A stretch of DNA of 64,000 nt from positions 1 to 64,000 of the forward strand of contig JABUFA010000005.1 in the NCBI GenBank assembly GCA_013314755.1, read 5' to 3'. Below are positions 1-64,000 of this stretch, in pieces. The notes under the pieces are model-generated. The model was not told the DNA's origin, ran no database searches, and saw nothing but the letters and a program-made list of their open reading frames with translations. Source of the DNA: Chthonomonadia bacterium. GTDB lineage: Bacteria > Armatimonadota > HRBIN16. The position numbers and the translations under genes were made by a program. How positions within the stretch are numbered: position 1 is the first letter of the stretch; every line of letters begins with the position of its first letter.

Positions 1-342
1 CATCGTCTGGCAGGGATGTTGCTTGGGCTACCAGAGGTGCAGCTGGACGAAGTGACCGCTTCCGCACTGATGGAGATTGGCAACATCATGCTCAGCGCGT
101 ATCTGACCTCTATCAGCGATTTCACTGGCTTGCGGCTGCTACCCAGTCCGCCGGTCATGGCGGTGGATATGGGCTGCGCCATTCTGAACGCCGTACTGAC
201 CAACATGCAGGAGCTGGACGATTTCGCGGTCACCATTGCCACCGACATCTATGACCCGGATGGGTTGATTTCAGGCACGTTTATCTATCTGCCCGAACCG
301 GGCGGTATCCGAAGAATCCTTGAGGCGATAGGGATGGGCTAA
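1..342 (+). CDS. cheC: CheC-like chemotaxis phosphatase, 5' end missing
   Basis: The reading frame is open from the first base, so the gene starts before the window; 113 codons remain. CheC dephosphorylates CheY-P, and family members carry paired E-x2-N active-site helices. The visible part has one such helix (SALMEIGNIMLSAYL, Glu and Asn three residues apart) and a closing beta-rich part (AVTIATDIYDPDGL). Three bases separate its stop from cheD, its usual partner. A CheX or FliY relative is possible, but the cheD neighbour favours CheC. Confidence 0.85.
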   Translation, partial: HRLAGMLLGLPEVQLDEVTASALMEIGNIMLSAYLTSISDFTGLRLLPSPPVMAVDMGCAILNAVLTNMQELDDFAVTIATDIYDPDGLISGTFIYLPEPGGIRRILEAIGMG

Positions 343-345
343 AAG

Positions 346-873
346 ATGGGCAGCAACCTGACAGTCGGTATGGGTGAGATACAGGTGGTTCGCGGTGCTG
401 GCAATGTATTAACCGCTCTTGGACTGGGTTCCTGTATTGGTGTGTGTTTGTATGACCCCTTAACGCGCGTGGCGGGTATGGTGCATGTGGTGTTGCCCAA
501 AAGCCAGTCGGACAAATCGGGCGAGTTACCGGGAAAGTTTGCGGACACAGCGATTCCTGCCATTGTGCAGCAGATGGTAAGTATGGGTGCCAGTGCGTCG
601 CGGCTGAAGGCAGCGATAGCCGGAGGAGCGCAGCTGTTCCAGTTTGGTGTCAGCAGCTCGTTAGATGTGGGCGCACGCAACAGCGAAGCGGTGATCAACG
701 CCCTGCGCGAGATGGGTATCCCTCTTCAGGCAAAGGATGTGGGGGGTAGTGTGGGGCGCACGCTCCGGCTGGTGTCCGATAATGGGCTGGTGATGGTGCG
801 CACCATCGGCGGCGACGAGCGCGAACTGGCGGTGCTGGGTAACATCTTAGCCTCTTCGGGGGTAGCGGCATGA
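346..873 (+). CDS. cheD: CheD chemoreceptor glutamine deamidase
   Basis: This 175-residue protein has the length and motifs of CheD, which deamidates glutamines on methyl-accepting chemotaxis receptors and binds CheC. The catalytic Cys30 lies in GLGSCIGVCLYDP and the catalytic His47 in GMVHVVLP. It follows cheC by three bases and overlaps the next start by four bases (ATGA), so it is translated as part of the operon. Known CheD binds CheC and raises its phosphatase activity, which fits the gene order here. Confidence 0.95.
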   Translation: MGSNLTVGMGEIQVVRGAGNVLTALGLGSCIGVCLYDPLTRVAGMVHVVLPKSQSDKSGELPGKFADTAIPAIVQQMVSMGASASRLKAAIAGGAQLFQFGVSSSLDVGARNSEAVINALREMGIPLQAKDVGGSVGRTLRLVSDNGLVMVRTIGGDERELAVLGNILASSGVAA

Positions 874-1751
874 ACACAACGGGAACGCCAGAGAAACTCC
901 AGCAGCTGGTACAAACCATTCGCGACCTGCCCGCTCTGCCGGAGGTGGTGGTGCGAGTGATGCGCCTGGCGGAGGACCCTCGCTCGGATGCACAGAGCAT
1001 TGCCCGCGTGATTGCAACCGACCAGGCGATGGCGGCGCGCGTGCTCAAACTGGCAAACTCCGCTTTCTATGGGCTGCCGCGGCGGGTCAGCACCCTCTCG
1101 GAGGCGGTGGTCATTCTGGGGTTCCGTACCATTAAAAACCTCGCTATCGCCGCTTCTACCTTCGAACTGCTCAATCGCGAGATTGCCGGTTACTGGCTTC
1201 AGCGCGGGGAGCTGTGGCGTCACTCGCTGGCTTGCGCCATCGGAGCACAGCTGATCGCCCAGCGCGTGCGCCTGTCGGTAGCGGAGGAGGCGTTTGTCGC
1301 CGGGCTTCTGCACGACATCGGCAAGGTCGCTATTAACCTCTTTGTGCGCGAGCAGTTCGACCAGATTATGGAACACGCCCTGCGGGAGCGCATCCCCTTC
1401 GTGGAGGCGGAGCAGGCGGTGCTGGGGTTCAACCATGCTATCGCAGGTGCGCTCATCGCCGAGAAGTGGAACCTGCCCCCGTCGTTGGTGTCGGTTATCC
1501 GATACCACCATCAGCCCTCGCAAATGCACGAACCCGAGACGCTGGTCTCGGTAGTGCACCTCGCCGACATCCTGTCCATCACTCTGGGTATCGGCATCGG
1601 CGGCGACGGGCTGTATTACACCCTCGAGGGCGGCACGCTGGCGATGTTCGGGCTGGAACAGCCGGATATCGACGCGCTGTGTGGGCAAATCGTAGACTAC
1701 ATGGCGCAAGCAGCAGACCTGCAAATACAACCGGAGGTAGCAGTACGGTGA
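870..1751 (+). CDS. HDOD domain signalling protein
   Basis: This 293-residue protein begins with an HDOD domain (about residues 10-210), recognisable from LPALPEVVVRVM near the start, the VLKLANSAFYG stretch, and an HD-type motif GLLHDIGKVAIN near residue 150. HDOD proteins act in signalling, and some bind cyclic dinucleotides. No response-regulator or GGDEF/EAL domain is attached. It sits between cheD and cheR, overlapping both by four bases, so it is probably co-expressed with chemotaxis genes. Its ligand or partner cannot be told from the sequence. Confidence 0.85.
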   Translation: MNTTGTPEKLQQLVQTIRDLPALPEVVVRVMRLAEDPRSDAQSIARVIATDQAMAARVLKLANSAFYGLPRRVSTLSEAVVILGFRTIKNLAIAASTFELLNREIAGYWLQRGELWRHSLACAIGAQLIAQRVRLSVAEEAFVAGLLHDIGKVAINLFVREQFDQIMEHALRERIPFVEAEQAVLGFNHAIAGALIAEKWNLPPSLVSVIRYHHQPSQMHEPETLVSVVHLADILSITLGIGIGGDGLYYTLEGGTLAMFGLEQPDIDALCGQIVDYMAQAADLQIQPEVAVR

Positions 1752-2554
1752 ACAGCACGGCCATCGACGATTATCTGTGGTTCTGCGAACGCGTACTGGC
1801 AAAAACCGGTCTGGACCTGAGGCAGTATAAGCGTCCCCAGATGGAACGCCGCCTGCGTTCCATGGCAGAGCGCGTTGGGGCGCGGGACCTGCAGGAGTAC
1901 TGGGCGGTGCTCGAAAAGGACGACCGGCAGTTCGCCTATTTTATTGACCGCATTACCATCAACGTCTCGGAGCTGTTCCGCAACCCTGAGAAGTTCGAGG
2001 AGCTGCGCCGGGTCATCCTGCCCCAGTTGCGCCAGCTGGGCAGTCCGCTGAAAGTGTGGAGCGCAGGCTGTTCGTACGGGGCAGAACCCTACTCCTTAGC
2101 CATTCTGCTGGAGGAGATGCGTCCGCTGACCTATCACATCCTGGCAACCGACGTAGACGAGAACATCCTGAACAAGGCGCGGGAAGGCTTCTTTGCTCCC
2201 GAGGATATGCGCCACGTCTCGCCGGAATGGCGACAGAAGTATTTCATCCATCACGGCGACCGCTATCAGGTCAAACCTGAGCTGAAGCGCAACATCACCT
2301 TCCGCAAGCACAACCTGCTGGCGGATCCGTTCGACACTGGTTTCCACCTGATAGTCTGTCGCAATGTGGTCATCTACTTCACGGAGGATGCCAAAGACAG
2401 GCTGTATGCCCGCTTCTTCGGGTCGCTGGTGCCGGGCGGCGTGCTGTTCGTGGGCAGTACGGAACGCATCTTCAACTATCGCGAGCTGGGCTTCGAGATG
2501 CCGCTGTCGTTTTTCTACCGCAAACCCGCTCCCGGCATTCGCAAAGCGGCTTAA
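1748..2554 (+). CDS. cheR: CheR chemoreceptor methyltransferase
   Basis: CheR methylates glutamates on chemoreceptors using S-adenosylmethionine. I place the start at the GTG at 1748, overlapping the previous stop as GTGA, because homology begins there; the frame is open further upstream without family similarity. The 268-residue product has the helical N-terminal CheR domain (NVSELFRNP near 72-80), the SAM-binding motif VWSAGCSYGAEPYS (about 103-116), the ATDVDENIL strand, and CRNVVIYF. No cheB or cheA is visible, so the rest of the pathway lies elsewhere or upstream. Confidence 0.93.
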   Translation: MNSTAIDDYLWFCERVLAKTGLDLRQYKRPQMERRLRSMAERVGARDLQEYWAVLEKDDRQFAYFIDRITINVSELFRNPEKFEELRRVILPQLRQLGSPLKVWSAGCSYGAEPYSLAILLEEMRPLTYHILATDVDENILNKAREGFFAPEDMRHVSPEWRQKYFIHHGDRYQVKPELKRNITFRKHNLLADPFDTGFHLIVCRNVVIYFTEDAKDRLYARFFGSLVPGGVLFVGSTERIFNYRELGFEMPLSFFYRKPAPGIRKAA

Positions 2555-2598
2555 TCATGGAACAAACTTCAAGGAGGTAACGTGAAGGGGGAACAGAG

Positions 2599-2964
2599 AT
2601 GGGTAAAAGGATACTGGTAACCGATGACGCGCTGTTTATGCGCGTCACCCTGAAGAATATCCTGACCCAGCACGGCTACGAGGTGGTGGGCGAAGCCACC
2701 AACGGGCGCGAATCGGTGGAGATGTACAAAAACCTGAAGCCCGACCTGGTGACGATGGACATCACCATGCCCGAAATGGACGGCATCAGCGCGGTGCGTG
2801 AAATCAAGAAGATTGACCCCAACGCGCGCATCGTGATGGTGACCGCCATGGGGCAGAAGAACCTGGTGGTGGAAGCGATTCAGGCGGGCGCAAAGGACTT
2901 CATCGTCAAGCCATTCCAACCCGAGCGCGTCATCGAAAGCGTGCAGAAACTGCTGGGGAACTGA
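2599..2964 (+). CDS. cheY: CheY-type single-domain response regulator
   Basis: The 121-residue protein is a receiver domain alone, as in CheY, which carries the phosphoryl signal from CheA to the flagellar switch protein FliG/FliM. Acidic pocket residues are Asp9 and Asp10, the phosphorylation site is Asp54 (VTMDITMP), with Thr82 and Lys104 (IVKPF) completing the active site. It lies in the chemotaxis operon between cheR and cheX, both related to its signal chain. A general response regulator is possible, but context supports CheY. Confidence 0.92.
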   Translation: MGKRILVTDDALFMRVTLKNILTQHGYEVVGEATNGRESVEMYKNLKPDLVTMDITMPEMDGISAVREIKKIDPNARIVMVTAMGQKNLVVEAIQAGAKDFIVKPFQPERVIESVQKLLGN

Positions 2965-2978
2965 AAGGAGTCTGAACC

Positions 2979-3449
2979 ATGATGCGCGTGGAATACATCA
3001 ACCCCTTTGTCAGCGCGGCGTACTCGGTGCTGGAGATGGTACTGGGCATTGAGCCTGAGAAGGGGCAGCTGGCGATGCGCCCGGGTATCTTCACCACCCA
3101 GCAATGCAACATTGTGATGGGCGTCACGGGCAAGGTGGAAGGCTCGGTCATCTACGGCATGTCCCTGACAACCGCTGACAAAATCGCCTCGCACATGATT
3201 GGACAGCCCATCCGCACCTTTGACGCGCTGGCTGCCAGCGCCATTGCCGAGCTGGGTAACATGATTACGGGTAACGCGGCATCGCTGTTATCAGAAAAGG
3301 GCTACACCTGCCAGATTTCGCCCCCGAGCATCATCCGCGGCAGTAACGTGAAAATCTCCACCGTCAACACGCCTGCGCTGGTGGTGCCCATCCTGCTAGG
3401 CGATTTCGGCTTTATTGAGATTAACGTGAGCTTACAGGAGCGAAAATAG
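2979..3449 (+). CDS. cheX: CheX-like CheY-P phosphatase
   Basis: This 156-residue protein matches the CheX/CheC fold, with one E-x2-N catalytic helix (Glu91 and Asn94 in AIAELGNMITGNA) as in CheX, which dephosphorylates CheY-P as a dimer. A ribosome site (AAAGGAG) precedes the ATG. It lies directly after cheY, its expected substrate. Together with the cheC gene at the window start, the operon encodes two CheY-P phosphatases and no CheZ, typical of non-enteric bacteria. Confidence 0.88.
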   Translation: MMRVEYINPFVSAAYSVLEMVLGIEPEKGQLAMRPGIFTTQQCNIVMGVTGKVEGSVIYGMSLTTADKIASHMIGQPIRTFDALAASAIAELGNMITGNAASLLSEKGYTCQISPPSIIRGSNVKISTVNTPALVVPILLGDFGFIEINVSLQERK

Positions 3450-3629
3450 ATGCGCGTTGAAGACCAGGCTTCCATGAGGCTTCTGGCGTCCATCCTGCGC
3501 AGTGACCAGCAGGCACAGGAACATCAGGTGCGGCTACTGCGCAAGACGATGGACGCCCAACAGCAGACCGGCGAACAGCTGGTGCAGATGATCGAGGATG
3601 CTGGTAAACTGCTGGACATCCGAGCCTAA
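3450..3629 (+). CDS. YjfB-like putative motility protein (59 aa)
   Basis: A short reading frame starts one base after the cheX stop and encodes 59 residues. Its middle part, LLRKTMDAQQQTGEQLVQMI, resembles the small YjfB-type family found near flagellar and chemotaxis genes, which share a K-x-M-D-x-Q-x2-x-A/G-x-x-L core. The protein is predicted to be almost wholly helical and soluble. Function of the family is unknown. It is tightly packed between cheX and cheW, so it is very likely real and co-translated. Confidence 0.75.
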   Translation: MRVEDQASMRLLASILRSDQQAQEHQVRLLRKTMDAQQQTGEQLVQMIEDAGKLLDIRA

Positions 3630-3655
3630 GATAACTCCGTGAGGAGGTGTGTCCG

Positions 3656-4132
3656 ATGTCCGAGAGCGGACAGAACCTTTACGTGCGAGCACAGGTCGGC
3701 GGGGAAGCGATAGGGTTTCCGGTCGACGCAGTTCGCGAGATTGTGCACGTACCGCCGATCGCACGTATTCCGCGTGCTCCCCGCTGGCTTCGCGGTGTGG
3801 CATCCCTGCGGGGGCAGAGCATTCCGATTGTATGCCTGCGAGAGCGGTTTGGCATGGAGGCAGTTCCCCCGTCGCCGCACATGCGCGTGGTGATTGCCGA
3901 AGTGAGCGGACAACCTGTAGGGTTTCTGGTAGATAGCGTGTCCACCGTGCACCACTTCGCCGACGAGCACATTGAACCCCCAACCGCCTTGCTGTTGAAC
4001 GAGCAGAACGGCTATGTACACGCCATCGGGCATGATGGCGACACCCTGGTGCTGCTGTTGCACCCCGAGAGGCTGCTGGAACAGAAACAGGTTGACCAGT
4101 TGAAACGGCTTTCCGCAGCACAAGCAGCGTAG
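3656..4132 (+). CDS. cheW: CheW-like coupling protein
   Basis: CheW links chemoreceptors to the kinase CheA. The 158-residue product has the features of the single-domain family: VDAVREIVHVPPIARIPRAP at the start, GVASLRGQSIPIVCLRERFG in the middle, and GFLVDSVSTV near the end. I chose ATG 3656 because GAGGAGGT at 3641-3648 stands seven bases before it; a GTG at 3647 overlaps that site. It is the last gene of the operon, and a leftward terminator follows at 4175-4206. Confidence 0.92.
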   Translation: MSESGQNLYVRAQVGGEAIGFPVDAVREIVHVPPIARIPRAPRWLRGVASLRGQSIPIVCLRERFGMEAVPPSPHMRVVIAEVSGQPVGFLVDSVSTVHHFADEHIEPPTALLLNEQNGYVHAIGHDGDTLVLLLHPERLLEQKQVDQLKRLSAAQAA

Positions 4133-4174
4133 CGCAACCCCTCCCCACACCTCGCGAAAAACCGCACGATTAGC

Positions 4175-4206
4175 AAAAAAAAAACGGCGGGGTAGCTAGC
4201 CCCGCC
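4175..4206 (-). terminator. Rho-independent terminator, leftward
   Basis: GGCGGGG (4186-4192) pairs perfectly with CCCCGCC (4200-4206) around a seven-base loop, and ten A residues at 4175-4184 give a U-run when read leftward. It ends the candidate small RNA or the XdhC transcript; the hairpin may also slow rightward transcription leaving cheW. Confidence 0.9.
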
Positions 4207-4340
4207 AAATGCGCACAGTCTCCCGTGTTCGCTTGTTGTTGTGTAGAGGGTGCTGTTAAGCCTGTCTTCATCGCCGCGAAGGAATAACCTTAGCGATGAT
4301 TGCTGTTTCGTCGTCGCGGCTCTTTCCCTCTTCCGCCTAT
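4175..4340 (-). ncRNA. Candidate stand-alone structured small RNA
   Basis: The gap between the convergent cheW and XdhC genes holds a complete leftward transcription unit of about 160 bases with no reading frame: a TATAAT at 4347-4342 and a strong hairpin plus ten T residues at 4206-4175. In between, arms can pair: AGAGGG/CCCTCT (4326-4331 with 4245-4250), GCCGCGA/TCGCGGC (4314-4320 with 4273-4279), or alternatively TCATCGC/GCGATGA (4293-4299 with 4268-4274). The last two exclude each other. I could not match it to SRP RNA, tmRNA or a named riboswitch; a 6S-like RNA is possible. It could also be an XdhC 3' untranslated region. Confidence 0.5.
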
Positions 4341-4341
4341 T

Positions 4342-4347
4342 ATTATA
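4342..4347 (-). promoter_or_regulatory. -10 element of the candidate small RNA
   Basis: Read leftward, the bases are a perfect TATAAT, followed by AATAGGCGG. The AT-rich stretch just upstream (4348-4385) contains only weak -35 candidates such as CATTTT 17 bases away. The position is just below the XdhC stop codon and about 160 bases above the terminator. Confidence 0.5.
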
Positions 4348-4455
4348 TCATGGCTTTTGTTAAGAAAATGTTAAGATTGAGATTTTACGCACAAAATAGA
4401 TTACGTATTCAGGACATCCTTAAATATGTGTTTTGACAGCATCATTACCAAAGCA

Positions 4456-5553
4456 TTACTGGCTCAAGATAGATATATCGTAGAGCGACATCATAGAGAC
4501 AACCTGCGACTTTTCTCTTCCACCGATGCGTCCGCGGCGCACCGCTATCAGCTCCGCCAGAATGCTTACCGCGATTTCGCCTACCGTTTCTGCGCCGATG
4601 TCCAGCCCCAGCGGGGAATGCACCTGCGCCAGCTGCTCCAGCGTCGCTTCGCCCTGCTGAAACAGCTCGCGGTAAATCACGGTGATTTTGCGCTTACTGC
4701 CGATCATCCCCACGTAGGCGGCGGGTTTGTGCAGGGCTACACGAAGCGCGTCCGCGTCGTGCCGGTGTCCGCGCGTGACGATGACAATATAGGTGCGGTT
4801 ATCGGTGGGAAGCTCCTGCAGGCTGTGCGCAATGTCGCCGACGATGCACCGCGAGGCGGTTGGGAAGCGTTCGGCATTGGCGAAGGAGGCGCGGTCATCC
4901 AGCACCACCACGTCAAATCCCGCCGCGGACGCCATCGGCGCGAGCGCGTGTGCGATGTGTCCCGCCCCGACGAGTACCAGCAGCGGCTGGGGTTGTACCG
5001 GCTCCGCATACAGTTCCATTTGCTCCTGAACGGAGGTATACAGGCAGGCGTCCCCCTGTATCGCCTGCGATGAGGCTGTGCGCAGTACCTGTTCCCACCC
5101 TTCCGGGGCGCTGGGAATTACGCCGTCTTCCGCCACACAGAACGCCTCGCCTTCGTGTCCATCTGCCCGTGTAATCAGCACCCAGGCGCCGCGCGTGCCT
5201 GTCTCTTGCAGGTGCTGGGCGGCTTGCAGGGATTCCAGCCACTGCGCGGGGTTGGGCTGAATGAACACCCATACCCTGCCACCGCATATCAGCCCGTCAT
5301 CGTAACCGTAGTCGTCGTCCATGCGGAAGGCGTGCAGTTGAGGTTTGCCGCTTCGAAGGGCGTTCAGGGCAAGGCGACGCACCTCCATCTCCACACAGCC
5401 GCCGCCAATCGTGCCGTGAAGCACGCCATCACGCTGAACCAGCAGTCGCGCGCCCGGACTCTGCGGGGCGGACCCCGATTTTCGCACCAGCACACAATGG
5501 GCATGGGGCGTGCCGTTCTGGATCAAGCGAATGGCAAGAGCAAGATTCTCCAC
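4456..5553 (-). CDS. XdhC/CoxI family protein
   Basis: XdhC-family proteins take part in molybdenum cofactor insertion or sulfuration for xanthine and CO dehydrogenases. The N-terminal domain shows SGSAPQSPGARLLV and GTIGGGCVE; the C-terminal half is a Rossmann domain beginning LVLVGAGHIAHALAP. The frame is open to a TTG at 5583, but a GTG at 5553 has GGGAGG at a suitable distance, giving 365 residues. No molybdenum hydroxylase subunit lies nearby, so its client enzyme is encoded elsewhere. Confidence 0.85.
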   Translation of the reverse strand: MENLALAIRLIQNGTPHAHCVLVRKSGSAPQSPGARLLVQRDGVLHGTIGGGCVEMEVRRLALNALRSGKPQLHAFRMDDDYGYDDGLICGGRVWVFIQPNPAQWLESLQAAQHLQETGTRGAWVLITRADGHEGEAFCVAEDGVIPSAPEGWEQVLRTASSQAIQGDACLYTSVQEQMELYAEPVQPQPLLVLVGAGHIAHALAPMASAAGFDVVVLDDRASFANAERFPTASRCIVGDIAHSLQELPTDNRTYIVIVTRGHRHDADALRVALHKPAAYVGMIGSKRKITVIYRELFQQGEATLEQLAQVHSPLGLDIGAETVGEIAVSILAELIAVRRGRIGGREKSQVVSMMSLYDISILSQ

Positions 5554-5629
5554 AGAACTGCCTCCCACGTTTTGCTGTTTCAAGTTTACCTCAGCAAGTG
5601 GGTGATTGTGTTAAGAGAAAATCTTCTGG

Positions 5630-5746
5630 CAAGCCGCCTCCCACGCAGGGAGAGGCGATGCCGAAAGAAGCCCTCACCCCGACCCTATCCCACAAGGAGA
5701 GGGCAAAACGGCTCGGCAGGAGCCTCGCCCTCCAGAGCGTCTGGGC
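5630..5746. repeat. Dispersed repeat family B, copy 1
   Basis: Noncoding G/C-rich sequence in the 323-base gap before the PEP-CTERM gene. It contains modules shared with 33320-33832, 39785-40130 and 50620-50890: an AAGCCCTCACCC stretch, a CACAAGGAGAGGG hairpin arm, and a GGAGCCTCGCCCTCC segment. The rest of the gap contains only a possible promoter. Confidence 0.75.
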
Positions 5747-5817
5747 ACTGTGCGATTTGCCGGGCGGTACGGACAAAAACCAGTAATTTTACGAGGTTCA
5801 CAAGAGGACAGTGTATA

Positions 5818-5823
5818 TATAAT
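5818..5823 (+). promoter_or_regulatory. Possible -10 element before the PEP-CTERM gene
   Basis: A TATAAT lies 54 bases before the start codon in an otherwise G+C-rich gap. No good -35 hexamer stands at 16-18 bases; TTCACA at 5797-5802 is the nearest, 15 bases away. Confidence 0.35.
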
Positions 5824-5876
5824 AAGAATGCAACCGTTATATAAACCTTGGCACCTGATGAAAGGAGGTTTGATGG

Positions 5877-7076
5877 ATGTCTGCTCGAAGCAAGTGGCTG
5901 ACCGCGCTTGCGCTGGTAGTGGGCTGTCTGCTCGTTGTCCCGGCACAGGCACAACTGCAGTTCAAACACCTGAAGGCGTTCAACGTATCGTCGCTGTTCG
6001 ACGGCACCAGCAATGCAGCGGGTGACGCGGTGATTGATGTCGTCTTTGACGGCAGTAACGCCTACCTGGCGGGCTTTCGCTCGGCTTCAGGACTGGGCAC
6101 GGTGGGCGTGGTGCGCCTGGACAACGTGCTGAGCCTTCCCAGCGGTACGGTCAACACTTCGACGCCGGGCGTCAGTCGTATCATTGCGGTATCCGCCGCC
6201 GGAAGTGGCAGAGATACCCGGCTGGTGTACTACAACGGCTACCTATACCTGGGGACGGGGCTTGGTCAGGGCACTTCCCCTGATAGCGCCATTCGCAAGT
6301 ATGCCCCGGACGGCACATTGGTAACCGACTGGGCGGGGGACGGTATCCTGTCGCTGACAGAGGCGGGATTGGGTCGCTACGATACCATAGAGATTGACCC
6401 CGGCTACGGTGGCTCGGGTCCCAGTCTGGCAGTGGCTCCGTTGAACACCACATCCAGCCAGCCTATCAAACGGTTCTCGCTGGAGACAGGCGAGCTGCTG
6501 GGCACTTCCAATGCCGTTATGCCCACCTTCCTGCGCGATATCGCTTTCGCGCCGAATGGAGATGTGTATCTGCATCGCGCCTCCACCGACGCAAACGATG
6601 GCATCTTCGTGGCACAGCGCACCGGAGTGGACAGCTATAACGCGCCATCCGTGCTCGTTGCGGTAGACGAAGGCAACTTCCAGGAAGCGACCGTGACCTA
6701 CGTGCCCGCCTCGCAGGTTTTCCCGACGCTGGGCGACCTGATAGCATACAACCGCCGCCCCGCCACAGTAACAGCCGAGACCAACAAGCTGTTCCTCGCC
6801 ACGCTGGGTGGTGTGGAGGTCGCGAGCCTGGATGGCTCTGGTGTCACGGAGGACGGCGTGGACCTGGGAACATACAAGCACAATCTCATCAACGCCTTCC
6901 CCTACGTCACGCAGGACGGTAAGCTCCTGCTGTTTGTGGTCAGCGGGCACACTTCTGGCTCTCCAGCGGGCACAATTGACCGTCTGGACATCTACCAGGC
7001 GGTGCCGGAGCCAGCGTCGTTGGCGATTCTGGGCATGGGAGTAGCTGCTCTGTTCCTGCGCAGACGCAGGGCGTAA
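5877..7076 (+). CDS. Secreted protein with PEP-CTERM sorting tail
   Basis: The 399-residue protein begins with a clear signal peptide (MSARSKWLTALALVVGCLLV, cleavage after AQA) and ends in VPEPASLAILGMGVAALFLRRRR: the VPEP motif, a hydrophobic helix and an arginine cluster that define PEP-CTERM, sorted by exosortase. The body has repeated blade-like stretches with GxNAYLAG, YNGYLYLGTG and APNGDVYLHRA, suggesting a beta-propeller. ATG 5877 is preceded by AAAGGAGGT. No exosortase lies in the window. The biological role of the body is unknown. Confidence 0.85.
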   Translation: MSARSKWLTALALVVGCLLVVPAQAQLQFKHLKAFNVSSLFDGTSNAAGDAVIDVVFDGSNAYLAGFRSASGLGTVGVVRLDNVLSLPSGTVNTSTPGVSRIIAVSAAGSGRDTRLVYYNGYLYLGTGLGQGTSPDSAIRKYAPDGTLVTDWAGDGILSLTEAGLGRYDTIEIDPGYGGSGPSLAVAPLNTTSSQPIKRFSLETGELLGTSNAVMPTFLRDIAFAPNGDVYLHRASTDANDGIFVAQRTGVDSYNAPSVLVAVDEGNFQEATVTYVPASQVFPTLGDLIAYNRRPATVTAETNKLFLATLGGVEVASLDGSGVTEDGVDLGTYKHNLINAFPYVTQDGKLLLFVVSGHTSGSPAGTIDRLDIYQAVPEPASLAILGMGVAALFLRRRRA

Positions 7077-7086
7077 TCTTACGTTC

Positions 7087-7120
7087 GGGAGGTGGGGTCT
7101 CTATCCTGCCTCCCTATTTT
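7087..7120 (+). terminator. Possible terminator after the PEP-CTERM gene
   Basis: GGGAGG (7087-7092) can pair with CCTCCC (7109-7114), followed by TATTTT. The stem is short and the loop 16 bases, and the sequence runs into the end of the convergent TPR gene. Confidence 0.4.
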
Positions 7121-8742
7121 GCCTCTGTCCCCGCCATATTCGCCCGCAGAGAGCGCGAAGCGGTCGCCAGCTCCCGCAGGGCTTCACTGCGCAGGAGCAT
7201 CCCTTCTTCCTGAAAGCGCGTCTCCTTCGATTCGGCAAAGGAGAGCAAGCTCCCCAGCGACTGCTGCATCAGACTGCCTGCCAGTAGGAAGTGATGGTGG
7301 GCATCCAGCAGGCGAGGAATGGGCCTCAGAGAGCGCAGAAACTGGAGAAGGCTGTTGCTCTGTGCTTCCAGACCTTTCAGCGTGTTGAACAGGGTCTCCA
7401 GCGTGACACCGCCACTGCTGTAGGAAGCAATCGCCTCCTGAATACGCTGAGCCAGTTGCGTCATGCCTGTCTCCACACCGTCCGCTATGGTCTGGTACAC
7501 CGCGCCGCGTCTCCCTTCATCCTCCTCGGGGATAAGCGCGTACAGTTTGCCAGCCACCTCCTGGGCGCGGGGATACTGGGCACGGGCAAGATAGAGCTTC
7601 ACCAGGCGAAGCAGAGGCTCGGTGCTGTCTGGGGCGTGCTGTGCCGCCTGCTGATAGCACTCTTCCGCCTCGGTAATGCGTGCTCGGTTCCACAGCAGGT
7701 CGCCCAGATGGAGCCATGCCCCCACGTTCTTCGGGTCGCGCTCCAGCATCCGGCGATACATGGTTTCTGCCTCATCCAGACGGTTCGCGCGCATGTAGGC
7801 ATCTGCCAGCGCCAGAAGCAGGGGGGTGCTATCGGAAACAATATGCACCGCGCGAAGCCCTTCCTCCACGGCGGCTTCTTCTTTCCCGCTTTGCAGGAGC
7901 GCCTCTATCAGCAGGCGACGCGGTTCGGGGTCGGTAGGCTTGGCGTCAATGGCTCGGCGAAAAGCTTCTATCGCGTTGGCGAGGTCGCCCGCTTTGAGAT
8001 ACTTCTGCCCCTCTTCCAGAAACTGTTTCATCAGCGCGTCGGAGTCGGTGGCTGGGCTCTTGCCCGTCTGCCCGGAGTTTCGCGCCTCTTCCTGCGTCAG
8101 GTCCACGCGAGGCAGGGTCGCCATCGGCTCGGCAATCAGGCGGGCAACCAGATTGCTGGCAGCGGTGCGAGCGGTGCTGACGGGGTCCACCGTCATCACG
8201 CCGCCTGCCATTGCCCTCTGCACCGGCTGGCTCTCTATCTGAGCCTGCCACGTACGGCCGCCCCCAACCGGCATCCACGAGGCGGTGACCAGAATGACCG
8301 AGTTCGTCGGCAGGTTCTGAAGCAGGCTGGGGTCTATCTTTTTCCCCCGCGCAGGACGGGGAAGCATGGGCGGTTTATCCTGCCACGCTGCACTGACAGT
8401 CAGCGCAATGTCCCCTTCCAGTGCCTGCACGATACGCCGCTTCTGTTCCGCAGAAGGTTTCTCGGTGACATCCGTGGATTTCAGCACACCTTCCTGCACC
8501 AGACGCTGGATGTAGGGAGCCGAGGGAGCGTAAATGAGCACATTCACCCGCCGGGTGGCTTCCAGCTGCTCCGCCAGTGGGGTGGCGATGCCGATGTTGG
8601 GGTCTGGCTGGTCCCTCTTGAACTCCACCCTTTCGGGGAAGATAACCACCAGCGGGCGACGCGCGGGCAGCTGGGCAAAGGCAGTCAGCCCGGCGAACAG
8701 AAGCATCGCACAGATTCCGGCACGCACAACCCACTTTTCCAT
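7114..8742 (-). CDS. Secreted TPR-repeat protein
   Basis: The product of about 542 residues begins with a signal peptide (MEKWVVRAGICAMLLFAGLT, cleavage near AFA-Q). Residues 20-200 form an unassigned domain; residues about 240-410 contain tetratricopeptide repeats such as AIEAFRRAIDAKPTDPEPR, AETMYRRMLERDPKNVGAW and AEECYQQAAQHAPDSTEPL. I chose the ATG at 8742 because GGAGG stands nine bases before it; earlier in-frame ATGs at 8760 and 8751 overlap that site and the end of the upstream TPR gene. It probably acts as a periplasmic protein-binding scaffold. The exact function is unknown. Confidence 0.8.
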   Translation of the reverse strand: MEKWVVRAGICAMLLFAGLTAFAQLPARRPLVVIFPERVEFKRDQPDPNIGIATPLAEQLEATRRVNVLIYAPSAPYIQRLVQEGVLKSTDVTEKPSAEQKRRIVQALEGDIALTVSAAWQDKPPMLPRPARGKKIDPSLLQNLPTNSVILVTASWMPVGGGRTWQAQIESQPVQRAMAGGVMTVDPVSTARTAASNLVARLIAEPMATLPRVDLTQEEARNSGQTGKSPATDSDALMKQFLEEGQKYLKAGDLANAIEAFRRAIDAKPTDPEPRRLLIEALLQSGKEEAAVEEGLRAVHIVSDSTPLLLALADAYMRANRLDEAETMYRRMLERDPKNVGAWLHLGDLLWNRARITEAEECYQQAAQHAPDSTEPLLRLVKLYLARAQYPRAQEVAGKLYALIPEEDEGRRGAVYQTIADGVETGMTQLAQRIQEAIASYSSGGVTLETLFNTLKGLEAQSNSLLQFLRSLRPIPRLLDAHHHFLLAGSLMQQSLGSLLSFAESKETRFQEEGMLLRSEALRELATASRSLRANMAGTEAK

Positions 8743-8747
8743 CAGCC

Positions 8748-10019
8748 TCATCCTCCACATGCTGCCAGCCCCTGTTTAGCCGCTTCCAGCCCACGCCGGG
8801 CACGCTCCACGTTCTGGTTGGCGGCAATCTGGCGTTCGTATTCGGCGATGGCTTGCTGGTAGGCGTTCCGGGCAGCCTCCAGGTCGCCCACGCGCTGATA
8901 ACACAGCCCAATCTGCTGGTACACGAAGCCCTTATCGGTCGCCCCCTGCAGTGCTTTCTGATACAGCGGTATCGCCTCGCGGTATCTGCCAGCCAGCTGA
9001 TGCTGTTGCGCCACGCGCATCAGGTCTTCCGCTTCCATAGACGCAGGTGGAGGCGCCACCACTCCACTCCCTGTTGGTGAGCCACCCGGTCGCACCGTAA
9101 TCTCCATCACGGGCTGGCGGCCTGTGGGTTGCTGGCTGGTGTTCGGCTGAAGCGGCACATCGGGCATCACCACCGAGCCACTCGCCGCGGGGCGTTCACC
9201 GCCGCCGTTCGCCTGCTGTCGGTTGTTCTGTGGTGGCGTCGTCGGCTCGGAAGGCGCGACGGTCAGGGGCGGCAAGGGCGGCAGAGGTACCCGCTGGTTA
9301 CGGGTGCTGGACGACGGTCGCTCCGCAGTGCGCTCCTGGGACGGTACGGCTGGGGTTTCCGCCGGCGTCTGCGCAGGCGCAGAAGGGGTGTATTCTGGCA
9401 TCGGCTGATACCACCCATACGAACCATACGGCGTGTAGCCTGTTTGCGGCGCGGGTTGCGCGGGGGCGGACGGTTGCGGCATCGGCTGAGACCGTTCAGG
9501 GCGACCCTGGTAGTTCAGCGCAGCCAGCCCCATCACAAACAACCCTACTGTGACGAAGATACCGATAATCAGCGGCAGGTAGTTCGGCTCTTCGCGAGGC
9601 GCGCGCGGAACGGGCATATGCAGGCGGCGGCGCAGTTCCTCCAGCTTGGCGCGATCCGCTACGCTGTCGGGGTTGAGCGCAACCACTTTTTCGTATTCGG
9701 CAATCGCCTTCTGCAGGCTGCCCTGCTTCTCGTAAATCAGCCCTAACAGGGAGTGAGCCGAGGTGTTCGCCGGGTCGAGCACCAGCACCCCCTCGCAAGC
9801 CAGAATCGCCTCCTGCAGGCGTCCCTCCGCCTCATGCGTCAGCGCGTCGTTCAGCAGTTGCTGAATCTTCTCCTGCTGTTCCGGCGTATCCATCTGGAAC
9901 GCGCTTTCGTCCAGCGGAGGTATCTTGCGCTCCGACTGTAACCGGTGCCCGCACTGATGGCAGAACCGGCTATCGTCGGTATTGTATGCACCACACTGCG
10001 TGCAGAACACTCTCCTCAC
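8748..10019 (-). CDS. Zinc-ribbon, TPR and membrane-anchor protein
   Basis: This 423-residue protein starts with a zinc ribbon (Cys6, Cys9, Cys20, Cys23), followed by TPR repeats (about 50-130), one membrane helix (about 147-170), a long Pro/Gln/Ser-rich linker (about 171-330), and two more TPR-like repeats at the C-terminus (ALQGATDKGFVYQQIGLCYQ). The ribbon end should be cytoplasmic and the proline-rich part outside. It starts three bases after ruvB ends and abuts the secreted TPR protein. The two probably work together, but no pathway can be named. Confidence 0.75.
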   Translation of the reverse strand: MRRVFCTQCGAYNTDDSRFCHQCGHRLQSERKIPPLDESAFQMDTPEQQEKIQQLLNDALTHEAEGRLQEAILACEGVLVLDPANTSAHSLLGLIYEKQGSLQKAIAEYEKVVALNPDSVADRAKLEELRRRLHMPVPRAPREEPNYLPLIIGIFVTVGLFVMGLAALNYQGRPERSQPMPQPSAPAQPAPQTGYTPYGSYGWYQPMPEYTPSAPAQTPAETPAVPSQERTAERPSSSTRNQRVPLPPLPPLTVAPSEPTTPPQNNRQQANGGGERPAASGSVVMPDVPLQPNTSQQPTGRQPVMEITVRPGGSPTGSGVVAPPPASMEAEDLMRVAQQHQLAGRYREAIPLYQKALQGATDKGFVYQQIGLCYQRVGDLEAARNAYQQAIAEYERQIAANQNVERARRGLEAAKQGLAACGG

Positions 10020-10022
10020 CCC

Positions 10023-11066
10023 CTATAAGAGGCGCTGTTGATGCACCTCACCGCGGGGCAAAAGCCCCAGATGCTCGTAAGCCAGACGGGTAGCTACTCG
10101 CCCCCGCGAGGTGCGATTCAGCAAGCCAATCTGTATCAGGAACGGCTCGTAGACGTCTTCAATCGTATCGCGCTCCTCGTTGGTGGCGGCGGAAAGGGTA
10201 TCAATGCCCACCGGACCGCCGTCAAACTTCTCCACAATCAGGCGCAGGAACCGCCTGTCGAACTCGTCCAGCCCCAGCGCGTCTACCTCCAGCAACTGCA
10301 GTGCCTCGTCGGCAATCTGGCGAGTAATCACGCCATCGCCGCGCACCTGTGCGTAATCCCGCACGCGCCGGAGTAAACGGTTGGCGATACGCGGTGTGCC
10401 CCGCGACCTGCGGGCAATCTCCATCGCCCCCTCGTGCTCAATTGGCACGCCGAGGATCTCCGCCGAGCGCATCACTATCGTCAGCAGCTCCTCGGGCGTA
10501 TAGAACTGGAAGTAGAGCACGATACCGAAACGCGCCCTCAGCGGCGAAGTGAGAAGCCCGGCGCGAGTGGTTGCCCCGACCAGCGTGAACGGCGGCAGGT
10601 CCAGCTTAATCGTGCGCGCGGCAGGTCCCTTGCCGATGACCAGGTCCAGCTGGTAGTCCTCCATCGCCGGGTAGAGTATCTCTTCCACCGGTCGGCTGAG
10701 GCGATGCACCTCGTCGATGAACAGCACGCTGTTAGGCTCCAGATTGGTCAGGATCGCCGCGAGGTCGCCCGGTCGTTCAATGGCGGGACCGGAGGTAGAG
10801 CGAATGGGTGCGCCCATCTCGTTGGCGATGATATGGGCGATGGTGGTCTTGCCCAGTCCGGGCGGACCGTAAAGCAGAACATGGTCCAGGGCTTCCCCGC
10901 GCTGTCTCGCCGCTTCAATGAAGATGCCCAGGTTCTCCTTCAGTCGCGCCTGACCGATGAACTCACGAAGCCAGCGCGGTCGCAGGCTGAGCTCCTCTTC
11001 TACCTCCCCCACCTGTCGGCGCGGGGTAACTATTCGCTGTTCTTCGGTGTCCTCTGTCCGGCGCAT
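10023..11066 (-). CDS. ruvB: Holliday junction branch migration helicase RuvB
   Basis: RuvB is the hexameric AAA+ motor that drives branch migration of Holliday junctions together with RuvA. The 347-residue product has Walker [10 protein letters not shown] (67-75), Walker B FIDEVH (116-121), the sensor region GATTRAGLL, and the winged-helix C-terminal domain with [13 protein letters not shown] and TSRGRVAT. It lies 62 bases after ruvA in the same direction. No ruvC is visible in the window. Confidence 0.98.
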
Positions 11067-11128
11067 GGTTTCTCCACAGTTCCATACATCTGTCTACATT
11101 TTAGACGGCACGGCAACGGGCAACGTTA

Positions 11129-11749
11129 CTACCGCCCTCCGGTCGTCAGCGTTTGCAGGGCACTGCGCACCAGCGCGGCAGTATCGGCGTCGGCGGGAAG
11201 CCCCTTCGCGGCAACCTCTACCGCCCTGCGAGCGTCGGTGCGCCCATAGCCCAGCGCCATCAACGCCTCTACCGCGTCTTCCAGCCTGTCCGATGGCAGG
11301 GGTTTCCCCTTCGCCGCCAGGCGGTCTACCCGGCGTTCCCAGGCGATTTCCGCCGCCTTATCCTTCAGCTCCACCGCAATACGCTGGGCAATCTTCGTGC
11401 CGACGCCGGGCGCACCGGTCAGGCGTTTGATGTCTTCGGCGGCGATTGCCATCGCCAGCTGTTCGGCGTCCATCACGCTGAGCAAGCTGAGCGCGGCTTT
11501 GGGTCCCACCCCGCTGACGCTGATGAGCATCTCGAAGAGCCTGCGCTGTTCGGGGGTGAGGAACCCGTAGAGGCTCATCTCCTCCTCGCGTACATAAAAG
11601 GTGGTGAGCAGGTACACCTGCTCACCGACCGCTGGAAGATTGGCGGAAACCGTTTCCGGCACCAGCACGCGATAGCCGACGCCGTTCACATCCACCACGA
11701 CCGCCGTCGTGTCCTTCTCGACCAGTGTGCCGCGCACATGCGCAATCAT
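11129..11749 (-). CDS. ruvA: Holliday junction DNA-binding protein RuvA
   Basis: RuvA binds four-way junctions and loads RuvB. The 206-residue product begins MIAHVRGTLVEKD, has the OB-fold domain, two helix-hairpin-helix segments (LISVSGVGPKAALSLL and LTGAPGVGTKIAQRI), and the flexible C-terminal domain III that contacts RuvB (DAVEALMALGYGRTDA). The frame is open upstream into hisG, but homology begins at the ATG at 11749, three bases after the hisG stop. Confidence 0.97.
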   Translation of the reverse strand: MIAHVRGTLVEKDTTAVVVDVNGVGYRVLVPETVSANLPAVGEQVYLLTTFYVREEEMSLYGFLTPEQRRLFEMLISVSGVGPKAALSLLSVMDAEQLAMAIAAEDIKRLTGAPGVGTKIAQRIAVELKDKAAEIAWERRVDRLAAKGKPLPSDRLEDAVEALMALGYGRTDARRAVEVAAKGLPADADTAALVRSALQTLTTGGR

Positions 11750-11751
11750 GG

Positions 11752-12621
11752 TCAGTAAATCACCTTGTTGAGGGGATACTCCACGATACCCTGTGCTCCG
11801 GCGCGTTTGAGCTGCGGGATAAGGTCGCGCACCTGCTTGCTCTCCAGAATGGTCTCCACCGCCACCCAACCCTCATCCGAGAGGGGCGAGATGGTGGGGT
11901 TTTTCAGTGCGGGCAGAACGTTCAGCACGGCGGGCAGGTTCGTGCGCTCCACATTCATTTTCAAGCCCACTAACGCGCCTGCGTTCAGCGCGGCGGTCAA
12001 CAGCATCGCGATGTTTTCGGTCTTTTCGCGCTTCCAGGGGTCCTGCCATGCCTGCTTGTTGGCAATCAGGCGCGGGGTGGAGATAAGCAGGGTGTCGACG
12101 ATGCGCAGGTTGTGCGCACGCAGGCTGCTGCCCGTCTCGGTGTTGACCACAATGGCGTCGGCAAGCACGGGCACTTTCACCTCGCACGCCCCCCACGAGA
12201 ACTCCACATCCGCCTGCACGCCGTGCTGTTGCAGGTATCGCTCGGTGAGGCGCACGTACTCGGTGGCGATGCGCTTGCCCTGCAGGTCCCTGACGCTTTC
12301 AATCGGACTGCTCTCCTGTACCGCCAGTACCACCCGCACCGGGTTGCGCGTCACTTTGGAATATGTCAGCTCGGCGACCTCAATCACGTCCACGCCGTTA
12401 TCCTCAATCCAGTCCTTCCCGCTGATGCCCACGTCCAGCACGCCATCCTCCACGTAGCGCGGGATTTCCTGTGGACGGATGAGCCAGGGCTCCAGCTCGG
12501 GGTCGTCCACCGTAGGTTCATAGGAACGTGCAGAGACGTGGAAGTCAAATCCCGCCTTTTTGAACAGGTCAAAGGTTGCCTCTTGCAGACTGCCCTTCGG
12601 CAAACCGATTTTCAGCTTCAC
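11752..12621 (-). CDS. hisG: ATP phosphoribosyltransferase, long form
   Basis: HisG joins ATP and PRPP in the first step of histidine synthesis. At 289 residues it is the long form, with a C-terminal regulatory ACT-like domain (ending near [20 protein letters not shown]) that senses histidine and makes HisZ unnecessary. The N-terminus [12 protein letters not shown] and the segment [10 protein letters not shown] are typical. A strong promoter lies upstream (12661-12690). No other histidine gene is adjacent; instead ruvA and ruvB follow. Confidence 0.96.
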
Positions 12622-12660
12622 GCTTGATACTCCTGTAGCTTACAGAGTGTTGCGTAGAAG

Positions 12661-12690
12661 ATTATATCGGTTATCGAGGGCAGGCGTCAA
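12661..12690 (-). promoter_or_regulatory. Promoter of the hisG-ruvAB operon
   Basis: Read leftward, TTGACG (12690-12685) and TATAAT (12666-12661) are separated by 18 bases, and the hisG start follows 40 bases downstream. This is a good housekeeping-type promoter. Confidence 0.75.
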
Positions 12691-12753
12691 CCTTATGGGT
12701 CCGGGGTCAAGTAGAACAATTGGATAGAAAACTGAAAGCTGCGAGATTTGGAG

Positions 12754-12843
12754 TGCTGAAGCTTGCTTCAGCAAGTTCTGCTTGCGGAGGCTGGAACCTG
12801 CTTCAGCAGGTTTCGTTCTGCGTAGCCTGCGACTTTCAGTCGC
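12754..12843. repeat. Dispersed hairpin repeat family A, copy 1
   Basis: Three hairpins stand in a row in the gap between hisG and osmC: TGCTGAAG/CTTCAGCA (12754-12773), AACCTGCT/AGCAGGTT (12795-12812) and GCGACT/AGTCGC (12829-12843). The same order of hairpins occurs at 25527-25644. It is noncoding. Confidence 0.85.
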
Positions 12844-12891
12844 AAGGGCAGGGGAAGGGGGGGAACCTTTAGGTATCAGTCTCGCTGGGAC

Positions 12892-12919
12892 TTGACAAAG
12901 TTGATTTTTATGGTATAAT
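12892..12919 (+). promoter_or_regulatory. Promoter of the OsmC-like gene
   Basis: A perfect TTGACA (12892-12897) and a perfect TATAAT (12914-12919) with 16 bases between them and a TGG just before the -10 (12911-12913). The start codon follows 33 bases downstream. Confidence 0.85.
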
Positions 12920-12952
12920 TAGTCAACAATACGCTGATGCTGGAGGTGGCCT

Positions 12953-13429
12953 ATGCCCAACGAACCGATTTGGATGCATCTGAGCGCAGAAGGTGAATGG
13001 GAAGGGGGAATGCGCACCCGCCTGCAGGTGCGCGATTTTGCGCCCCTGTACAGCGACGAACCGCCTTCCTTTGGCGGACAGGATAGCGCACCAAATCCGA
13101 TGGAACTGCTTCTGGCGGCGCTGAACGGCTGCCTCTCCGTGATGATTCAGGTCATCGCCCGCGAGAAGGACATTGAGGTGCGAGGAGTGCGCTTTCATGC
13201 GGAGGGCGATTTGGACCTGCGCGGCGCCATGGGCGACCCGAACGTGCCGCCTTACTTCCGCACGGTGCGCGAAAAGGTGGAAATCGTCTCTCCCGCTTCG
13301 CCCGAGCAGATACGCGACCTGCAGGAAGAGGTACAGCGTCGCTGTCCTGTTTACACTCTGCTGAAGGCAGGCGGGGTAGACGTGCAAAGCGAGTGGACAG
13401 TGACCGCGCCCGTAGAGACCTCTGTTTGA
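12953..13429 (+). CDS. OsmC/Ohr family protein
   Basis: OsmC-family proteins are cytosolic peroxidases that reduce organic hydroperoxides with two cysteines. The 158-residue product has the first cysteine in LLAALNGCLSVM and the second in VQRRCPVYTLLKAG, as in the family. GGAGGTGG precedes the ATG. It is flanked by its own strong promoter and a strong terminator (13439-13506), so it is probably a single-gene unit. An exact subfamily (OsmC, Ohr or YhfA-like) cannot be fixed. Confidence 0.88.
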   Translation: MPNEPIWMHLSAEGEWEGGMRTRLQVRDFAPLYSDEPPSFGGQDSAPNPMELLLAALNGCLSVMIQVIAREKDIEVRGVRFHAEGDLDLRGAMGDPNVPPYFRTVREKVEIVSPASPEQIRDLQEEVQRRCPVYTLLKAGGVDVQSEWTVTAPVETSV

Positions 13430-13438
13430 CCCCCCCAT

Positions 13439-13506
13439 CACCTCCGCAGGGTTTTTCGCCCTCCTGACAGCGGATTTCATTCTGTTCGCCCTGCGGAGGT
13501 GTTTTT
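13439..13506 (+). terminator. Strong terminator after the OsmC-like gene
   Basis: A 13-base perfect stem (13439-13451 with 13489-13501) encloses a 37-base loop and is followed by five T residues (13502-13506). Confidence 0.85.
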
Positions 13507-13564
13507 GATGCGTTCGTCTTGTTTCCCTGCCATGCCGGACAAATATGTCGTGTTGCCGTTTAGA

Positions 13565-13594
13565 TTGACCTGTTATTGCTTTTGGTGATACACT
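13565..13594 (+). promoter_or_regulatory. Promoter of the nfeD-slipin operon
   Basis: TTGACC (13565-13570) and TACACT (13589-13594) with an 18-base spacer, 45 bases before the nfeD start. Confidence 0.6.
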
Positions 13595-13638
13595 ATTGAT
13601 GGAAACTTTCATTTAGAGGAGAAGGCGCGGGTGCTGTG

Positions 13639-14955
13639 ATGGCTCTATCAATCCGCTTCATCAAATGGATTTTGGTGTTTTCCCTTTTGATATGGGCAGG
13701 ATTTTTATCCGCTCAGGAGCGCCAGGAAGTTCGTCCCGTGATAGTGATGCGGATGGAGGGGGTGATTGCGCCGCCGAACGCTGAGTACTTTGCCCGTGTT
13801 CTCAGGATTGCCCGCGAACGGAACGCGCAGCTGCTGGTGATAGAGCTGGATACGCCGGGTGGGTTGATGAGCTCGATGGAGCAGATTGTGAAAGACATTC
13901 TTGCCAGCGATGTTCCCGTAGCGGTCTACGTCTCTCCGTCGGGGGCGAAGGCAGGGTCGGCAGGAGTGTTCATTACGGTGGCAGCCCATATCGCGGCGAT
14001 GGCGCCCGGCACCAGCATCGGTGCGGCACATCCCGTCTCCTCCACCGGTGAAGACATTCCGGGCGCGATGGAGAAAAAGGTGGTCAACTATGCCGCCTCC
14101 TACATCCGTTCCCTTGCCGAACAGCGTGGACGCAACGCCGACTGGGCAGAGCTAGCAGTGCGGGAAAGCGCAGCCATTAGCGAAAAGCAGGCGCTGGAGA
14201 AGCGCGTGATAGACCTGGTAGCTCCGAATCTCGGCGCTCTGCTGGAAAAGGTGGATGGGCGCACCGTCAAACTGCCTCAGCGTACGGTGGTGCTGAAGAC
14301 CCGCAACGCCCCTGTTCAGCGTACCGAGATGATTCTACGTGAGCGTATCCTGCAGGTGCTGGTTAACCCCAACGTCCTGGCAATACTGGGCGTACTGGCG
14401 CTATACGGGTTGATTGCGGAGATTCAAAACCCGGGTGCGATTTTCCCCGGCGTCATCGGCGCGGTTTCTCTTCTGCTGATGCTGTATGGCTTTTCGGTTC
14501 TGCCTGTATCGTGGACGGGCATCGCCCTGCTGGTGCTGGCGATTATTCTGTTCATCGCTGATGCGTTTGCACCGTCGCACGGGGTGCTGACGCTCGGTGG
14601 GGCGATATCCATGCTGTTGGGACTGCTGATGCTGTTCGAGTCGCCTGACCCGGCGCTGCGCGTATCGTGGGTGGTTGCGCTGACCCTGACGGGGTTGACC
14701 TCGTTGTTCTTCGTGGCGATAGTGGCGGCGGGCATCCGGGCACAACGTGCGCGGCGGGTTACCGGCATGGAGGCGATGCAGGGAGCTGTGGCGGTAGCAC
14801 GTACGGACATCGCCCCGCGAGGCAAGATTTTCTATGATGGCGCCTACTGGAACGCCGTGACCGCAGGAGAGTCCATCAAGGCAGGCGAACGGGTAATCAT
14901 TGAACGGATGGATGGCTTAACTGCCGTTGTCAGGAAGGAGGAGAAGACGGAATGA
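13639..14955 (+). CDS. NfeD family membrane serine protease
   Basis: Full-length NfeD proteins combine a ClpP-like protease with membrane helices and an OB-fold, and work with slipins. After a signal-like helix (residues 6-25) comes the protease domain with ELDTPGG, the probable nucleophile Ser107 in AKAGSAGVF, and a Lys dyad near 146 (GAMEKKVVN). Five to six membrane helices follow (about 235-380), then the OB domain (about 385-435). The next gene starts inside its stop codon (ATGA), so the pair is coupled. A GTG three bases upstream is another possible start. Confidence 0.9.
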   Translation: MALSIRFIKWILVFSLLIWAGFLSAQERQEVRPVIVMRMEGVIAPPNAEYFARVLRIARERNAQLLVIELDTPGGLMSSMEQIVKDILASDVPVAVYVSPSGAKAGSAGVFITVAAHIAAMAPGTSIGAAHPVSSTGEDIPGAMEKKVVNYAASYIRSLAEQRGRNADWAELAVRESAAISEKQALEKRVIDLVAPNLGALLEKVDGRTVKLPQRTVVLKTRNAPVQRTEMILRERILQVLVNPNVLAILGVLALYGLIAEIQNPGAIFPGVIGAVSLLLMLYGFSVLPVSWTGIALLVLAIILFIADAFAPSHGVLTLGGAISMLLGLLMLFESPDPALRVSWVVALTLTGLTSLFFVAIVAAGIRAQRARRVTGMEAMQGAVAVARTDIAPRGKIFYDGAYWNAVTAGESIKAGERVIIERMDGLTAVVRKEEKTE

Positions 14956-15776
14956 ACACCCTCGAGCAACTGTTAGCCAGCGAGTCGGGCGCGTTTCTGA
15001 TTGCGGTTATCATCTTCGTGATTCTGGTGTTGCGGGCGACTCTGCGCGTGCTGCCGGAATGGGAGCGGGCGGTCGTCCTGCGCCTGGGGCGGCTGCTGGG
15101 CGTCAAAGGCCCCGGCATCATCTTCCTTCTGCCGTATATTGACCGTCCTATTCGGGTGGATACGCGGTTGGTGACCATGGACGTGCCTCGCCAGGAGGTG
15201 ATGACGCGCGATAACGTGCCGGTGACGGTAGACGCGATTGTACTGTTCCGTGTGATAGACCCCGCCGCGGCGGTGACCCGCATTGAGAACTTCATCCGCA
15301 CCACCTCGCTCATCGCCCAGACCACCCTGCGAAGCACCCTCGGGCAGGCGGAGCTGGACGACCTGCTTTCGCATCGCGACAAAATCAACCAGCAACTGCA
15401 AACCATCATTGACGAGCAGACCGAACCCTACGGTGTGAAGGTGCAGACGGTGGAGGTGCGCGATGTAGTCCTGCCCGATAGCATGAAGCGGGCAATGGCA
15501 CGCCAGGCAGAGAGCGAGCGAGAACGTCGCGCCAAGGTCATCAACGCCGAGGGCGAGTATCAGGCGGCAGAGCGACTGGTGCAGGCGGCGCAGATGATGG
15601 CAAGCCAACCCGCTGCGTTGCAGCTGCGCTATTTGCAGACCATCAGCGAAATCAGTACCCAGAGCAACAGTACCACGGTCATCCCTATCCCGGTGGACCT
15701 GCTGATGCCGTTCCTGCGCCCAGGGATGTCGGCAGCGGCTCCGCAGCCACCAGCTCAACCTGCAGGAGGAGAGTAG
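14952..15776 (+). CDS. Slipin/stomatin-like SPFH protein
   Basis: This 274-residue membrane-attached protein has one N-terminal helix (about 13-33) and an SPFH domain (PEWERAVVLRLGR, RQEVMTRDNVPVTVDAIVLF, TTLRSTLGQAELDDLL), then a coiled-coil tail (RAMARQAESERERRAKVI). Slipins form lipid-associated oligomers and are cleaved by partner NfeD proteases; the four-base overlap with the upstream NfeD gene matches that partnership. The C-terminus is proline-rich. Confidence 0.93.
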   Translation: MNTLEQLLASESGAFLIAVIIFVILVLRATLRVLPEWERAVVLRLGRLLGVKGPGIIFLLPYIDRPIRVDTRLVTMDVPRQEVMTRDNVPVTVDAIVLFRVIDPAAAVTRIENFIRTTSLIAQTTLRSTLGQAELDDLLSHRDKINQQLQTIIDEQTEPYGVKVQTVEVRDVVLPDSMKRAMARQAESERERRAKVINAEGEYQAAERLVQAAQMMASQPAALQLRYLQTISEISTQSNSTTVIPIPVDLLMPFLRPGMSAAAPQPPAQPAGGE

Positions 15777-15782
15777 CCCGGC

Positions 15783-16661
15783 ATGGCTGGTTCGCTACCG
15801 CAGGGTGTCTACACTGCACTGGTTACACCCATAACCCGAACGGGTGAGGTGGATTACGGCGCGTTCCGAACGCTCATCGACTGGCAGAGACAGCATGGCG
15901 TGCAGGGCGTGGTCGTGTGCGGCACCACCGGCGAGGGCACTTCGCTGAGCGTGGAAGAGCGGGAACGCGCCATCGCCACGGTACGCGAATACGCCGCTGA
16001 CCTGCGTGTCATCGCCGGCACCGGGTGCGCCAACCTGCCTGAAACCGTTCATCTCAGCCGTTTCGCTCAGCAGCAGGGGTGCGATGCGATACTGGCGCTT
16101 CCGCCCTTCTACTACAAGCACGTGCCGGAGGAGGGGCTGGTGGCGTATTTCATGCGCCTGCTGGACAGCGTGGATATGCCCACCCTGCTGTATAACTACC
16201 CCGACCTTGCCGGAGTGCACATCACCCCCACAGTGGTAGAGAGCCTGCTGGAGTATCCGCATCTGCTGGGCGTCAAGGACAGCTCCGGCAACTGGGAGAC
16301 TCTGCTCTCGTTTCTCCTGCGCCTGCCCCGGATGCAGATATTTGTGGGGGCGGAGAACCTGCTGGCGGATGCGCTAAGCTCGGGCGCGGCGGGGTGCATC
16401 TCTGGGCTGGCAAACGCCTTTCCCGATCTGATAGTCCAGATCGATCTCGCTGTGCGCCGGGGGGAGGATGCCACCCTTCTGAACGAGCGGCTGGCTGGTG
16501 TGCTGGAAGCGATGGACTCGGTGGCGTTCATTCCTGCCATCAAACAGGTGTGCGAATGGCGTGGCCTGCCGAAAATGTGGGTACGTCCTCCCCTTTGCGA
16601 TTTGAGCGCAACGCAGTCGGACACCCTGCGTCACCTGTTAGTGTCACTGGAAGTGCTGTAG
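15783..16661 (+). CDS. DapA-family aldolase (dihydrodipicolinate synthase-like)
   Basis: This is a TIM-barrel class I aldolase of the DapA/NanA family, 292 residues. The pyruvate-binding motif GTTGE is at 47-51, the catalytic Tyr137 is in LLYNYPD, and the Schiff-base Lys165 is in LLGVKDSSGN. These residues are shared by DapA and by related enzymes acting on sugar acids, so substrate is uncertain. It follows the slipin gene by six bases and precedes a glycosyltransferase, not lysine genes, which slightly disfavours DapA proper. Confidence 0.85.
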   Translation: MAGSLPQGVYTALVTPITRTGEVDYGAFRTLIDWQRQHGVQGVVVCGTTGEGTSLSVEERERAIATVREYAADLRVIAGTGCANLPETVHLSRFAQQQGCDAILALPPFYYKHVPEEGLVAYFMRLLDSVDMPTLLYNYPDLAGVHITPTVVESLLEYPHLLGVKDSSGNWETLLSFLLRLPRMQIFVGAENLLADALSSGAAGCISGLANAFPDLIVQIDLAVRRGEDATLLNERLAGVLEAMDSVAFIPAIKQVCEWRGLPKMWVRPPLCDLSATQSDTLRHLLVSLEVL

Positions 16662-16665
16662 AGGA

Positions 16666-17802
16666 ATGCGCATCGGCATCAACGTGCATCTGCTCTCCAC
16701 CACCCATACGGGTATTCAGCACTATATCCGCGCTCTGGTGACCGAGCTGGTCACCCAGGCATCCCCAGAGCATGAGGTTCTGCTGTACGGCGAGCGTGCC
16801 CAGCTGCCTCTGCCCGCCGGGGGCTCTGTTCAGTGGAGGGAGTCCGCCCGTCCTCTGCGTTCCGGTACCCGGCGCGTGCTGTGGGAGCAGACCATCCTGC
16901 CGCGGCTGCTTCGCAGGGACGATATCCATCTGTTCTTCTCGCCCGCGTTTATTCTGCCGGTGCTGTGGAACGGCGCGGGAGTGGTTACCGTTCACGACCT
17001 GAACTTTGAGGTTTCGCCCCAGACCATCCATCCCGTACGTCGGGCATATCTGCGTGCCATCACCCGGCACAGTGCGCGTCGTGCCCGTGCGGTGATTGCC
17101 ATCTCGGGAGCTACAGGTGCGGACATCGGGCGTTTTTACGGCGTACCCGCAAGCAAGATCGCCGTCATTCCGTACGGACTGGACGCTTTCTTCAACCCCG
17201 ACAACGCCCGCCAGGTGGAGCCAGTGGTCCGCGAGCGTTACCAGCTTCCCGAGAAGTTTCTGCTGTTTGTAGGCACGCTGGAGCCGCGCAAGAACCTGCT
17301 TCGTCTGCTTGAGGCATATGCGCTGGCGCTTCGGCAGTCGTCTCTGCCGCCGCTGGTGCTGGCAGGTGCGCCCGGCTGGCAACACGAGCGTATCCGGGCG
17401 CAGGCGCGTCGGCTGGGTATCGAAGAAAAGATTCTGTTTGCAGGCTACATTCCGCGCGAGCACCTGCCCGGCGTCTATGCGTCGGCGCGGGCGCTGCTGT
17501 ACCCGTCGCTGTACGAGGGCTTTGGGCTTCCTCCCCTTGAGGCGATGGGATGCGGTACGCCGGTGCTGGCGTCCAACCTTTCTGCCATGCCGGAGGTGGT
17601 CGGCGACGCCGGCGTGCTGGTGGACCCCTTCAGCGTGCAGGAGATGGCAGAAGGTATTGTGCGGGTCACATGGGACGACGCGCTGCGCCAGCAGATGGTG
17701 GAGCGGGGGAGGGAACGAGCGCTACGCTTCCGCTGGGACGAATCGGCACGGCAGACCCTGTGCGTGATCGAGCGAGCAGGCGGCTATTCCGATGCCTCGT
17801 AG
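16666..17802 (+). CDS. Glycosyltransferase family 4 (GT-B)
   Basis: A 378-residue GT-B-fold glycosyltransferase, probably transferring a sugar from a nucleotide donor during polysaccharide synthesis. Near the N-terminus NVHLLSTTHTGIQHYIRAL marks the acceptor side. The C-terminal donor domain has FVGTLEPRKNLLRLLEAY and the E-x7-E motif in YEGFGLPPLEAMGCG. It starts four bases after the aldolase stop. Its last 19 bases overlap the convergent methylase gene. Confidence 0.92.
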   Translation: MRIGINVHLLSTTHTGIQHYIRALVTELVTQASPEHEVLLYGERAQLPLPAGGSVQWRESARPLRSGTRRVLWEQTILPRLLRRDDIHLFFSPAFILPVLWNGAGVVTVHDLNFEVSPQTIHPVRRAYLRAITRHSARRARAVIAISGATGADIGRFYGVPASKIAVIPYGLDAFFNPDNARQVEPVVRERYQLPEKFLLFVGTLEPRKNLLRLLEAYALALRQSSLPPLVLAGAPGWQHERIRAQARRLGIEEKILFAGYIPREHLPGVYASARALLYPSLYEGFGLPPLEAMGCGTPVLASNLSAMPEVVGDAGVLVDPFSVQEMAEGIVRVTWDDALRQQMVERGRERALRFRWDESARQTLCVIERAGGYSDAS

Positions 17803-18662
17803 GAGGCTCTGTGTTCAAGAATGAGCGCAAGCTGCTTGTGGTAAAGTGACGCGATATCGTAGTTGGCGATAAACAGCTCTTTACCTGCTCTGGCGCTTGG
17901 CTGTTTGTAGTTGTTCATGCCGTACTGCAGTTCCCACTCCACCATACACGCGCCGCGGAATAGCCTTCGCACCTCCGGGCAGTCATCGTAAGTGATCAAC
18001 CAGCGGTGTGGACAGGACTGTACTACCTGAGCGAACCGCTCGTGGTCAAACTGCGTATGTAGTTCCCCTCTCTTCCCGTACAGTCGCGACTCGGCAACCG
18101 AATAGTACGGTGGGTCCAGAAAGAGGAAAACGTCTTCGCCGGGTGCGTTAACTACCTCGGCGTAGTCCATGTTGGTGATGCTTACTCCTTCCAGCAACTT
18201 TCCGACCTGTTCCAGCGCGCGGATGGAAGAGAGGGTAAAGCGACCGCGGAAAGCCTGTTCGGAATAGCCGCCAGAGTCTACCGTTCCCGAAAAGGTAATA
18301 CGATTGAGCACGAAGAAACGAACCGCTCGCTCGAACTCAGTGCCAGTGCCGTATCTTTGCAGGAGTTCGTAGAACAGCGCACGTCCGTCGGTAGTGCTCT
18401 CCCAAATACGCCTGACGGCACTTGCCAGAGCCAGAACGTCCGATTGCGCCTGCTTCCAGAAGCAATACAGCTCGTAGTTCAGGTCGTTGATCCAGTATAG
18501 CCTATCGGGGTACAGCTGTTTGATGCGCAGGAAGACAGAACCGCCGCCCACCATCGGTTCGCGAAACTCGCGGAACGGCGGAATGAGGGCAGTGATTCGT
18601 TCCAGCGCACGCGACTTACCGCCCGGAAAGCGCAGGGGACTCTTGATGAAAGAACGGGTCAT
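17784..18662 (-). CDS. D12-class DNA adenine N6-methyltransferase
   Basis: The 292-residue product has the hallmarks of Dam/DpnIIA-type enzymes: SAM-binding FPGGK (12-16) and EPMVGGGSVFL, and the catalytic DPPY (183-186, in FLFLDPPYYS). No restriction enzyme or specificity subunit is adjacent, so it may be a solitary methylase. I chose the ATG at 18662, which overlaps the stop of the upstream metal ATPase as ATGA; an ATG nine bases earlier is also in frame. The target sequence cannot be read from the protein. Confidence 0.9.
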   Translation of the reverse strand: MTRSFIKSPLRFPGGKSRALERITALIPPFREFREPMVGGGSVFLRIKQLYPDRLYWINDLNYELYCFWKQAQSDVLALASAVRRIWESTTDGRALFYELLQRYGTGTEFERAVRFFVLNRITFSGTVDSGGYSEQAFRGRFTLSSIRALEQVGKLLEGVSITNMDYAEVVNAPGEDVFLFLDPPYYSVAESRLYGKRGELHTQFDHERFAQVVQSCPHRWLITYDDCPEVRRLFRGACMVEWELQYGMNNYKQPSARAGKELFIANYDIASLYHKQLALILEHRASYEASE

Positions 18663-20800
18663 CGCTTCCATAGTAAGGCTTGATGAGGCATCATGTCAAC
18701 CGAAGGAGCACCGTATTTCATCAGCCTTAGCGCATTCAGGGTGACCAGCAGCGAGACACCCATGTCGCCCATCACCGCCAGCCACAGGGGCAGGTATCCG
18801 GGCGCAGCGATTGCCAGAAGCAGTAACTTGGTGCCGATAGAGAAGGCGATATTCTGACGGATGATGCTGAGTGTGGCTCGACTCAGGCGCACCAGATAGG
18901 GCAGAAGGCGCAGGTCATCGTTCATCAGCGCGATGTCCGCCGCCTCAATTGCCACGTCACTGCCGATGGCGCCCATCGCGATGCCGACGGTCGCGGATTT
19001 GAGGGCAGGGGCGTCGTTCACTCCGTCGCCGACCATCGCCACGCTCCCAAAACGGGCACGCAGTTCGCGCACAGCGTCCACCTTCTGCTCCGGCAGAAGC
19101 GGCGCACGGAACTCATCCAGCCCGATGTCGTGTGCTACTCGTCGCGCTGCCGATTCCACATCGCCGCTGAGCATCACATGGTAGCCGATGCCCAGTGCTC
19201 GCAACTCGCGTACCACTTCCGCCGCTTCTGCACGTCTGGCGTCCTCGAAGAGGATACGTCCAATCGTTTTGCCGTCGTACTGCACCCATACCTGCGCGTA
19301 ACCTTCCTGCTCGCCGTCGGGCAGAAACGGCATGTCTTGAGCGATGTAGCCACAGGCGAAATCCGCATTGCCCACGCGACACAGCCTGCCATCAATCCAT
19401 CCTTCCACACCCTTGCCGGGCACGATGGTGCACCCCTGTGCTGTAGGCAGAGACAGGCGGCGATTGCTGGCTTCCTCCCGAACCGCTTCCGCTAAGGGGT
19501 GGGTAGAAACCGCCTCTACTGCCGCCGCCATCGCCAGAATCTGCTCGGCAGAGAAGGTGTCCAGTGGCTGGATGTCGCGTACCCGCAGGCGCCCGGTGGT
19601 CAGCGTGCCGGTTTTGTCGTAGATGAAGGCGCGTACCTGCGCCATCGCCTCGACAAAGATGCCGCCCTTAATCAGCACGCCGCGCCTCGACGCCGTGCCC
19701 AGTGCGGTCACCAGCGCAACAGGCGTGGAGATGACCAGCGCGCAGGGACAGGCAATCAGCAGCAGGCTGAGGCTTCGGAAGAACCAGCGGGAAAAATCGC
19801 CCCACAGCAGGGGAGGTATCGTAGCCAGCAGAACCGCCAGCGCGATCACCGCAGGCGTGTACACTCGCGCGAAACGGTCCACCAGATGCTGAAGCGGGGC
19901 TTTGTGCTCCTGCGCCTCTTCTACCATGTGAATCAGGCGGGCGAGGGTGGTGTTCTCATAGGTGCGTGTGACCCGGACGTCTACCATTCCCGTCTGGTTC
20001 AACGTGCCCGCAAACACCTCATCTCCGGGCGATTTGGGAACGGGCTGACTCTCGCCCGTGATGGTGGACTGGTCGACATCCGAAGAGCCTTCAATCACCT
20101 CACCGTCCAGAGGGAACCGTTCGCCTGCCCGCACGCGGATACGCTCGCCTTCCTGTACCGTCACCGCAGGAACGGTCTGCAGACCTTCAGGTGTCACTAC
20201 TGTAGCGGTTTCGGGGGCGGAGTCCATCAGCTGGCGGATGGCATGGCGAGTGCGTTCGGTAGTCAGGTGTTCCAGCAGGTTACCAATCGCAAACAGACAG
20301 ACGACGGCGGTCGCCTCCGCCCACTCGCGCAAGCCGATGGCGCCGAGCACAGCGATGGTCATCAGGGCGTTGGTGTCCAGATTGCGGGTTCGTATTGCGC
20401 GCCAGCCGCCAAGGAAGGTAGGTATACCGCCCACGATAATTGCGAGCAGATAGGGAGGGACAAATGCCCAAGCAGGTTGATGATCGGTTTGCAGGACGAA
20501 ACCGAGTATCCCCAGCGCCGACGCAACAGCAACCTGCCCGATGCGCGTGTGGTTGCCATGTTCGTGCGTGTGGGAAATGGGGGCGTGCAGCCGAAAGCCC
20601 GACTGTTCCACCACCTGGCGCAGGGTGGCATCGCTTACTTCAGAGGTGCACCAGACGCGCAGGGTCGCCGAGCCAAAATACACCTTCGCCTGCCGAACGC
20701 CCGGCACTCTGCGCAGGGTGTGCTCCAGCCCAACCGCACAATCTGCACAGTCCATACCCTCCACGCGAAACGTCCGCACCTGTATCTCTTTGGAAGCCAT
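18659..20800 (-). CDS. CPx-type heavy-metal P1B ATPase (Zn/Cd/Pb type likely)
   Basis: A 713-residue membrane pump with an N-terminal metal-binding domain (GMDCADC, residues 15-21), a His-rich stretch (SHTHEHGNH, about 76-84), eight expected membrane helices, the CPC transport motif in IACPCALVISTP, the phosphorylated DKTGTLT, the HP motif STHPLAEA, and the hinge GDGVNDAP. The CPC motif with an adjacent ArsR-type repressor suggests Zn, Cd or Pb export rather than copper. It follows the regulator and overlaps the DNA methylase by four bases. Confidence 0.94.
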   Translation of the reverse strand: MASKEIQVRTFRVEGMDCADCAVGLEHTLRRVPGVRQAKVYFGSATLRVWCTSEVSDATLRQVVEQSGFRLHAPISHTHEHGNHTRIGQVAVASALGILGFVLQTDHQPAWAFVPPYLLAIIVGGIPTFLGGWRAIRTRNLDTNALMTIAVLGAIGLREWAEATAVVCLFAIGNLLEHLTTERTRHAIRQLMDSAPETATVVTPEGLQTVPAVTVQEGERIRVRAGERFPLDGEVIEGSSDVDQSTITGESQPVPKSPGDEVFAGTLNQTGMVDVRVTRTYENTTLARLIHMVEEAQEHKAPLQHLVDRFARVYTPAVIALAVLLATIPPLLWGDFSRWFFRSLSLLLIACPCALVISTPVALVTALGTASRRGVLIKGGIFVEAMAQVRAFIYDKTGTLTTGRLRVRDIQPLDTFSAEQILAMAAAVEAVSTHPLAEAVREEASNRRLSLPTAQGCTIVPGKGVEGWIDGRLCRVGNADFACGYIAQDMPFLPDGEQEGYAQVWVQYDGKTIGRILFEDARRAEAAEVVRELRALGIGYHVMLSGDVESAARRVAHDIGLDEFRAPLLPEQKVDAVRELRARFGSVAMVGDGVNDAPALKSATVGIAMGAIGSDVAIEAADIALMNDDLRLLPYLVRLSRATLSIIRQNIAFSIGTKLLLLAIAAPGYLPLWLAVMGDMGVSLLVTLNALRLMKYGAPSVDMMPHQALLWKR

Positions 20801-20803
20801 CGC

Positions 20804-21173
20804 TTATCGCTCCTGAGCGTGTTTCAAACCCTCCTCAATCAGGCGATACACATGCGCGTCGTCCAGCGAAATAATACACTCGCTTTCCCGCCCTGCGGGA
20901 GGTCACTAGGCGAAGCATCCTTAAGGTGCGCAGCTGGTGCGATACCGCGCTTTCACTGACGCCCAGCGTCTGCGAGAGGTCATGCACGCACAGCGGTTGG
21001 CGACACAGCGCCAGCACGATGCGCAGGCGGGTGGGGTCACCCAGCGCACCGAAGATTTCACTCATGCGGGCGAGTGTGAGGCTATCGGGCAGGGATTGCT
21101 GGACGCGGGCGATGGTCGCCTCGTCCGTCTGTTCGTGCGGTGCGCATTCCGTGCTCAGCTGGAGTGTTCTCAT
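20804..21173 (-). CDS. ArsR/SmtB-type metal repressor with an apparent frameshift
   Basis: The intact frame runs 21173-20835 (112 residues) with a winged helix (DPTRLRIVLALC, PLCVHDLSQTLGVSESAVSHQLRTL). After GKRVYY it leaves the family pattern. One base over, the sequence continues SLDDAHVYRLIEEGLKHAQE to a TAA at 20806-20804, exactly the usual CadC/SmtB ending and four bases from the ATPase start. One T too many at 20869-20871 would explain it, as error, decay or programmed slippage. The start at 21173 has an AGGA-like site; 21188 is possible. It should repress the ATPase operon until metal binds. Confidence 0.82.
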
Positions 21174-21198
21174 TGCATGTATCCTCATTTATGAACAT

Positions 21199-21214
21199 TT
21201 GAACGGATATTCAA
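21199..21214. promoter_or_regulatory. Possible operator for the ArsR-type repressor
   Basis: An inverted repeat TTGAA-N6-TTCAA just upstream of the repressor start, within an AT-rich segment (21185-21230). SmtB/CadC-type repressors bind imperfect inverted repeats of TGAA-type half-sites, so self-regulation here is plausible. Confidence 0.45.
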
Positions 21215-21261
21215 CCATTCGTATTATGACAGACTCATACGCGGAAATCAAGAGGTATGGA

Positions 21262-21637
21262 TTGTTGAAGTTGTACTTCAGCGGTTCAAGGTCACAGGTT
21301 TTGGATTTGCTGAAGCAAGCTTCAGCACTCCAAAGTCAGCCTCCGAAGGAGGCTTCGTCATGGGTAGCCCGCAACTTCCAGTTGCAGGGGTGTCCTCCTC
21401 CCTCCTTTATCCCAACCTTGCGATTGGAAATCGCAGGCTACACTTAGCAAAACCTGCTGACGCAGGTTCATATGGAGTGCTGAAGCCATGCTTCAGCATT
21501 CCAAAATAGCCCGCAACTTCCAGTTGCAGGGGTGTCCTCCTCCCTCCTTTATCCCAACCTTGCGATTGGAAATCGCAGGCTACACTTGGCAAAACCTGCT
21601 GACGCAGGTTCAGGATTTGCTGAAGCAAGCTTCAGCA
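21262..21637. repeat. Dispersed hairpin repeat family A, copy 2 (expanded)
   Basis: Most of the 470-base gap between the repressor and the pilin-like gene consists of short hairpins: TGCTGAAG/CTTCAGCA (21308-21327, again 21618-21637), GCCTCC/GGAGGC (21339-21353), GCAACT/AGTTGC (21371-21385), GCGATT/AATCGC (21420-21434) and AACCTGC/GCAGGTT. Two long direct repeats are nested inside. No credible gene is present. Confidence 0.85.
21365..21612. repeat. 106-base direct repeat pair
   Basis: Bases 21365-21470 recur at 21507-21612, offset by 142, with one difference seen (A versus G in the CACTTRGC stretch). Each copy carries the GCAACT, GCGATT and AACCTGC hairpins of family A. The near-identity indicates a recent local duplication. 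Confidence 0.9.
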
Positions 21638-21659
21638 CTCCAAAGTCCTCAAGATGTTC

Positions 21660-22412
21660 CTATCGGAACCGCCACAACAGGTTCGCGCCGCGTTCCTGGG
21701 CTAAGATGGCGAAGGCGGAGAAGGTTTTGACATGTCCGTCCGCCAGAATCACCGTTGCCAGACCCCGGTTGTTGCCTGTGGCAAAATGTCGGGCGAATAG
21801 GGGCTTCAGTCGCGATGGTGGCAAATGGTTCAGCTCGCGCACCAGGTCGCGGTCGGCTACCAGCGGAGTGCCCAGGCGCGGGTCTATCGCATTAGGTGCA
21901 CCCACGTAGGGGTCAAACACGTAACCGCGATACTTCTGGCTGGTGGGACCGCTGGCGGTATCGGCAAACAGGGGAGTGCGTGCCGGTTCGTCCAGCGCGG
22001 CGAGTGCAACAGGGATGGTGAAGCCCTCCTGTTCACTGGGGTCATAGGCGGTTGCGGCAGTGTAGCCGATGGAGCCAATGCCACGCTGTGACCAGTCTGC
22101 TGGGAAGCCCGAACCGGTTGCGCTGGGACAGGTGAAGATGCCGGTGTTCTTCACATAAGGCTGAATCAGGCGAGTCCAGATGCGCTCTGGCACGTCGGTG
22201 GGCATTGCGTAGTTGGTAGAGGGTGGCAGGGTCTCGTCGAAGTCCTGGGTGTAGGTGTAGACAGCCAGAGCCAGCTGTCGGGCGTTCGAGAGACACCGGG
22301 TCATCCGTGCCCGCTCGCGAGCCTGGGCGAAGACAGGCAGTAAGATACCTGTAATGGTTGCGATAATGGCAACCACCACGAGCAGTTCTATCAGCGTGAA
22401 TGCGCGTCCCAC
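21660..22412 (-). CDS. Type IV pilin-like / pseudopilin with H-x9-DG ending
   Basis: The 250-residue protein has a class III prepilin signal (MGRA-FTLIELLVVVAIIATI, with the conserved Glu five residues after the cut) and continues LPVFAQARERARMTRCLSN, the pattern common in Armatimonadota and Planctomycetes. The C-terminal RHFATGNNRGLATVILADGH region contains the H-x9-DG motif. Ala replaces the usual Gly before the cleavage site. The GTG start has no ribosome site, and a TACAAT lies seven bases upstream. It may belong to a pilus or secretion apparatus; no assembly genes are near. Confidence 0.85.
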   Translation of the reverse strand: MGRAFTLIELLVVVAIIATITGILLPVFAQARERARMTRCLSNARQLALAVYTYTQDFDETLPPSTNYAMPTDVPERIWTRLIQPYVKNTGIFTCPSATGSGFPADWSQRGIGSIGYTAATAYDPSEQEGFTIPVALAALDEPARTPLFADTASGPTSQKYRGYVFDPYVGAPNAIDPRLGTPLVADRDLVRELNHLPPSRLKPLFARHFATGNNRGLATVILADGHVKTFSAFAILAQERGANLLWRFR

Positions 22413-22419
22413 GGTGGGT

Positions 22420-22425
22420 ATTGTA
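22420..22425 (-). promoter_or_regulatory. -10 element of the pilin-like gene, probably leaderless
   Basis: Read leftward, TACAAT ends seven bases before the GTG start codon, so transcription should start at or next to the start codon. No convincing -35 hexamer is present at 17-18 bases. Confidence 0.4.
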
Positions 22426-22431
22426 CCAGAA

Positions 22432-22842
22432 TTACAGTAAGCCCAGCTTGGTCAATCGGGAACGTATTGCGCTCGGTTGTCTACCGAAATGCTCTGCCAG
22501 TTCGCGAATGCTCTTACCCTGCCGATACAGAGCTTGCAGCTGTTCATCGTCTGCCGGCTGCCAGGGCTTGTATGCGTTCGGGTATTTTTGTCGGATTGCT
22601 TCTACGGAGTGGCTCTTGCCCTGAAGAAACCGAAGCACACTCTTGAAAGCCTGAGCGAACTCCTGGATGTGCTCTTCAAAAACCATGACCCGATGATGCG
22701 CATAGCCAGAATCGCCTTCCTGACTTTCACTGATGACTAGGTATCGCTTGTTTTCCTTCGACTGCCTTACGTCAAAGAAGTAGGTCCGGCGTCCTGCGGT
22801 GACTCTTTGTGTAAAAATCTCTCGGTTTTGCTCAGAACTCAC
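22432..22842 (-). CDS. PurA-like (DUF3276-type) protein with C-terminal HTH
   Basis: The first part (about 8-85) resembles the DUF3276/PUR domain: an opening beta segment QRVTAGRRTYFFDVRQSKEN, then YLVISES and MVFEEHIQEFAQAFKSVL. Such domains bind single-stranded nucleic acids. The last 45 residues form a separate helix-turn-helix (DDEQLQALYRQGKSIRELAE, HFGRQPSAIRSRLTKLGL). The frame is open to 22923, but GTG 22842 has AGGAGGG nine bases before it, giving 136 residues. It is divergent from purH. It may act as a nucleic-acid-binding regulator; the target is unknown. Confidence 0.75.
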   Translation of the reverse strand: MSSEQNREIFTQRVTAGRRTYFFDVRQSKENKRYLVISESQEGDSGYAHHRVMVFEEHIQEFAQAFKSVLRFLQGKSHSVEAIRQKYPNAYKPWQPADDEQLQALYRQGKSIRELAEHFGRQPSAIRSRLTKLGLL

Positions 22843-22986
22843 AGGCTTATTCCCTCCTCTGTCGTTTGACAAAAGAGTTCGTGTCTGCTGGCAGGGTATT
22901 CCTGCAGCCCTCGTAGTAAACAAGGCTCTTGTCGAGGCACGGTAGCAGTGTACACGCCTGGTTCAGGTCCTTGGGAAGCAATTCGC

Positions 22987-23016
22987 TTGACCCCATCTCC
23001 CCATCGCGTGTACAAT
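22987..23016 (+). promoter_or_regulatory. Promoter of purH
   Basis: TTGACC (22987-22992) and TACAAT (23011-23016) with an 18-base spacer, 31 bases before the purH start. No purine riboswitch is evident in the short leader. Confidence 0.7.
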
Positions 23017-23047
23017 AGGGGCGGACACCTTTGCTAAAGGAGCCAGC

Positions 23048-24655
23048 ATGATGAGACAAATCCGCCGTGCGCTACTCAGCGTCTCGGACAAGACAGGTCT
23101 TGTGCCTTTTGCCCGTGCCCTGCACGAGATGGATGTGCAGATTATCTCCACCGGAGGTACTGCCCGAACGCTTGGCGAGGCAGGCATTCCTGTCCTCCCG
23201 GTAGAGCAGGTGACCGGCTTCCCCGAGATGATGGAAGGACGGGTGAAAACGCTCCATCCCGCCATCCACGCCGGCATCCTCGCCGACCGACGCAAGCCCG
23301 AACACCTGCAGGCGCTTCGGGACGCGGGCATCGAGCCGATAGACCTGGTTTGTGTGAACCTGTATCCCTTTGAACAGACGGTCGCCCGACCCGATGTCAC
23401 ACTGGATGAGGCGATAGAAAATATTGACATTGGCGGACCAACGATGGTGCGCGCCGCCGCCAAAAACCACGAAAGCGTGGCAGTGGTGGTTGACCCTGCG
23501 GACTACGAGGCGATTGTGCAGGAAATGCAGGCAAACGCAGGCGCACTCAGCCGGGAGACCCGCCGACGTCTGGCGGCGAAAGCCTTTGCGCATACCGCCT
23601 TCTACGATGCGCAGATTTCCGCCTACCTGCGCGAGCAGTTCATGCCTGAAACGCTCTTCCCCGCCGAGCTCACGGTTGCCCTGCGCCGGGCACAAGACCT
23701 GCGCTACGGCGAGAACCCGCACCAGCAGGCGGCGTTCTACCGTATCCCGAACTTCACGGAACCCAGCATCGCTACCGCGAGGCAGATACACGGCAAGGAG
23801 CTTTCCTATAACAACCTGCTGGACTGCGACGCCGCGCTGGAGCTGGTGAAAGAGTTTGCGACCGACCGCCCCGCGTGCGTGATTATCAAGCATACCAACC
23901 CCTGCGGCGTGGCGGTAGCAGACAGCCTGCCCGAAGCGGTGGAACGCGCACGCATGGCAGACCCCGTATCCGCGTTTGGCGGAATCATGGCGTTGAACCG
24001 CGCGGTAGATGCCGAAACGGCGGAGAAGATAACTGCCCCGAATACCTTCTTCGAGTGCATCATCGCACCTGCGTTCGCGAAGGACGCCCTGCCCATCCTG
24101 ACCGAGAAGAAGAAATGGGGAGCGAACCTGCGATTGCTGGAGGTGGGGGAACTGACGCCGCCGCAGCCGGGGCTGATCCTGCGAGGTCTGACAGGCGGGG
24201 TGCTGGTGCAAACACGCGATGCGCAGTTGCTCAAGCAGGCTCAGTCTGCAGAGAGCCAGCTGGTATCGCTTGGCTTGACCGTGGTCACCAAGCGCCAGCC
24301 CACCGATGAGGAACTGGAACAACTGCTGTTCGCCTGGAAAGTGGTCAAACACGTCAAGTCCAACGCGATTGTGCTGGCAAAGGATTGGGTGATTGTGGGC
24401 GTGGGAGCTGGGCAGATGAACCGCGTGCAGTCGGTGCGCCTGGCGGCAGAGGCTGCAGGTGAGCGAGCAAAAGGCTCCGTGCTGGCATCGGATGCTTTCT
24501 TCCCCTTCCCCGACAACATAGAGGTTGCGGCTATCGCTGGCGTCACCGCGGTTATCCAGCCGGGCGGCTCAGTGAAGGACCAGGAAGTTATCTCCGCCGC
24601 GGACAGGCTCGGGCTGGCGATGGTCTTCACGGGCATCCGCCACTTCCGGCACTGA
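23048..24655 (+). CDS. purH: Bifunctional AICAR transformylase / IMP cyclohydrolase
   Basis: PurH carries out the last two steps of purine synthesis: formyl transfer to AICAR, then ring closure to IMP. The 535-residue product has the N-terminal MGS-like cyclohydrolase domain (RALLSVSDKTGLVPFAR, ISTGGTARTLGEAGI, MMEGRVKTLHPAIHAGIL) and the C-terminal transformylase domain with the catalytic region IIKHTNPCGVAVAD and QPGGSVKDQEVI. AAAGGAG precedes the ATG. It is followed one base later by a TSUP permease gene, probably in the same transcript. Confidence 0.97.
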   Translation: MMRQIRRALLSVSDKTGLVPFARALHEMDVQIISTGGTARTLGEAGIPVLPVEQVTGFPEMMEGRVKTLHPAIHAGILADRRKPEHLQALRDAGIEPIDLVCVNLYPFEQTVARPDVTLDEAIENIDIGGPTMVRAAAKNHESVAVVVDPADYEAIVQEMQANAGALSRETRRRLAAKAFAHTAFYDAQISAYLREQFMPETLFPAELTVALRRAQDLRYGENPHQQAAFYRIPNFTEPSIATARQIHGKELSYNNLLDCDAALELVKEFATDRPACVIIKHTNPCGVAVADSLPEAVERARMADPVSAFGGIMALNRAVDAETAEKITAPNTFFECIIAPAFAKDALPILTEKKKWGANLRLLEVGELTPPQPGLILRGLTGGVLVQTRDAQLLKQAQSAESQLVSLGLTVVTKRQPTDEELEQLLFAWKVVKHVKSNAIVLAKDWVIVGVGAGQMNRVQSVRLAAEAAGERAKGSVLASDAFFPFPDNIEVAAIAGVTAVIQPGGSVKDQEVISAADRLGLAMVFTGIRHFRH

Positions 24656-24656
24656 G

Positions 24657-25478
24657 ATGGACGTGCTGACTCTGCTGGGAGTTGGACTGATTTCGGTTGC
24701 CGCCGGGCTGGTGGGCGCACTGCTGGGGCTGGGAGGCGGAATCATCCTGGTACCCGCGCTGGTGCTGTTACTCGGCGTGCCTGAGAAAACGGCGGTCGCA
24801 ACCAGTTTGCTGGGGGTTATTGCCACATCCGTGACGGCAAGCACCTCGCACCTGCGTCACCGCTATACCAACATCCCGCTGGCGATGTGGCTGGAGAGCG
24901 CGACGGTGGTCGGTGCGCTGATAGGAAGCATGGTGTTCCGGCTGATCAGCCCGCGCTGGATTGCCCTGCTGTTCGCGCTTCTGCAGGCATACGTGGCATG
25001 GAGCCTGAGCCGAAGGCGCGTGGAGGCAGAACACCGCGAGCCGGTGGTTACGGACGCAAACGGAGCATCTGCGTGCTATGTCGACCACGCCACCGGTCAA
25101 ACAGTATGCTATACCCCGCGTCGGATGGCGGTGGGGTGGGGCGCCAGCCTGCTCGCGGGAGTGCTTTCGGCTCTGCTTGGGGTAGGGGGAGGGCTGATCA
25201 AGGTGCCGGTGATGAACCTGGTGATGGGCGTTCCGCTGAAGGCTGCTGCAGCGACCAGCTCGTTCATGATTGGCATTACTGGCAGTGTCAGCGCGGCGAT
25301 ATACCTTCTGCACGGCTACGCCAACCCGACCCTGGCAGCGCCCTCTGTGCTGGGCGTGATGGCAGGAGCGCATCTGGGAGCAGGACTGTCGCGGCGATTG
25401 CGCTCTCGCGTGCTGCGTAATGTGTTGATTGCCCTGCTGGCGGTCAGCGCCGTCCGAATGATATGGCGAGTCTTATAG
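24657..25478 (+). CDS. TSUP (TauE/SafE) family membrane transporter
   Basis: The 273-residue integral membrane protein has the two homologous halves of the TSUP family, each with a glycine-rich motif: GALLGLGGGIILVPAL (about 21-36) and SALLGVGGGLIKVPVM (about 176-191). Seven to eight membrane helices are apparent, with a short hydrophilic loop in the middle. Members export sulfite, sulfoacetate or other small anions. It begins one base after purH, and O-acetylhomoserine sulfhydrylase follows across a gap with its own promoter, so a sulfur link is possible but unproven. Confidence 0.85.
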   Translation: MDVLTLLGVGLISVAAGLVGALLGLGGGIILVPALVLLLGVPEKTAVATSLLGVIATSVTASTSHLRHRYTNIPLAMWLESATVVGALIGSMVFRLISPRWIALLFALLQAYVAWSLSRRRVEAEHREPVVTDANGASACYVDHATGQTVCYTPRRMAVGWGASLLAGVLSALLGVGGGLIKVPVMNLVMGVPLKAAAATSSFMIGITGSVSAAIYLLHGYANPTLAAPSVLGVMAGAHLGAGLSRRLRSRVLRNVLIALLAVSAVRMIWRVL

Positions 25479-25526
25479 GTTGGAGGCATCCCTGCGTCCC
25501 AGAGTTGCGGACTACTCTTTCTCTTT

Positions 25527-25644
25527 GGACTGCTGAAGCTCGCTTCAGCAGTCCATATGAACCTGCTTCAGCAGGTTTAGTTCTGTACTGCCTGCGACTT
25601 CCAGTCGCAAGGGCAGAGGAGGAGGGGGCGAGCATCGCTCGCCC
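25527..25644. repeat. Dispersed hairpin repeat family A, copy 3
   Basis: Four hairpins in the gap before metY: GGACTGCTGAAG/CTTCAGCAGTCC (25527-25554, twelve-base arms), AACCTGCT/AGCAGGTT (25560-25577), GCGACT/AGTCGC (25594-25608) and GGGCGAGC/GCTCGCCC (25626-25644). The first three occur in the same order as at 12754-12843. The last one could also end transcription of the TSUP gene. Confidence 0.85.
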
Positions 25645-25663
25645 GAATCTCAATTATAGCCGA

Positions 25664-25693
25664 TTGCACAAATCTTGACTATTATGATATAAT
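25664..25693 (+). promoter_or_regulatory. Promoter of metY
   Basis: TTGCAC (25664-25669) and TATAAT (25688-25693) with an 18-base spacer, 29 bases before the start codon. No SAM riboswitch fits in the short leader. Confidence 0.65.
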
Positions 25694-25722
25694 AAATCAC
25701 CATTGTGAAGGAGGTATCCTGA

Positions 25723-27036
<1,314 letters not shown>

Positions 27037-27094
27037 ACATTTGCCATGCGGTTGCGTCTATGAATACGAAAACGTTTGAAGGAGGGAAGTAGCG

Positions 27095-27556
27095 ATGCAA
27101 ACCGCATGGCAGAATCGTCTGGTGTGGGTTTTGGGGTTGGTCGTGGCTGTGGTCGCCTTACTCGCGTTGTGGCAGAGGAGCCAGGCGCAGGTGGAAGTGC
27201 CTGCTGTTCCCAATCCGCCGGTAGTTGCCGCACAGCCCGGACAGCCTCTGCCTCCGCCTCCTGCGCCGGGACAGCCGGTACCCGGGCAGCCCTTCCCGGG
27301 CCAGCCGCTGCCGGGCATCGGTGAGCGTCTGGCGCTGGGGCAGGTGGCTGTGGCGGCGAATAACGAGTACGTCTATGTGGTGCGGGGCAACATGCTGTAC
27401 CAGTTCTCGGCGAAGGACCTGAAGCTGATTAACTCGGCGGAGTTACCTCGCCCGCAAATCCGTCGTCCCGCAGCGGGCGCCGAGGTGCAGCCGCAAACAC
27501 AGCCACGCTTGCGCCGCAGACTGCAGGACCAGGGTCAACCGCCCGCGCAGCCGTAA
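27095..27556 (+). CDS. Proline-rich membrane-anchored or secreted protein
   Basis: I do not recognise this 153-residue protein. It has one N-terminal hydrophobic helix (about 9-25, LVWVLGLVVAVVALLALW), then a stretch of PGQP-type repeats (about 46-75), a short folded segment (LALGQVAVAANNEYVYVVRG and MLYQFSAKDLKLIN) that resembles a single propeller-like blade seen in other secreted proteins, and an Arg/Gln/Pro-rich tail. GAAGGAGGG stands before the ATG at 27095. It probably reaches into the periplasm. Confidence 0.65.
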   Translation: MQTAWQNRLVWVLGLVVAVVALLALWQRSQAQVEVPAVPNPPVVAAQPGQPLPPPPAPGQPVPGQPFPGQPLPGIGERLALGQVAVAANNEYVYVVRGNMLYQFSAKDLKLINSAELPRPQIRRPAAGAEVQPQTQPRLRRRLQDQGQPPAQP

Positions 27557-27566
27557 CGAGGTTCCC

Positions 27567-27588
27567 GGGGGCAACGCGGCTTGCCCCC
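27567..27588. terminator. Hairpin between convergent genes, probable terminator
   Basis: GGGGGCAA (27567-27574) pairs perfectly with TTGCCCCC (27581-27588) around a six-base loop. It lies between the stops of two convergent genes. It has no clear T-run on either strand, so termination is inferred from position. Confidence 0.5.
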
Positions 27589-27604
27589 GCCTTGCTTCAC
27601 CAGC

Positions 27605-28672
27605 CTAACGCAGACGTTTGCCGGTGACCACCTCGTACGCCGCCAGCACGTTGTCTACGGGCGTGTTGGGCTGGATGCAGTGCGATGGCGCAAAAATGTA
27701 GCCGCCATCCTTGCCGATGACCTCCACGCGGTGCTTCGCTTCGGCAATGCACTCCTCCACCGTGCCGAAGGGCAGGGTCCTCTGGGTGCTGATTAGCCCG
27801 CACAGGGTCAGCCTGTCACCAACCTCGCGCTTGATTTCTTCGGGGTTCATGCCCACCGGTTCGGGTTGCATGGCGTCCAGAATATCCAGCCCCATCTCCA
27901 CGAAGCGAGGCTGTAGCTTGCGCGTGCTGCCGCAGCTGTGCATCATCACCTTACAACCGTACCGATGCCCCAGGTCGTAGAACTTCTGAAGGCGAGGGCG
28001 AAAGAAACGGTCAAACACCTCCGGCGAAACCATCGGTCCCAGCTGGTTGCCCAGGTCCTCGCCCAGGCACAGCACGTCAATCAGCCCATCTGCCGCCTCC
28101 AGCCCCCGCGTGACGAACTCATAGTAGAACTCCACGCGATGGTCGATAATGGCGACGCCCACCTCGTCTTCGGTGAGAATATCAATCAGCACCTGTTCCA
28201 TCCCTCTGCCCCGACTGACGCCATTAATGATGTCGGGTATACCGGCATGTCCAAAGCACACCACATAGTCGCCAAGTGCCTTGCAGTCCTCTTTGAGGTG
28301 TGAGAAGTCGTAATCGTCCACCGAGGGCCAGGGGTAGTCCTCCACCTCCTTCAGGGTTCGCATGTTGGCGAAGGGAAGTTCGTACGCCTCCAGGTACTCG
28401 CCGAAGCCGTAGGACTGCCGGGTGTATCCGATGCCCCATTCGTCATAGTAGGCGACCTTACTGCCCGGTTCGGGCTGGCGGAGAGGCTTCTTGCGCGGTA
28501 CGCCGACGGTGCGAAAGTCTACCTCCAGCACCTCCAGCAGGTTCTGACCGGGGAACCGCTCCTGCAGTTTTGCCTCGAACTCCGGGGTGGTGTAGAACTG
28601 GATGGGTGGGCGGTCGGGCTGTTTGTGCGCGACGCAGGTGTAGAACCGCTCTTTGGGACTCATCCACGCCAT
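27605..28672 (-). CDS. Uroporphyrinogen decarboxylase-like (UroD/MtaA) family protein
   Basis: The 355-residue product belongs to the UroD/MtaA superfamily of TIM barrels. It lacks the haem-enzyme N-terminal signature and instead has HSCGSTRKLQP (about 240), a metal-binding pattern of the corrinoid methyltransferase branch, and a Cys near the end in APSHCIQPNTPVDN. Such proteins, often in many copies, act in methyl transfer or unknown catabolism. The frame is open to 28915, but ATG 28672 has AAGGAGG eight bases upstream and homology begins there. The substrate is unknown. Confidence 0.83.
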   Translation of the reverse strand: MAWMSPKERFYTCVAHKQPDRPPIQFYTTPEFEAKLQERFPGQNLLEVLEVDFRTVGVPRKKPLRQPEPGSKVAYYDEWGIGYTRQSYGFGEYLEAYELPFANMRTLKEVEDYPWPSVDDYDFSHLKEDCKALGDYVVCFGHAGIPDIINGVSRGRGMEQVLIDILTEDEVGVAIIDHRVEFYYEFVTRGLEAADGLIDVLCLGEDLGNQLGPMVSPEVFDRFFRPRLQKFYDLGHRYGCKVMMHSCGSTRKLQPRFVEMGLDILDAMQPEPVGMNPEEIKREVGDRLTLCGLISTQRTLPFGTVEECIAEAKHRVEVIGKDGGYIFAPSHCIQPNTPVDNVLAAYEVVTGKRLR

Positions 28673-28898
28673 ATTGCCGTCCTCCTTCGTTGACTCACAA
28701 AGCATTTCTCTCCACCGGCAGGAATCGCCTGCCGTTAACCTGAAATGATGGGATGAGCGTAAAAGGGATTTGAGATTCTTTGCTTTACTCAGAGTGACAT
28801 AGTAATTAATTGGCATAATAAACGCTTTTTTATCATGTTGAATGAGAGTAAGGCGTCTCGTCCCTGAGACCCTCACGCTGTTCAGAAGTGCTGGCAAT

Positions 28899-28928
28899 TT
28901 GCAATTTCGGGACATTGTTTGATATACT
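28899..28928 (+). promoter_or_regulatory. Promoter of the LCP gene
   Basis: TTGCAA (28899-28904) and TATACT (28923-28928) with an 18-base spacer. The start codon is only 12 bases past the -10, so the leader is extremely short. Confidence 0.5.
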
Positions 28929-28940
28929 GAGCCGAGGGAA

Positions 28941-29927
28941 ATGGCACGTCATACAAGGGAAAAACAGAGGCGTTTCATATCACTGGGGCGCGTGTTCTTC
29001 ATCTTGCTGGCGCTGGGTGCGCTTTTCGTCGGCACAGTCAGCGGCTATTTCTATGCTTCCAGCAAGGCGGTCCGCAAAACAGTAGGAGCGCTTTGGGAGT
29101 ACCGCGGACTGGATGTGGCACAGGCTTTCCCCGGTCAATCTTCGGTAACGGTGCTATTGCTCGGCTCGGACGAGAACCGCGACAACAAGAAACGCATCTA
29201 TACCAAGCGCACCCGCAGTGACACCATCATGCTGGCGCATTTTGATTTCGTGAACCGGCGCATCAGTGTCCTTTCCATTCCCCGCGACACGCGCGTGCCC
29301 ATTCCCGAACATGGACACCATAAAATCAACTCCGCGATGGCGCTGGGCGGACCCGAACTCACCGCCGAGACCATTCGCGAGTGGCTGGATGTGCCAGTAG
29401 ACCATTACGTTGTCATCTACTACAGCGTTTTCCGCCGGGCGGTGGACCTGCTGGGCGGGATTAACATCTATGTGGACAAGCCCCTGCACTACGACGATAA
29501 CTGGGGCGACCTGCACGTGCACCTTGAACCGGGCTGGCATCGCCTGAACGGCGAGCAGGCTCTGGGTTACGTGCGCATCCGCAACGTGGACAGCGACCTG
29601 GGGCGCATCGAACGCCAGCAGAAGTTTCTCGCGGCGGTGAAGGAGCATTTCCGGCACCCCAGCACTTACCTGAAGCTGCCGCAACTGCTGGACGCCGTGG
29701 ATGAGAACCTGAAGAGCACCCTCAGCTACGGGCAGATGCTGGCGCTGGCGTGGTTCGCCAAGTCAGTGCCCTCGCGCAATATCGAGATGGTCACATTGCC
29801 CTGCCGTCCGGGGCGCAGTTATGTGTATGCGGACGAAGAGGAAGCGCGCGCCCTGATCGAGCGACTGTTCAACGATTCTCCTGCTCGTCCCACATCTCCA
29901 CCGCTTCCTGTGAGCACCATCCAGTAG
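28941..29927 (+). CDS. LytR-CpsA-Psr (LCP) family protein
   Basis: LCP enzymes attach polymers carried on polyprenyl phosphate to peptidoglycan or other acceptors. This 328-residue protein has a basic N-terminus, one membrane helix (about 19-40), and the extracellular LCP domain: VLLLGSDENRD, KRTRSDTIMLAHFD, SIPRDTRVPIP, HHKINSAMALGG, and GYVRIRNVDSDLGRIERQQK, which carries conserved arginines. No RBS is clear, and the leader is very short. LCP proteins in Gram-negative-type genomes may link capsule or exopolysaccharide, which the window also encodes (57780-60208). Confidence 0.92.
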   Translation: MARHTREKQRRFISLGRVFFILLALGALFVGTVSGYFYASSKAVRKTVGALWEYRGLDVAQAFPGQSSVTVLLLGSDENRDNKKRIYTKRTRSDTIMLAHFDFVNRRISVLSIPRDTRVPIPEHGHHKINSAMALGGPELTAETIREWLDVPVDHYVVIYYSVFRRAVDLLGGINIYVDKPLHYDDNWGDLHVHLEPGWHRLNGEQALGYVRIRNVDSDLGRIERQQKFLAAVKEHFRHPSTYLKLPQLLDAVDENLKSTLSYGQMLALAWFAKSVPSRNIEMVTLPCRPGRSYVYADEEEARALIERLFNDSPARPTSPPLPVSTIQ

Positions 29928-30036
29928 CCCGCACGGTAAAAATCGGCTCGTTCCTGCCGATAATACCAGTGTAGCCTCTTTGAGGGACGCCGGATGCGTC
30001 CCCAGAAACTCAGGATAACCAGAGGGAACGACAGGG

Positions 30037-31353
30037 ATGTCCAGGCGATACGACGACAACGAGATACAGCAGCTCGTCATTGAGTACCACCGCACCGGAG
30101 ACCTGCAAATCCGCGAGCGTATCGTGGAGCAGTTTCCCAATCTGGTGGAAAGCATTGCCCGCCGTTTCACCAATACGGGTGAGCCGATAGAGGACCTGAT
30201 TCAAGAGGGATACCTCGGTTTACTCAACGCTATCGACCTGTATAACCCCGACAAGGGCACCAAGTTTTCCACCTATGCAACGCATTTTATCATTGGACAA
30301 ATCAAACATTACCTGCGCGACAGGGGCAAGATTATCAAAGTGCCTGCATGGATTCAGGAGCTCCAGCAGAAGCTGACGCGCGTGGTCGACTCGCTCACCC
30401 AGCAGCTGGGCAGACAGCCCACTCCTGCCGAAATCGGCGCGGTAATGAATATGGAGGAGAAGCAGGTGGAGTACCTGCTGTCCACCAGCGACCTGTTCCG
30501 GGTAACCTCTCTGGACGCCGCCGATGACGAGGATGACGATACCTTCCCGGGCGCAGACATGGAAAAACTGGAGCATCCCGATAGCATCACCATGCAGATT
30601 GCCACCGAGGAGCGGGTGGTGCTGGAGCACGCGATGGAGCGGTTGAAGGAGATCGAGCGTCAGGTGCTATACGCCTTCTTTTATGAGGAGCTTTCTCAGA
30701 CAGAAATCGCTCAGCGACTCGGTATTTCGTGTAATTACGTCTCACATATTCTGCGGAACTCCACCAAGAAACTGCGCAAAATCCTGATGACCGAAGAGCT
30801 GAAAGATGCACAGGCACAGATGATGCGTATGCAACAGCGGGTGGGCGCGATGCAAGCCGAACTGCTCCAGCCCTCTATCGTTGACCCGATTACCGGCTGT
30901 TATAACCACCGCTATTTCCAGAGCCGACTGGATGAGGAGATTAACCGTGCCAGTCGCTATGGTTACACGCTGGGGCTGGTCATTATCCGGGTGGGCGGTG
31001 CGCAGATGTTCATCCGCCAGAACGGGCTGAGCCTGTTTGAAGGCGTGATGGCGCGGCTGGCTCCCCGTATTCGCGCCAAAATCCGCAAGGCAGATATCCC
31101 CGCCCGCATTGACGTGCACGACCTGGCAGTGATACTGCCCTACACGGGCGAGCAGGCGGAGGTGGTGCGCCAGCGGTTGAGCGAAGAGGCTCTGCAGATG
31201 CTGAAGGAAGAGAACCTACTGGCTTCAGGCTTGTGGGTTGAGAGCGCCTGTAACTATACCGAAGGCTGGGTGAACCTCTCGGAATTCGTACATCAAACGC
31301 AATGTAGCCTGCGAGCATTTTGGGGAAGAGTGGAACAGGATATGGCTGCCTGA
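30037..31353 (+). CDS. Sigma-70 factor fused to a degenerate GGDEF-like domain
   Basis: Residues 1-250 form a complete SigB/SigF/WhiG-like sigma factor: region 2 (about 15-105; DLIQEGYLGLLNAIDLY, FSTYATHFIIGQIKHYLRD), region 3 (about 106-160), and region 4 (about 193-250; LSQTEIAQRLGISCNYVSHI). A predicted coiled linker (251-280) leads to residues 283-430, which open like a GGDEF domain (DPITGCYNHRYFQSRLDEEI). The GGDEF signature position holds RIDVHD (357-362) before LAVILP, and the metal aspartate strand reads LGLVIIRVGG, so diguanylate synthesis is unlikely. It may sense a ligand or partner. A terminator follows directly. Confidence 0.9.
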   Translation: MSRRYDDNEIQQLVIEYHRTGDLQIRERIVEQFPNLVESIARRFTNTGEPIEDLIQEGYLGLLNAIDLYNPDKGTKFSTYATHFIIGQIKHYLRDRGKIIKVPAWIQELQQKLTRVVDSLTQQLGRQPTPAEIGAVMNMEEKQVEYLLSTSDLFRVTSLDAADDEDDDTFPGADMEKLEHPDSITMQIATEERVVLEHAMERLKEIERQVLYAFFYEELSQTEIAQRLGISCNYVSHILRNSTKKLRKILMTEELKDAQAQMMRMQQRVGAMQAELLQPSIVDPITGCYNHRYFQSRLDEEINRASRYGYTLGLVIIRVGGAQMFIRQNGLSLFEGVMARLAPRIRAKIRKADIPARIDVHDLAVILPYTGEQAEVVRQRLSEEALQMLKEENLLASGLWVESACNYTEGWVNLSEFVHQTQCSLRAFWGRVEQDMAA

Positions 31354-31365
31354 ACCTGCAGCAGA

Positions 31366-31404
31366 GGGACCCGGTTACCTCCGCCGGGTCCCTTCCCTCT
31401 TTTT
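31366..31404 (+). terminator. Terminator of the sigma-GGDEF gene
   Basis: GGGACCCGG (31366-31374) pairs perfectly with CCGGGTCCC (31384-31392) around a nine-base loop, followed by a pyrimidine run ending in five T residues. Confidence 0.9.
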
Positions 31405-31525
31405 CCTGTTAATCCTACCGTTTTTCTGCAGAATCCCGTAAGAATACAGATACTCTATCACCTCTTTTGGCTCATGGCTTGCTGTCTAACGGTAATGGAT
31501 AGCAACACGGAAGGAGTGAGTGTCT

Positions 31526-32458
31526 GTGAGCCACCGTTTGATGCTTTTATTCATTGTGTTTTCTGTTCTGATTTGCAGTATGCCTGGCTGGAGCGCCAGA
31601 ATGCCTCGCGGCTCTTTTCTGATTCAGCCTGCTGCCAGCGTGTGGCAGTTAAGCAAGCAGGTAGAGAGCACGCCTGTAGTCGCCGCTCGCTATGAGAGAC
31701 ATTTCGGAGTGCCCGCCGCGCAATTTGTGCGCTACGTGCGAAGCCATTTAGCCTTGCGCCGGCTGAACAGTGCAGGCAGTTACAGAGTGTTCCATATAAA
31801 AAAGGATGGAACCATCGGCAGCCAGATACGCAGGCTGAGAAAAGGCACGCCCGTCTTTATGCATCTGCGCACAGGACAGCCGGTACTACTGGCGGAGTGC
31901 GGCAACCCGATGAGTACTTCTCTGCCCGGGTGCGCGGCGCCCTCGGTGCAGAACCCACCTCTGCCTACAGCAGATGCTACTGAGCCTGTGCTTCCGCCGC
32001 AAGTAGAGGAACCGCCATTGCCACTACCTGTTGCTACCTTAGAGCCGAACCTCTTCGACGACCCTGCGCTCGCGCCGATGCAGATGGATGACCTGCCACC
32101 CTGGGATGCGGATATTGTGCTGAGCATACCTGACCTGCCCTCCTCTCACACCGGTGCGCTTGCCTACGCTTCTCCTGCTGCGCTGGCGCCGCTGTTCACG
32201 ATGGGCGCAGGCGTCATCCTTTCGCTGGGCGGAGGCTCCTCAGGTGGGCGAGGGGGAGGTGACCTGCCGGCTGTGCCCGAAGCCACCTCCCTGCTCCTCT
32301 GGACGGCGGCTGTTCCGCTGGTTGCTATCCATCGGTGGCGACGAAGCAGGCGGCGTCAGGACGGACAGGGCGCTTCAACAGATGCCTTTGCGGTGGTCGC
32401 CTCGCGCTCGATAGGTGCACCTACCAGGTTGCCCCACTCGGTCCAGCTGCCGTCGTAG
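31526..32458 (+). CDS. Secreted protein with PEP-CTERM-like helix near the C-terminus
   Basis: About 310 residues. I chose GTG 31526, nine bases after AAGGAG; GTG 31520 is closer. A signal peptide ([17 protein letters not shown]) leads to a small domain (about 50-125; [46 protein letters not shown]) that I think recurs in Armatimonadota. A Pro-rich linker and Gly-rich segment follow, then [19 protein letters not shown] and an Arg cluster resembling PEP-CTERM. Unusually, about 35 residues continue past the cluster, antisense to the rhodanese gene, overlapping it by 103 bases. Confidence 0.7.
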
Positions 32459-33240
32459 TTGCGCACGTCGGGATAGCCCAGCAGGTAGCGCAGCACAAAC
32501 CACGTGTGCGACGATCGCTCGCCGATACGGCAATAGGCTATCACGTGCTTGTCCGGGGTGACACCACGCGACTGATACAGCGCCTTCAGCTCCTCGACGC
32601 TCTTGAAGGTACCGTCCTCGTTCACCGCCTGCGCCCAGGGGATGTTCACCGCGCCCGGGATATGCCCACCACGTTGAGCGGTCTCACTCATGCCCGGAGG
32701 CGCGATGACCTCGCCCGTGAACTCTTGCGGCGAGCGCACGTCCACCAGCACGTAGTCTGCATTGTTCAGGTTGGGCAGGATTTGTGCGCTGAAGGCACGG
32801 ATGTTCAGGTTTGGCTCTTTGGCGCGATACTGCGTGGGCGGGTAGCTGGGACGTTCGGTGGTCAGTGGGCGTCCCTCTGCCAGCCACTTTTTGCGCCCGC
32901 CATCCATCAGGTATAGCTTCTCGTGCCCGTAGATGGTGAACAGCCAAAAAGCATACGCCGCGAACCAGTTGTTGTTGTCACCGTACAGCACCACCGTGTG
33001 CTCGTTACCAATGCCGTTCTCGCTGAGCAGTTGCTCGAACTCCTCGCGGGTGATGATATCCCTGCGCACCTGGTGCTGAAGCTGGGTCTGCCAGTTGAAG
33101 CCGATGGCGCCCGGAATGTGCCCCGAGTCGTAAGCGGTGGTGTCGACGTCCACCTCCACCAGCCGGATGTTCGGGTCGTTCAGGTGTTCCTGTACCCAAG
33201 CGGTGGTTACCAGAACGTTTGGTTGATGTGCAGCGCTCAT
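32356..33240 (-). CDS. Two-domain rhodanese, thiosulfate sulfurtransferase type
   Basis: Two rhodanese domains in 294 residues. The active-site loop of the second is YCRIGERSS, the form seen in CysA-type thiosulfate sulfurtransferases rather than the CG(S/T)G loop of mercaptopyruvate enzymes. Other markers are [18 protein letters not shown] and [11 protein letters not shown]. The ATG at 33240 has GGGAGG six bases upstream; the longer frame to 33294 lacks support. After the usual ending [12 protein letters not shown] the protein has about 15 extra residues overlapping the convergent gene. It moves sulfane sulfur to cyanide or thiol acceptors. Confidence 0.93.
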
Positions 33241-33274
33241 GATGCACCTCCCTGAGATATTTATCTTGACTAAG

Positions 33275-33304
33275 ATTATACACTTACTCAACATTTGTTG
33301 TCAA
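33275..33304 (-). promoter_or_regulatory. Promoter of the rhodanese gene with inverted repeats
   Basis: Read leftward, TTGACA (33304-33299) and TATAAT (33280-33275) with an 18-base spacer. The spacer edge contains CAACA-TT-TGTTG (33289-33300), and the leader has AGATA-TT-TATCT (about 33255-33266). Such symmetric sites within a promoter may bind a regulator. Confidence 0.75.
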
Positions 33305-33319
33305 CGGTTTGCTGGAGGG

Positions 33320-33832
33320 CGGATTTCCTGTAGGGGCAACCCTTGTGGTTGCCCCCTGAGAAGGAGGGCAGCTCTACCTGACCTTCCTACGAAAGCCCTC
33401 ACCCTGACCTCTCCCACAAGGAGAGGGAATGTCCCCCTGCTTGTGGGGGGGACGACAGGGGGGCTGACAACACCTGAAAAGCCCCTCCTAACCTCCCCGC
33501 AGGCGGGGAGGGACTCGGACGGCTCAGCAGGCGCCTCGCCCTCCGGAGATGAAACCCCTCTCCCGACCTCTCCCCGACGCGGGGAGAGAAGATGCTCCCC
33601 TTCCCTCGCAGGGAAGGGGCTGGGGGTTAGGTTATCATCGGCTCGGCGGGAGCCTCGCTCTCCAGCGAGAGGGCAGCTGACATATTGGAGGGCGAACCTC
33701 CTGGTGAGCCGACCGTAGGGGCAACCCTCGTGGTTGCCCCCTGACGTGGGGCTCGGCGGGAGCCTCGCCCTCCAAAGGGATACTGTAGGGGCAACCATCT
33801 GTGGTTGCCCTTTAACTCCCCCTGAAAGCAGG
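33320..33832. repeat. Dispersed repeat family B, copy 2 (largest)
   Basis: The 650-base gap between rhodanese and the FGGY kinase is filled with G/C-rich modules: GGGGCAACC/GGTTGCCCC hairpins (33333-33355 and two more copies), CCTCTCC-cacaa-GGAGAGG (33408-33426), a CCCCTGCTTGTGGGGG stretch, CTCCCCGCAGGCGGGGAG, and repeated CTCGGCGGGAGCCTCGC segments. Several modules occur two or three times. No gene or promoter is recognised here. Confidence 0.8.
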
Positions 33833-33890
33833 AGGTGGCGGAGCGGTCGTCGTAATCAGCAGTTGCAACAGAGCACCGGCAGAGGGAAGA

Positions 33891-35384
33891 ATGAGCCAGG
33901 GTACGCCGCTAATACTTTCCGTTGATGTCGGCACCACCAATATCAAAGGGGGACTTGTGAACCCCGACGGTCGGGTGGTGCGGGTGGTTCAGCGCGAACT
34001 GCCTTTGAACCGGGACGGAACCGGCAGGGCAGAACACGACCCCCGCCTGTTGTGGGAAGCTTTTCGCGGGGTTTGCCGGGAGGTTGCGGAAGGTTTTGGG
34101 ACGCAGGTTAGTGCGCTGGTGCTTTCCGCATATCAGCTGAGCCTGCTAGCGGTGGACAAGGAAGGGGAACCGCTGACAGGAATCATCACCCTGCTGGACA
34201 CCCGTCCCCAGCAGACCTATCCGCAACTGCTGGAGCGGATAGATGCGCGCCACCTGTACGAGCGAACGGGCTGTCCGCCGCTGTTTCACTATCCGTTTTC
34301 CAAGCTCTTCTGGCTGAAAACGGTCCATCCCGAGATTTTCGCCCGGGCACGATGGTTTGTGGGTGCGAAGGATTACCTGATCCACCGCCTGACAGGGCAG
34401 TGGGTAACCGAAGCCAGCCTTGGCACGGCGACACAGCTGATGAACCTGCACAGCCTGCAGTGGGACGACTACGCACTGGAGGTGCTTGGGCTGGAAAGGG
34501 AGCGTTTACCCTCCCCTGTGGAGGCGGACAGGGTGCTGGCAAGTCTGTCCTCGTCTGTGTGCATGGAACTGGGCGTGGCGGAGGGGTGTCTGCTGGTGCC
34601 TGGCGTGTACGACGGGGGCGCAGTGGCTATTGGCATCGGCGCGATGCTGGAGGGAACGGCGGCAATCAACCTGGGCACCACGGCGATGCTTCGTATGGCA
34701 CAGCCTCAGCCGACTCTGGACAGCGACCCTGCGATGCGTCTACAGACCTGCTACCTGGCGTGCGGAAGGTGGCTTCCGGGCGGGGCGATTAACAACGCGG
34801 GCATCACCCTGCGCTGGCTTCGTGATAACGTCCTGCATATCGACTACGAGGCGATGAACCGCGAGGCGGAAGGGGTGACCGATTCGGCGGGGCTGTTCTT
34901 CCTGCCGTTTCTCAGCGGCGAGCGCAACCCGCAGATTGGCAACTCGGCTTCGGGTGTGTTCTTCGGCTTGCGGGGCTATCACGCCCGCGGGCATATCGTT
35001 CGCGCCGCAATGGAAGGGGTATGCTTCGCCCTGCGTATTGTTGCCGACGCGCTGGAGCAGAATAGCGTGACGCCTGCGCGGGTACGCATCGGTGGAGGCG
35101 GCTCACGCTCGCCGTTGTGGATGCAGACAATGGCGAATGTGCTGGGCGTGCCCCTGCAGGTCAGCCGGGTGGAGGAGCCGGGGTTGGTCGGTTCAGCGAT
35201 TCTGGGATATACTGCGCTGGGGGTGTACCCTGACGTTCTGCAGGCGACGCAGGCGATGGTACAGCCCGGCAATCAGTACGATCCCCAGCCGGAAACAGTA
35301 GCCCATTATCGGGAGAGGTATCGCTTCTTTCGTCACCTGATGGCGGATCTCGCTCAGGCGTTTGCCGAACATGCGGAATTATAG
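33891..35384 (+). CDS. FGGY-family carbohydrate kinase
   Basis: A 497-residue sugar kinase of the FGGY family (glycerol, xylulose, gluconate, fucose kinases). The N-terminus has LSVDVGTTNIKGGLVNPDG, the ATP-binding phosphate loop of the ASKHA fold. The second domain has LVPGVYDGGAVAIG, INLGTTAMLRM and the adenosine-binding RIGGGGSRSPLWMQ. Family members phosphorylate a sugar or sugar acid with ATP. It lies 25 bases before an SDR that resembles fructuronate/mannonate reductases, which suggests a gluconate or hexuronate route. The exact substrate cannot be fixed. Confidence 0.9.
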   Translation: MSQGTPLILSVDVGTTNIKGGLVNPDGRVVRVVQRELPLNRDGTGRAEHDPRLLWEAFRGVCREVAEGFGTQVSALVLSAYQLSLLAVDKEGEPLTGIITLLDTRPQQTYPQLLERIDARHLYERTGCPPLFHYPFSKLFWLKTVHPEIFARARWFVGAKDYLIHRLTGQWVTEASLGTATQLMNLHSLQWDDYALEVLGLERERLPSPVEADRVLASLSSSVCMELGVAEGCLLVPGVYDGGAVAIGIGAMLEGTAAINLGTTAMLRMAQPQPTLDSDPAMRLQTCYLACGRWLPGGAINNAGITLRWLRDNVLHIDYEAMNREAEGVTDSAGLFFLPFLSGERNPQIGNSASGVFFGLRGYHARGHIVRAAMEGVCFALRIVADALEQNSVTPARVRIGGGGSRSPLWMQTMANVLGVPLQVSRVEEPGLVGSAILGYTALGVYPDVLQATQAMVQPGNQYDPQPETVAHYRERYRFFRHLMADLAQAFAEHAEL

Positions 35385-35409
35385 CCCGATTTTCTGAAGG
35401 AGGAGAAGC

Positions 35410-36234
35410 ATGAGCATCGTTCAGGAACTGTTCTCGGTGGAAGGAAAGGTCGCGCTTTTCACGGGAGGCGCGGGCGTGCTGGCTGGCGCGATAGCGCGAG
35501 GACTGGGCAGAGCCGGTGCGCGCATCGTGCTGACCGACATCGCCCCGCTGGATGAGCGTGTACAGGAGCTGCGCCAGCAGGGGATAGAGGCGTATGGCTA
35601 CCGGATGGACGTGCTGGATAAGGCAGATATCGAGCGGGTGGCGGAAGCGGTGAAACGAGAGGTAGGGGCGGTGGATATTCTGCTGAACGCGGCCGGGGGT
35701 AACATGCCCGAAGCCTCCACGTCGCCCGAACGAAGCTTCTTTGACCTGCCAGTCGAGGCACTGCAGAAGGTTGTCAACCTGAACCTGTTCGGCGGGGCGA
35801 TACTGCCCAGCCAGGTGTTCGCCCGGCAGATGCTGGAGAACGAAGCAGGCGGGGTAATCATCAACTTCTCTTCCATGTCCGCGTTCAAGCCGCTGACGCG
35901 CGTACTGGGCTATTCTGCGGCGAAGGCTGCGGTGAGTAACTTCACACAGTGGTTAGCGGTGCACATTGCGCAGGAGTACTCGCCCAAAGTACGGGTGAAT
36001 GCGATTGCGCCTGGCTTCTTCCTGACCAAACAGAACCGCTACCTGTTGCTGGACGAGCAGGGCAACCTGACGCCGCGCGGGCAGGCGATTATCGCGCACA
36101 CTCCCATGGGGCGTTTCGGCGAGCCCGACGACCTGATAGGCACTATCCTGTGGCTGGCGTCGCCTGCCAGTGCGTTTGTGACGGGGGCGGTTATCCCCAT
36201 TGATGGTGGCTTCAGCGCGTTCGCGGGGGTATAG
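35410..36234 (+). CDS. SDR oxidoreductase, D-mannonate/fructuronate reductase-like
   Basis: A 274-residue short-chain dehydrogenase. The cofactor motif reads FTGGAGVLAGAIARGLG, a variant of TGxxxGxG. NAAGGNMPEAS marks the NNAG position, and the catalytic set is Ser in INFSSMS, then YSAAK with Tyr and Lys four apart. The segments NLNLFGGAILPSQVFA and NRYLLLDEQGNLTPRG resemble the SDR-type D-mannonate oxidoreductase (UxuB of Bacillus). AAGGAGGAG precedes the ATG. With the FGGY kinase it probably forms a small sugar-acid catabolic operon. Confidence 0.87.
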   Translation: MSIVQELFSVEGKVALFTGGAGVLAGAIARGLGRAGARIVLTDIAPLDERVQELRQQGIEAYGYRMDVLDKADIERVAEAVKREVGAVDILLNAAGGNMPEASTSPERSFFDLPVEALQKVVNLNLFGGAILPSQVFARQMLENEAGGVIINFSSMSAFKPLTRVLGYSAAKAAVSNFTQWLAVHIAQEYSPKVRVNAIAPGFFLTKQNRYLLLDEQGNLTPRGQAIIAHTPMGRFGEPDDLIGTILWLASPASAFVTGAVIPIDGGFSAFAGV

Positions 36235-36248
36235 CCTCCCTACAGCGT

Positions 36249-36974
36249 TCAGAACTGGAACAGGCTGTCGGGCAAGCCTTCGTTGACGTGCAGGTCCACA
36301 TAGGTGGTCACGCCGCCCAGCTTGCCTTCGGCGTTGTACACCTCCACGCGGGTCGGCACCCAGATGCCCGGTGCAACCTCTTTCGGTTCCTTGTAGTAGA
36401 AAGTCGCCATCAGCTTGCCTTGCTGATTGTACCACTGACGTTTGACCACAGTGTGCGTCTTACCATCCATCCAGACGATGTGTTTGGAGGTATCGTCGGA
36501 GTTCGCCCAGGTGAGTTCAAATACCGCATAGCGCACGCCTCCCTCGTGGTCGTAGCGCAGAAACTTTGCGTTTACCAGCTTCATGAAGCTGGGCGTCAAG
36601 ATGCCGAAATCCATCAGCGATTGCCGTTTGCCGGGTGCGTTGCTGATGTCGTCGGTGTTCTTGATGGGACCGGCGGAGACGTGTTTATAGTTGCCGTTGA
36701 TGATATACACCACGTTGACCACGCCCACCTTGCTCTCCAGCCGCATTTTGGACGGCTCTTTATAGCGGGCGGTCATCTGCTTGATGCGGTACGAGTTGGC
36801 AAAGTCCTTATTTATTTTCTCCAGCTCGCGCTGGTTGGCGGTCTGCTGACGAACGGTGGCACGCAAATCACGCAGGCGGGTCTGCACGTAGTCGTTGATG
36901 TCCTGCGATTGCGCCAGTGCAAAGGCGGCGCATAACGATAACAAACCGACGCCCAGAAGCGCTCGTTTAACCAT
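36249..36974 (-). CDS. Secreted protein, possibly LolA-like fold
   Basis: A 241-residue protein with a signal peptide (LLGVGLLSLCAAFALA-Q). The body starts with a helical part (LRATVRQQTANQRELEKINK) and then beta strands with TARYKEPSKMRLE, VVYIINGNYKHV, MATFYYKEP and WVPTRVEVYNAEG. This order of edges is like LolA-type outer-membrane lipoprotein-sorting proteins, but similarity is loose. I chose ATG 36974 because GAGGAGAG lies just upstream; the frame is open to 37022. It is probably periplasmic. The function is unknown. Confidence 0.65.
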   Translation of the reverse strand: MVKRALLGVGLLSLCAAFALAQSQDINDYVQTRLRDLRATVRQQTANQRELEKINKDFANSYRIKQMTARYKEPSKMRLESKVGVVNVVYIINGNYKHVSAGPIKNTDDISNAPGKRQSLMDFGILTPSFMKLVNAKFLRYDHEGGVRYAVFELTWANSDDTSKHIVWMDGKTHTVVKRQWYNQQGKLMATFYYKEPKEVAPGIWVPTRVEVYNAEGKLGGVTTYVDLHVNEGLPDSLFQF

Positions 36975-37063
36975 ACTGCTCTCCTCTGTGTTTCTCCGTT
37001 TTCCGTGTTTATAGACGGGCAAGGCTTCCGAAAAGTTATAAACGTCCGAAGCATCTCGCTCCG

Positions 37064-39733
37064 TTAATCCAGCCGTTTCAGCCGCTCCAGCAGTTTCGCC
37101 TGGCGTTCCAGCAGTTCCGCCTGAATGGCACGCTCCTTCTCCACCACCTCGCGGGGTGCCTTTTGCAGGAACTGCTCGTTGCCCAGCTTGCCGTTGACGC
37201 GCTGAAGCTCCTTCTCCAGTGCGTTCAGCTCCTTCTGCACACGTTGTCGCTCGCGCTCGATGTCCACCGCCTGCATCTGCAGATAGATGTCTGCCAGGTC
37301 GCAGTGGGTGGCAACCGCTTTCACGCCCTCGGGCAGGCTTTGCGTAATCTGCATTGGCTCCACGCGCTGGAGGGTGCGGATGATGGCTTCGTGTTCGCGC
37401 AGAAGGCTCTCCGCCTCCGCCGAAACCGGCACCACCAGCACGTTCGCCTTCAGCGAGATGTCCAGCCCGATTTCGGTGCGCAGGGCGCGGATGGCTCGCA
37501 CCGCTTCAATCAGTTTCTGCATACGCTCTTCCGCCTGCGGGGCGTTCCACTGCGCCTGCTCGGTGGGGAAGGGCGCCACCATGATGCTATCGCCTTCGTG
37601 CGGCAGGCTTTGCCAAATTTCCTCCGTGATATAGGGCATGAAGGGGTGCAAAAGGCGCAGGGTATGCTCCAGCACCACCGCCAGCACGCGCTGGGCGGTT
37701 TCGCGCTCCTCGCCGCCGGCGTTCAGGCGCGGCTTGCTCATCTCGATATACCAGTCGCAGTACTCGTCCCACAGGAACGAGTAGATGGCTTTCGCCGCGT
37801 CGTCCATGTCATAGCTTTCCAGCGCGGTGTTGACCGTGCGGATGGTGGCGTTCAGCCTGCTCAGTATCCAGCGGTCGACGTCGGTCAGCCGCTCGTCGGG
37901 GGGCAGGGAGCCGTCGAACCGGGTGCGGAACTGCTCGTCCAGGTTCATCAGCACGAAGCGCGAGGCGTTCCATATCTTGTTGCAGAAGTTCCGCGCCTCT
38001 TCCACCTGGCTGTGCCTGCCGTGCTCGATGCTGGCGAAACGGATGTCCTGTCCTTTGGCGGTGCGCACCAGCAGGGCAAAGCGCAGGGCATCCGCGCCGT
38101 ACATCTCAATCAGGTCCAGAGGGTCCACGCCCGTGCCCAGTGACTTGCTCATGCGTCGCCCCTGCTCGTCCAGCACGGTTGCGTAGATATACACGTCGCG
38201 GAATGGCACATCGTTCATAAAGTACAGCCCGGTCATAATCATGCGCGCGACCCACAGGTAGATGATGTCGCGGGCGGTAATCAGCACCGAAGTGGGGTAG
38301 TAGGTGCTCAGGTCGGGCGTCTGCTCGGGCCAGCCCAGCACGGCATGGGGCCACAGCGCGGACGAGAACCAGGTATCCAGCACGTCTTCGTCCTGCTTGA
38401 TGGCTTTGCCGTTTGCCTTCTGGCGTGCCTCCTCCTCAGAGCGGGCGACGATATACTCGCCATCCTCGGTGGTCCAAACGGGGATGCGGTGTCCCCACCA
38501 CAGCTGGCGCGAGATGCACCAGTCCTTGATGTTCTCCATCCACTCCAGATACACGCGGGCATAGCGGTCAGGGATGAAGCGCACACGTCCCTCCCTCACG
38601 GCTTCAATGGCGGGCTGGGCAATCGCCTTCATACGCACGAACCACTGTTCCGACAGCAGGGGTTCAATCACGGTATCACAGCGGGCACAGGTGGCGGTGG
38701 GTACAGTGTAATCCTCTATTCGCTCAATCAGTCCCTGCGCCTCCAGGTCTTCCAGCACGCGCTGGCGTGCCTCGTAGCGGTCTAATCCGGCATACCGCTC
38801 CCCCGCTTCAGGGGTCATGCGAGCGTGTTCGTCAATGACCACCACCTGGGGCAGTCCGTGGCGCAGTCCGCACTCGAAGTCGTTGGCGTCGTGTGCGGGG
38901 GTCACTTTGACCGCGCCCGTGCCGAACTCGGGTTTCGCGTAGTCGTCGGCGATGAAGGGTATCTCGCGCCCCACCAGCGGCAGGATGATGGTCTTGCCGA
39001 ACAGGTGCTGGTAGCGTTCGTCGGCGGGGTTGGCGGCAACGGCGGTATCGCCCAGCATGGTCTCCGGTCGGGTAGTTGCCACCACCACATAGCCCGAACC
39101 GTCTTTGAACGGATAGCGGATATAGTACAGTTTGGACGGCTGGTCCTCGTGCTCCACTTCGATATCCGAAAGCGCGGTCAAACAGCGTGGACACCAGTTA
39201 ATCACCCGTTTGCCGCGATAGATATGCCCATCCTCCCACCAGCGCACGAAGCACTCCAGAATAGCGCGGGTGTAGCCCTCATCCATCGTGAAGCGGGTTC
39301 GGCTCCAGTCAAAGGAACAGCCCAGCCGCTGGAACTGCGTCAGGATAACGCCGCCGTATTCGCGCACCCACTCCCACACGCGCTCCAGGAACCGCTCTCT
39401 GCCCAGGTCGTGGCGGGTCAGCCCTTCGCGGCGCAGCTGTTTCTCCACCACGTTCTGGGTGGCGATGCCCGCGTGGTCCGTTCCGGGCACGCACAGGGTG
39501 TTGTACCCTTGCATCCTGCGCCAGCGGATGAGCGTATCGTGGATGGTATAGCACAGCGCGTGCCCGATATGCAGTGAGCCGGTGACGTTGGGCGGCGGAA
39601 TGGTGATGCAGTAGGTAGGCTTGCCCGGTTTGGGGTCGGGCGCGAAGTAGTTGCGCTCCTTCCAGAACCGATACCACTTCTCCTCCACGCTGGTGGGGTC
39701 GTACACTTTGGGAATGTTTATCGTTTCGGACAT
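37064..39733 (-). CDS. valS: Valyl-tRNA synthetase
   Basis: ValS charges tRNA-Val. The 889-residue product shows the class I signatures HIGH (LHIGHAL, near residue 55) and KMSKS (RMSKSLG, near 530), the WCPRCLTALSDIEVEHE zinc-like segment, the CP1 editing domain (TTRPETMLGDTAVAANP), and the C-terminal coiled-coil with ERERQRVQKELNALEKELQR. I start at ATG 39733 with GAGAGGAG upstream; the longer frame to 39802 covers the promoter. No T-box leader is seen. Confidence 0.97.
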   Translation of the reverse strand: MSETINIPKVYDPTSVEEKWYRFWKERNYFAPDPKPGKPTYCITIPPPNVTGSLHIGHALCYTIHDTLIRWRRMQGYNTLCVPGTDHAGIATQNVVEKQLRREGLTRHDLGRERFLERVWEWVREYGGVILTQFQRLGCSFDWSRTRFTMDEGYTRAILECFVRWWEDGHIYRGKRVINWCPRCLTALSDIEVEHEDQPSKLYYIRYPFKDGSGYVVVATTRPETMLGDTAVAANPADERYQHLFGKTIILPLVGREIPFIADDYAKPEFGTGAVKVTPAHDANDFECGLRHGLPQVVVIDEHARMTPEAGERYAGLDRYEARQRVLEDLEAQGLIERIEDYTVPTATCARCDTVIEPLLSEQWFVRMKAIAQPAIEAVREGRVRFIPDRYARVYLEWMENIKDWCISRQLWWGHRIPVWTTEDGEYIVARSEEEARQKANGKAIKQDEDVLDTWFSSALWPHAVLGWPEQTPDLSTYYPTSVLITARDIIYLWVARMIMTGLYFMNDVPFRDVYIYATVLDEQGRRMSKSLGTGVDPLDLIEMYGADALRFALLVRTAKGQDIRFASIEHGRHSQVEEARNFCNKIWNASRFVLMNLDEQFRTRFDGSLPPDERLTDVDRWILSRLNATIRTVNTALESYDMDDAAKAIYSFLWDEYCDWYIEMSKPRLNAGGEERETAQRVLAVVLEHTLRLLHPFMPYITEEIWQSLPHEGDSIMVAPFPTEQAQWNAPQAEERMQKLIEAVRAIRALRTEIGLDISLKANVLVVPVSAEAESLLREHEAIIRTLQRVEPMQITQSLPEGVKAVATHCDLADIYLQMQAVDIERERQRVQKELNALEKELQRVNGKLGNEQFLQKAPREVVEKERAIQAELLERQAKLLERLKRLD

Positions 39734-39772
39734 GTACTCCTCTCCCGTTCTGACCACAGATACCTGTAGGTA

Positions 39773-39802
39773 ATTATACTGCACTCTGAGGCGGGCAGGC
39801 AA
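39773..39802 (-). promoter_or_regulatory. Promoter of valS
   Basis: Read leftward, TTGCCT (39802-39797) and TATAAT (39778-39773) with an 18-base spacer, 39 bases before the valS start. The leader is too short for a T-box. Confidence 0.65.
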
Positions 39803-40130
39803 CGCGAGGGGAGGGAAGCGCTGTCTTCTTGCGGGATGTTAAAGGGCAACCACAAGGGTTGCCCCTACGAACGGTTCGTCGGGAGAGACAACTCTCCCCG
39901 CGTCGGGGAGAGGTTGGGAGAGGGGTTTCCACTTTTTCAGGTGTTGTCAGCCCCCCTGTCGTCCCCCCGCAAGCAGGGGGACATTCCCTCTCCTTGTGGG
40001 AGATGGTCAGGGTGAGGGCTTTCGCGGGGAGGTCAGGTGGGGCTATCCTGTTTCTTATTGGGCAACCACAGGGGGTTGCCCCTACGGAAGGCTCACCGGG
40101 AGGTTCGCCCTCCAATCTGGCGGGTGGGTA
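39785..40130. repeat. Dispersed repeat family B, copy 3
   Basis: Most of the 450-base gap between valS and the membrane glycosyltransferase. It holds inverted copies of family B modules: GGGCAACC/GGTTGCCC hairpins at about 39844-39866 and 40060-40084, CTCTCCCCGCGTCGGGGAG, a CCCCGCAAGCAGGGGG stretch, and CTCCTTGTGGGAG. The 40131-40186 end holds nothing recognised. Confidence 0.8.
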
Positions 40131-40186
40131 AACCCCTGCAGGACTGTGCGGACGGGGAGAGGAAAATTAAAACTGGGTCAGAAGGG

Positions 40187-41770
40187 ATGGAGCAAGCGGT
40201 TTCACACAGTCCGTCAGCGTTCAGCCTGCCGAAGAGCACGTATCTCGTGCTCCTGCTCGCTCTTGCTATACAGATAGCCTTTATCCACAAGCCCCTGCAC
40301 GTTGACGATACAGTCGTGGTGCACATCGCCCGGCAGATTCTGCGCAATCCCTTTGACCCCTTCGGCGGCGAGCTGGACTGGGATGGCAGTGTCCGAAGTA
40401 CCTTCCACGTTACCACCAACCCACCGTTGCTGAGCTACCTGCTGGCGCCCCTCATTGCTGTCGGCGGTGAGCGCGAGTGGCTCCTGCACGCCATGATGCT
40501 GGTCTGGCAGTTCCTGCTGTGGTGGGGGGTGGTTTTGCTGGCGCAACGGTTCGGGGTGCATCCTACACCGGTGACCGCGCTGGTTCTGCTCAACCCCGCA
40601 ACGATTGTCTCGCCAAACCTGATGCGCGATGTGCCGATGGTGGCGTTGTGGACACTGGGCACGGCATGGTTCGTGCGGGGAAGCGACTCCGCGCAGGGCA
40701 GGGGGATGGTTCTGGGCGTGCTGGTCGCCGGGTGTGCGGTGCTGATGAAGTATTCGGGGCTGGGTGCGGTGATTCTGCTGGCACTGTACGTGCTCCTGCA
40801 ACGCCGCCCGAGGCACCTGTGGTATGTGCTTTGGGGATTGCTTCCGCTTGCTATCTGGTGCGCACATAACCTATTGGTCTATGACAGACTGCACCTTGTG
40901 ACTACCTTGATGCGCAAAGACATTGTCACCCCTCTGTCCGACCGTCTGTGGGGCACGCTGGCGGGATTGGGCGGGGTGTGGCTGTTGTGGTTGTGGGCGA
41001 TGGTGGTGTGTCGCCATGCGGTTGTCATGGGCGTCGGTGTTTTGGCAGGGCTTGTGGTGGGCTGGTGGCGGTGGCGGCTGGCTTTGCCTGCCGGCGATGT
41101 GGAATCCGCTTTCTGGTGTGCGGTGGGGGCGGTCCTGCTGGTGCTGAGCATGGCGCGAGCGGTCGGATTGTGGGGGAAGCAGGCGTTTTGCGTGGTGTGG
41201 ACGGCGTGGGTGCTTCTGGCGATTGGCGTGGGTGCTCCATTTGCGGCGGCGCGTCACCTTCTGCCTGCCCTGCCACCGCTGGCTTTGCTGTGGGGAGATG
41301 CCGGAAACGTGAGCAGATGGCGAAGCAGTGCCCTGACGCTGATTCTGCTGGCACAGACCGTTTATGGGGTGTATGCAGGCTGGTGTGATATGCAGATAGC
41401 GGATGTTTACCGTCGGGCGGCGGCGGAACTGGTGGAACGGCATTCGGTTCAGGCGTTCGTGGGACACTGGGGATGGATGTATTACGCACAGCGGGCAGGG
41501 CTGAAACAGGTCAGCGCGAACCGTCTGCCCGAACCTGGCACGCGGATAGCCGTTCCAACGGTGGGTGGCGATGCGGCGGTTCCCCCATCGCTGGTTCCTT
41601 CTCTGATGTATGAGCAGAGCGTGGAGGTTACCGCGCCGGCACGTCTGGCAACCCTGCCACCCCAAGCGGGGTTTTACGCTTCGCTTCGGGGCGCGCCACC
41701 TTTCCGCTGGCTACCCGATGGCTATCGTGAGCAGTTTGACCTGTTTACGGTGGAGGATGGGAAACGTTGA
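40187..41770 (+). CDS. Multi-pass membrane glycosyltransferase (ArnT/PMT-like, GT-C)
   Basis: A 527-residue protein with about ten membrane helices starting near residue 20. The first periplasmic loop has HVDDTVVVHIARQI, the Asp-Asp motif of GT-C enzymes that use polyprenyl-phosphate sugars (ArnT, PMT). A soluble C-terminal part follows (about 400-527). ATG 40187 starts family similarity; the longer frame reaches into repeat DNA. A GT2 gene follows with TTGA overlap and may supply the lipid-linked sugar. The acceptor is unknown. Confidence 0.83.
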   Translation: MEQAVSHSPSAFSLPKSTYLVLLLALAIQIAFIHKPLHVDDTVVVHIARQILRNPFDPFGGELDWDGSVRSTFHVTTNPPLLSYLLAPLIAVGGEREWLLHAMMLVWQFLLWWGVVLLAQRFGVHPTPVTALVLLNPATIVSPNLMRDVPMVALWTLGTAWFVRGSDSAQGRGMVLGVLVAGCAVLMKYSGLGAVILLALYVLLQRRPRHLWYVLWGLLPLAIWCAHNLLVYDRLHLVTTLMRKDIVTPLSDRLWGTLAGLGGVWLLWLWAMVVCRHAVVMGVGVLAGLVVGWWRWRLALPAGDVESAFWCAVGAVLLVLSMARAVGLWGKQAFCVVWTAWVLLAIGVGAPFAAARHLLPALPPLALLWGDAGNVSRWRSSALTLILLAQTVYGVYAGWCDMQIADVYRRAAAELVERHSVQAFVGHWGWMYYAQRAGLKQVSANRLPEPGTRIAVPTVGGDAAVPPSLVPSLMYEQSVEVTAPARLATLPPQAGFYASLRGAPPFRWLPDGYREQFDLFTVEDGKR

Positions 41771-42606
41771 GCACACCGCGAATAAGCATTGTCGTGCCGA
41801 TGTATAACGAGGAGGAGAACCTGCCCGAACTGCATACACGCCTCGCGAAGGCGCTGGCGGGCATGGACCCTGAGGGCGAGATTGTCTATGTGGACGACGG
41901 AAGCACCGACGGCACAAATCAGCAACTGCAGACGCTTCTGCAGGAGCCTCAGCCAGTATGTGTGCGTGCTGTAGCACTGCCTCGTCGGCGGGGTAAGACC
42001 GCTGCGCTGTCTGCTGGGTTCGCGGTGGCACGGGGCAGTATCCTGGTGACCACCGACGCCGACCTGCAGGAGCCTCCCGAAGTACTGCCCATGCTGGTTG
42101 CCCGCGTACAGTCGGGCGAGGCGCATCTGGTGGTTGCGTGGCGTCAGCAGAGACAGGATTCTCCTTTTCGGGTGTTCGCTTCCCGGGTATTCAACACGGT
42201 GTTGCGTTGGCTGACCGACCTGCCCCTGCACGACGTCAACTGCGGCACGAAGGCGATGAAACGCGAAGTCGCCGAGAGCCTGGCAGGCTGGATGTTTTCG
42301 GATATGCACCGGTATCTTCCTGTGCTGGCGGCGCGAATGGGCTATCGGGTGGTCGAAGTGCCCGTACCGCATGTGGTGCGCCGTCGCGGGCGCAGTCGGT
42401 TTGGTGCCAGCCGGTATCTGCGTGCGGTGGTGGACCTGTTCCCAATCTCCTTGATGTGGTGGCGCGGATGGGCAGTGTGGCTTGCGCTTGCGGCAGTATC
42501 GGTTGTTCTGCAGGCGATGCGCTCGCCTCTCGGCGCCGTCGGGCTGGCGGCGATAGTGTGGCTGGGCATCGCGGTAGCCTTCTGGTTGCGGAGAAACCAG
42601 ACCTGA
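41767..42606 (+). CDS. GT2 glycosyltransferase, dolichyl-phosphate-mannose synthase-like
   Basis: A 279-residue protein with a GT-A domain (SIVVPMYNEEENLPELHTRL, IVYVDDGSTDGT, and the DxD site TTDADLQEPP) followed by two C-terminal membrane helices (about 225-275), as in ArnC/DPM1-like enzymes that make polyprenyl-phosphate sugars. It starts with TTG inside the stop of the membrane glycosyltransferase (TTGA). The two probably work in sequence: this enzyme loads the lipid and the GT-C protein transfers the sugar outside. Confidence 0.9.
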   Translation: MSTPRISIVVPMYNEEENLPELHTRLAKALAGMDPEGEIVYVDDGSTDGTNQQLQTLLQEPQPVCVRAVALPRRRGKTAALSAGFAVARGSILVTTDADLQEPPEVLPMLVARVQSGEAHLVVAWRQQRQDSPFRVFASRVFNTVLRWLTDLPLHDVNCGTKAMKREVAESLAGWMFSDMHRYLPVLAARMGYRVVEVPVPHVVRRRGRSRFGASRYLRAVVDLFPISLMWWRGWAVWLALAAVSVVLQAMRSPLGAVGLAAIVWLGIAVAFWLRRNQT

Positions 42607-42664
42607 AGTCTGCGTAAAGGTGTACCGCGTGACAGGCGCGAACAGAGTCAAAGGAGGTTGTGGG

Positions 42665-44977
42665 ATGATGAGCACTCGTTTCTTTGGGAGTATACTGGCT
42701 ATGATTGCACTTACTACCACTGTCACAGCGGAGCCGCGCGGCGTTCCCGAGCCGGTAGTTCCTCTGCCATTCGGGGTCAACATCCACTTTACGCGCGCCC
42801 CACAGCAGGAGCTGAACCTGCTGGCGGAAGGAGGCTTTCGCTTCGTCCGAATGGACTTCTCGTGGGTGCACATTGAGAAACAACGGGGAGTGTACGATTT
42901 CTCGGACTACGATGTGCTGGTGCGCGATATGACCGAGCGCGGTGTGCGCATCCTGTTCATTCTGGATTACGGTAACCCGCTGTATGACAACGATATGGCT
43001 CCGTACACGGACGAGGGCAGGGCAGCGTTCGCGCGGTTTGCTGCGGCGGGTGCCAAACGCTATGCAGGCAAGGGCATCCTGTGGGAGATATGGAACGAGC
43101 CGAATATCTTCTTCTGGCGTCCCAAGCCCAACGTGGAAGACTATGCGAAGCTGGCGCACGTAGTGATTGATGCCGTTCGCCAGGCTGACCCCAACGCTTT
43201 CATTGTGGCGCCCGCCTCTTCGGGGTTCCCGTGGGACTTCTTCGAAACGCTGGGAGAGCGGGGTGTGCTGGAGCGGCTGGATGCAGTGACGGTGCATCCC
43301 TATCGCCAGCAACCGCCCGAAACGGTAGAGAGCGATTATCGTCGGCTGAGATTGCTTTTGGATCGCTACAGTCCCCGCAAACATTTGCCCATTCTCTCCG
43401 GCGAGTGGGGCTATTCGGACGTCTGGCAGGGCATGGACATGCAGAAGCAGGCATGCTATCTGCCTCGCCAGTGGCTGACCAACCTGGCGAACGACGTCTT
43501 CCTGAGCATCTGGTACGACTGGAAAAACGACGGCGAGGACCCGAAGGAGCCGGAGCACCATTTCGGCACGGTATACCATGACCTGCGCCCGAAACCCGCC
43601 TATGTCGCCGCCAAGACGCTGACCAGCACTCTGAACGGTTATCGCTATCTACGCCGAATCGCCCTGCCTAATCCAAATGACTATCTGCTGCTGTTCCGCA
43701 AGGGCGATGACCTGGCACTGGCTGGGTGGACAACGGGCGATGCGCATCCGATTACACTCAGCCTGCCGCGCGGTAATGTGCGCATCGTGCAGATGACCGG
43801 CAGGTCGCGTACCACAGCAGTATCCGATGCGCCTTTTGTACTCGACCTGTCCGAACAGCCGCAATACGTGCTGATACCGGCGCAAGCAGATTTGCGTCTG
43901 GTAGGAGCGTGGTCGCCTCTCAGGCAGGTGGTGACAATCCGCGCGGGTGTGGCGCAGAATGTGCCTGTGAACGTGCGCAATCCCCTCTCGCGAGCACTGA
44001 GCGTGACCCTGCGTGTGAGGCGTGGGGATACGGTGCTGGGGCAGGCTCGCTTCCGACTGCGAGGTGGAGAACAGCGTGTGGTCAACATCCCCGTGAGAAT
44101 TGTGGAGCGCGGCGAGGAGCATATACGGGCGACGATAGAGTGGGTTGGGGAAGGAACCAACCCTCTGCAGACCGGAACGGTGTGGCTGTGTCTCTCCAAT
44201 GCGCTGAAGGTTGACCTTCTGCCACCATCGGGCAGGCGTGTCGTGGCGGTGGTGCAGAACCCCTCGGAGGAGCCGCTGAACGCTACCCTGCAGGTGGAAG
44301 CAGGAGGATTGGGAGGCAGCGCGCCTGTACGGATGGCAAAAGGGGAGCGCGAGACAAGGCTCACGATAGAGATGCCCCGGAACCTGCCTTCTGATGTGCG
44401 GATGTCCGCCCGGCTGATAGATGGAAAAGGAGCGGTGCTGGCGCGCCTGGATGGCAAGCGGTGGATGGTGCTGGACGTAGTGCGTCCTGACGTGAACTGG
44501 CGTGCGTGGGTGGATGGTGATGCCAAAGTGGAGGGCAGAGCGGAGGTGCGTTTTGCCGAGGCGCCAGAACCCGCCCCGTCGAGCGCTGTGTCTGCAATGC
44601 GCCTGGACTATCGCTTCGCGAAGGGGTGGAGGTTCGCCTGCATCAACCTGCCGGAAGGGATGGTGCGCATTGAGGGCAAGCCTAAAGCGGTGGGCATGTG
44701 GGTATACGGAGACGGCAGCGGTAACATACTTCGCTGCCGCATCACCGATAGCACCGGACAGACCTTCCAGCCTGACTACGGACCCATTACGTGGAAAGGC
44801 TGGCGTTTTGTGACCATGCGCCTGGACGGTGGTTTTCCCGGCTTCTGGGGCGGGGCGAACGATGGGGTGGTGCACTATCCCGTCCGCTGGGAGTCGGTGG
44901 TGCTTGTGGACTCGAACCAGCAGAGCGCGGATCAGGACTGGAGTATCTACGTGACGGGCATTGCCCTGCAGTACTGA
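42665..44977 (+). CDS. Secreted clan GH-A glycoside hydrolase
   Basis: A 770-residue protein with a signal peptide (FFGSILAMIALTTTVTAEP). The catalytic TIM barrel (about 34-340) has the acid/base Glu145 in EIWNEPN and the nucleophile Glu247 in LSGEWGYSD, as in GH5/GH39 and other clan A families. Residues about 420-620 are beta-rich with Ig-like traits (VTIRAGVAQNVPVNVRNPLS), and the last part may be a carbohydrate-binding jelly-roll. AAAGGAGG lies upstream of two consecutive ATGs. It follows the two glycosyltransferases. Substrate is unknown. Confidence 0.87.
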   Translation: MMSTRFFGSILAMIALTTTVTAEPRGVPEPVVPLPFGVNIHFTRAPQQELNLLAEGGFRFVRMDFSWVHIEKQRGVYDFSDYDVLVRDMTERGVRILFILDYGNPLYDNDMAPYTDEGRAAFARFAAAGAKRYAGKGILWEIWNEPNIFFWRPKPNVEDYAKLAHVVIDAVRQADPNAFIVAPASSGFPWDFFETLGERGVLERLDAVTVHPYRQQPPETVESDYRRLRLLLDRYSPRKHLPILSGEWGYSDVWQGMDMQKQACYLPRQWLTNLANDVFLSIWYDWKNDGEDPKEPEHHFGTVYHDLRPKPAYVAAKTLTSTLNGYRYLRRIALPNPNDYLLLFRKGDDLALAGWTTGDAHPITLSLPRGNVRIVQMTGRSRTTAVSDAPFVLDLSEQPQYVLIPAQADLRLVGAWSPLRQVVTIRAGVAQNVPVNVRNPLSRALSVTLRVRRGDTVLGQARFRLRGGEQRVVNIPVRIVERGEEHIRATIEWVGEGTNPLQTGTVWLCLSNALKVDLLPPSGRRVVAVVQNPSEEPLNATLQVEAGGLGGSAPVRMAKGERETRLTIEMPRNLPSDVRMSARLIDGKGAVLARLDGKRWMVLDVVRPDVNWRAWVDGDAKVEGRAEVRFAEAPEPAPSSAVSAMRLDYRFAKGWRFACINLPEGMVRIEGKPKAVGMWVYGDGSGNILRCRITDSTGQTFQPDYGPITWKGWRFVTMRLDGGFPGFWGGANDGVVHYPVRWESVVLVDSNQQSADQDWSIYVTGIALQY

Positions 44978-45006
44978 TGAACGCGAAGGGGGCAGGAGAT
45001 AGCGAT

Positions 45007-45438
45007 ATGACGAGCGAGATGAAGGTTTTCCACGCCACCATCACACGAGATACCCGCGGCAACGGGCATACGATAGACATCACTCAGGACCTGCAGTCGG
45101 CGGTGCGCGAAAGCGGGATACAGGAGGGCATAGCGGTGCTCTTTGTGATTGGCTCCACCGCCGGACTGACGACAATGGAGTTTGAGCCGGGGCTGGTGAG
45201 TGACCTTCAGCGTGCTTTTGAGGGAATTGCGCCTGCTGGCGCCCCGTATGCGCACGAAGCCCGCTGGGGCGACGATAATGGTCATGCGCATGTGCGGGCG
45301 TCGCTGCTGGGTCCGTCGCTCACCGTGCCCATAGTGCAGGGCAGAGCCACCCTCGGCACGTGGCAGCAGGTGGTGCTGATAGATTTTGACACGCGCCCGC
45401 GCCAGCGCCAGGTGGTGGTGCAAATCCTGGGGCAGTAG
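45007..45438 (+). CDS. YjbQ (UPF0047) family protein
   Basis: A 143-residue protein of the YjbQ family, whose members form trimers and have been linked to a secondary thiamine-phosphate synthase activity. Typical segments are FVIGSTAGLTTME, the NGHAHVRASLLGPSLTVPI core and GTWQQVVLIDFD. The usual HTTAG reads GSTAGL here, so a conserved His is missing at that place. I start at 45007 with AGGAG eight bases upstream; an ATG at 44977 overlaps the previous stop and would add ten residues. Confidence 0.83.
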   Translation: MTSEMKVFHATITRDTRGNGHTIDITQDLQSAVRESGIQEGIAVLFVIGSTAGLTTMEFEPGLVSDLQRAFEGIAPAGAPYAHEARWGDDNGHAHVRASLLGPSLTVPIVQGRATLGTWQQVVLIDFDTRPRQRQVVVQILGQ

Positions 45439-45444
45439 TGCGCC

Positions 45445-47670
45445 CTATTCCCGGTTGAACATCGCTTCCATTTCGTCGCGGGTAATCAATATCTCGCGCG
45501 GCTTCGCGCCGTCCAGGGGCCCCACAATCCCTCGCTGTTCCATCATGTCTATCAGGCGGGCGGCGCGGGTATAGCCGATTTTGAACCGCCGCTGGAGCAG
45601 GCTGGTGGAGGCGTGCCCGTTCATCACTACCAGACGAACGGCAGGCTCGAACAGCTCGTCTTCGTCCTCTTCTTCGATGTCGTCGCGCGTGCTGAAACCG
45701 CTCTCAATCGGCGTGAGGGTGTACTCCGGCACGCCCTGCTGTTTCAGGAACTTCACCAGCGCTTCGACTTCCTGCTCGCTGATGTAACAGCCCTGAATGC
45801 GCGTGGGTTTGGAGGCGTCAATGGGCAGGAACAGCATGTCGCCTCGTCCGATCAGGCGTTCTGCGCCCGCCATGTCCAGAATGGTGCGGCTGTCCACCTG
45901 CGAGGAAACCGCGAAGGCGATTCGGGAGGAGATGTTCGCCTTGATGGTGCCGGTGATGACATCCACCGAAGGTCTCTGCGTGGCGATGACCAGATGGATT
46001 CCCGTGGCGCGGGCGAGTTGCGCCAGTCGGCAGATGGAGGTTTCCACTTCTGCCGCCGCCTGCATCATCAGGTCCGCCAGCTCGTCCACCACAATCACCA
46101 CGTAGGGCAGTTTCTCCTCCTCACCAACGCGGGAGTTGTAGCCGTCGATATTGCGTACCCCCGTGCGCGAGAAGAGGTCGTAGCGTCGCTCCATCTCCTT
46201 AATCGCCGCCCGCAGGATACCGGAGGCTTGTTTCACGTCCTTCACCACCGGGCACATCAGGTGCGGGATGCCGTCGAACAGCGAGAGCTCCACCCGCTTG
46301 GGGTCGATCATGATGAACTTCACTTCGCGCGGGGTGGCGCGATAGAGAATACTGGCGATAAGCGTGTTCAAACACATGCTCTTGCCCGAGTTGGTGGCAC
46401 CACCGATGAGCAGGTGGGGCATCTTGGCGAGGTCGGCGTAGCGGTTTTCGTTGCCCACGTCCTTGCCCAGCGCAAAGGTCAGCAGAGACGGGGCGTTGCG
46501 GAACTCGTCGGTGTCGATGACCTCGCGCAGGGTGACGATGCGCGGGTTGTCGTTGGGCACTTCCACCCCGATAGCCGACTTGCCCGGGATGGGAGCTTCC
46601 ACGCGCACGTCTATCGCCGCCAGCGCCATCGCCAGGTTATCCGCGAGGCTGACGATCTTGCTCACCTTGATACCGGGAGCCAGCTGCACCTCGTAGCGCG
46701 TGACGGTGGGTCCGTGCGCAATCTCCACCACGTTTGCTCCGATGCCGAACTCGTCTAACGTCTGTTCGAGGATGCGGATTTTTTCAGAGAGCTCCGCCTG
46801 AATGCGCTTGGGCGGTGGAGCAGGTTCCTTCAGCAGGGAGAGCGGTGGATATTCGTACTCCTCCACAATCTCGCCGTTGAGCGGAGCGACTACGGTCTCT
46901 TCCTCGCTTCGGGAGGACGGCTCGCGACTAAGCCTCTGCTGGACGGCTTCTATCAGGTTCGCACTGCGTTTGGGCGACTCTTTGGCAGGGGCTGGAGCCT
47001 GGGCGACCGCGCGGTTTTCATTGCTCACCAGCGTGCGTTTGACCTCTTCCTTACCTGCTTTTCGCGCCGCGCGGGCACTGCGTATCGCCGCTCCCTTCTC
47101 TTTCACGGTGCGTGCGCCCTGTTGAGCCAGCTGAAAGCCCTTGATCCAGCCGGCGATGGTGCGCCGGGCGATGTCCACAAACGGCAGGTCCACAATCAGC
47201 AGGAGTGCAATAATGGTCAGAGCCGTCAGCACGATATACACCGCCGCCAGATTGAGCAGGGAATGCACGATGTATACGATGGCGCCGCCGATATAGCCGC
47301 CGCCTGTGCGCAAACCTTCAGGAGAGAAATTGCGCTCGAAGGGCACGCGCGTGACGTGTGCCCAGCCGGTGAACGCCAGGAACATCAGTACCGCGCCCCA
47401 GGAGGTGTTGGTGAAGGAGAACCGCTCGTAGCCAATCAGGAACAGCGTACCCAACAGCATGAGAAGGAGCGGTACCGCGAACGCACCCAGCCCGGCGATT
47501 CGGCGCAGGAGCTCGTTCAGCCACTGCCCCAGATAGCCGTTCTCGGCGGTCGTCAGGCTGACAAGTACCACCGCGCCCACCGTAAAAAGCACGATGCCGA
47601 CGATATCGTACACTCGCCGGCTCAGCACGGACGGCGGCACGGGTTCAGGTTTGCGCACACGTGTGGACAT
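45445..47670 (-). CDS. ftsK: DNA translocase FtsK/SpoIIIE
   Basis: FtsK pumps DNA at the septum during chromosome segregation. The 741-residue product has four N-terminal membrane helices (about 15-185), a linker, the alpha-beta motor domain with Walker A GGATNSGKSMCLN and Walker B VVIVDELADLMM, and a C-terminal gamma winged helix that reads KOPS-type sequences (YTRAARLIDMMEQRGIVGP). AAGGAGG lies nine bases before the ATG. It starts 15 bases after the upstream methyltransferase gene. Confidence 0.96.
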   Translation of the reverse strand: MSTRVRKPEPVPPSVLSRRVYDIVGIVLFTVGAVVLVSLTTAENGYLGQWLNELLRRIAGLGAFAVPLLLMLLGTLFLIGYERFSFTNTSWGAVLMFLAFTGWAHVTRVPFERNFSPEGLRTGGGYIGGAIVYIVHSLLNLAAVYIVLTALTIIALLLIVDLPFVDIARRTIAGWIKGFQLAQQGARTVKEKGAAIRSARAARKAGKEEVKRTLVSNENRAVAQAPAPAKESPKRSANLIEAVQQRLSREPSSRSEEETVVAPLNGEIVEEYEYPPLSLLKEPAPPPKRIQAELSEKIRILEQTLDEFGIGANVVEIAHGPTVTRYEVQLAPGIKVSKIVSLADNLAMALAAIDVRVEAPIPGKSAIGVEVPNDNPRIVTLREVIDTDEFRNAPSLLTFALGKDVGNENRYADLAKMPHLLIGGATNSGKSMCLNTLIASILYRATPREVKFIMIDPKRVELSLFDGIPHLMCPVVKDVKQASGILRAAIKEMERRYDLFSRTGVRNIDGYNSRVGEEEKLPYVVIVVDELADLMMQAAAEVETSICRLAQLARATGIHLVIATQRPSVDVITGTIKANISSRIAFAVSSQVDSRTILDMAGAERLIGRGDMLFLPIDASKPTRIQGCYISEQEVEALVKFLKQQGVPEYTLTPIESGFSTRDDIEEEDEDELFEPAVRLVVMNGHASTSLLQRRFKIGYTRAARLIDMMEQRGIVGPLDGAKPREILITRDEMEAMFNRE

Positions 47671-47685
47671 TTCAGCGTGCCTCCT

Positions 47686-48369
47686 TCACTTCTTACACAG
47701 GGCGTATAGTGCTGGCGCCGCAAACTCCAGCACTCCATCGCGGCACAACAGCCCCATGAACCATCGTGGCAAACGCGCACCGTACTTGAACCGAAGATAG
47801 TCTGCCGTTAGCCACGTGATTTGCCCGAAACGCTCACCGAGCATTGTCTCCAGCTCTCGGCGGGTGAAGCCTGCATGTGCGCCGAGTTCGTTACGAAAAC
47901 GCCCCTGCAACCTCGCCTTCAGGTCAGCCCAGTTCCACAGCAGCTTCTGTTTCCACGTAACCCCCGCAGCGCCGACGTAACCCACAGCCCGGTGCCTGTT
48001 CGGGGTGCCGATATACAGGTAGCCCCCGGGCTTCAGCACTCTGTATATCTCATGCAGACTCGCCATCGGGTTGGAAACGTGCTCTATTACATGATGATAA
48101 AACACATAATCGAAGCTCTCACCCCGAAAGGGCAGGCGTGTAACGTCCGCCCGCAGGTAGTACAACCCATCCTCCCACTCCCAGCCCGCAGGCGGCTTCT
48201 CACGAAGGTCAAAGCCAATCACCGTTGCCTGCGTCCGCTGATGGATATACCGCGCCTCTTTGCCGTCACCACATCCGGCAACGAGTACGACCTTCTCCTG
48301 AACAGAAGGGTCGTTCTCCTGTACCCATCGCCCGAAATGTTCCGCGGCCGTGAGCGGGAGCGGCGCCAT
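47686..48369 (-). CDS. Class I SAM-dependent methyltransferase
   Basis: A 227-residue methyltransferase with the SAM-binding motif VLVAGCGDGKEARYI (about 28-42), the acidic end of strand 2 (IGFDLREKP), and FYHHVIEHVSNPMASLHEIY with LKPGGYLYIGTPN, as in the Methyltransf_11/25-type family. The C-terminal part is unassigned (KARLQGRFRNELGAHAGFT). I start at ATG 48369; a TTG at 48375 also is in frame. It precedes ftsK by 15 bases. Substrate is unknown, though such enzymes often act on quinones or sugars. Confidence 0.85.
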   Translation of the reverse strand: MAPLPLTAAEHFGRWVQENDPSVQEKVVLVAGCGDGKEARYIHQRTQATVIGFDLREKPPAGWEWEDGLYYLRADVTRLPFRGESFDYVFYHHVIEHVSNPMASLHEIYRVLKPGGYLYIGTPNRHRAVGYVGAAGVTWKQKLLWNWADLKARLQGRFRNELGAHAGFTRRELETMLGERFGQITWLTADYLRFKYGARLPRWFMGLLCRDGVLEFAAPALYALCKK

Positions 48370-48410
48370 GACCAATCACCATCTAAACACTTGTCTGCAC
48401 TATTACCGTT

Positions 48411-48416
48411 ATTATA
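48411..48416 (-). promoter_or_regulatory. -10 element of the methyltransferase-ftsK operon
   Basis: Read leftward, a TATAAT preceded by CGG, 42 bases before the ATG. No good -35 hexamer is found. Confidence 0.45.
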
Positions 48417-48445
48417 CCGTGTTCGCAGTTTTCCCTTCACACCCT

Positions 48446-48474
48446 TTGACTCCGACGCAATGTCACGGTAAAAT
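48446..48474 (+). promoter_or_regulatory. Promoter of the DUF1638 gene
   Basis: TTGACT (48446-48451) and TAAAAT (48469-48474) with a 17-base spacer, 23 bases before the start codon. Confidence 0.7.
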
Positions 48475-48497
48475 CATGGCAAGAACGTGCCAGAAGG

Positions 48498-49247
48498 ATG
48501 GAGAAGATGTTGTTTAAACTGATTGCCTGTGAAGTGCTCACCCGGGAGGTCTGTCGCTACGTTGCCGACAGCCCCCATACTGTTGACCTGGAGTTTACCC
48601 CGAAAGGAGCACATGACGACAGCAACCGCTTGCGTGCACTCATTCAGTCGCGCATCGAGGAAGCGGAAGCCTCGCTGCGACAGTACGATGCGATTCTGCT
48701 GGGGTACGGGCTGTGTGGAAACTCCACGCTGAATCTGAGAGCGAACAAGACGCGGCTGGTGATTCCGCGTGCGCATGATTGCTGTACACTGTTTCTCGGC
48801 TCCCGTGAGGCGTTCAAACAGCACTTTGCTGATGCTCCCAGCACTCCTTTCAGTGCGCTCGGCTATATGGAGCGCGACGGGGCGTATACTCGCGAGTCCA
48901 GCCTGAGCAGTGCTACAGGGCTTTACGCGAAGCTGGAGGAGTATATCGCCCAGTACGGCGAGGAGAACGGAAGGTATATCTTTGAGACCATCCACGGCAG
49001 TATCAAGGCGGCAGAAGGCAACCGCGTGGTGTTCATCGAACTGCCTGAGACTCGTCACCTCGGATTTCTGGAGCGATGCCGCGCCCTTGCCCAGCAGGAA
49101 GGCAGGGATCTGATGGTACTGGAGGGCAGTGGGCGCCTCCTGCGCAAGCTGGTCTTCGGCGAGTGGGACGATGAGTTCCTGATTGTGGAACCCGGTCAGC
49201 GCATCGTCGGGGTGTACGACTGGGACGAGATAGTGCGGGCAGAGTAA
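48498..49247 (+). CDS. DUF1638 domain protein
   Basis: A 249-residue soluble protein of the DUF1638 family, whose members often lie near corrinoid or methyltransferase genes. Typical features are KLIACEVLTREVCRYVADSP at the start, GYGLCGNSTLNLRA and IPRAHDCCTLFLGS in the middle, with conserved Cys and His residues that may bind a metal. A clear promoter stands upstream. No corrinoid partner is adjacent here. Function is not known. Confidence 0.82.
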   Translation: MEKMLFKLIACEVLTREVCRYVADSPHTVDLEFTPKGAHDDSNRLRALIQSRIEEAEASLRQYDAILLGYGLCGNSTLNLRANKTRLVIPRAHDCCTLFLGSREAFKQHFADAPSTPFSALGYMERDGAYTRESSLSSATGLYAKLEEYIAQYGEENGRYIFETIHGSIKAAEGNRVVFIELPETRHLGFLERCRALAQQEGRDLMVLEGSGRLLRKLVFGEWDDEFLIVEPGQRIVGVYDWDEIVRAE

Positions 49248-50552
49248 TCAGGGCGTTACCGCGTTCAGCCCAATCTGCGCTCGGTCGCCAGCCTCGTTGA
49301 TGATGCCTTCCTTGCCTCGCAGTCGGTTGCCCATTATCAGCGCGACGTCTATATCTCTGCCCAGCCGGATATGCGTCTTGTCGGCGTCCATGAAGTCACA
49401 GCCTGTAATGGTGACACCACCCCTCTGAACATCAATGCATGGCGCACCGGTCTTCTTACGGTCCCAGCCGTTGAAGTGACAGCCGTTGAAGAAGGTGTGC
49501 CCTTTGCCCTTCAGCACTGCATGGCTTTCGGTGGTGTCAACCCCCCAGAAGCCACAACCGGTGAACTTCACGGGACCAGCGTTGGTCTCCTCGATCTCAA
49601 TGCCTGCCATGAACTGCCCATTGACGAAGGCGATACCCGCGTGTTCCTGCACGCTCTCCACCCTTACCGCGAGCGGACCGACATCCGAGCCGCATTGAGT
49701 CAGCACCACGTTGGGCGAACCCGCTTTGGTGCGGATGAACTGGAAGCCTATCTTATAGCCGATACAGAAGCAGTTGCTCATATACTCCCAGTCGGTGCGC
49801 CCGATGATGATGGCAATCGCCTCGCGCACCATAAACTGCTTCAGCGGGGTCTGCCATACCTCCCAGAAGGGCCAGATATGCAGGTTCTCCACCCTGCCGA
49901 TGTCATAGCACTGGTCGATATACAGCCCGCGGTATAGCGCCTCCATGCCCACGTTGCGGATGAAGTGCCTGCCTGATGGGAATGTGCCGAAGTCTATCCC
50001 CTGATAGGGGTTGACCAGCAGGACATCTACCAGCGTGCAGTTGTCGCCGTTGCCGCGGATGGTCCATGGGTAGGGATGGGGTGGGTCTTGTTGGATCTGC
50101 TCGGGATAGAAGATGGTGATGCCGTGCAGGGTAGCGTTCTGTCGCAGGGTGATGAAAGGTGTGCCATCTACCTGCCCTTTGCCAGCCACCGCCAGCAGGG
50201 TAGAGCCGCGGTTCTGTGAGCCGAAGGTCGGTCCGCGAAACACACCTTCCAGCACCACGTGCTCGCGCACCTCCAGCGTGCCGGCAATCAGGTAGTCGCC
50301 TCGGGGAACGAAGACAATGTTACCGCCCATCGCGTGCGCGGCATCAATGGCTTTCTGGAAGGCGGAGGTGTCATCGCTTTTGCCGTCGCCTTTCGCGCCG
50401 AAGTCGCGCACGTTCAGCACCCCTTTTCCTTCGTCCTGCTGGGTAGAGGCGAACGCCATCGCTCCACCCGTGCCTTCCGCAAAGGCGGTCAGCGCCGCCA
50501 GCGAGCCGAGGCTTTTCAGCAAATCTCTGCGCAATGGGGTGAACTCGTACAT
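49248..50552 (-). CDS. Tat-exported pectate-lyase-superfamily (GH28-like) protein
   Basis: The 434-residue product starts with a probable Tat signal (FTPLRRDLLKSLGSLAALTA, twin Arg at 8-9), followed by a right-handed beta-helix of the pectate-lyase_3 type: VLNVRDFGAKGDGKSDDTSA, IDAAHAMGGNIVFVPRGDYL. The helix continues with Gly-Asn-rich turns such as FTGCGFWGVDTT and VTITGCDFMDAD. Members include polygalacturonase-like and epimerase-like enzymes; the true activity is unclear. No catalytic Asp set of GH28 is obvious. AGGAGG lies 7 bases before the ATG. Confidence 0.82.
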   Translation of the reverse strand: MYEFTPLRRDLLKSLGSLAALTAFAEGTGGAMAFASTQQDEGKGVLNVRDFGAKGDGKSDDTSAFQKAIDAAHAMGGNIVFVPRGDYLIAGTLEVREHVVLEGVFRGPTFGSQNRGSTLLAVAGKGQVDGTPFITLRQNATLHGITIFYPEQIQQDPPHPYPWTIRGNGDNCTLVDVLLVNPYQGIDFGTFPSGRHFIRNVGMEALYRGLYIDQCYDIGRVENLHIWPFWEVWQTPLKQFMVREAIAIIIGRTDWEYMSNCFCIGYKIGFQFIRTKAGSPNVVLTQCGSDVGPLAVRVESVQEHAGIAFVNGQFMAGIEIEETNAGPVKFTGCGFWGVDTTESHAVLKGKGHTFFNGCHFNGWDRKKTGAPCIDVQRGGVTITGCDFMDADKTHIRLGRDIDVALIMGNRLRGKEGIINEAGDRAQIGLNAVTP

Positions 50553-50619
50553 ATTCCCTCCTCCTCTGAACAGTGCTGATTGGGAATGGGTTCGCTGATG
50601 GGCGATTGATTCCTGCAGG

Positions 50620-50890
50620 GGGTATTCTGGAGGGCAAATCTCCCGGTGAGCCGACCCCTCTCCCGACCTCTCCCCGACGCGGGGAGAGGAGAATCTGCCG
50701 ATGTGCCGTGTGTAGGGGCAACCCTCCGTGGTTGCCCTCTGATTTCCAGCGGGCGGAAAGAGATTGTCCCCCTGCTTGCAGGGGGGGACGGCAGGGGGCT
50801 GACAGATCCTGAAAAAGCCCCTCCTGACCTCCCCGCAGGCGGGGAGGGACTTAGACAGCTTGGCGGGAGCCTCGCCCCCCAGCAGGGGAT
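50620..50890. repeat. Dispersed repeat family B, copy 4
   Basis: Fills most of the 340-base gap between the pectate-lyase-like and dockerin-like genes. Modules include CTCCCCGCAGGCGGGGAG, GGGGCAACC-ctccgt-GGTTGCCC, CTCTCCCCGACGCGGGGAGAG, and GGCGGGAGCCTCGCC. Noncoding. Confidence 0.8.
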
Positions 50891-50892
50891 GG

Positions 50893-51576
50893 TCAGTCGT
50901 CCTCTATCGCGCCGAAGTTGCGAACCAGGATGCCGAAGTCGAACAGCGTCACCTCGTCATCCCCGTCTAAATCCGCATTGGCGTTCCAGTTCGGGTCGCC
51001 CGGCATGGAACCAAAAGCGGCTACGAGCGCACCAAAGTCAAACAAAGTCACCTCGCTGTCGCCGTCCACGTCGCCGTTCACCAGGCTGAAGTTCGCTACC
51101 CCAGACCCGTTCACCGCCACCGAAGGGAGCGTCTGGCGCAACCAGTGCGACGCCTTCGCTGACAGGTCATATACCCCCTCCAGCGGTGCTACCAGTGAGT
51201 AGCCACCTGAACCGTTCAACGACAGCGTATGCACCTGCAACGGGGTCAGGATGCCCGGTGCGCGAACCTGCAGTTCCACGGGAACCAGCGTCACATCTCC
51301 CCCGAAGTCCAGCAGGTTGATCACCCCGCTGAGGGTAGCATGGCGCACGAACCAGAAGCCGTCGCTGAGGTCGAAGGTTCCGCCGGTGTGCAGTGGACTG
51401 GCTCCGAAGGCGACGGGCTGTCCGAGCGTGGAACCTAACTGGAAGTTTCCGCCTGTGCTGAAGGTCACACCGCCGCCGGTAATGACGCTCCACGAGAGGT
51501 CAAAGTCCCCTCCCGACTGGGCGAGTGTGAGTGATGCCACACCCAGCAGGGCGAGTGTTGCAAGCAGTTTTCGCAT
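50893..51576 (-). CDS. Secreted protein with dockerin-like C-terminus
   Basis: A 227-residue protein with a signal peptide (MRKLLATLALLGVASLTLAQ). Residues 21-75 carry STGGNFQLGSTLGQP and LSDGFWF, a motif seen at the start of secreted proteins from several phyla. The C-terminus has two calcium-type repeats, DVDGDSEVTLFDFGALVAAF (169-188) and DLDGDDEVTLFDFGILVRNF (202-221), typical of dockerin type I. No cohesin is seen in the window. It may attach to a surface or act as a sorting tag. Confidence 0.78.
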   Translation of the reverse strand: MRKLLATLALLGVASLTLAQSGGDFDLSWSVITGGGVTFSTGGNFQLGSTLGQPVAFGASPLHTGGTFDLSDGFWFVRHATLSGVINLLDFGGDVTLVPVELQVRAPGILTPLQVHTLSLNGSGGYSLVAPLEGVYDLSAKASHWLRQTLPSVAVNGSGVANFSLVNGDVDGDSEVTLFDFGALVAAFGSMPGDPNWNANADLDGDDEVTLFDFGILVRNFGAIEDD

Positions 51577-51606
51577 GGATGAAGACCTCCTTTCTCCCCA
51601 CCGAAC

Positions 51607-53253
51607 CTACTGCTTTACTGGCGCCTCCCGCTCAGGTTCAGGGCGATAGTGGATGCCCAGCTCTTTGGGCTGTCCATACAGTTCAGGGTGCAGATACTTG
51701 CCCCGATGCTGGGCAGGTTTGGGCGTCTCTGTCTGGTATCCGTACTCCTGAATCCAGCGGTCGTTGCGGATGGCTTTCACCTCCCAGCTGACCTTCTTGC
51801 CGGGAACGCCTCCTGCAATCTTGAACAGGTTGTTCTGGATTTCTACTGCCACATGCAGGTTGGGCATGGGCGCGCCGATAGGGGTGAGTGTATAGCGCGG
51901 GTCGCGGTTGATGGCTTCGAAGTAGTCGGGCAGTTGCACCCACGCCTCGCCGCGCGCGTCCAGCACCACCACGCCGTTATAGATATTCTGCGGTTCAGGA
52001 CCTTCGGCGGCGTAGTGGTTGAGGAAGTGCGTCTCTGGGTTGAGAGGATGGTCAATCTGGAACGACTTGGTGCCTGTAGCGGCGAAGCGTCCGCGGGAAT
52101 AGACTCCATAGCCGTTGGTGCTTTCGCTTCGCCCATACACGCCGTAGGTAGTGCCTGTAGAGGCGGTGGTATAGCCATACACGCCGGTTCCCGAGGTACT
52201 ATGGTTTTCAAACCATCCGCTACAGGTGCCGCCTGATGGATGATTGGTGACTGCGCCGACACCGATGGCGCTATCACCCTGGCTCAATACCCAGATGCCT
52301 TTGGTAGCGGTGCGTCCGACAGCTTCGACAAACACCCCCATGCCCCAGTCGCTCCGGCTGACGAAATGACCGCCGATAGACCATCCCTGATTTGCCATTC
52401 CCTCGCCATATACTCCCGCTCCATCGGGGCTGTTGGTCTCGAATCTTCCGCCGGAGGCGCTTCCGTAGGAACTCACTGCCACGCCGTACACCCCTGTGCC
52501 CGACGAACTGTTCGTGCGCCCGTAGACGCCGATAGTCTCGCCAGAAGAGGCAGTAGCATATCCCAGCACACCGCGCCCTTCGGTACTTCCGCTTTCAAAC
52601 CAGCCACCGTACACATGCCCGCTGGATGCATCGGTGGCACCTAATACGCCGATATATGGGGAAGTGCCCTTGACACCGCTACCTGTGCTACTTCTGCTGA
52701 TACCGAATACTCCAGCGTTGTAACCGCTGTTGGCACTCGCCTCTCCGTACACGCCGAAACCATCGGTACTGGATGTGCTGCCCACCACACCTCGCGCGCT
52801 GCCGCTGGTAGCAGTTGCTACCCCGCGCACTCCGAGAGCGGGTGATTCGCCGTGCACGCCACAGCCCTGTGGACTCTCCGACTTGAACAGACCTCCATAC
52901 GTCCAGCCCATCGTGGCGCTCGCCCAGCCGCGCACCGCTTTGCCGTGGTCACTGCTCGTCTGTCCGTAGACGCCGGTGTTGTCCCCGGTGGTGTGATGGG
53001 CGTATCCAGCCACACCGATGCCCGATGCGGCGTGGGATTCGCCGAGAGCGCCAACGCTCCATGTCGCGCCCCCACGGTTCGTAAACCTACCTGCCGGACC
53101 ATCTGCGTTTTTCTCCGCATGGATTGGGCTGTCGGGACGGTTGGTGCCAATGCCTACATTCCCCGCAAGGTAGTAGATATTGCTTCCCGATGCCTGCCAG
53201 AATGCATCGCGGAGGTCTTCCGCCGGCGACCATGCGCTACCGTCCCACGCGCC
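51607..53253 (-). CDS. Repeat-rich surface or tail-fibre-like protein, C-terminal part after frameshift
   Basis: After a frameshift near 53253 the frame continues for about 549 residues: WDGSAWSPAEDLRDAFWQAS and GNVGIGTNRPDSPIHAEK, then about a dozen repeats of GVYG-x2-TxSSxG and GGxFxSxSPxGxGV type (90-440), and a conserved end region (YNGVVVLDARGEAWVQLPDY, SWEVKAIRNDRWI). Such repeats form long beta-rich fibres. No S74 chaperone domain is at the end. It should be read as the second part of one gene with 53237-53752. Confidence 0.75.
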   Translation of the reverse strand, partial: GAWDGSAWSPAEDLRDAFWQASGSNIYYLAGNVGIGTNRPDSPIHAEKNADGPAGRFTNRGGATWSVGALGESHAASGIGVAGYAHHTTGDNTGVYGQTSSDHGKAVRGWASATMGWTYGGLFKSESPQGCGVHGESPALGVRGVATATSGSARGVVGSTSSTDGFGVYGEASANSGYNAGVFGISRSSTGSGVKGTSPYIGVLGATDASSGHVYGGWFESGSTEGRGVLGYATASSGETIGVYGRTNSSSGTGVYGVAVSSYGSASGGRFETNSPDGAGVYGEGMANQGWSIGGHFVSRSDWGMGVFVEAVGRTATKGIWVLSQGDSAIGVGAVTNHPSGGTCSGWFENHSTSGTGVYGYTTASTGTTYGVYGRSESTNGYGVYSRGRFAATGTKSFQIDHPLNPETHFLNHYAAEGPEPQNIYNGVVVLDARGEAWVQLPDYFEAINRDPRYTLTPIGAPMPNLHVAVEIQNNLFKIAGGVPGKKVSWEVKAIRNDRWIQEYGYQTETPKPAQHRGKYLHPELYGQPKELGIHYRPEPEREAPVKQ

Positions 53254-53752
53254 CCTGCAAACCTGTGACGACGGGGTTGGGATAGGTACCCGACAGGTCA
53301 CCACCAGCGGGACCACCCGGTGGAAAGGTACTGGGCACACCCGTGATACCGCTCCATGGTACGCTTTGCGCCGATAGTGCAAGGATACTGTAAGGTGCGT
53401 AGTTCACCTTCACGCGAGGCAACAGCACAGTGTACTTGCCAGTACAGTCGCCCGGACGTACCGCAATCTCCAGATAGCGGTCGTTACCATCCCATATCGC
53501 GCCGAAGTCCAGCAACACCGTGAACAAGCCGTGAACCACCGGCAGGTCGGCAACGGTAATCACGCCAAGAGGAAGCCCAATCCCTTCAGGAAAGTCGTAA
53601 AGGCGAAACTGGAAATCGTACTTTCCATCGGCGGGGATACCTTTCTCTTTCAGCATTCCCTGATAGGTGAAGGGTTGAGCCGACAGCAGCTGGCAGCACA
53701 TCAGAAGGAGTGTTGTCGCCACTGTCCAACCGGGAAGTTTGAACAGTTTCAT
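53237..53752 (-). CDS. Repeat-rich surface protein, N-terminal part before frameshift
   Basis: 171 residues with a signal peptide (TVATTLLLMCCQLLSA), then a domain opening FTYQGMLKEKGIPADGKYDF, usual in secreted Armatimonadota and Planctomycetes proteins, and a linker GDLSGTYPNPVVTGLQG. The typical family continues with a VxxWDGSAWxPA segment, which appears here one frame over. One C too many, or a short deletion, in the CAGGGGCGCGTGG region near 53250 breaks the gene. Sequencing error, natural decay or phase switching are all possible. Confidence 0.75.
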   Translation of the reverse strand: MKLFKLPGWTVATTLLLMCCQLLSAQPFTYQGMLKEKGIPADGKYDFQFRLYDFPEGIGLPLGVITVADLPVVHGLFTVLLDFGAIWDGNDRYLEIAVRPGDCTGKYTVLLPRVKVNYAPYSILALSAQSVPWSGITGVPSTFPPGGPAGGDLSGTYPNPVVTGLQGRVGR

Positions 53753-53937
53753 GGCGATTCTCCTTTCCAGACCAGATTGCTGATGGAGAAGGCTGGGTGA
53801 GGAGGGCGAACAGAGGGAGAAGCAGGTTATCGTCCTCTGTCACGAGAGCCTTCATCATCAGGTGTTATACCTATAACATAAAACCGACGCAGGTGTCAAG
53901 CACATGTGGTATTCGGGGCTGGAGAACCTGAACCTCT

Positions 53938-56373
53938 TCACTTCCCTTGGTTGGCGTTTTCTAACCGCTTCAAATCCTCTCTGCCTGCCAAAATGCCCCA
54001 GATATAAGCGACTGTCGCCATCGGGCTTTGGACAGTGAACTCACACACTTCGGGATACCAGAAAACGTCCCAAAATGCCTCCAGGGTCGGCCACTTCAGC
54101 ACTTCTGGATGGCAATACGTATTGACGATATTTTGAGCCCAATGCCCTTTGTGCAGTTCAACATCCGTAGGACCAAACACTGTCAAGCCCGGAGGCGGAG
54201 GTTGATTTGTTAAGCGCGAATCGATGTGTAACGGGTGTTGAGGGTAATCGTGTCCAAGCCCAGTGGTGTAGCACAGGTTTACTGGATTGGCTCCGAGCAC
54301 ATATTGACAGCCAAGGATCATGCCTTTAAGGTATTTGATGTCACCAGTCAGCAAATAAGCACGGGCAACGCTGACTGCATCGGGTCTCGTAAAAGCGCCC
54401 CACCCGCCCGGCATCCAGGCATATTTGGCATATCGGAAACTTGTCCGTTCCACGCTCCTGAGCCTGTCCTCAGCCTCCCGGAGTATCGCCTGGCGGCAAT
54501 TTTCTTGAACGGACCTGTTGACGCTTTTCCACTTCGTTTGCGCATAAACCCAGGCTGCTTCTCGCTGATCGTGCTTATCCCATTCGTAAAGTTCTGCTTT
54601 CGGATCAGTGAAGGCGGTCGTCTCAAGGAAGATACGATGCCATTTCTCGTCTCCGGTCAGCCGATAAAGGTCGGCAGCAGCCAGGTTTCGGTCATCTCGG
54701 AAAGTGATCAACGCATCTTTTTTCCACTCCTTGAATTCACCAGCCTGTTCCATCCTTTCTCTTTCCTTTTCAGCCCAGAGCATCGCTCGCAGAGCACTTT
54801 CGGTGTAAACCTTCTCTCTCTTCTTATCGCCTCTCAACCTGAAAACAAACGCTGCTTTCGCTGCCACGCCAGCGTAGATATAGGACGACCACGCATCAGG
54901 GGCGTATGCCATCACTGTCAATGATTCCTGCCAGCTGCATTCTCCGTGTCGGGGGTGTTCTGAGGACTCTATTCCGCCTCTGACCCCTCCTTCGCGAGTC
55001 TGTAGTCGGCGGTAAAAGTCAAGATTGAAGAGCGCCTCGTCAATAATGTCGGGCAGGTCATTACCAGACTCTGGGATATTCATCTTGAGCCCGTTGAAAT
55101 ACTTTGGGAATAACTCGGCAAGGTCAAGCAAGTATCGGGTGACGATCAGGTGCTGGATTCGTCTGTCCCAGTCACCAGCATCCATATAGCCACCCCAGGC
55201 GTTCGGCACAATCTCATCAGTTTTACCTTTCACCAGGTTACCGAAGTTATCTTTATCCGTCCCAAGAGCGTTGAGCCCGTTCCCACTGTACATTAAGGGG
55301 CATGTGGAGTGATATACGACGACTCCGTCGGCAGGATGAAAGGGTCTCGGACGCCGAAAAGTGGTGTAGGGAGGTCCTAATTCTATTCCGCTTCGCTGGT
55401 GAAAGAAGCCCCGCACAGCAACAAAGAACGCTCGTCGCCAGACATCGTTGGAAATACGGAAGGGGTAAGAACATCCCACATCCTCAACGTAAACCCTGTA
55501 CGTTCCGGGACGGCCCAAAGTTGAGAAATCCATCTCGTAAACAAATGTCCTCGCATAGTCCTTGTTGTAAGCGTCTTCTGGCTCTCCGGGGCGATGGATA
55601 AGGCGTGTCGTTCCAGTAAAAACCGTCTTACCTGTCCTGTCGTCCAGGATGTGGAACTTGGTTCCTTCTGAAAACTCCAGCGGTCCCCCCGTTCCTGTCC
55701 AGAGCGAAAGGAACGCTGTTTTGACCGGGTCGTCAGGTCGGAAACCGATGTGGCTCACATGAATGGCTTCGCTCCGCATCTTTTGGGGGTCATGCACGAA
55801 CTTCTGTCTGGGAAGCAATTCGCGTGCAAACTCAACTTGATATTGGCAGCCGACCTTCAACGGCTGAGGCAGGCAAAGATAAATCACATGGCGAACGGAA
55901 GCGAGGAAAGGCCACCCATTCCAGCGCCCAAAATCTGAAGGTTTGCTCTTACGATAAACTCTGACAGGATGTTGTCCAGCGCGGTAATAAGGGTCGTCAG
56001 GCGAAACGATTGTGTAGGAACCAGGGTCGTCAAATATCTTCGCGTCTATGGTTTCACCCACAAGTTTGTCCTCGGTGTAGATTAGCTTCCCCTCTTTCCC
56101 TACAAGCCACCCGAGAAACTTCTCACCCCGAAAGACTAACCTCTCTTTGTCTTGCATCACAATCCTGTCCGACGGTTGACGATTGTACGGAATTTGTCTA
56201 CCGTATTCAATTCGTCCAACCTGGATGGTAACTCCGATGATGTCAGGCTTTACCGGTCCGAGATGAACGATTTCCGGTGAAATCGCACGGTGTGGGGAAA
56301 CGTGAGAACTTGCAAGAAGCAAAAGCGCAAACATAACTGCGACTGCGATGAGGGAGAATATCGCTTTTTTCAC
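53938..56373 (-). CDS. GH9-like glycoside hydrolase (cellulase family)
   Basis: The 811-residue protein has a signal-type helix (IFSLIAVAVMFALLLL), about 200 residues unassigned, an Ig-like cellulase N-domain (about 205-320; HVSHIGFRPDDPVKTAFLSL), and an alpha/alpha barrel with the GH9 Asp pair in GGYMDAGDWDRRI and a C-terminal Glu in YPEVCEFTVQSP, where the family usually has NEV. Start is GTG 56373, with AGGAG eight bases upstream. Hand counts in three lines give about 52% G+C, lower than neighbours (58-60%), suggesting transfer. Confidence 0.85.
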   Translation of the reverse strand: MKKAIFSLIAVAVMFALLLLASSHVSPHRAISPEIVHLGPVKPDIIGVTIQVGRIEYGRQIPYNRQPSDRIVMQDKERLVFRGEKFLGWLVGKEGKLIYTEDKLVGETIDAKIFDDPGSYTIVSPDDPYYRAGQHPVRVYRKSKPSDFGRWNGWPFLASVRHVIYLCLPQPLKVGCQYQVEFARELLPRQKFVHDPQKMRSEAIHVSHIGFRPDDPVKTAFLSLWTGTGGPLEFSEGTKFHILDDRTGKTVFTGTTRLIHRPGEPEDAYNKDYARTFVYEMDFSTLGRPGTYRVYVEDVGCSYPFRISNDVWRRAFFVAVRGFFHQRSGIELGPPYTTFRRPRPFHPADGVVVYHSTCPLMYSGNGLNALGTDKDNFGNLVKGKTDEIVPNAWGGYMDAGDWDRRIQHLIVTRYLLDLAELFPKYFNGLKMNIPESGNDLPDIIDEALFNLDFYRRLQTREGGVRGGIESSEHPRHGECSWQESLTVMAYAPDAWSSYIYAGVAAKAAFVFRLRGDKKREKVYTESALRAMLWAEKERERMEQAGEFKEWKKDALITFRDDRNLAAADLYRLTGDEKWHRIFLETTAFTDPKAELYEWDKHDQREAAWVYAQTKWKSVNRSVQENCRQAILREAEDRLRSVERTSFRYAKYAWMPGGWGAFTRPDAVSVARAYLLTGDIKYLKGMILGCQYVLGANPVNLCYTTGLGHDYPQHPLHIDSRLTNQPPPPGLTVFGPTDVELHKGHWAQNIVNTYCHPEVLKWPTLEAFWDVFWYPEVCEFTVQSPMATVAYIWGILAGREDLKRLENANQGK

Positions 56374-56635
56374 CCCTAACACCTCCTGTTCGCTACTCGA
56401 TACCTCATGTCAATTCCCTCGTTAGCCAGAACCGACGGCTCCTGGTCAGCACCCACGATGTCCACGACAATAGGAGTTACGCTGTTGGCTATAGGTTCTT
56501 GTTTTATTAGACTATGATAGCACAAAGAGGTTTCACCGTGCAGAGGAGAACGGGCTTTTTCGCCTGTAGGGACAGAACACGACAGGCTTTGCGTCTTTTC
56601 AGCACTGCACCCTGGCCGCACAGGTCAATCTCACT
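56374..56635. other. Intergenic region without recognised gene
   Basis: The 326-base gap between the divergent GH9-like and GH76-like genes is AT-richer near 56500-56530. A frame of 81 codons on the minus strand (56376-56621) has no family resemblance. Apart from the promoter at 56636-56664 nothing is supported. Confidence 0.5.
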
Positions 56636-56664
56636 TTGACATCCCCCCGAAGAATCGCTATCAT
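56636..56664 (+). promoter_or_regulatory. Promoter of the GH76-like gene
   Basis: A perfect TTGACA (56636-56641) and TATCAT (56659-56664) with a 17-base spacer, 36 bases before the start codon. Confidence 0.75.
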
Positions 56665-56699
56665 ACCACAGTGGAAAAGGAATTCAGAGGGGGAAGCAG

Positions 56700-57710
56700 A
56701 TGTACCGGCAGTTTGCAGAGGAGGCACTGGAACGCATCGAGGGGACTCTTCGCATCTCGAACAGCCCGATGTATCGCGAACGGATGCCGCGGGCGGATTT
56801 GCCGTATGCCACGCTGTGGCCGCTCAGCATGTTGCAATCCGCCCTGATTGCTGGGGCTGAGCGCGAGCCAAAGCGTTACCTGCCCCGTTTGGAAAGCCTT
56901 CAGCAGACCCTGCTTGCCTACTGGGACGATAAACACCAGCCGCCCGGCTTCGACGCCTATCCCAAAGGCAACGATAAGTATTACGATGACAACGCCTGGA
57001 TGGTGCTGAACTACCTGCGACTGCACGCTCTGACGCACGATAGAAAATGGCTCCGCTGGGCGCAGCAGGTACATCGGTTTGTCTGGAGTGGCTGGGACGA
57101 ACAGCTGGGCGGCGGCATCTACTGGCACCAGAGCCGCAAGAGCAAGAACACCTGTTCCAACGCGCCCGCGCTGGTGTCGGCGCTGTGGCTGTACGCTGTA
57201 ACCAAAGACGCGGAGTACCTCAGTCAGGCGGAACGGCTCCACGCCTGGTTGACCACCCATTTGCAGGACCCGGAGGATGGGCTGTTCTGGGACAATATTC
57301 AGATGGATGGCAGGGTGGACCGCGCCAAGTTCCCTTACAACACCGCGCTGATGATTGATGCCAACCTGTGGTGGTATCGGCTGAAGCGGGGGGAGCAGTT
57401 TTTACGCGAGGCGGAACGGCTGGCGAGGGCGTCACAGAAACACTGGCTGGGCTGGCAGAGCCGGGCGATAGAGGGCTTTGCGCCCTTCGTGGTGAAACTG
57501 TGCGAGGCGTACAGGCATCTGGCGCAGGTAGCCGATGATAGCCGCTGGGTGGTGCTGGTGGAGCGGACGGCGGAGTTCGTGCGCACCCTGCGCTCACCCG
57601 AAGGCGACTATCCCGAGGACTGGCAGGGGGGCGAGAAAAAAGATCCCGTGACCAGCCTGATGGCTCTGGCGTCGTCTGCCTGTCTGTTCTGGTTGGCGTC
57701 TACGTCCTGA
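56700..57710 (+). CDS. GH76-like alpha/alpha-barrel glycoside hydrolase
   Basis: A 336-residue protein resembling GH76 alpha-1,6-mannanases, with the adjacent catalytic Asp pair at 96-97 (KYYDDNAWM) and helical hairpins such as WLRWAQQVHRFVWSGWDE and GGGIYWHQSRKSKNTCSNAP. No signal peptide is visible, so it is probably cytoplasmic, unusual for a mannanase. An AGE-like epimerase is the alternative within the same fold. A strong promoter lies upstream; polysaccharide export genes follow 70 bases later. Confidence 0.8.
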   Translation: MYRQFAEEALERIEGTLRISNSPMYRERMPRADLPYATLWPLSMLQSALIAGAEREPKRYLPRLESLQQTLLAYWDDKHQPPGFDAYPKGNDKYYDDNAWMVLNYLRLHALTHDRKWLRWAQQVHRFVWSGWDEQLGGGIYWHQSRKSKNTCSNAPALVSALWLYAVTKDAEYLSQAERLHAWLTTHLQDPEDGLFWDNIQMDGRVDRAKFPYNTALMIDANLWWYRLKRGEQFLREAERLARASQKHWLGWQSRAIEGFAPFVVKLCEAYRHLAQVADDSRWVVLVERTAEFVRTLRSPEGDYPEDWQGGEKKDPVTSLMALASSACLFWLASTS

Positions 57711-57779
57711 GCAGGACACGGCGCAAAAAAGAGGGTACAATAGTTTCGGTGTGATTTACTTCTTACGGAGGCTCCTGAA

Positions 57780-58031
57780 GTGTGGAAGTTTCTGAACAGC
57801 TTCACCGGTCTGGCGGTGTTGTTATTCATTATCGGGGTGGCAGGGCTGGTGTACGGGGCGGATGCCATCCGTGACCCGGGTCAACCGCATGACCCACTGC
57901 TTCCCTGGCTGTACTTTGGCGCTGCCGTGCTGATGGTGGTGAACGCTATCCTGTCGGTGCGCCATTATGAGCAGAAGCTGAAAGAGCAGAAGGGCTCATC
58001 CCCAAAGAAAGAGGAGGAAGTGCGTCAATGA
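57780..58031 (+). CDS. Small two-helix membrane protein
   Basis: An 83-residue protein starting with GTG, nine bases after ACGGAGG. It has two membrane helices (about 8-26 and 43-60) and a charged C-terminal tail (VRHYEQKLKEQKGSSPKKEE). I do not recognise the family. Its stop overlaps the next start as ATGA, and the operon continues to polysaccharide export, so it may be part of an envelope complex. Confidence 0.65.
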   Translation: MWKFLNSFTGLAVLLFIIGVAGLVYGADAIRDPGQPHDPLLPWLYFGAAVLMVVNAILSVRHYEQKLKEQKGSSPKKEEEVRQ

Positions 58032-58294
58032 GTGTCGTGACATGTATCGACTGCGGCAAGCCGCTGGAGAAAATCCCTGCCTGGCTGGCAAACGTGAAGG
58101 TCAAGTTCACCTGTGAGGAGTGTCGTACGAAGCATCGGACCCCTGTGGTGATTGTGGACGACCTGCCTCTGGTTGACGAGCCGGCGGAGGACCTGGACAT
58201 TATCGAGCGCGAGGAGGGGCTGGAGACCACCTCCCTGGAGGAGCTGGCTCAGGAAGAGGAGAAGGTCGCCGAGGAAGAGGAAGAAGAGGAGTAG
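58028..58294 (+). CDS. Small zinc-ribbon protein with acidic tail
   Basis: An 88-residue protein with a C4 ribbon (Cys6, Cys9 in TCIDCGKPL; Cys29, Cys32 in FTCEECRTKH), then a strongly acidic tail that ends in seven consecutive Glu residues. It probably binds zinc and a basic partner. It overlaps the upstream gene by four bases and lies six bases before the export gene. No named family is recognised. Confidence 0.65.
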   Translation: MSVVTCIDCGKPLEKIPAWLANVKVKFTCEECRTKHRTPVVIVDDLPLVDEPAEDLDIIEREEGLETTSLEELAQEEEKVAEEEEEEE

Positions 58295-58300
58295 ACGCCG

Positions 58301-59383
58301 ATGTGGGGCAGGGTCGCCCTGCTGGTTGGCATGTTGTTTCTGCTTGGCATCGCAGGCTATGCCGACGAGTATCGCATCAGCCCGGGCGATACGCTGGAGG
58401 TCGCCGTGTGGGGTTATGAGGACCTCTCGCGTACCGTCATCGTTCGCCCGGATGGTAATATCTCTCTGCCGGTGGTCGGCGAACTGCGCGCGCAGGGCGT
58501 TACCCCCGACTCGCTGGCTCAGCAGATTGGCAATGCCCTCTCTCGCTGGGTCAAGAATCCGCGCGTCAGCGTCATCGTCAAATCTTTCGCTCAGCATCAG
58601 GTTTTCATCCTGGGGGCGGTGGCTCGTCCAGGCGTTTATCCCCTGCAGGCGGGGCTGACGGTCGCCGAAGCCATTGCCCTTGCTGGCGGTTTTACCCCCT
58701 CTGCTGACCGAAATAACCTCGCCGTCCTGCGCAGGGAGGGGGCGCGAGACGTAAAGTTCTCTGTGAGATTTACCGATAATCCCTCACGAGAGGATTCGGC
58801 GGTGCGCTTCGTGCTCCAACCGGGCGACAACCTGATTGTGTCCGAAGCGACCTTTACCATCACAGGCGCAGTGGCGCGCCCCGGAGTGTATCCGATTGGC
58901 AACCTGCGCAATCTGGAAGAGGCACTGGCGACCGCCGGGGGAACCTTGACATTCGCAGACCCGTCTCGCGCCGAGGTGCAGGTGGGCGAGGAGGTGCAGG
59001 TGGTTGACCTGCTGGACGGGAACGTCCGCCAGCGACCCCTGCAGGCAGGCATGACCGTTCGCGTGCCCGAGCGGGAAAACACGCTCTTTATCATTGGCGA
59101 GGTGGCACGCGCCGGCGCATACGGCTGGATTAAGGGGCGTTGTGAAACGCTGATGGATGCGCTCACCGCCGCGGGAGGACCAACCCGGGAGGCACGGCTG
59201 GACCGCGTGGTGGTCAACCGCGATAACAGGTTCCTGCAGGTGAACGCTACAACCCCTCAGGGCGCACGCTTCCCGCTCCAGCCGACCGATGTGGTCATCG
59301 TGCCCTCCCGTCCGAGACCGAACTACGAATGGACGGCGGTTCTTGGTTCTCTGCTGGCAGTCTATTCTGTATTCCGTCGATAA
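58301..59383 (+). CDS. Polysaccharide export protein (Wza/GfcE-like, SLBB)
   Basis: A 360-residue exported protein with a signal peptide (VALLVGMLFLLGIAGYA), a Poly_export domain (RISPGDTLEVAVWGYEDLSR, VRPDGNISLPVVGEL), and three SLBB-type domains, each opening with an A-R-P/A-G-V/A-Y motif (VARPGVYPL, VARPGVYPI, VARAGAYGW). Such proteins form the outer-membrane or periplasmic channel for capsule or exopolysaccharide. There is no lipobox Cys, and a short hydrophobic segment ends the protein (TAVLGSLLAVYSVF). The PHP phosphatase gene follows seven bases later. Confidence 0.9.
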   Translation: MWGRVALLVGMLFLLGIAGYADEYRISPGDTLEVAVWGYEDLSRTVIVRPDGNISLPVVGELRAQGVTPDSLAQQIGNALSRWVKNPRVSVIVKSFAQHQVFILGAVARPGVYPLQAGLTVAEAIALAGGFTPSADRNNLAVLRREGARDVKFSVRFTDNPSREDSAVRFVLQPGDNLIVSEATFTITGAVARPGVYPIGNLRNLEEALATAGGTLTFADPSRAEVQVGEEVQVVDLLDGNVRQRPLQAGMTVRVPERENTLFIIGEVARAGAYGWIKGRCETLMDALTAAGGPTREARLDRVVVNRDNRFLQVNATTPQGARFPLQPTDVVIVPSRPRPNYEWTAVLGSLLAVYSVFRR

Positions 59384-59389
59384 TCCCGC

Positions 59390-60208
59390 ATGATAGACCT
59401 CCACACCCACATCCTGCCCGGCGTCGACGACGGCGTCCAGCGCGTAGAGGATGCGCTGTTGATGGCAGAGGATGCTGCCGAGCAGGGCGTCACGCTCATG
59501 GTGGCGACTCCCCACCTCTTCTGGGGCGAGCGTAATGCGCTGTCTGTCGCCCAGATTCGTGAGGGAGTGGCGCAGCTGAACGCTCTGATAGAGGCGAAAG
59601 GCATCCCGTTGAAGGTCTTGCCCGGCTGTGAAATCCCGCTGTCGGCAGACCTGCTGGCGCGTTTGGAACGCGGCGAGTGGATGCCTCTGGGAGGGGAGAC
59701 GCGCACCGTGCTGGTGGAACCGCCGTGGCACGAGTGGCACGCCTGGAGCGCAGAGGTGCTTCACAGCCTGATAGAGTCGGGCTGGACGGTTGTGCTGGCG
59801 CATCCCGAACGCCACAGTATCTTCCAGCGCAATCTGGCACTGCTGGAGGAGCTGGTCGCCATGAACGTGCATCTGCAGGCCACCGCCAGCTCCCTGATAC
59901 CGGGCAGGAGCTCGCCTAAAACGGCGCGATGTGCCTATGACCTGCTGGAGAGACAGCTGGTCAGCGTGGTGGCGTCCGACTGTCACGATGTCACCGGGCG
60001 CCGATGCGATATGCGCGAGGCGTACCAGACCCTTCAGCGTGCGTTTGGACAGCGTATTGCGAAGATGTTGACGACCACCGTGCCGCAGGCGCTCCTGCGG
60101 GGCGAGAAAGTAGACTTGGCGCAGATATGGCAAAAAGGGGCAACCGACGAAAGCCGATGGAAACGATTTCTGCGGGCAGTTTTAAGGAGGGAAACTGATG
60201 ACGGATAA
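59390..60208 (+). CDS. CpsB/YwqE-type PHP-domain tyrosine phosphatase
   Basis: A 272-residue PHP-domain enzyme like CpsB/YwqE, which removes phosphate from tyrosine kinases that control capsule synthesis. Metal ligands appear in IDLHTHILPGVDDG, ATPHLFWG, LPGCEIPL, VLAHPERH and VVASDCHD. No BY-kinase gene is in the window, but the upstream Wza-like gene supports a polysaccharide role. Its last 11 bases overlap the start of flgB, so polysaccharide and flagellar genes are joined in one transcript. Confidence 0.88.
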   Translation: MIDLHTHILPGVDDGVQRVEDALLMAEDAAEQGVTLMVATPHLFWGERNALSVAQIREGVAQLNALIEAKGIPLKVLPGCEIPLSADLLARLERGEWMPLGGETRTVLVEPPWHEWHAWSAEVLHSLIESGWTVVLAHPERHSIFQRNLALLEELVAMNVHLQATASSLIPGRSSPKTARCAYDLLERQLVSVVASDCHDVTGRRCDMREAYQTLQRAFGQRIAKMLTTTVPQALLRGEKVDLAQIWQKGATDESRWKRFLRAVLRRETDDG

Positions 60209-60596
60209 ACTGTTTGGAGGACACTATCCCCTGCTGAAGCAGGCGCTTCATGCGTGTGCCCTGCGGCAGGAGGCGATTGCACACAACATCGCCAACGTAA
60301 ACACCCCCGGCTACCGACGAATCGACGTCTCGTTTGAGCAGTTTCTGCGTGCCGCACAGGCGACACCCCTGCAGACCACCGACCGCAGGCACTATGCACT
60401 GCCCCCTTCTCAGAACGCAAGCCCGCAGGTGCAGGAAGAGGACGCTCCCATGCGCCCGGACGGCAATACGGTGGATATTGATTACGAAATGGCGCAGCTC
60501 GCCGAGAACCAGATACGTTTCCATGCGTTGAGCCAGCTGATTACCGGTCGCTACCAGAGCCTGAAGCTGGTTATCACCGGCGGAGGAGGGAGATAA
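60198..60596 (+). CDS. flgB: Flagellar basal-body rod protein FlgB
   Basis: FlgB forms the proximal rod of the flagellum. The 132-residue product has the N-terminal rod helix motif (AIAHNIANVNTPGYRR, the ANxNTPGY signature) and a C-terminal helix that begins DIDYEMAQLAENQIRF. TTTAAGGAGGG lies just upstream of the ATG. It is the first gene of the flgB-flgC-fliE-fliF-fliG run and overlaps the CpsB-like gene by 11 bases. Confidence 0.95.
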   Translation: MTDKLFGGHYPLLKQALHACALRQEAIAHNIANVNTPGYRRIDVSFEQFLRAAQATPLQTTDRRHYALPPSQNASPQVQEEDAPMRPDGNTVDIDYEMAQLAENQIRFHALSQLITGRYQSLKLVITGGGGR

Positions 60597-60599
60597 GCG

Positions 60600-61043
60600 A
60601 TGAGCCTGTTCCGTTCCCTGCAGATCAGTGCATCCGGGTTAACCGCTGAGCGGGTACGCCTGGACGTCATCGCCAACAACCTGGCAAACGTCAACACCAC
60701 GCGCACGGCGGCGGGAGGTCCCTACCGGCGCAAGATAGCGGTGCTGGAGGAGCGTCCCGTTGCCTTTGCCGATTTGCTGGGCGGGCAATCAAAACCGGCG
60801 ATAGGGCGAGGCGGCGTGCGCGTTGTCGGCATTGTGGAGGATACGGCTCCCGCTCAGCGCGTGTATAACCCGGGTCATCCCGATGCCGATGCGGACGGTT
60901 ACGTGCAGATGCCGAACGTTAATGTGGTCACAGAGATGGTGGACATGATTACCGCCACGCGCGCGTACGAGGCAAACGTCACCGCCATGAACGCGGCGAA
61001 GCAGATGGCTCTGCGCACGCTGGACATCGGCAGGAACGCATAA
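60600..61043 (+). CDS. flgC: Flagellar basal-body rod protein FlgC
   Basis: FlgC is another proximal rod subunit. The 147-residue product begins with FRSLQISASGLTAERVRLDV and IANNLANVNTTRT, and ends with PNVNVVTEMVDMITATRAYE, the typical FlgC helix pair. It starts three bases after flgB with GGAGGGAGA upstream. Confidence 0.95.
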   Translation: MSLFRSLQISASGLTAERVRLDVIANNLANVNTTRTAAGGPYRRKIAVLEERPVAFADLLGGQSKPAIGRGGVRVVGIVEDTAPAQRVYNPGHPDADADGYVQMPNVNVVTEMVDMITATRAYEANVTAMNAAKQMALRTLDIGRNA

Positions 61044-61056
61044 GGGGGGATAAGGG

Positions 61057-61359
61057 ATGGAGATTCGCTTGAATAGTGTGCTGCCCAACGCTGTGATCTC
61101 TGTGACCAGCACTTCTCGTTCCGAGGACCGCGACACCGTCCCTTCCTTCGCAGAGACCCTGCAGTCCGCTTTTGAGCGAATTAACCAGATGCAGAACGAT
61201 TCCGCCGAGCTGGCGCGCCAGTTTGCCGCGGGAGAGACCGACGACCTGGTGCGCGTGGTCACTGCGGCGGAGGAAGCCTCCGTTGCCCTGCAGCTCGCGG
61301 TGCAGGTGCGCAACAAAGTGGTGGAGGCGTATCAGGAAATCATGCGGATGCAGGTGTAA
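61057..61359 (+). CDS. fliE: Flagellar hook-basal body protein FliE
   Basis: FliE links the MS ring to the rod. The 100-residue product matches in length and in its C-terminal half (FAETLQSAFERINQMQNDSA, VTAAEEASVALQLAVQVRNK, VVEAYQEIMRMQV). The N-terminus is variable, as usual. It lies between flgC and fliF in the canonical order. Confidence 0.93.
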   Translation: MEIRLNSVLPNAVISVTSTSRSEDRDTVPSFAETLQSAFERINQMQNDSAELARQFAAGETDDLVRVVTAAEEASVALQLAVQVRNKVVEAYQEIMRMQV

Positions 61360-61362
61360 GCA

Positions 61363-62988
61363 ATGCTGGAACGTGTGCGCGAGTGGTGGCAGACCAGTGA
61401 CCGACAGACGCGCCTGATTGCCGTCGGCTCGGCGGTGGGTCTGGTGGTCGTGATGATAGCCCTCTCGTTCTGGGCAACTCAGCCCGAATGGGACGTGCTG
61501 TACACCGGTCTATCCCCAACCGATTCGGGCGCGATTGTAGCGCGTCTCAAGCAGGCGAAAGTGCCTTACCGCCTGTCGGCTGGGGGAAGCACCATTGAAG
61601 TGCCTGCCCAGCACCGCGACGAGATGTTGCTATCCTTAGCGGCGGAGGGACTGCCCAATCAGGGCACACTGGGCTACAGTCGGCTGGAGAAGCTGGGCTT
61701 TGGCACCACGCAGACGGTGGAACAGGAGACCACCCGAATCGCACACGAAGAGGCGTTGCAGAACACCATTTCGCGCCTTCAGCCGGTAGCCGGAGCACGA
61801 GTGCACATCACACCCGCCATCGATTCGCCCTTTGTGGGAGAGAAGAAGCCTGCCAAAGCGAGCGTGATGGTAGACCTGAAACCCGGTCAACAGCTCACCC
61901 GCGAGCAGATTGCGTCCATCGTGTTTCTGGTGTCGCGCAGTGTGGCAGGGCTGTCGCCAGAGAACGTGTCGGTGGTGGACGAGTACGCGAACCTGTTATG
62001 GGACGGCTCGCAGGCTTCCGATATGGCGCCCGGCGTGGCAAGCAATAAGCTGGAACTGGAGCGTGCATACGCCGAGACGGTCCAGCGCGAACTTCAACAG
62101 CAGCTGGATGCCGTCTTGGGACCGGGCAAATCGCGTCTGACCGTAACCGCCGAGCTGGACCTTGACCGCGAAGAGGTGAACCAGAAACAGATAGAGACCG
62201 GTCCCGATGGGCAGGGCACACCCATCAGTGAAACGCGAACCGAGGAGACCGTGCGCGGCGCAGGTCCGCGAGGCACGGGTGCTACCGGGGCTGTGCCCAC
62301 CTATCCGATGTCTCCTGCCGGTTCGCCCGGTGAGTACAAACACTCTTCCACCACCACCAACTACGAGGTGGGGCAGAGTACCATCCACCGGGTGAAGACG
62401 CCTGGCAGAGTGGTGCGCCTGTCGGTGGCGGCGATGATAGACGCCTCTGTGCCGCAGGAGCAGGTGGAGAAGGTACGCACCTTTCTGGAGGGAGCGGTTG
62501 GTGCGGAGGCAAACGACCCGAACCGCCGTTTTCGCGTGATTGTGGAAAGCATCCCGTTTGACAACACCTTAGCGAAAGAGGCGGAAGCGGCACGGAAGCA
62601 GTTTGCCAGCCGCCAGATCATCGACACCGCCCTGCGCTACCTGCCTCTGGCGATGCTGTTGATTGTTCTGCTGTTGCTGGCGAAGGCTCTGCGACCGGCG
62701 CGCGTGGCACAGACGCCGGAAGGCGTGGTGATGTCCCTGCCGGGTGGCACTTTGCCGGAGGAGGGCGCGGGTGCCAGTGAAGAGGAGCAACTGGCTGAGC
62801 AGGTGGCTGAAGCGGTCACCAGAAAAGCGCGAACTGCGGGTGAAGAGCTACCCGAGGAAGAGGTGGAGATTAAACCCATCCGCGAGCGCGTGGATGTGAA
62901 CCTCGAGAGCGTCATCCGGCTGGCGGACCAGAAGCCGGAGAAAGTGGCGATGTTGATCAAAGGCTGGCTGGCGGAGGATGAACGATAA
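61363..62988 (+). CDS. fliF: Flagellar MS-ring protein FliF
   Basis: FliF forms the MS ring in the inner membrane. The 541-residue protein has two membrane helices (about 19-37 and 425-445) flanking the periplasmic YscJ-like ring-building region with YTGLSPTDSGAIVARLKQAK, ARVHITPA and LSPENVSVVDEYANLLW. The C-terminal tail (VDVNLESVIRLADQKPEKVA and MLIKGWLAED) is the segment that binds FliG. Its stop overlaps the next start (TAATG). Confidence 0.96.
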   Translation: MLERVREWWQTSDRQTRLIAVGSAVGLVVVMIALSFWATQPEWDVLYTGLSPTDSGAIVARLKQAKVPYRLSAGGSTIEVPAQHRDEMLLSLAAEGLPNQGTLGYSRLEKLGFGTTQTVEQETTRIAHEEALQNTISRLQPVAGARVHITPAIDSPFVGEKKPAKASVMVDLKPGQQLTREQIASIVFLVSRSVAGLSPENVSVVDEYANLLWDGSQASDMAPGVASNKLELERAYAETVQRELQQQLDAVLGPGKSRLTVTAELDLDREEVNQKQIETGPDGQGTPISETRTEETVRGAGPRGTGATGAVPTYPMSPAGSPGEYKHSSTTTNYEVGQSTIHRVKTPGRVVRLSVAAMIDASVPQEQVEKVRTFLEGAVGAEANDPNRRFRVIVESIPFDNTLAKEAEAARKQFASRQIIDTALRYLPLAMLLIVLLLLAKALRPARVAQTPEGVVMSLPGGTLPEEGAGASEEEQLAEQVAEAVTRKARTAGEELPEEEVEIKPIRERVDVNLESVIRLADQKPEKVAMLIKGWLAEDER

Positions 62989-64000
62989 TGGCAAGGCAAA
63001 CTTCAACCTCTTCGCTGACGCATCGCCAGAAGGCGGCGGTGATGATTGTGGCGATGGGACCGGAGGTGGCGGGCAAAGTGCTGCGCCATCTGGACGAGGA
63101 TGAAGTGGAACAAATCACCCTGGAAATCGCCCGCATGGGCAAGATTGCGCCGGAGGTGCGCGAAGCCGTTATCGAAGAGTTCCACGAGCTGTGTGTGGCA
63201 CAGGAGTATATTGCCGAAGGTGGCTTACAGCACGCGCGGCAGGTGCTGGAGAACGCTTTTGGTCCTGAGAAAGCCAACGAGCTCATCACGCGCGTGATTC
63301 AGGCGATGCAGATTGTGCCGTTTGACTTCATCAAGAAGACCGACCCCAGCCAGCTGCTGAACTTCATTCAGGATGAACACCCGCAGACGATTGCACTGAT
63401 ACTGGCGTATCTGCCGCCCAACCACGCGGCGCAGGTGTTGCAGGGACTTCCGCCCGAACTGCGTGCAGAGGTGGCACACCGTATCGCGATTATGGACCGC
63501 ACCCCACCTGACGTGATTCGCGAGGTGGAGAAAGTGCTGGAGCGCAAGCTCTCGTCCGTGATTTCTCAGGACTTCACCACCGCGGGCGGCGTGAAGGCGC
63601 TGGTGGAGCTGTTGAACTGGGTGGACCGAACCAGCGAGCGCATGATACTGGACAGCCTCTCCGAGACCAACCCCGAGCTGGCGGAAGAGGTCAAGAAGAT
63701 GATGTTCGTCTTCGAGGACATCGTGCAGCTGGACGACCGCTCCATCCAGCAGGTGCTCAAAGAGGTGGATATGAAGGAGCTTGCGCTTGCGCTGAAGGGC
63801 TGCAGCGAGGAGGTACAGCAGCGCATCTTCAAGAACATGTCCGAACGTGCGGCGAACATGCTCAAGGAGGACATGGAGTTCATGGGTCCGGTGCGTCTGC
63901 GCAACGTAGAGGAGGCGCAGCAGCGCATCGTGGCAATCATCCGCCGTCTGGAGGAAGCGGGCGAAATCGTCATCGCGCGAGGCGGCGGTGCAGAAGAGAT
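62988..64000 (+). CDS. fliG: Flagellar motor switch protein FliG, 3' end cut
   Basis: FliG forms the switch ring of the rotor and contacts the stator and CheY-P-bound FliM. An open frame of 337 codons runs to the window edge without a stop; a full FliG has about 340 residues, so only the last few may be missing. Typical features are HRQKAAVMIVAMGPEVAGKV at the start, the middle-domain motif EHPQTIALILAYL (about 130-142), and the C-terminal charged helix DRSIQQVLKEVDMKELALAL that faces the stator. It overlaps the fliF stop by one base. Confidence 0.95.
   Translation, partial: MARQTSTSSLTHRQKAAVMIVAMGPEVAGKVLRHLDEDEVEQITLEIARMGKIAPEVREAVIEEFHELCVAQEYIAEGGLQHARQVLENAFGPEKANELITRVIQAMQIVPFDFIKKTDPSQLLNFIQDEHPQTIALILAYLPPNHAAQVLQGLPPELRAEVAHRIAIMDRTPPDVIREVEKVLERKLSSVISQDFTTAGGVKALVELLNWVDRTSERMILDSLSETNPELAEEVKKMMFVFEDIVQLDDRSIQQVLKEVDMKELALALKGCSEEVQQRIFKNMSERAANMLKEDMEFMGPVRLRNVEEAQQRIVAIIRRLEEAGEIVIARGGGAEE

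Follow-up and report, generated by a model that had tools for sequence, protein, structure and literature searches.

A sigma factor fused to a degenerate GGDEF domain in Armatimonadota: a predicted c-di-GMP receptor with a candidate degron

What does a GGDEF-like domain do at the end of a sigma factor? The question is raised by a gene of a Chthonomonadia bacterium (Armatimonadota; HRBIN16) that lies within the stretch of DNA analysed here, a window of 64,000 nucleotides from contig JABUFA010000005.1 of assembly GCA_013314755.1. The second messenger c-di-GMP acts on transcription via activators, repressors and riboswitches, and in Streptomyces via a separate anti-sigma factor. In this gene, sigma factor and degenerate GGDEF domain are encoded by a single open reading frame at 30037-31353 on the plus strand, which starts with ATG, has no internal stop and specifies 438 amino acids; the extent of the whole gene is supported by the reading frame, by Pfam, by orthologues and by dN/dS. 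The most likely reading of the sequence evidence is that its product would be a one-protein, c-di-GMP-gated and unstable sigma factor controlling surface pili.

Domains and descent of the fusion

All four Pfam domains called on the protein exceed the curated cut-offs (coordinates are on the plus strand throughout). Sigma-70 region 2 (residues 30-98, 30124-30330; PF04542, 3.9e-19), region 3 (residues 109-168, 30361-30540; PF04539, 4e-13) and region 4 (residues 199-248, 30631-30780; PF04545, 2.7e-12) place the protein in the sigma-70 family, and the recognition helix of region 4, GISCNYVSH, is strongly conserved in the alignment. The degenerate GGDEF domain occupies residues 281-428 (30877-31320; PF00990, 4.1e-14), with the Pfam match itself covering residues 281-390 at 53.1 bits (cut-off 23.8). 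An AlphaFold2 model of the C-terminal part, built on 25 relatives, has a pLDDT of 89.6 and a pTM of 0.82, and every one of its top PDB matches is a GGDEF domain (WspR, GcbC, SadC and PleD; best E 9e-11), so that the predicted fold is that of a GGDEF domain and not an unrelated one. A first-pass annotation, made from the DNA letters alone, had described a complete sigma factor with regions 2, 3 and 4 followed by a GGDEF-like C-terminal domain, and both parts of that description are borne out.

The 2 halves are joined by an unbroken helix in the AlphaFold2 secondary structure (residues 232-277, 30730-30867), which connects region 4 with the GGDEF-like domain. The full-length two-domain model has a low pTM of 0.41 and thus does not fix the placement of the sigma half against the GGDEF half. 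Linker length differs among the fusions, being mostly 34-35, 39 or 44-45 residues and also 51-52; a fixed heptad spacing or coiled-coil register was rejected because these lengths give no clean register.

Among subfamily models, the sigma half scores best against SigB/SigF/SigG (TIGR02980, 197.1 bits) but stays below that model's cut-off of 234.35; against FliA/WhiG (TIGR02479) it reaches 126 bits, below a cut-off of 189.6, and its second-best NCBIfam match is PRK07408, SigF. It is an alternative group 3 sigma factor that is SigB/SigF-like, placed as such rather than as a formal member of the subfamily. Elsewhere the same genome encodes a true FliA/WhiG sigma (262 bits; L197:1430-2233, G000:C50). 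The earlier label "SigB/WhiG-type" is therefore kept in its first part, as SigB- or SigF-like by score, whereas WhiG-type identity was rejected on 126 against 197 bits and on the separate true FliA/WhiG sigma. The sigma factor not being WhiG-type, and the adjacent genes encoding a LytR_cpsA_psr protein and a protein without a Pfam match, the gene and its immediate neighbours do not make up an RsiG-sigma-WhiG system.

A search with the C-terminal 187 residues found matches of 81-100% identity in 7 of the 10 genomes of the genus, in each case within an ORF that also encodes the sigma factor. Of the other genomes, two (G007 and G004) have a contig that breaks off at the upstream LCP gene or within it, and the third (G002) has only a 41% paralogue of that gene; these absences look like assembly gaps in which the neighbourhood is missing. 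A profile built from 25 fusions matched 206 of the 291 genomes of the phylum at E<=1e-60 and 185 at E<=1e-90. In a wider search of 397 genomes, the roughly 106 from outside the phylum (397 minus 291) gave no match at 1e-90, and the matching genomes listed all belong to the same phylum. Plasmid records gave 48 matches, none covering more than 80% of the query, and the best matches listed are to the sigma part only. The one-ORF architecture first noticed in the window is thus real and widespread, being found in about 185 of 291 genomes, and is no accident of assembly.

For the alignment, and for the counts of I-sites and C-termini given below, 109 distinct fusions were collected. In a FastTree tree each of 27 families forms one clade, the fewest changes possible, and the distances between sigma halves correlate with those between GGDEF halves (r = 0.72), so the fusion appears to have been inherited vertically, and it probably originated early in the phylum. 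Mean pairwise identity is 0.31 for the GGDEF halves and 0.51 for the sigma halves. Within the genus, dN/dS is about 0.05 for the sigma half and about 0.06 for the C-terminal half, with dS saturated.

Active site, I-site and C-terminus

When the C-terminal domain is aligned to PleD, whose reference sequence was confirmed against PDB 1w25, DVHDL (31111-31125) stands in place of GGEEF, the window protein having R357-I-D-V-H-D where PleD reads R-Y-G-G-E-E-F. The metal aspartate D327 of PleD is replaced by R318, and PleD N335 by I326. The alignment thereby upholds the first-pass reading of a GGDEF signature replaced by RIDVHD and a lost metal aspartate, and the decay extends to the other fusions aligned: GG[DE]EF is intact in 0 of the 109 fusions, which carry 92 different pentapeptides at that position, and D327 and N335 are kept together in only 3 of 109. 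With the motif absent and the metal and guanine residues lost, an active diguanylate cyclase was rejected; binding of GTP, which had been suggested earlier, is disfavoured by the loss of the GTP/metal site.

The complete I-site, a point absent from the first-pass annotation as was the C-terminal Ala-Ala, has been retained. R350-K-A-D353 (31084-31095) corresponds to R359xxD362 of PleD, the primary c-di-GMP I-site motif, and its arginine and aspartate are each found in 109/109 fusions. R304 (30946-30948), equivalent to PleD R313, the I-site arginine from the partner protomer, is likewise kept in 109/109, and R380 (31174-31176), the equivalent of PleD R390 and the fourth I-site residue, in 107/109. 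RxxD is frequent among GGDEF domains, and its conservation by itself is no proof of binding. The genome's 10 other GGDEF proteins served as a control: 8 have a recovered motif line and only 3 of these 8 carry RxxD, so the invariance of RxxD in the fusions is not a family background. The genome also encodes intact GG[DE]EF proteins and 3 PilZ proteins, so the cell is equipped to make and read c-di-GMP. The 4 PleD residues are those that constitute the I-site, with R313 supplied by the adjacent molecule (PMC7288161), and PopA and PelD have been classed as receptors on the grounds of lost catalysis and a retained I-site (PMC10333796). The fused domain has the same features by sequence, namely a GGDEF fold, a complete I-site (RxxD, R390 and R313') and no active site; an I-site kept while the active site decayed marks it as a predicted c-di-GMP receptor and not an enzyme.

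At its very end the protein carries 2 alanines (31345-31350), a candidate ClpXP degron. Ala-Ala terminates 86 of the 109 fusions, compared with 6 of 456 other ORFs from the same loci, and in 56 of 75 genera at least half of the fusions have it; this enrichment above background is as expected of the ClpXP C-degron class of the ssrA/sigma-AntA type. Positions -3 to -12 have no conservation comparable to that of Ala-Ala, which argues that the 2 alanines are selected by themselves. Position -3 is mostly K, R or Q, versus Leu in ssrA, and the trait requires at least 8 changes on the tree. A ClpX gene and a tmRNA with the tag ATPQYALAA are present in the same genome. Sigma-AntA, an orphan sigma factor with a C-terminal Ala-Ala, is a ClpXP substrate both in vitro and in vivo (PMC7142297), and by analogy the Ala-Ala of the fusion protein is likely an ssrA-type ClpXP degron. 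Fusions of some families (f22, f15, f23 and f43; L114, L119, L115, L171 and L130) keep the I-site but no longer have, or never acquired, the Ala-Ala. They amount to a natural experiment in which the receptor stands apart from the degron.

Promoter, leader and gene neighbourhood

At about 100 bp before the start codon is a promoter-like site, TAAA-N15-GCCGATAA (29937-29963, plus strand), that is conserved in the genus and occurs only once within the window; we take it to be the sigma-28 (FliA) consensus. GCCGATAA is kept, about 75 bp before the start codon, in 7/7 genus members with the locus, and the TAAA upstream of it has a spacing of 15 in five species and 16 in a sixth, and is TGAA in the seventh. 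Three f22 genomes have a related promoter-like site close to where the pilC ORF begins. Prediction of a regulon from TAAA-N15-GCCGATA was rejected, since the exact pattern has 4 matches genome-wide and its reversed control has 3. Among hexamers, CCGATA, the -10 part of the site, shows the strongest enrichment in front of the sigma operons (15/71 versus 8/228 regions; p 1.2e-5, uncorrected for the many hexamers compared). The true FliA/WhiG sigma in the genome (L197) could read CCGATA and is a candidate reader of the promoter, so that these sites do not establish autoregulation and may instead reflect a cascade.

The 5' leader of the sigma gene also contains an inverted repeat, GGGACGC-CGGAT-GCGTCCC (29984-30002), whose arms are complementary in 7/7 genus members, with one compensatory change from A-T to G-C in the alignment. 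No second exact copy occurs in the genome; the RNA fold z is -1.57, and Rfam gave no match near the sigma-GGDEF gene or its repeat. The repeat might serve as an operator or form a hairpin in the mRNA.

Across the phylum, pilC is the gene immediately 5' of the fusion, in the same orientation, at 61 of 88 informative loci (15 of 22 families), and pilB and pilT often come before it. The one pilB examined in a pilC-sigma operon (L086) encodes an MshEN c-di-GMP domain. The gene does not adjoin pilC in f7, f24, f33, f13, f23 and f30, nor in the window's own genus, where it has moved beside the LCP gene (LytR_cpsA_psr); the window genome has a pilM-N-O-Q-B-T-C cluster elsewhere, most of these names being read from position and length. 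In cyanobacteria, SigF controls pilA (PMC2758279, PMC6495340). Together with the pilC synteny and the SigF-like sigma half, this suggests that the regulon likely comprises type IV pilus or surface genes rather than flagella. The first-pass annotation had named the chemotaxis, flagellar, LCP and polysaccharide genes of the window as natural targets; this is not supported, the position of pilC in 15 of 22 families pointing elsewhere.

Several other features of these loci are worth recording. Two separate pilus or secretion clusters with pilC-like genes are present in the window's genome (L201 and L202; G000:C50 and C66), and in the former an HDOD-like ORF seemingly lies between pilB and pilT, the names having been assigned by eye. 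In family f35, a gene divergent from the pilC-sigma pair (L164:4665-5735) encodes a GGDEF protein whose C-terminus looks canonical, a candidate source of c-di-GMP. Within the window, the sigma gene is followed by an ORF for a 312-aa protein without a Pfam match (31520-32458), relatives of which occur after the fusion in another member of the genus and near the fusion in one f38 genome.

Gating of the sigma factor and rival explanations

These features are probably best explained by a c-di-GMP-gated sigma factor in which the dead GGDEF domain acts as the receptor. In the mechanism we propose, c-di-GMP would bind as an intercalated dimer between the I-sites of two protomers, with R304 (PleD R313) coming from the neighbouring protomer, so that the ligand would cross-link two sigma molecules via their C-terminal domains. 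An effect on region 4 is expected because the linker helix continues from it, and cross-linking would alter how region 4 engages RNA polymerase and the -35 element. High c-di-GMP might hold the sigma factor as an inactive dimer, the domain acting as a built-in anti-sigma factor; this direction is a guess that we slightly prefer to activation. The Ala-Ala would keep the protein short-lived via ClpXP, such that output tracks current synthesis and ligand level, and the targets would be type IV pilus and surface genes.

Promoter choice had been suggested at the outset to be under ligand or protein control. The invariant I-site and decayed active site now make direct ligand control much more likely, and partner docking is kept as a rival. 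Under such docking the GGDEF-like domain would bind an anti-sigma factor, a diguanylate cyclase or phosphodiesterase, or a pilus motor protein, with the arginines serving the interface instead of c-di-GMP. RmdB of Streptomyces offers a precedent, in that its inactive GGDEF domain binds sigma-WhiG with displacement of RsiG (PMC13232838), and pilC adjoins the gene in most families. Direct contact of a GGDEF domain with a sigma factor, as seen for RmdB, also fits the main reading. We nevertheless consider docking unlikely, as a partner interface does not predict that the conserved set should be exactly the 4 I-site residues, the RxxD pair among them, in a domain that is otherwise mostly variable (an identity of 0.31 for GGDEF halves versus 0.51 for sigma halves). 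More serious, though still the weaker reading, is the possibility that the C-terminal domain is mainly a degron carrier and that c-di-GMP gates proteolysis rather than RNA polymerase binding, in effect PopA and CtrA in one protein. PopA, a degenerate GGDEF protein that binds c-di-GMP at its I-site, directs ClpXP to CtrA (PMC12564702), and the enriched Ala-Ala behind unconserved positions fits this role; against it, the families that keep the I-site without Ala-Ala point to a receptor role apart from the degron. Gated proteolysis overlaps with the main explanation, so that the confidences attached to the two do not sum to one.

That the tail is a decaying, functionless relic on a working sigma factor is very improbable. 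Both the GGDEF motif and the metal site have indeed disappeared, but the tail is under purifying selection (the dN/dS of about 0.06, with dS saturated), the I-site is invariant and the fusion persists in some 185 genomes of many families. Least credible by far, to the point of being negligible, is an assembly or frameshift artefact, given that the identical one-ORF fusion recurs in independent assemblies, including single-contig genomes, and that the genus genomes without a match are accounted for by two contigs ending at the LCP gene and a third genome without a close LCP match.

A c-di-GMP-gated sigma factor of this kind would combine known parts. The loss of the active site, the RxxD I-site and the c-di-GMP ligand (the last predicted for the fusion) are shared with PopA of Caulobacter and PelD of Pseudomonas, in which the degenerate domain is attached to receiver or to membrane and GAF domains, whereas the output domain here is a sigma factor. 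With RsiG-sigma-WhiG of Streptomyces the fusion would share the action of c-di-GMP at a group 3 sigma factor; that system, however, consists of 2 proteins, with an unrelated c-di-GMP fold and a WhiG sigma, in contrast to a single SigB/SigF-like protein with a GGDEF I-site. RmdB, which has a degenerate GGDEF domain and an EAL domain, resembles the fusion in having a GGDEF domain that contacts a sigma factor, but it acts in trans as an active phosphodiesterase and anti-sigma antagonist and, unlike the window protein, is not fused. Sigma-AntA, a proven ClpXP substrate from Streptomyces, likewise ends in a conserved Ala-Ala and lacks an adjacent anti-sigma factor, but is an ECF sigma without a ligand-binding domain. 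The SigF proteins of Synechocystis and Nostoc are also SigB-class group 3 sigma factors linked to type IV pili, with no fused sensor described there. Covalent C-terminal extensions are known from the ECF sigma factors ECF41 (SnoaL-like) and ECF42 (TPR); these share a covalent regulatory domain with the fusion and differ from it in sigma group and in the domains involved, with no second messenger known for them. Each building block is thus known, and we found no description of the sigma-GGDEF combination in the literature searched, largely open-access journal papers, in keeping with the first-pass remark that no such sigma factor was known to have been described.

Tentatively, the fusions could make up a class of ligand-gated sigma-70 factors that spans the phylum, its members being dimerised and switched by c-di-GMP at the I-site and cleared by ClpXP via Ala-Ala, and through them c-di-GMP would set pilus expression. 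If so, the roles of anti-sigma factor, second-messenger receptor and degradation signal would be united in one chain, and a sigma factor carrying its own receptor would be the shortest known route from c-di-GMP to promoter choice. The phylum has almost no genetics, and the named I-site and degron residues make the hypothesis testable with few point mutants. The fusion may also show how a domain evolves from enzyme to receptor within a transcription factor.
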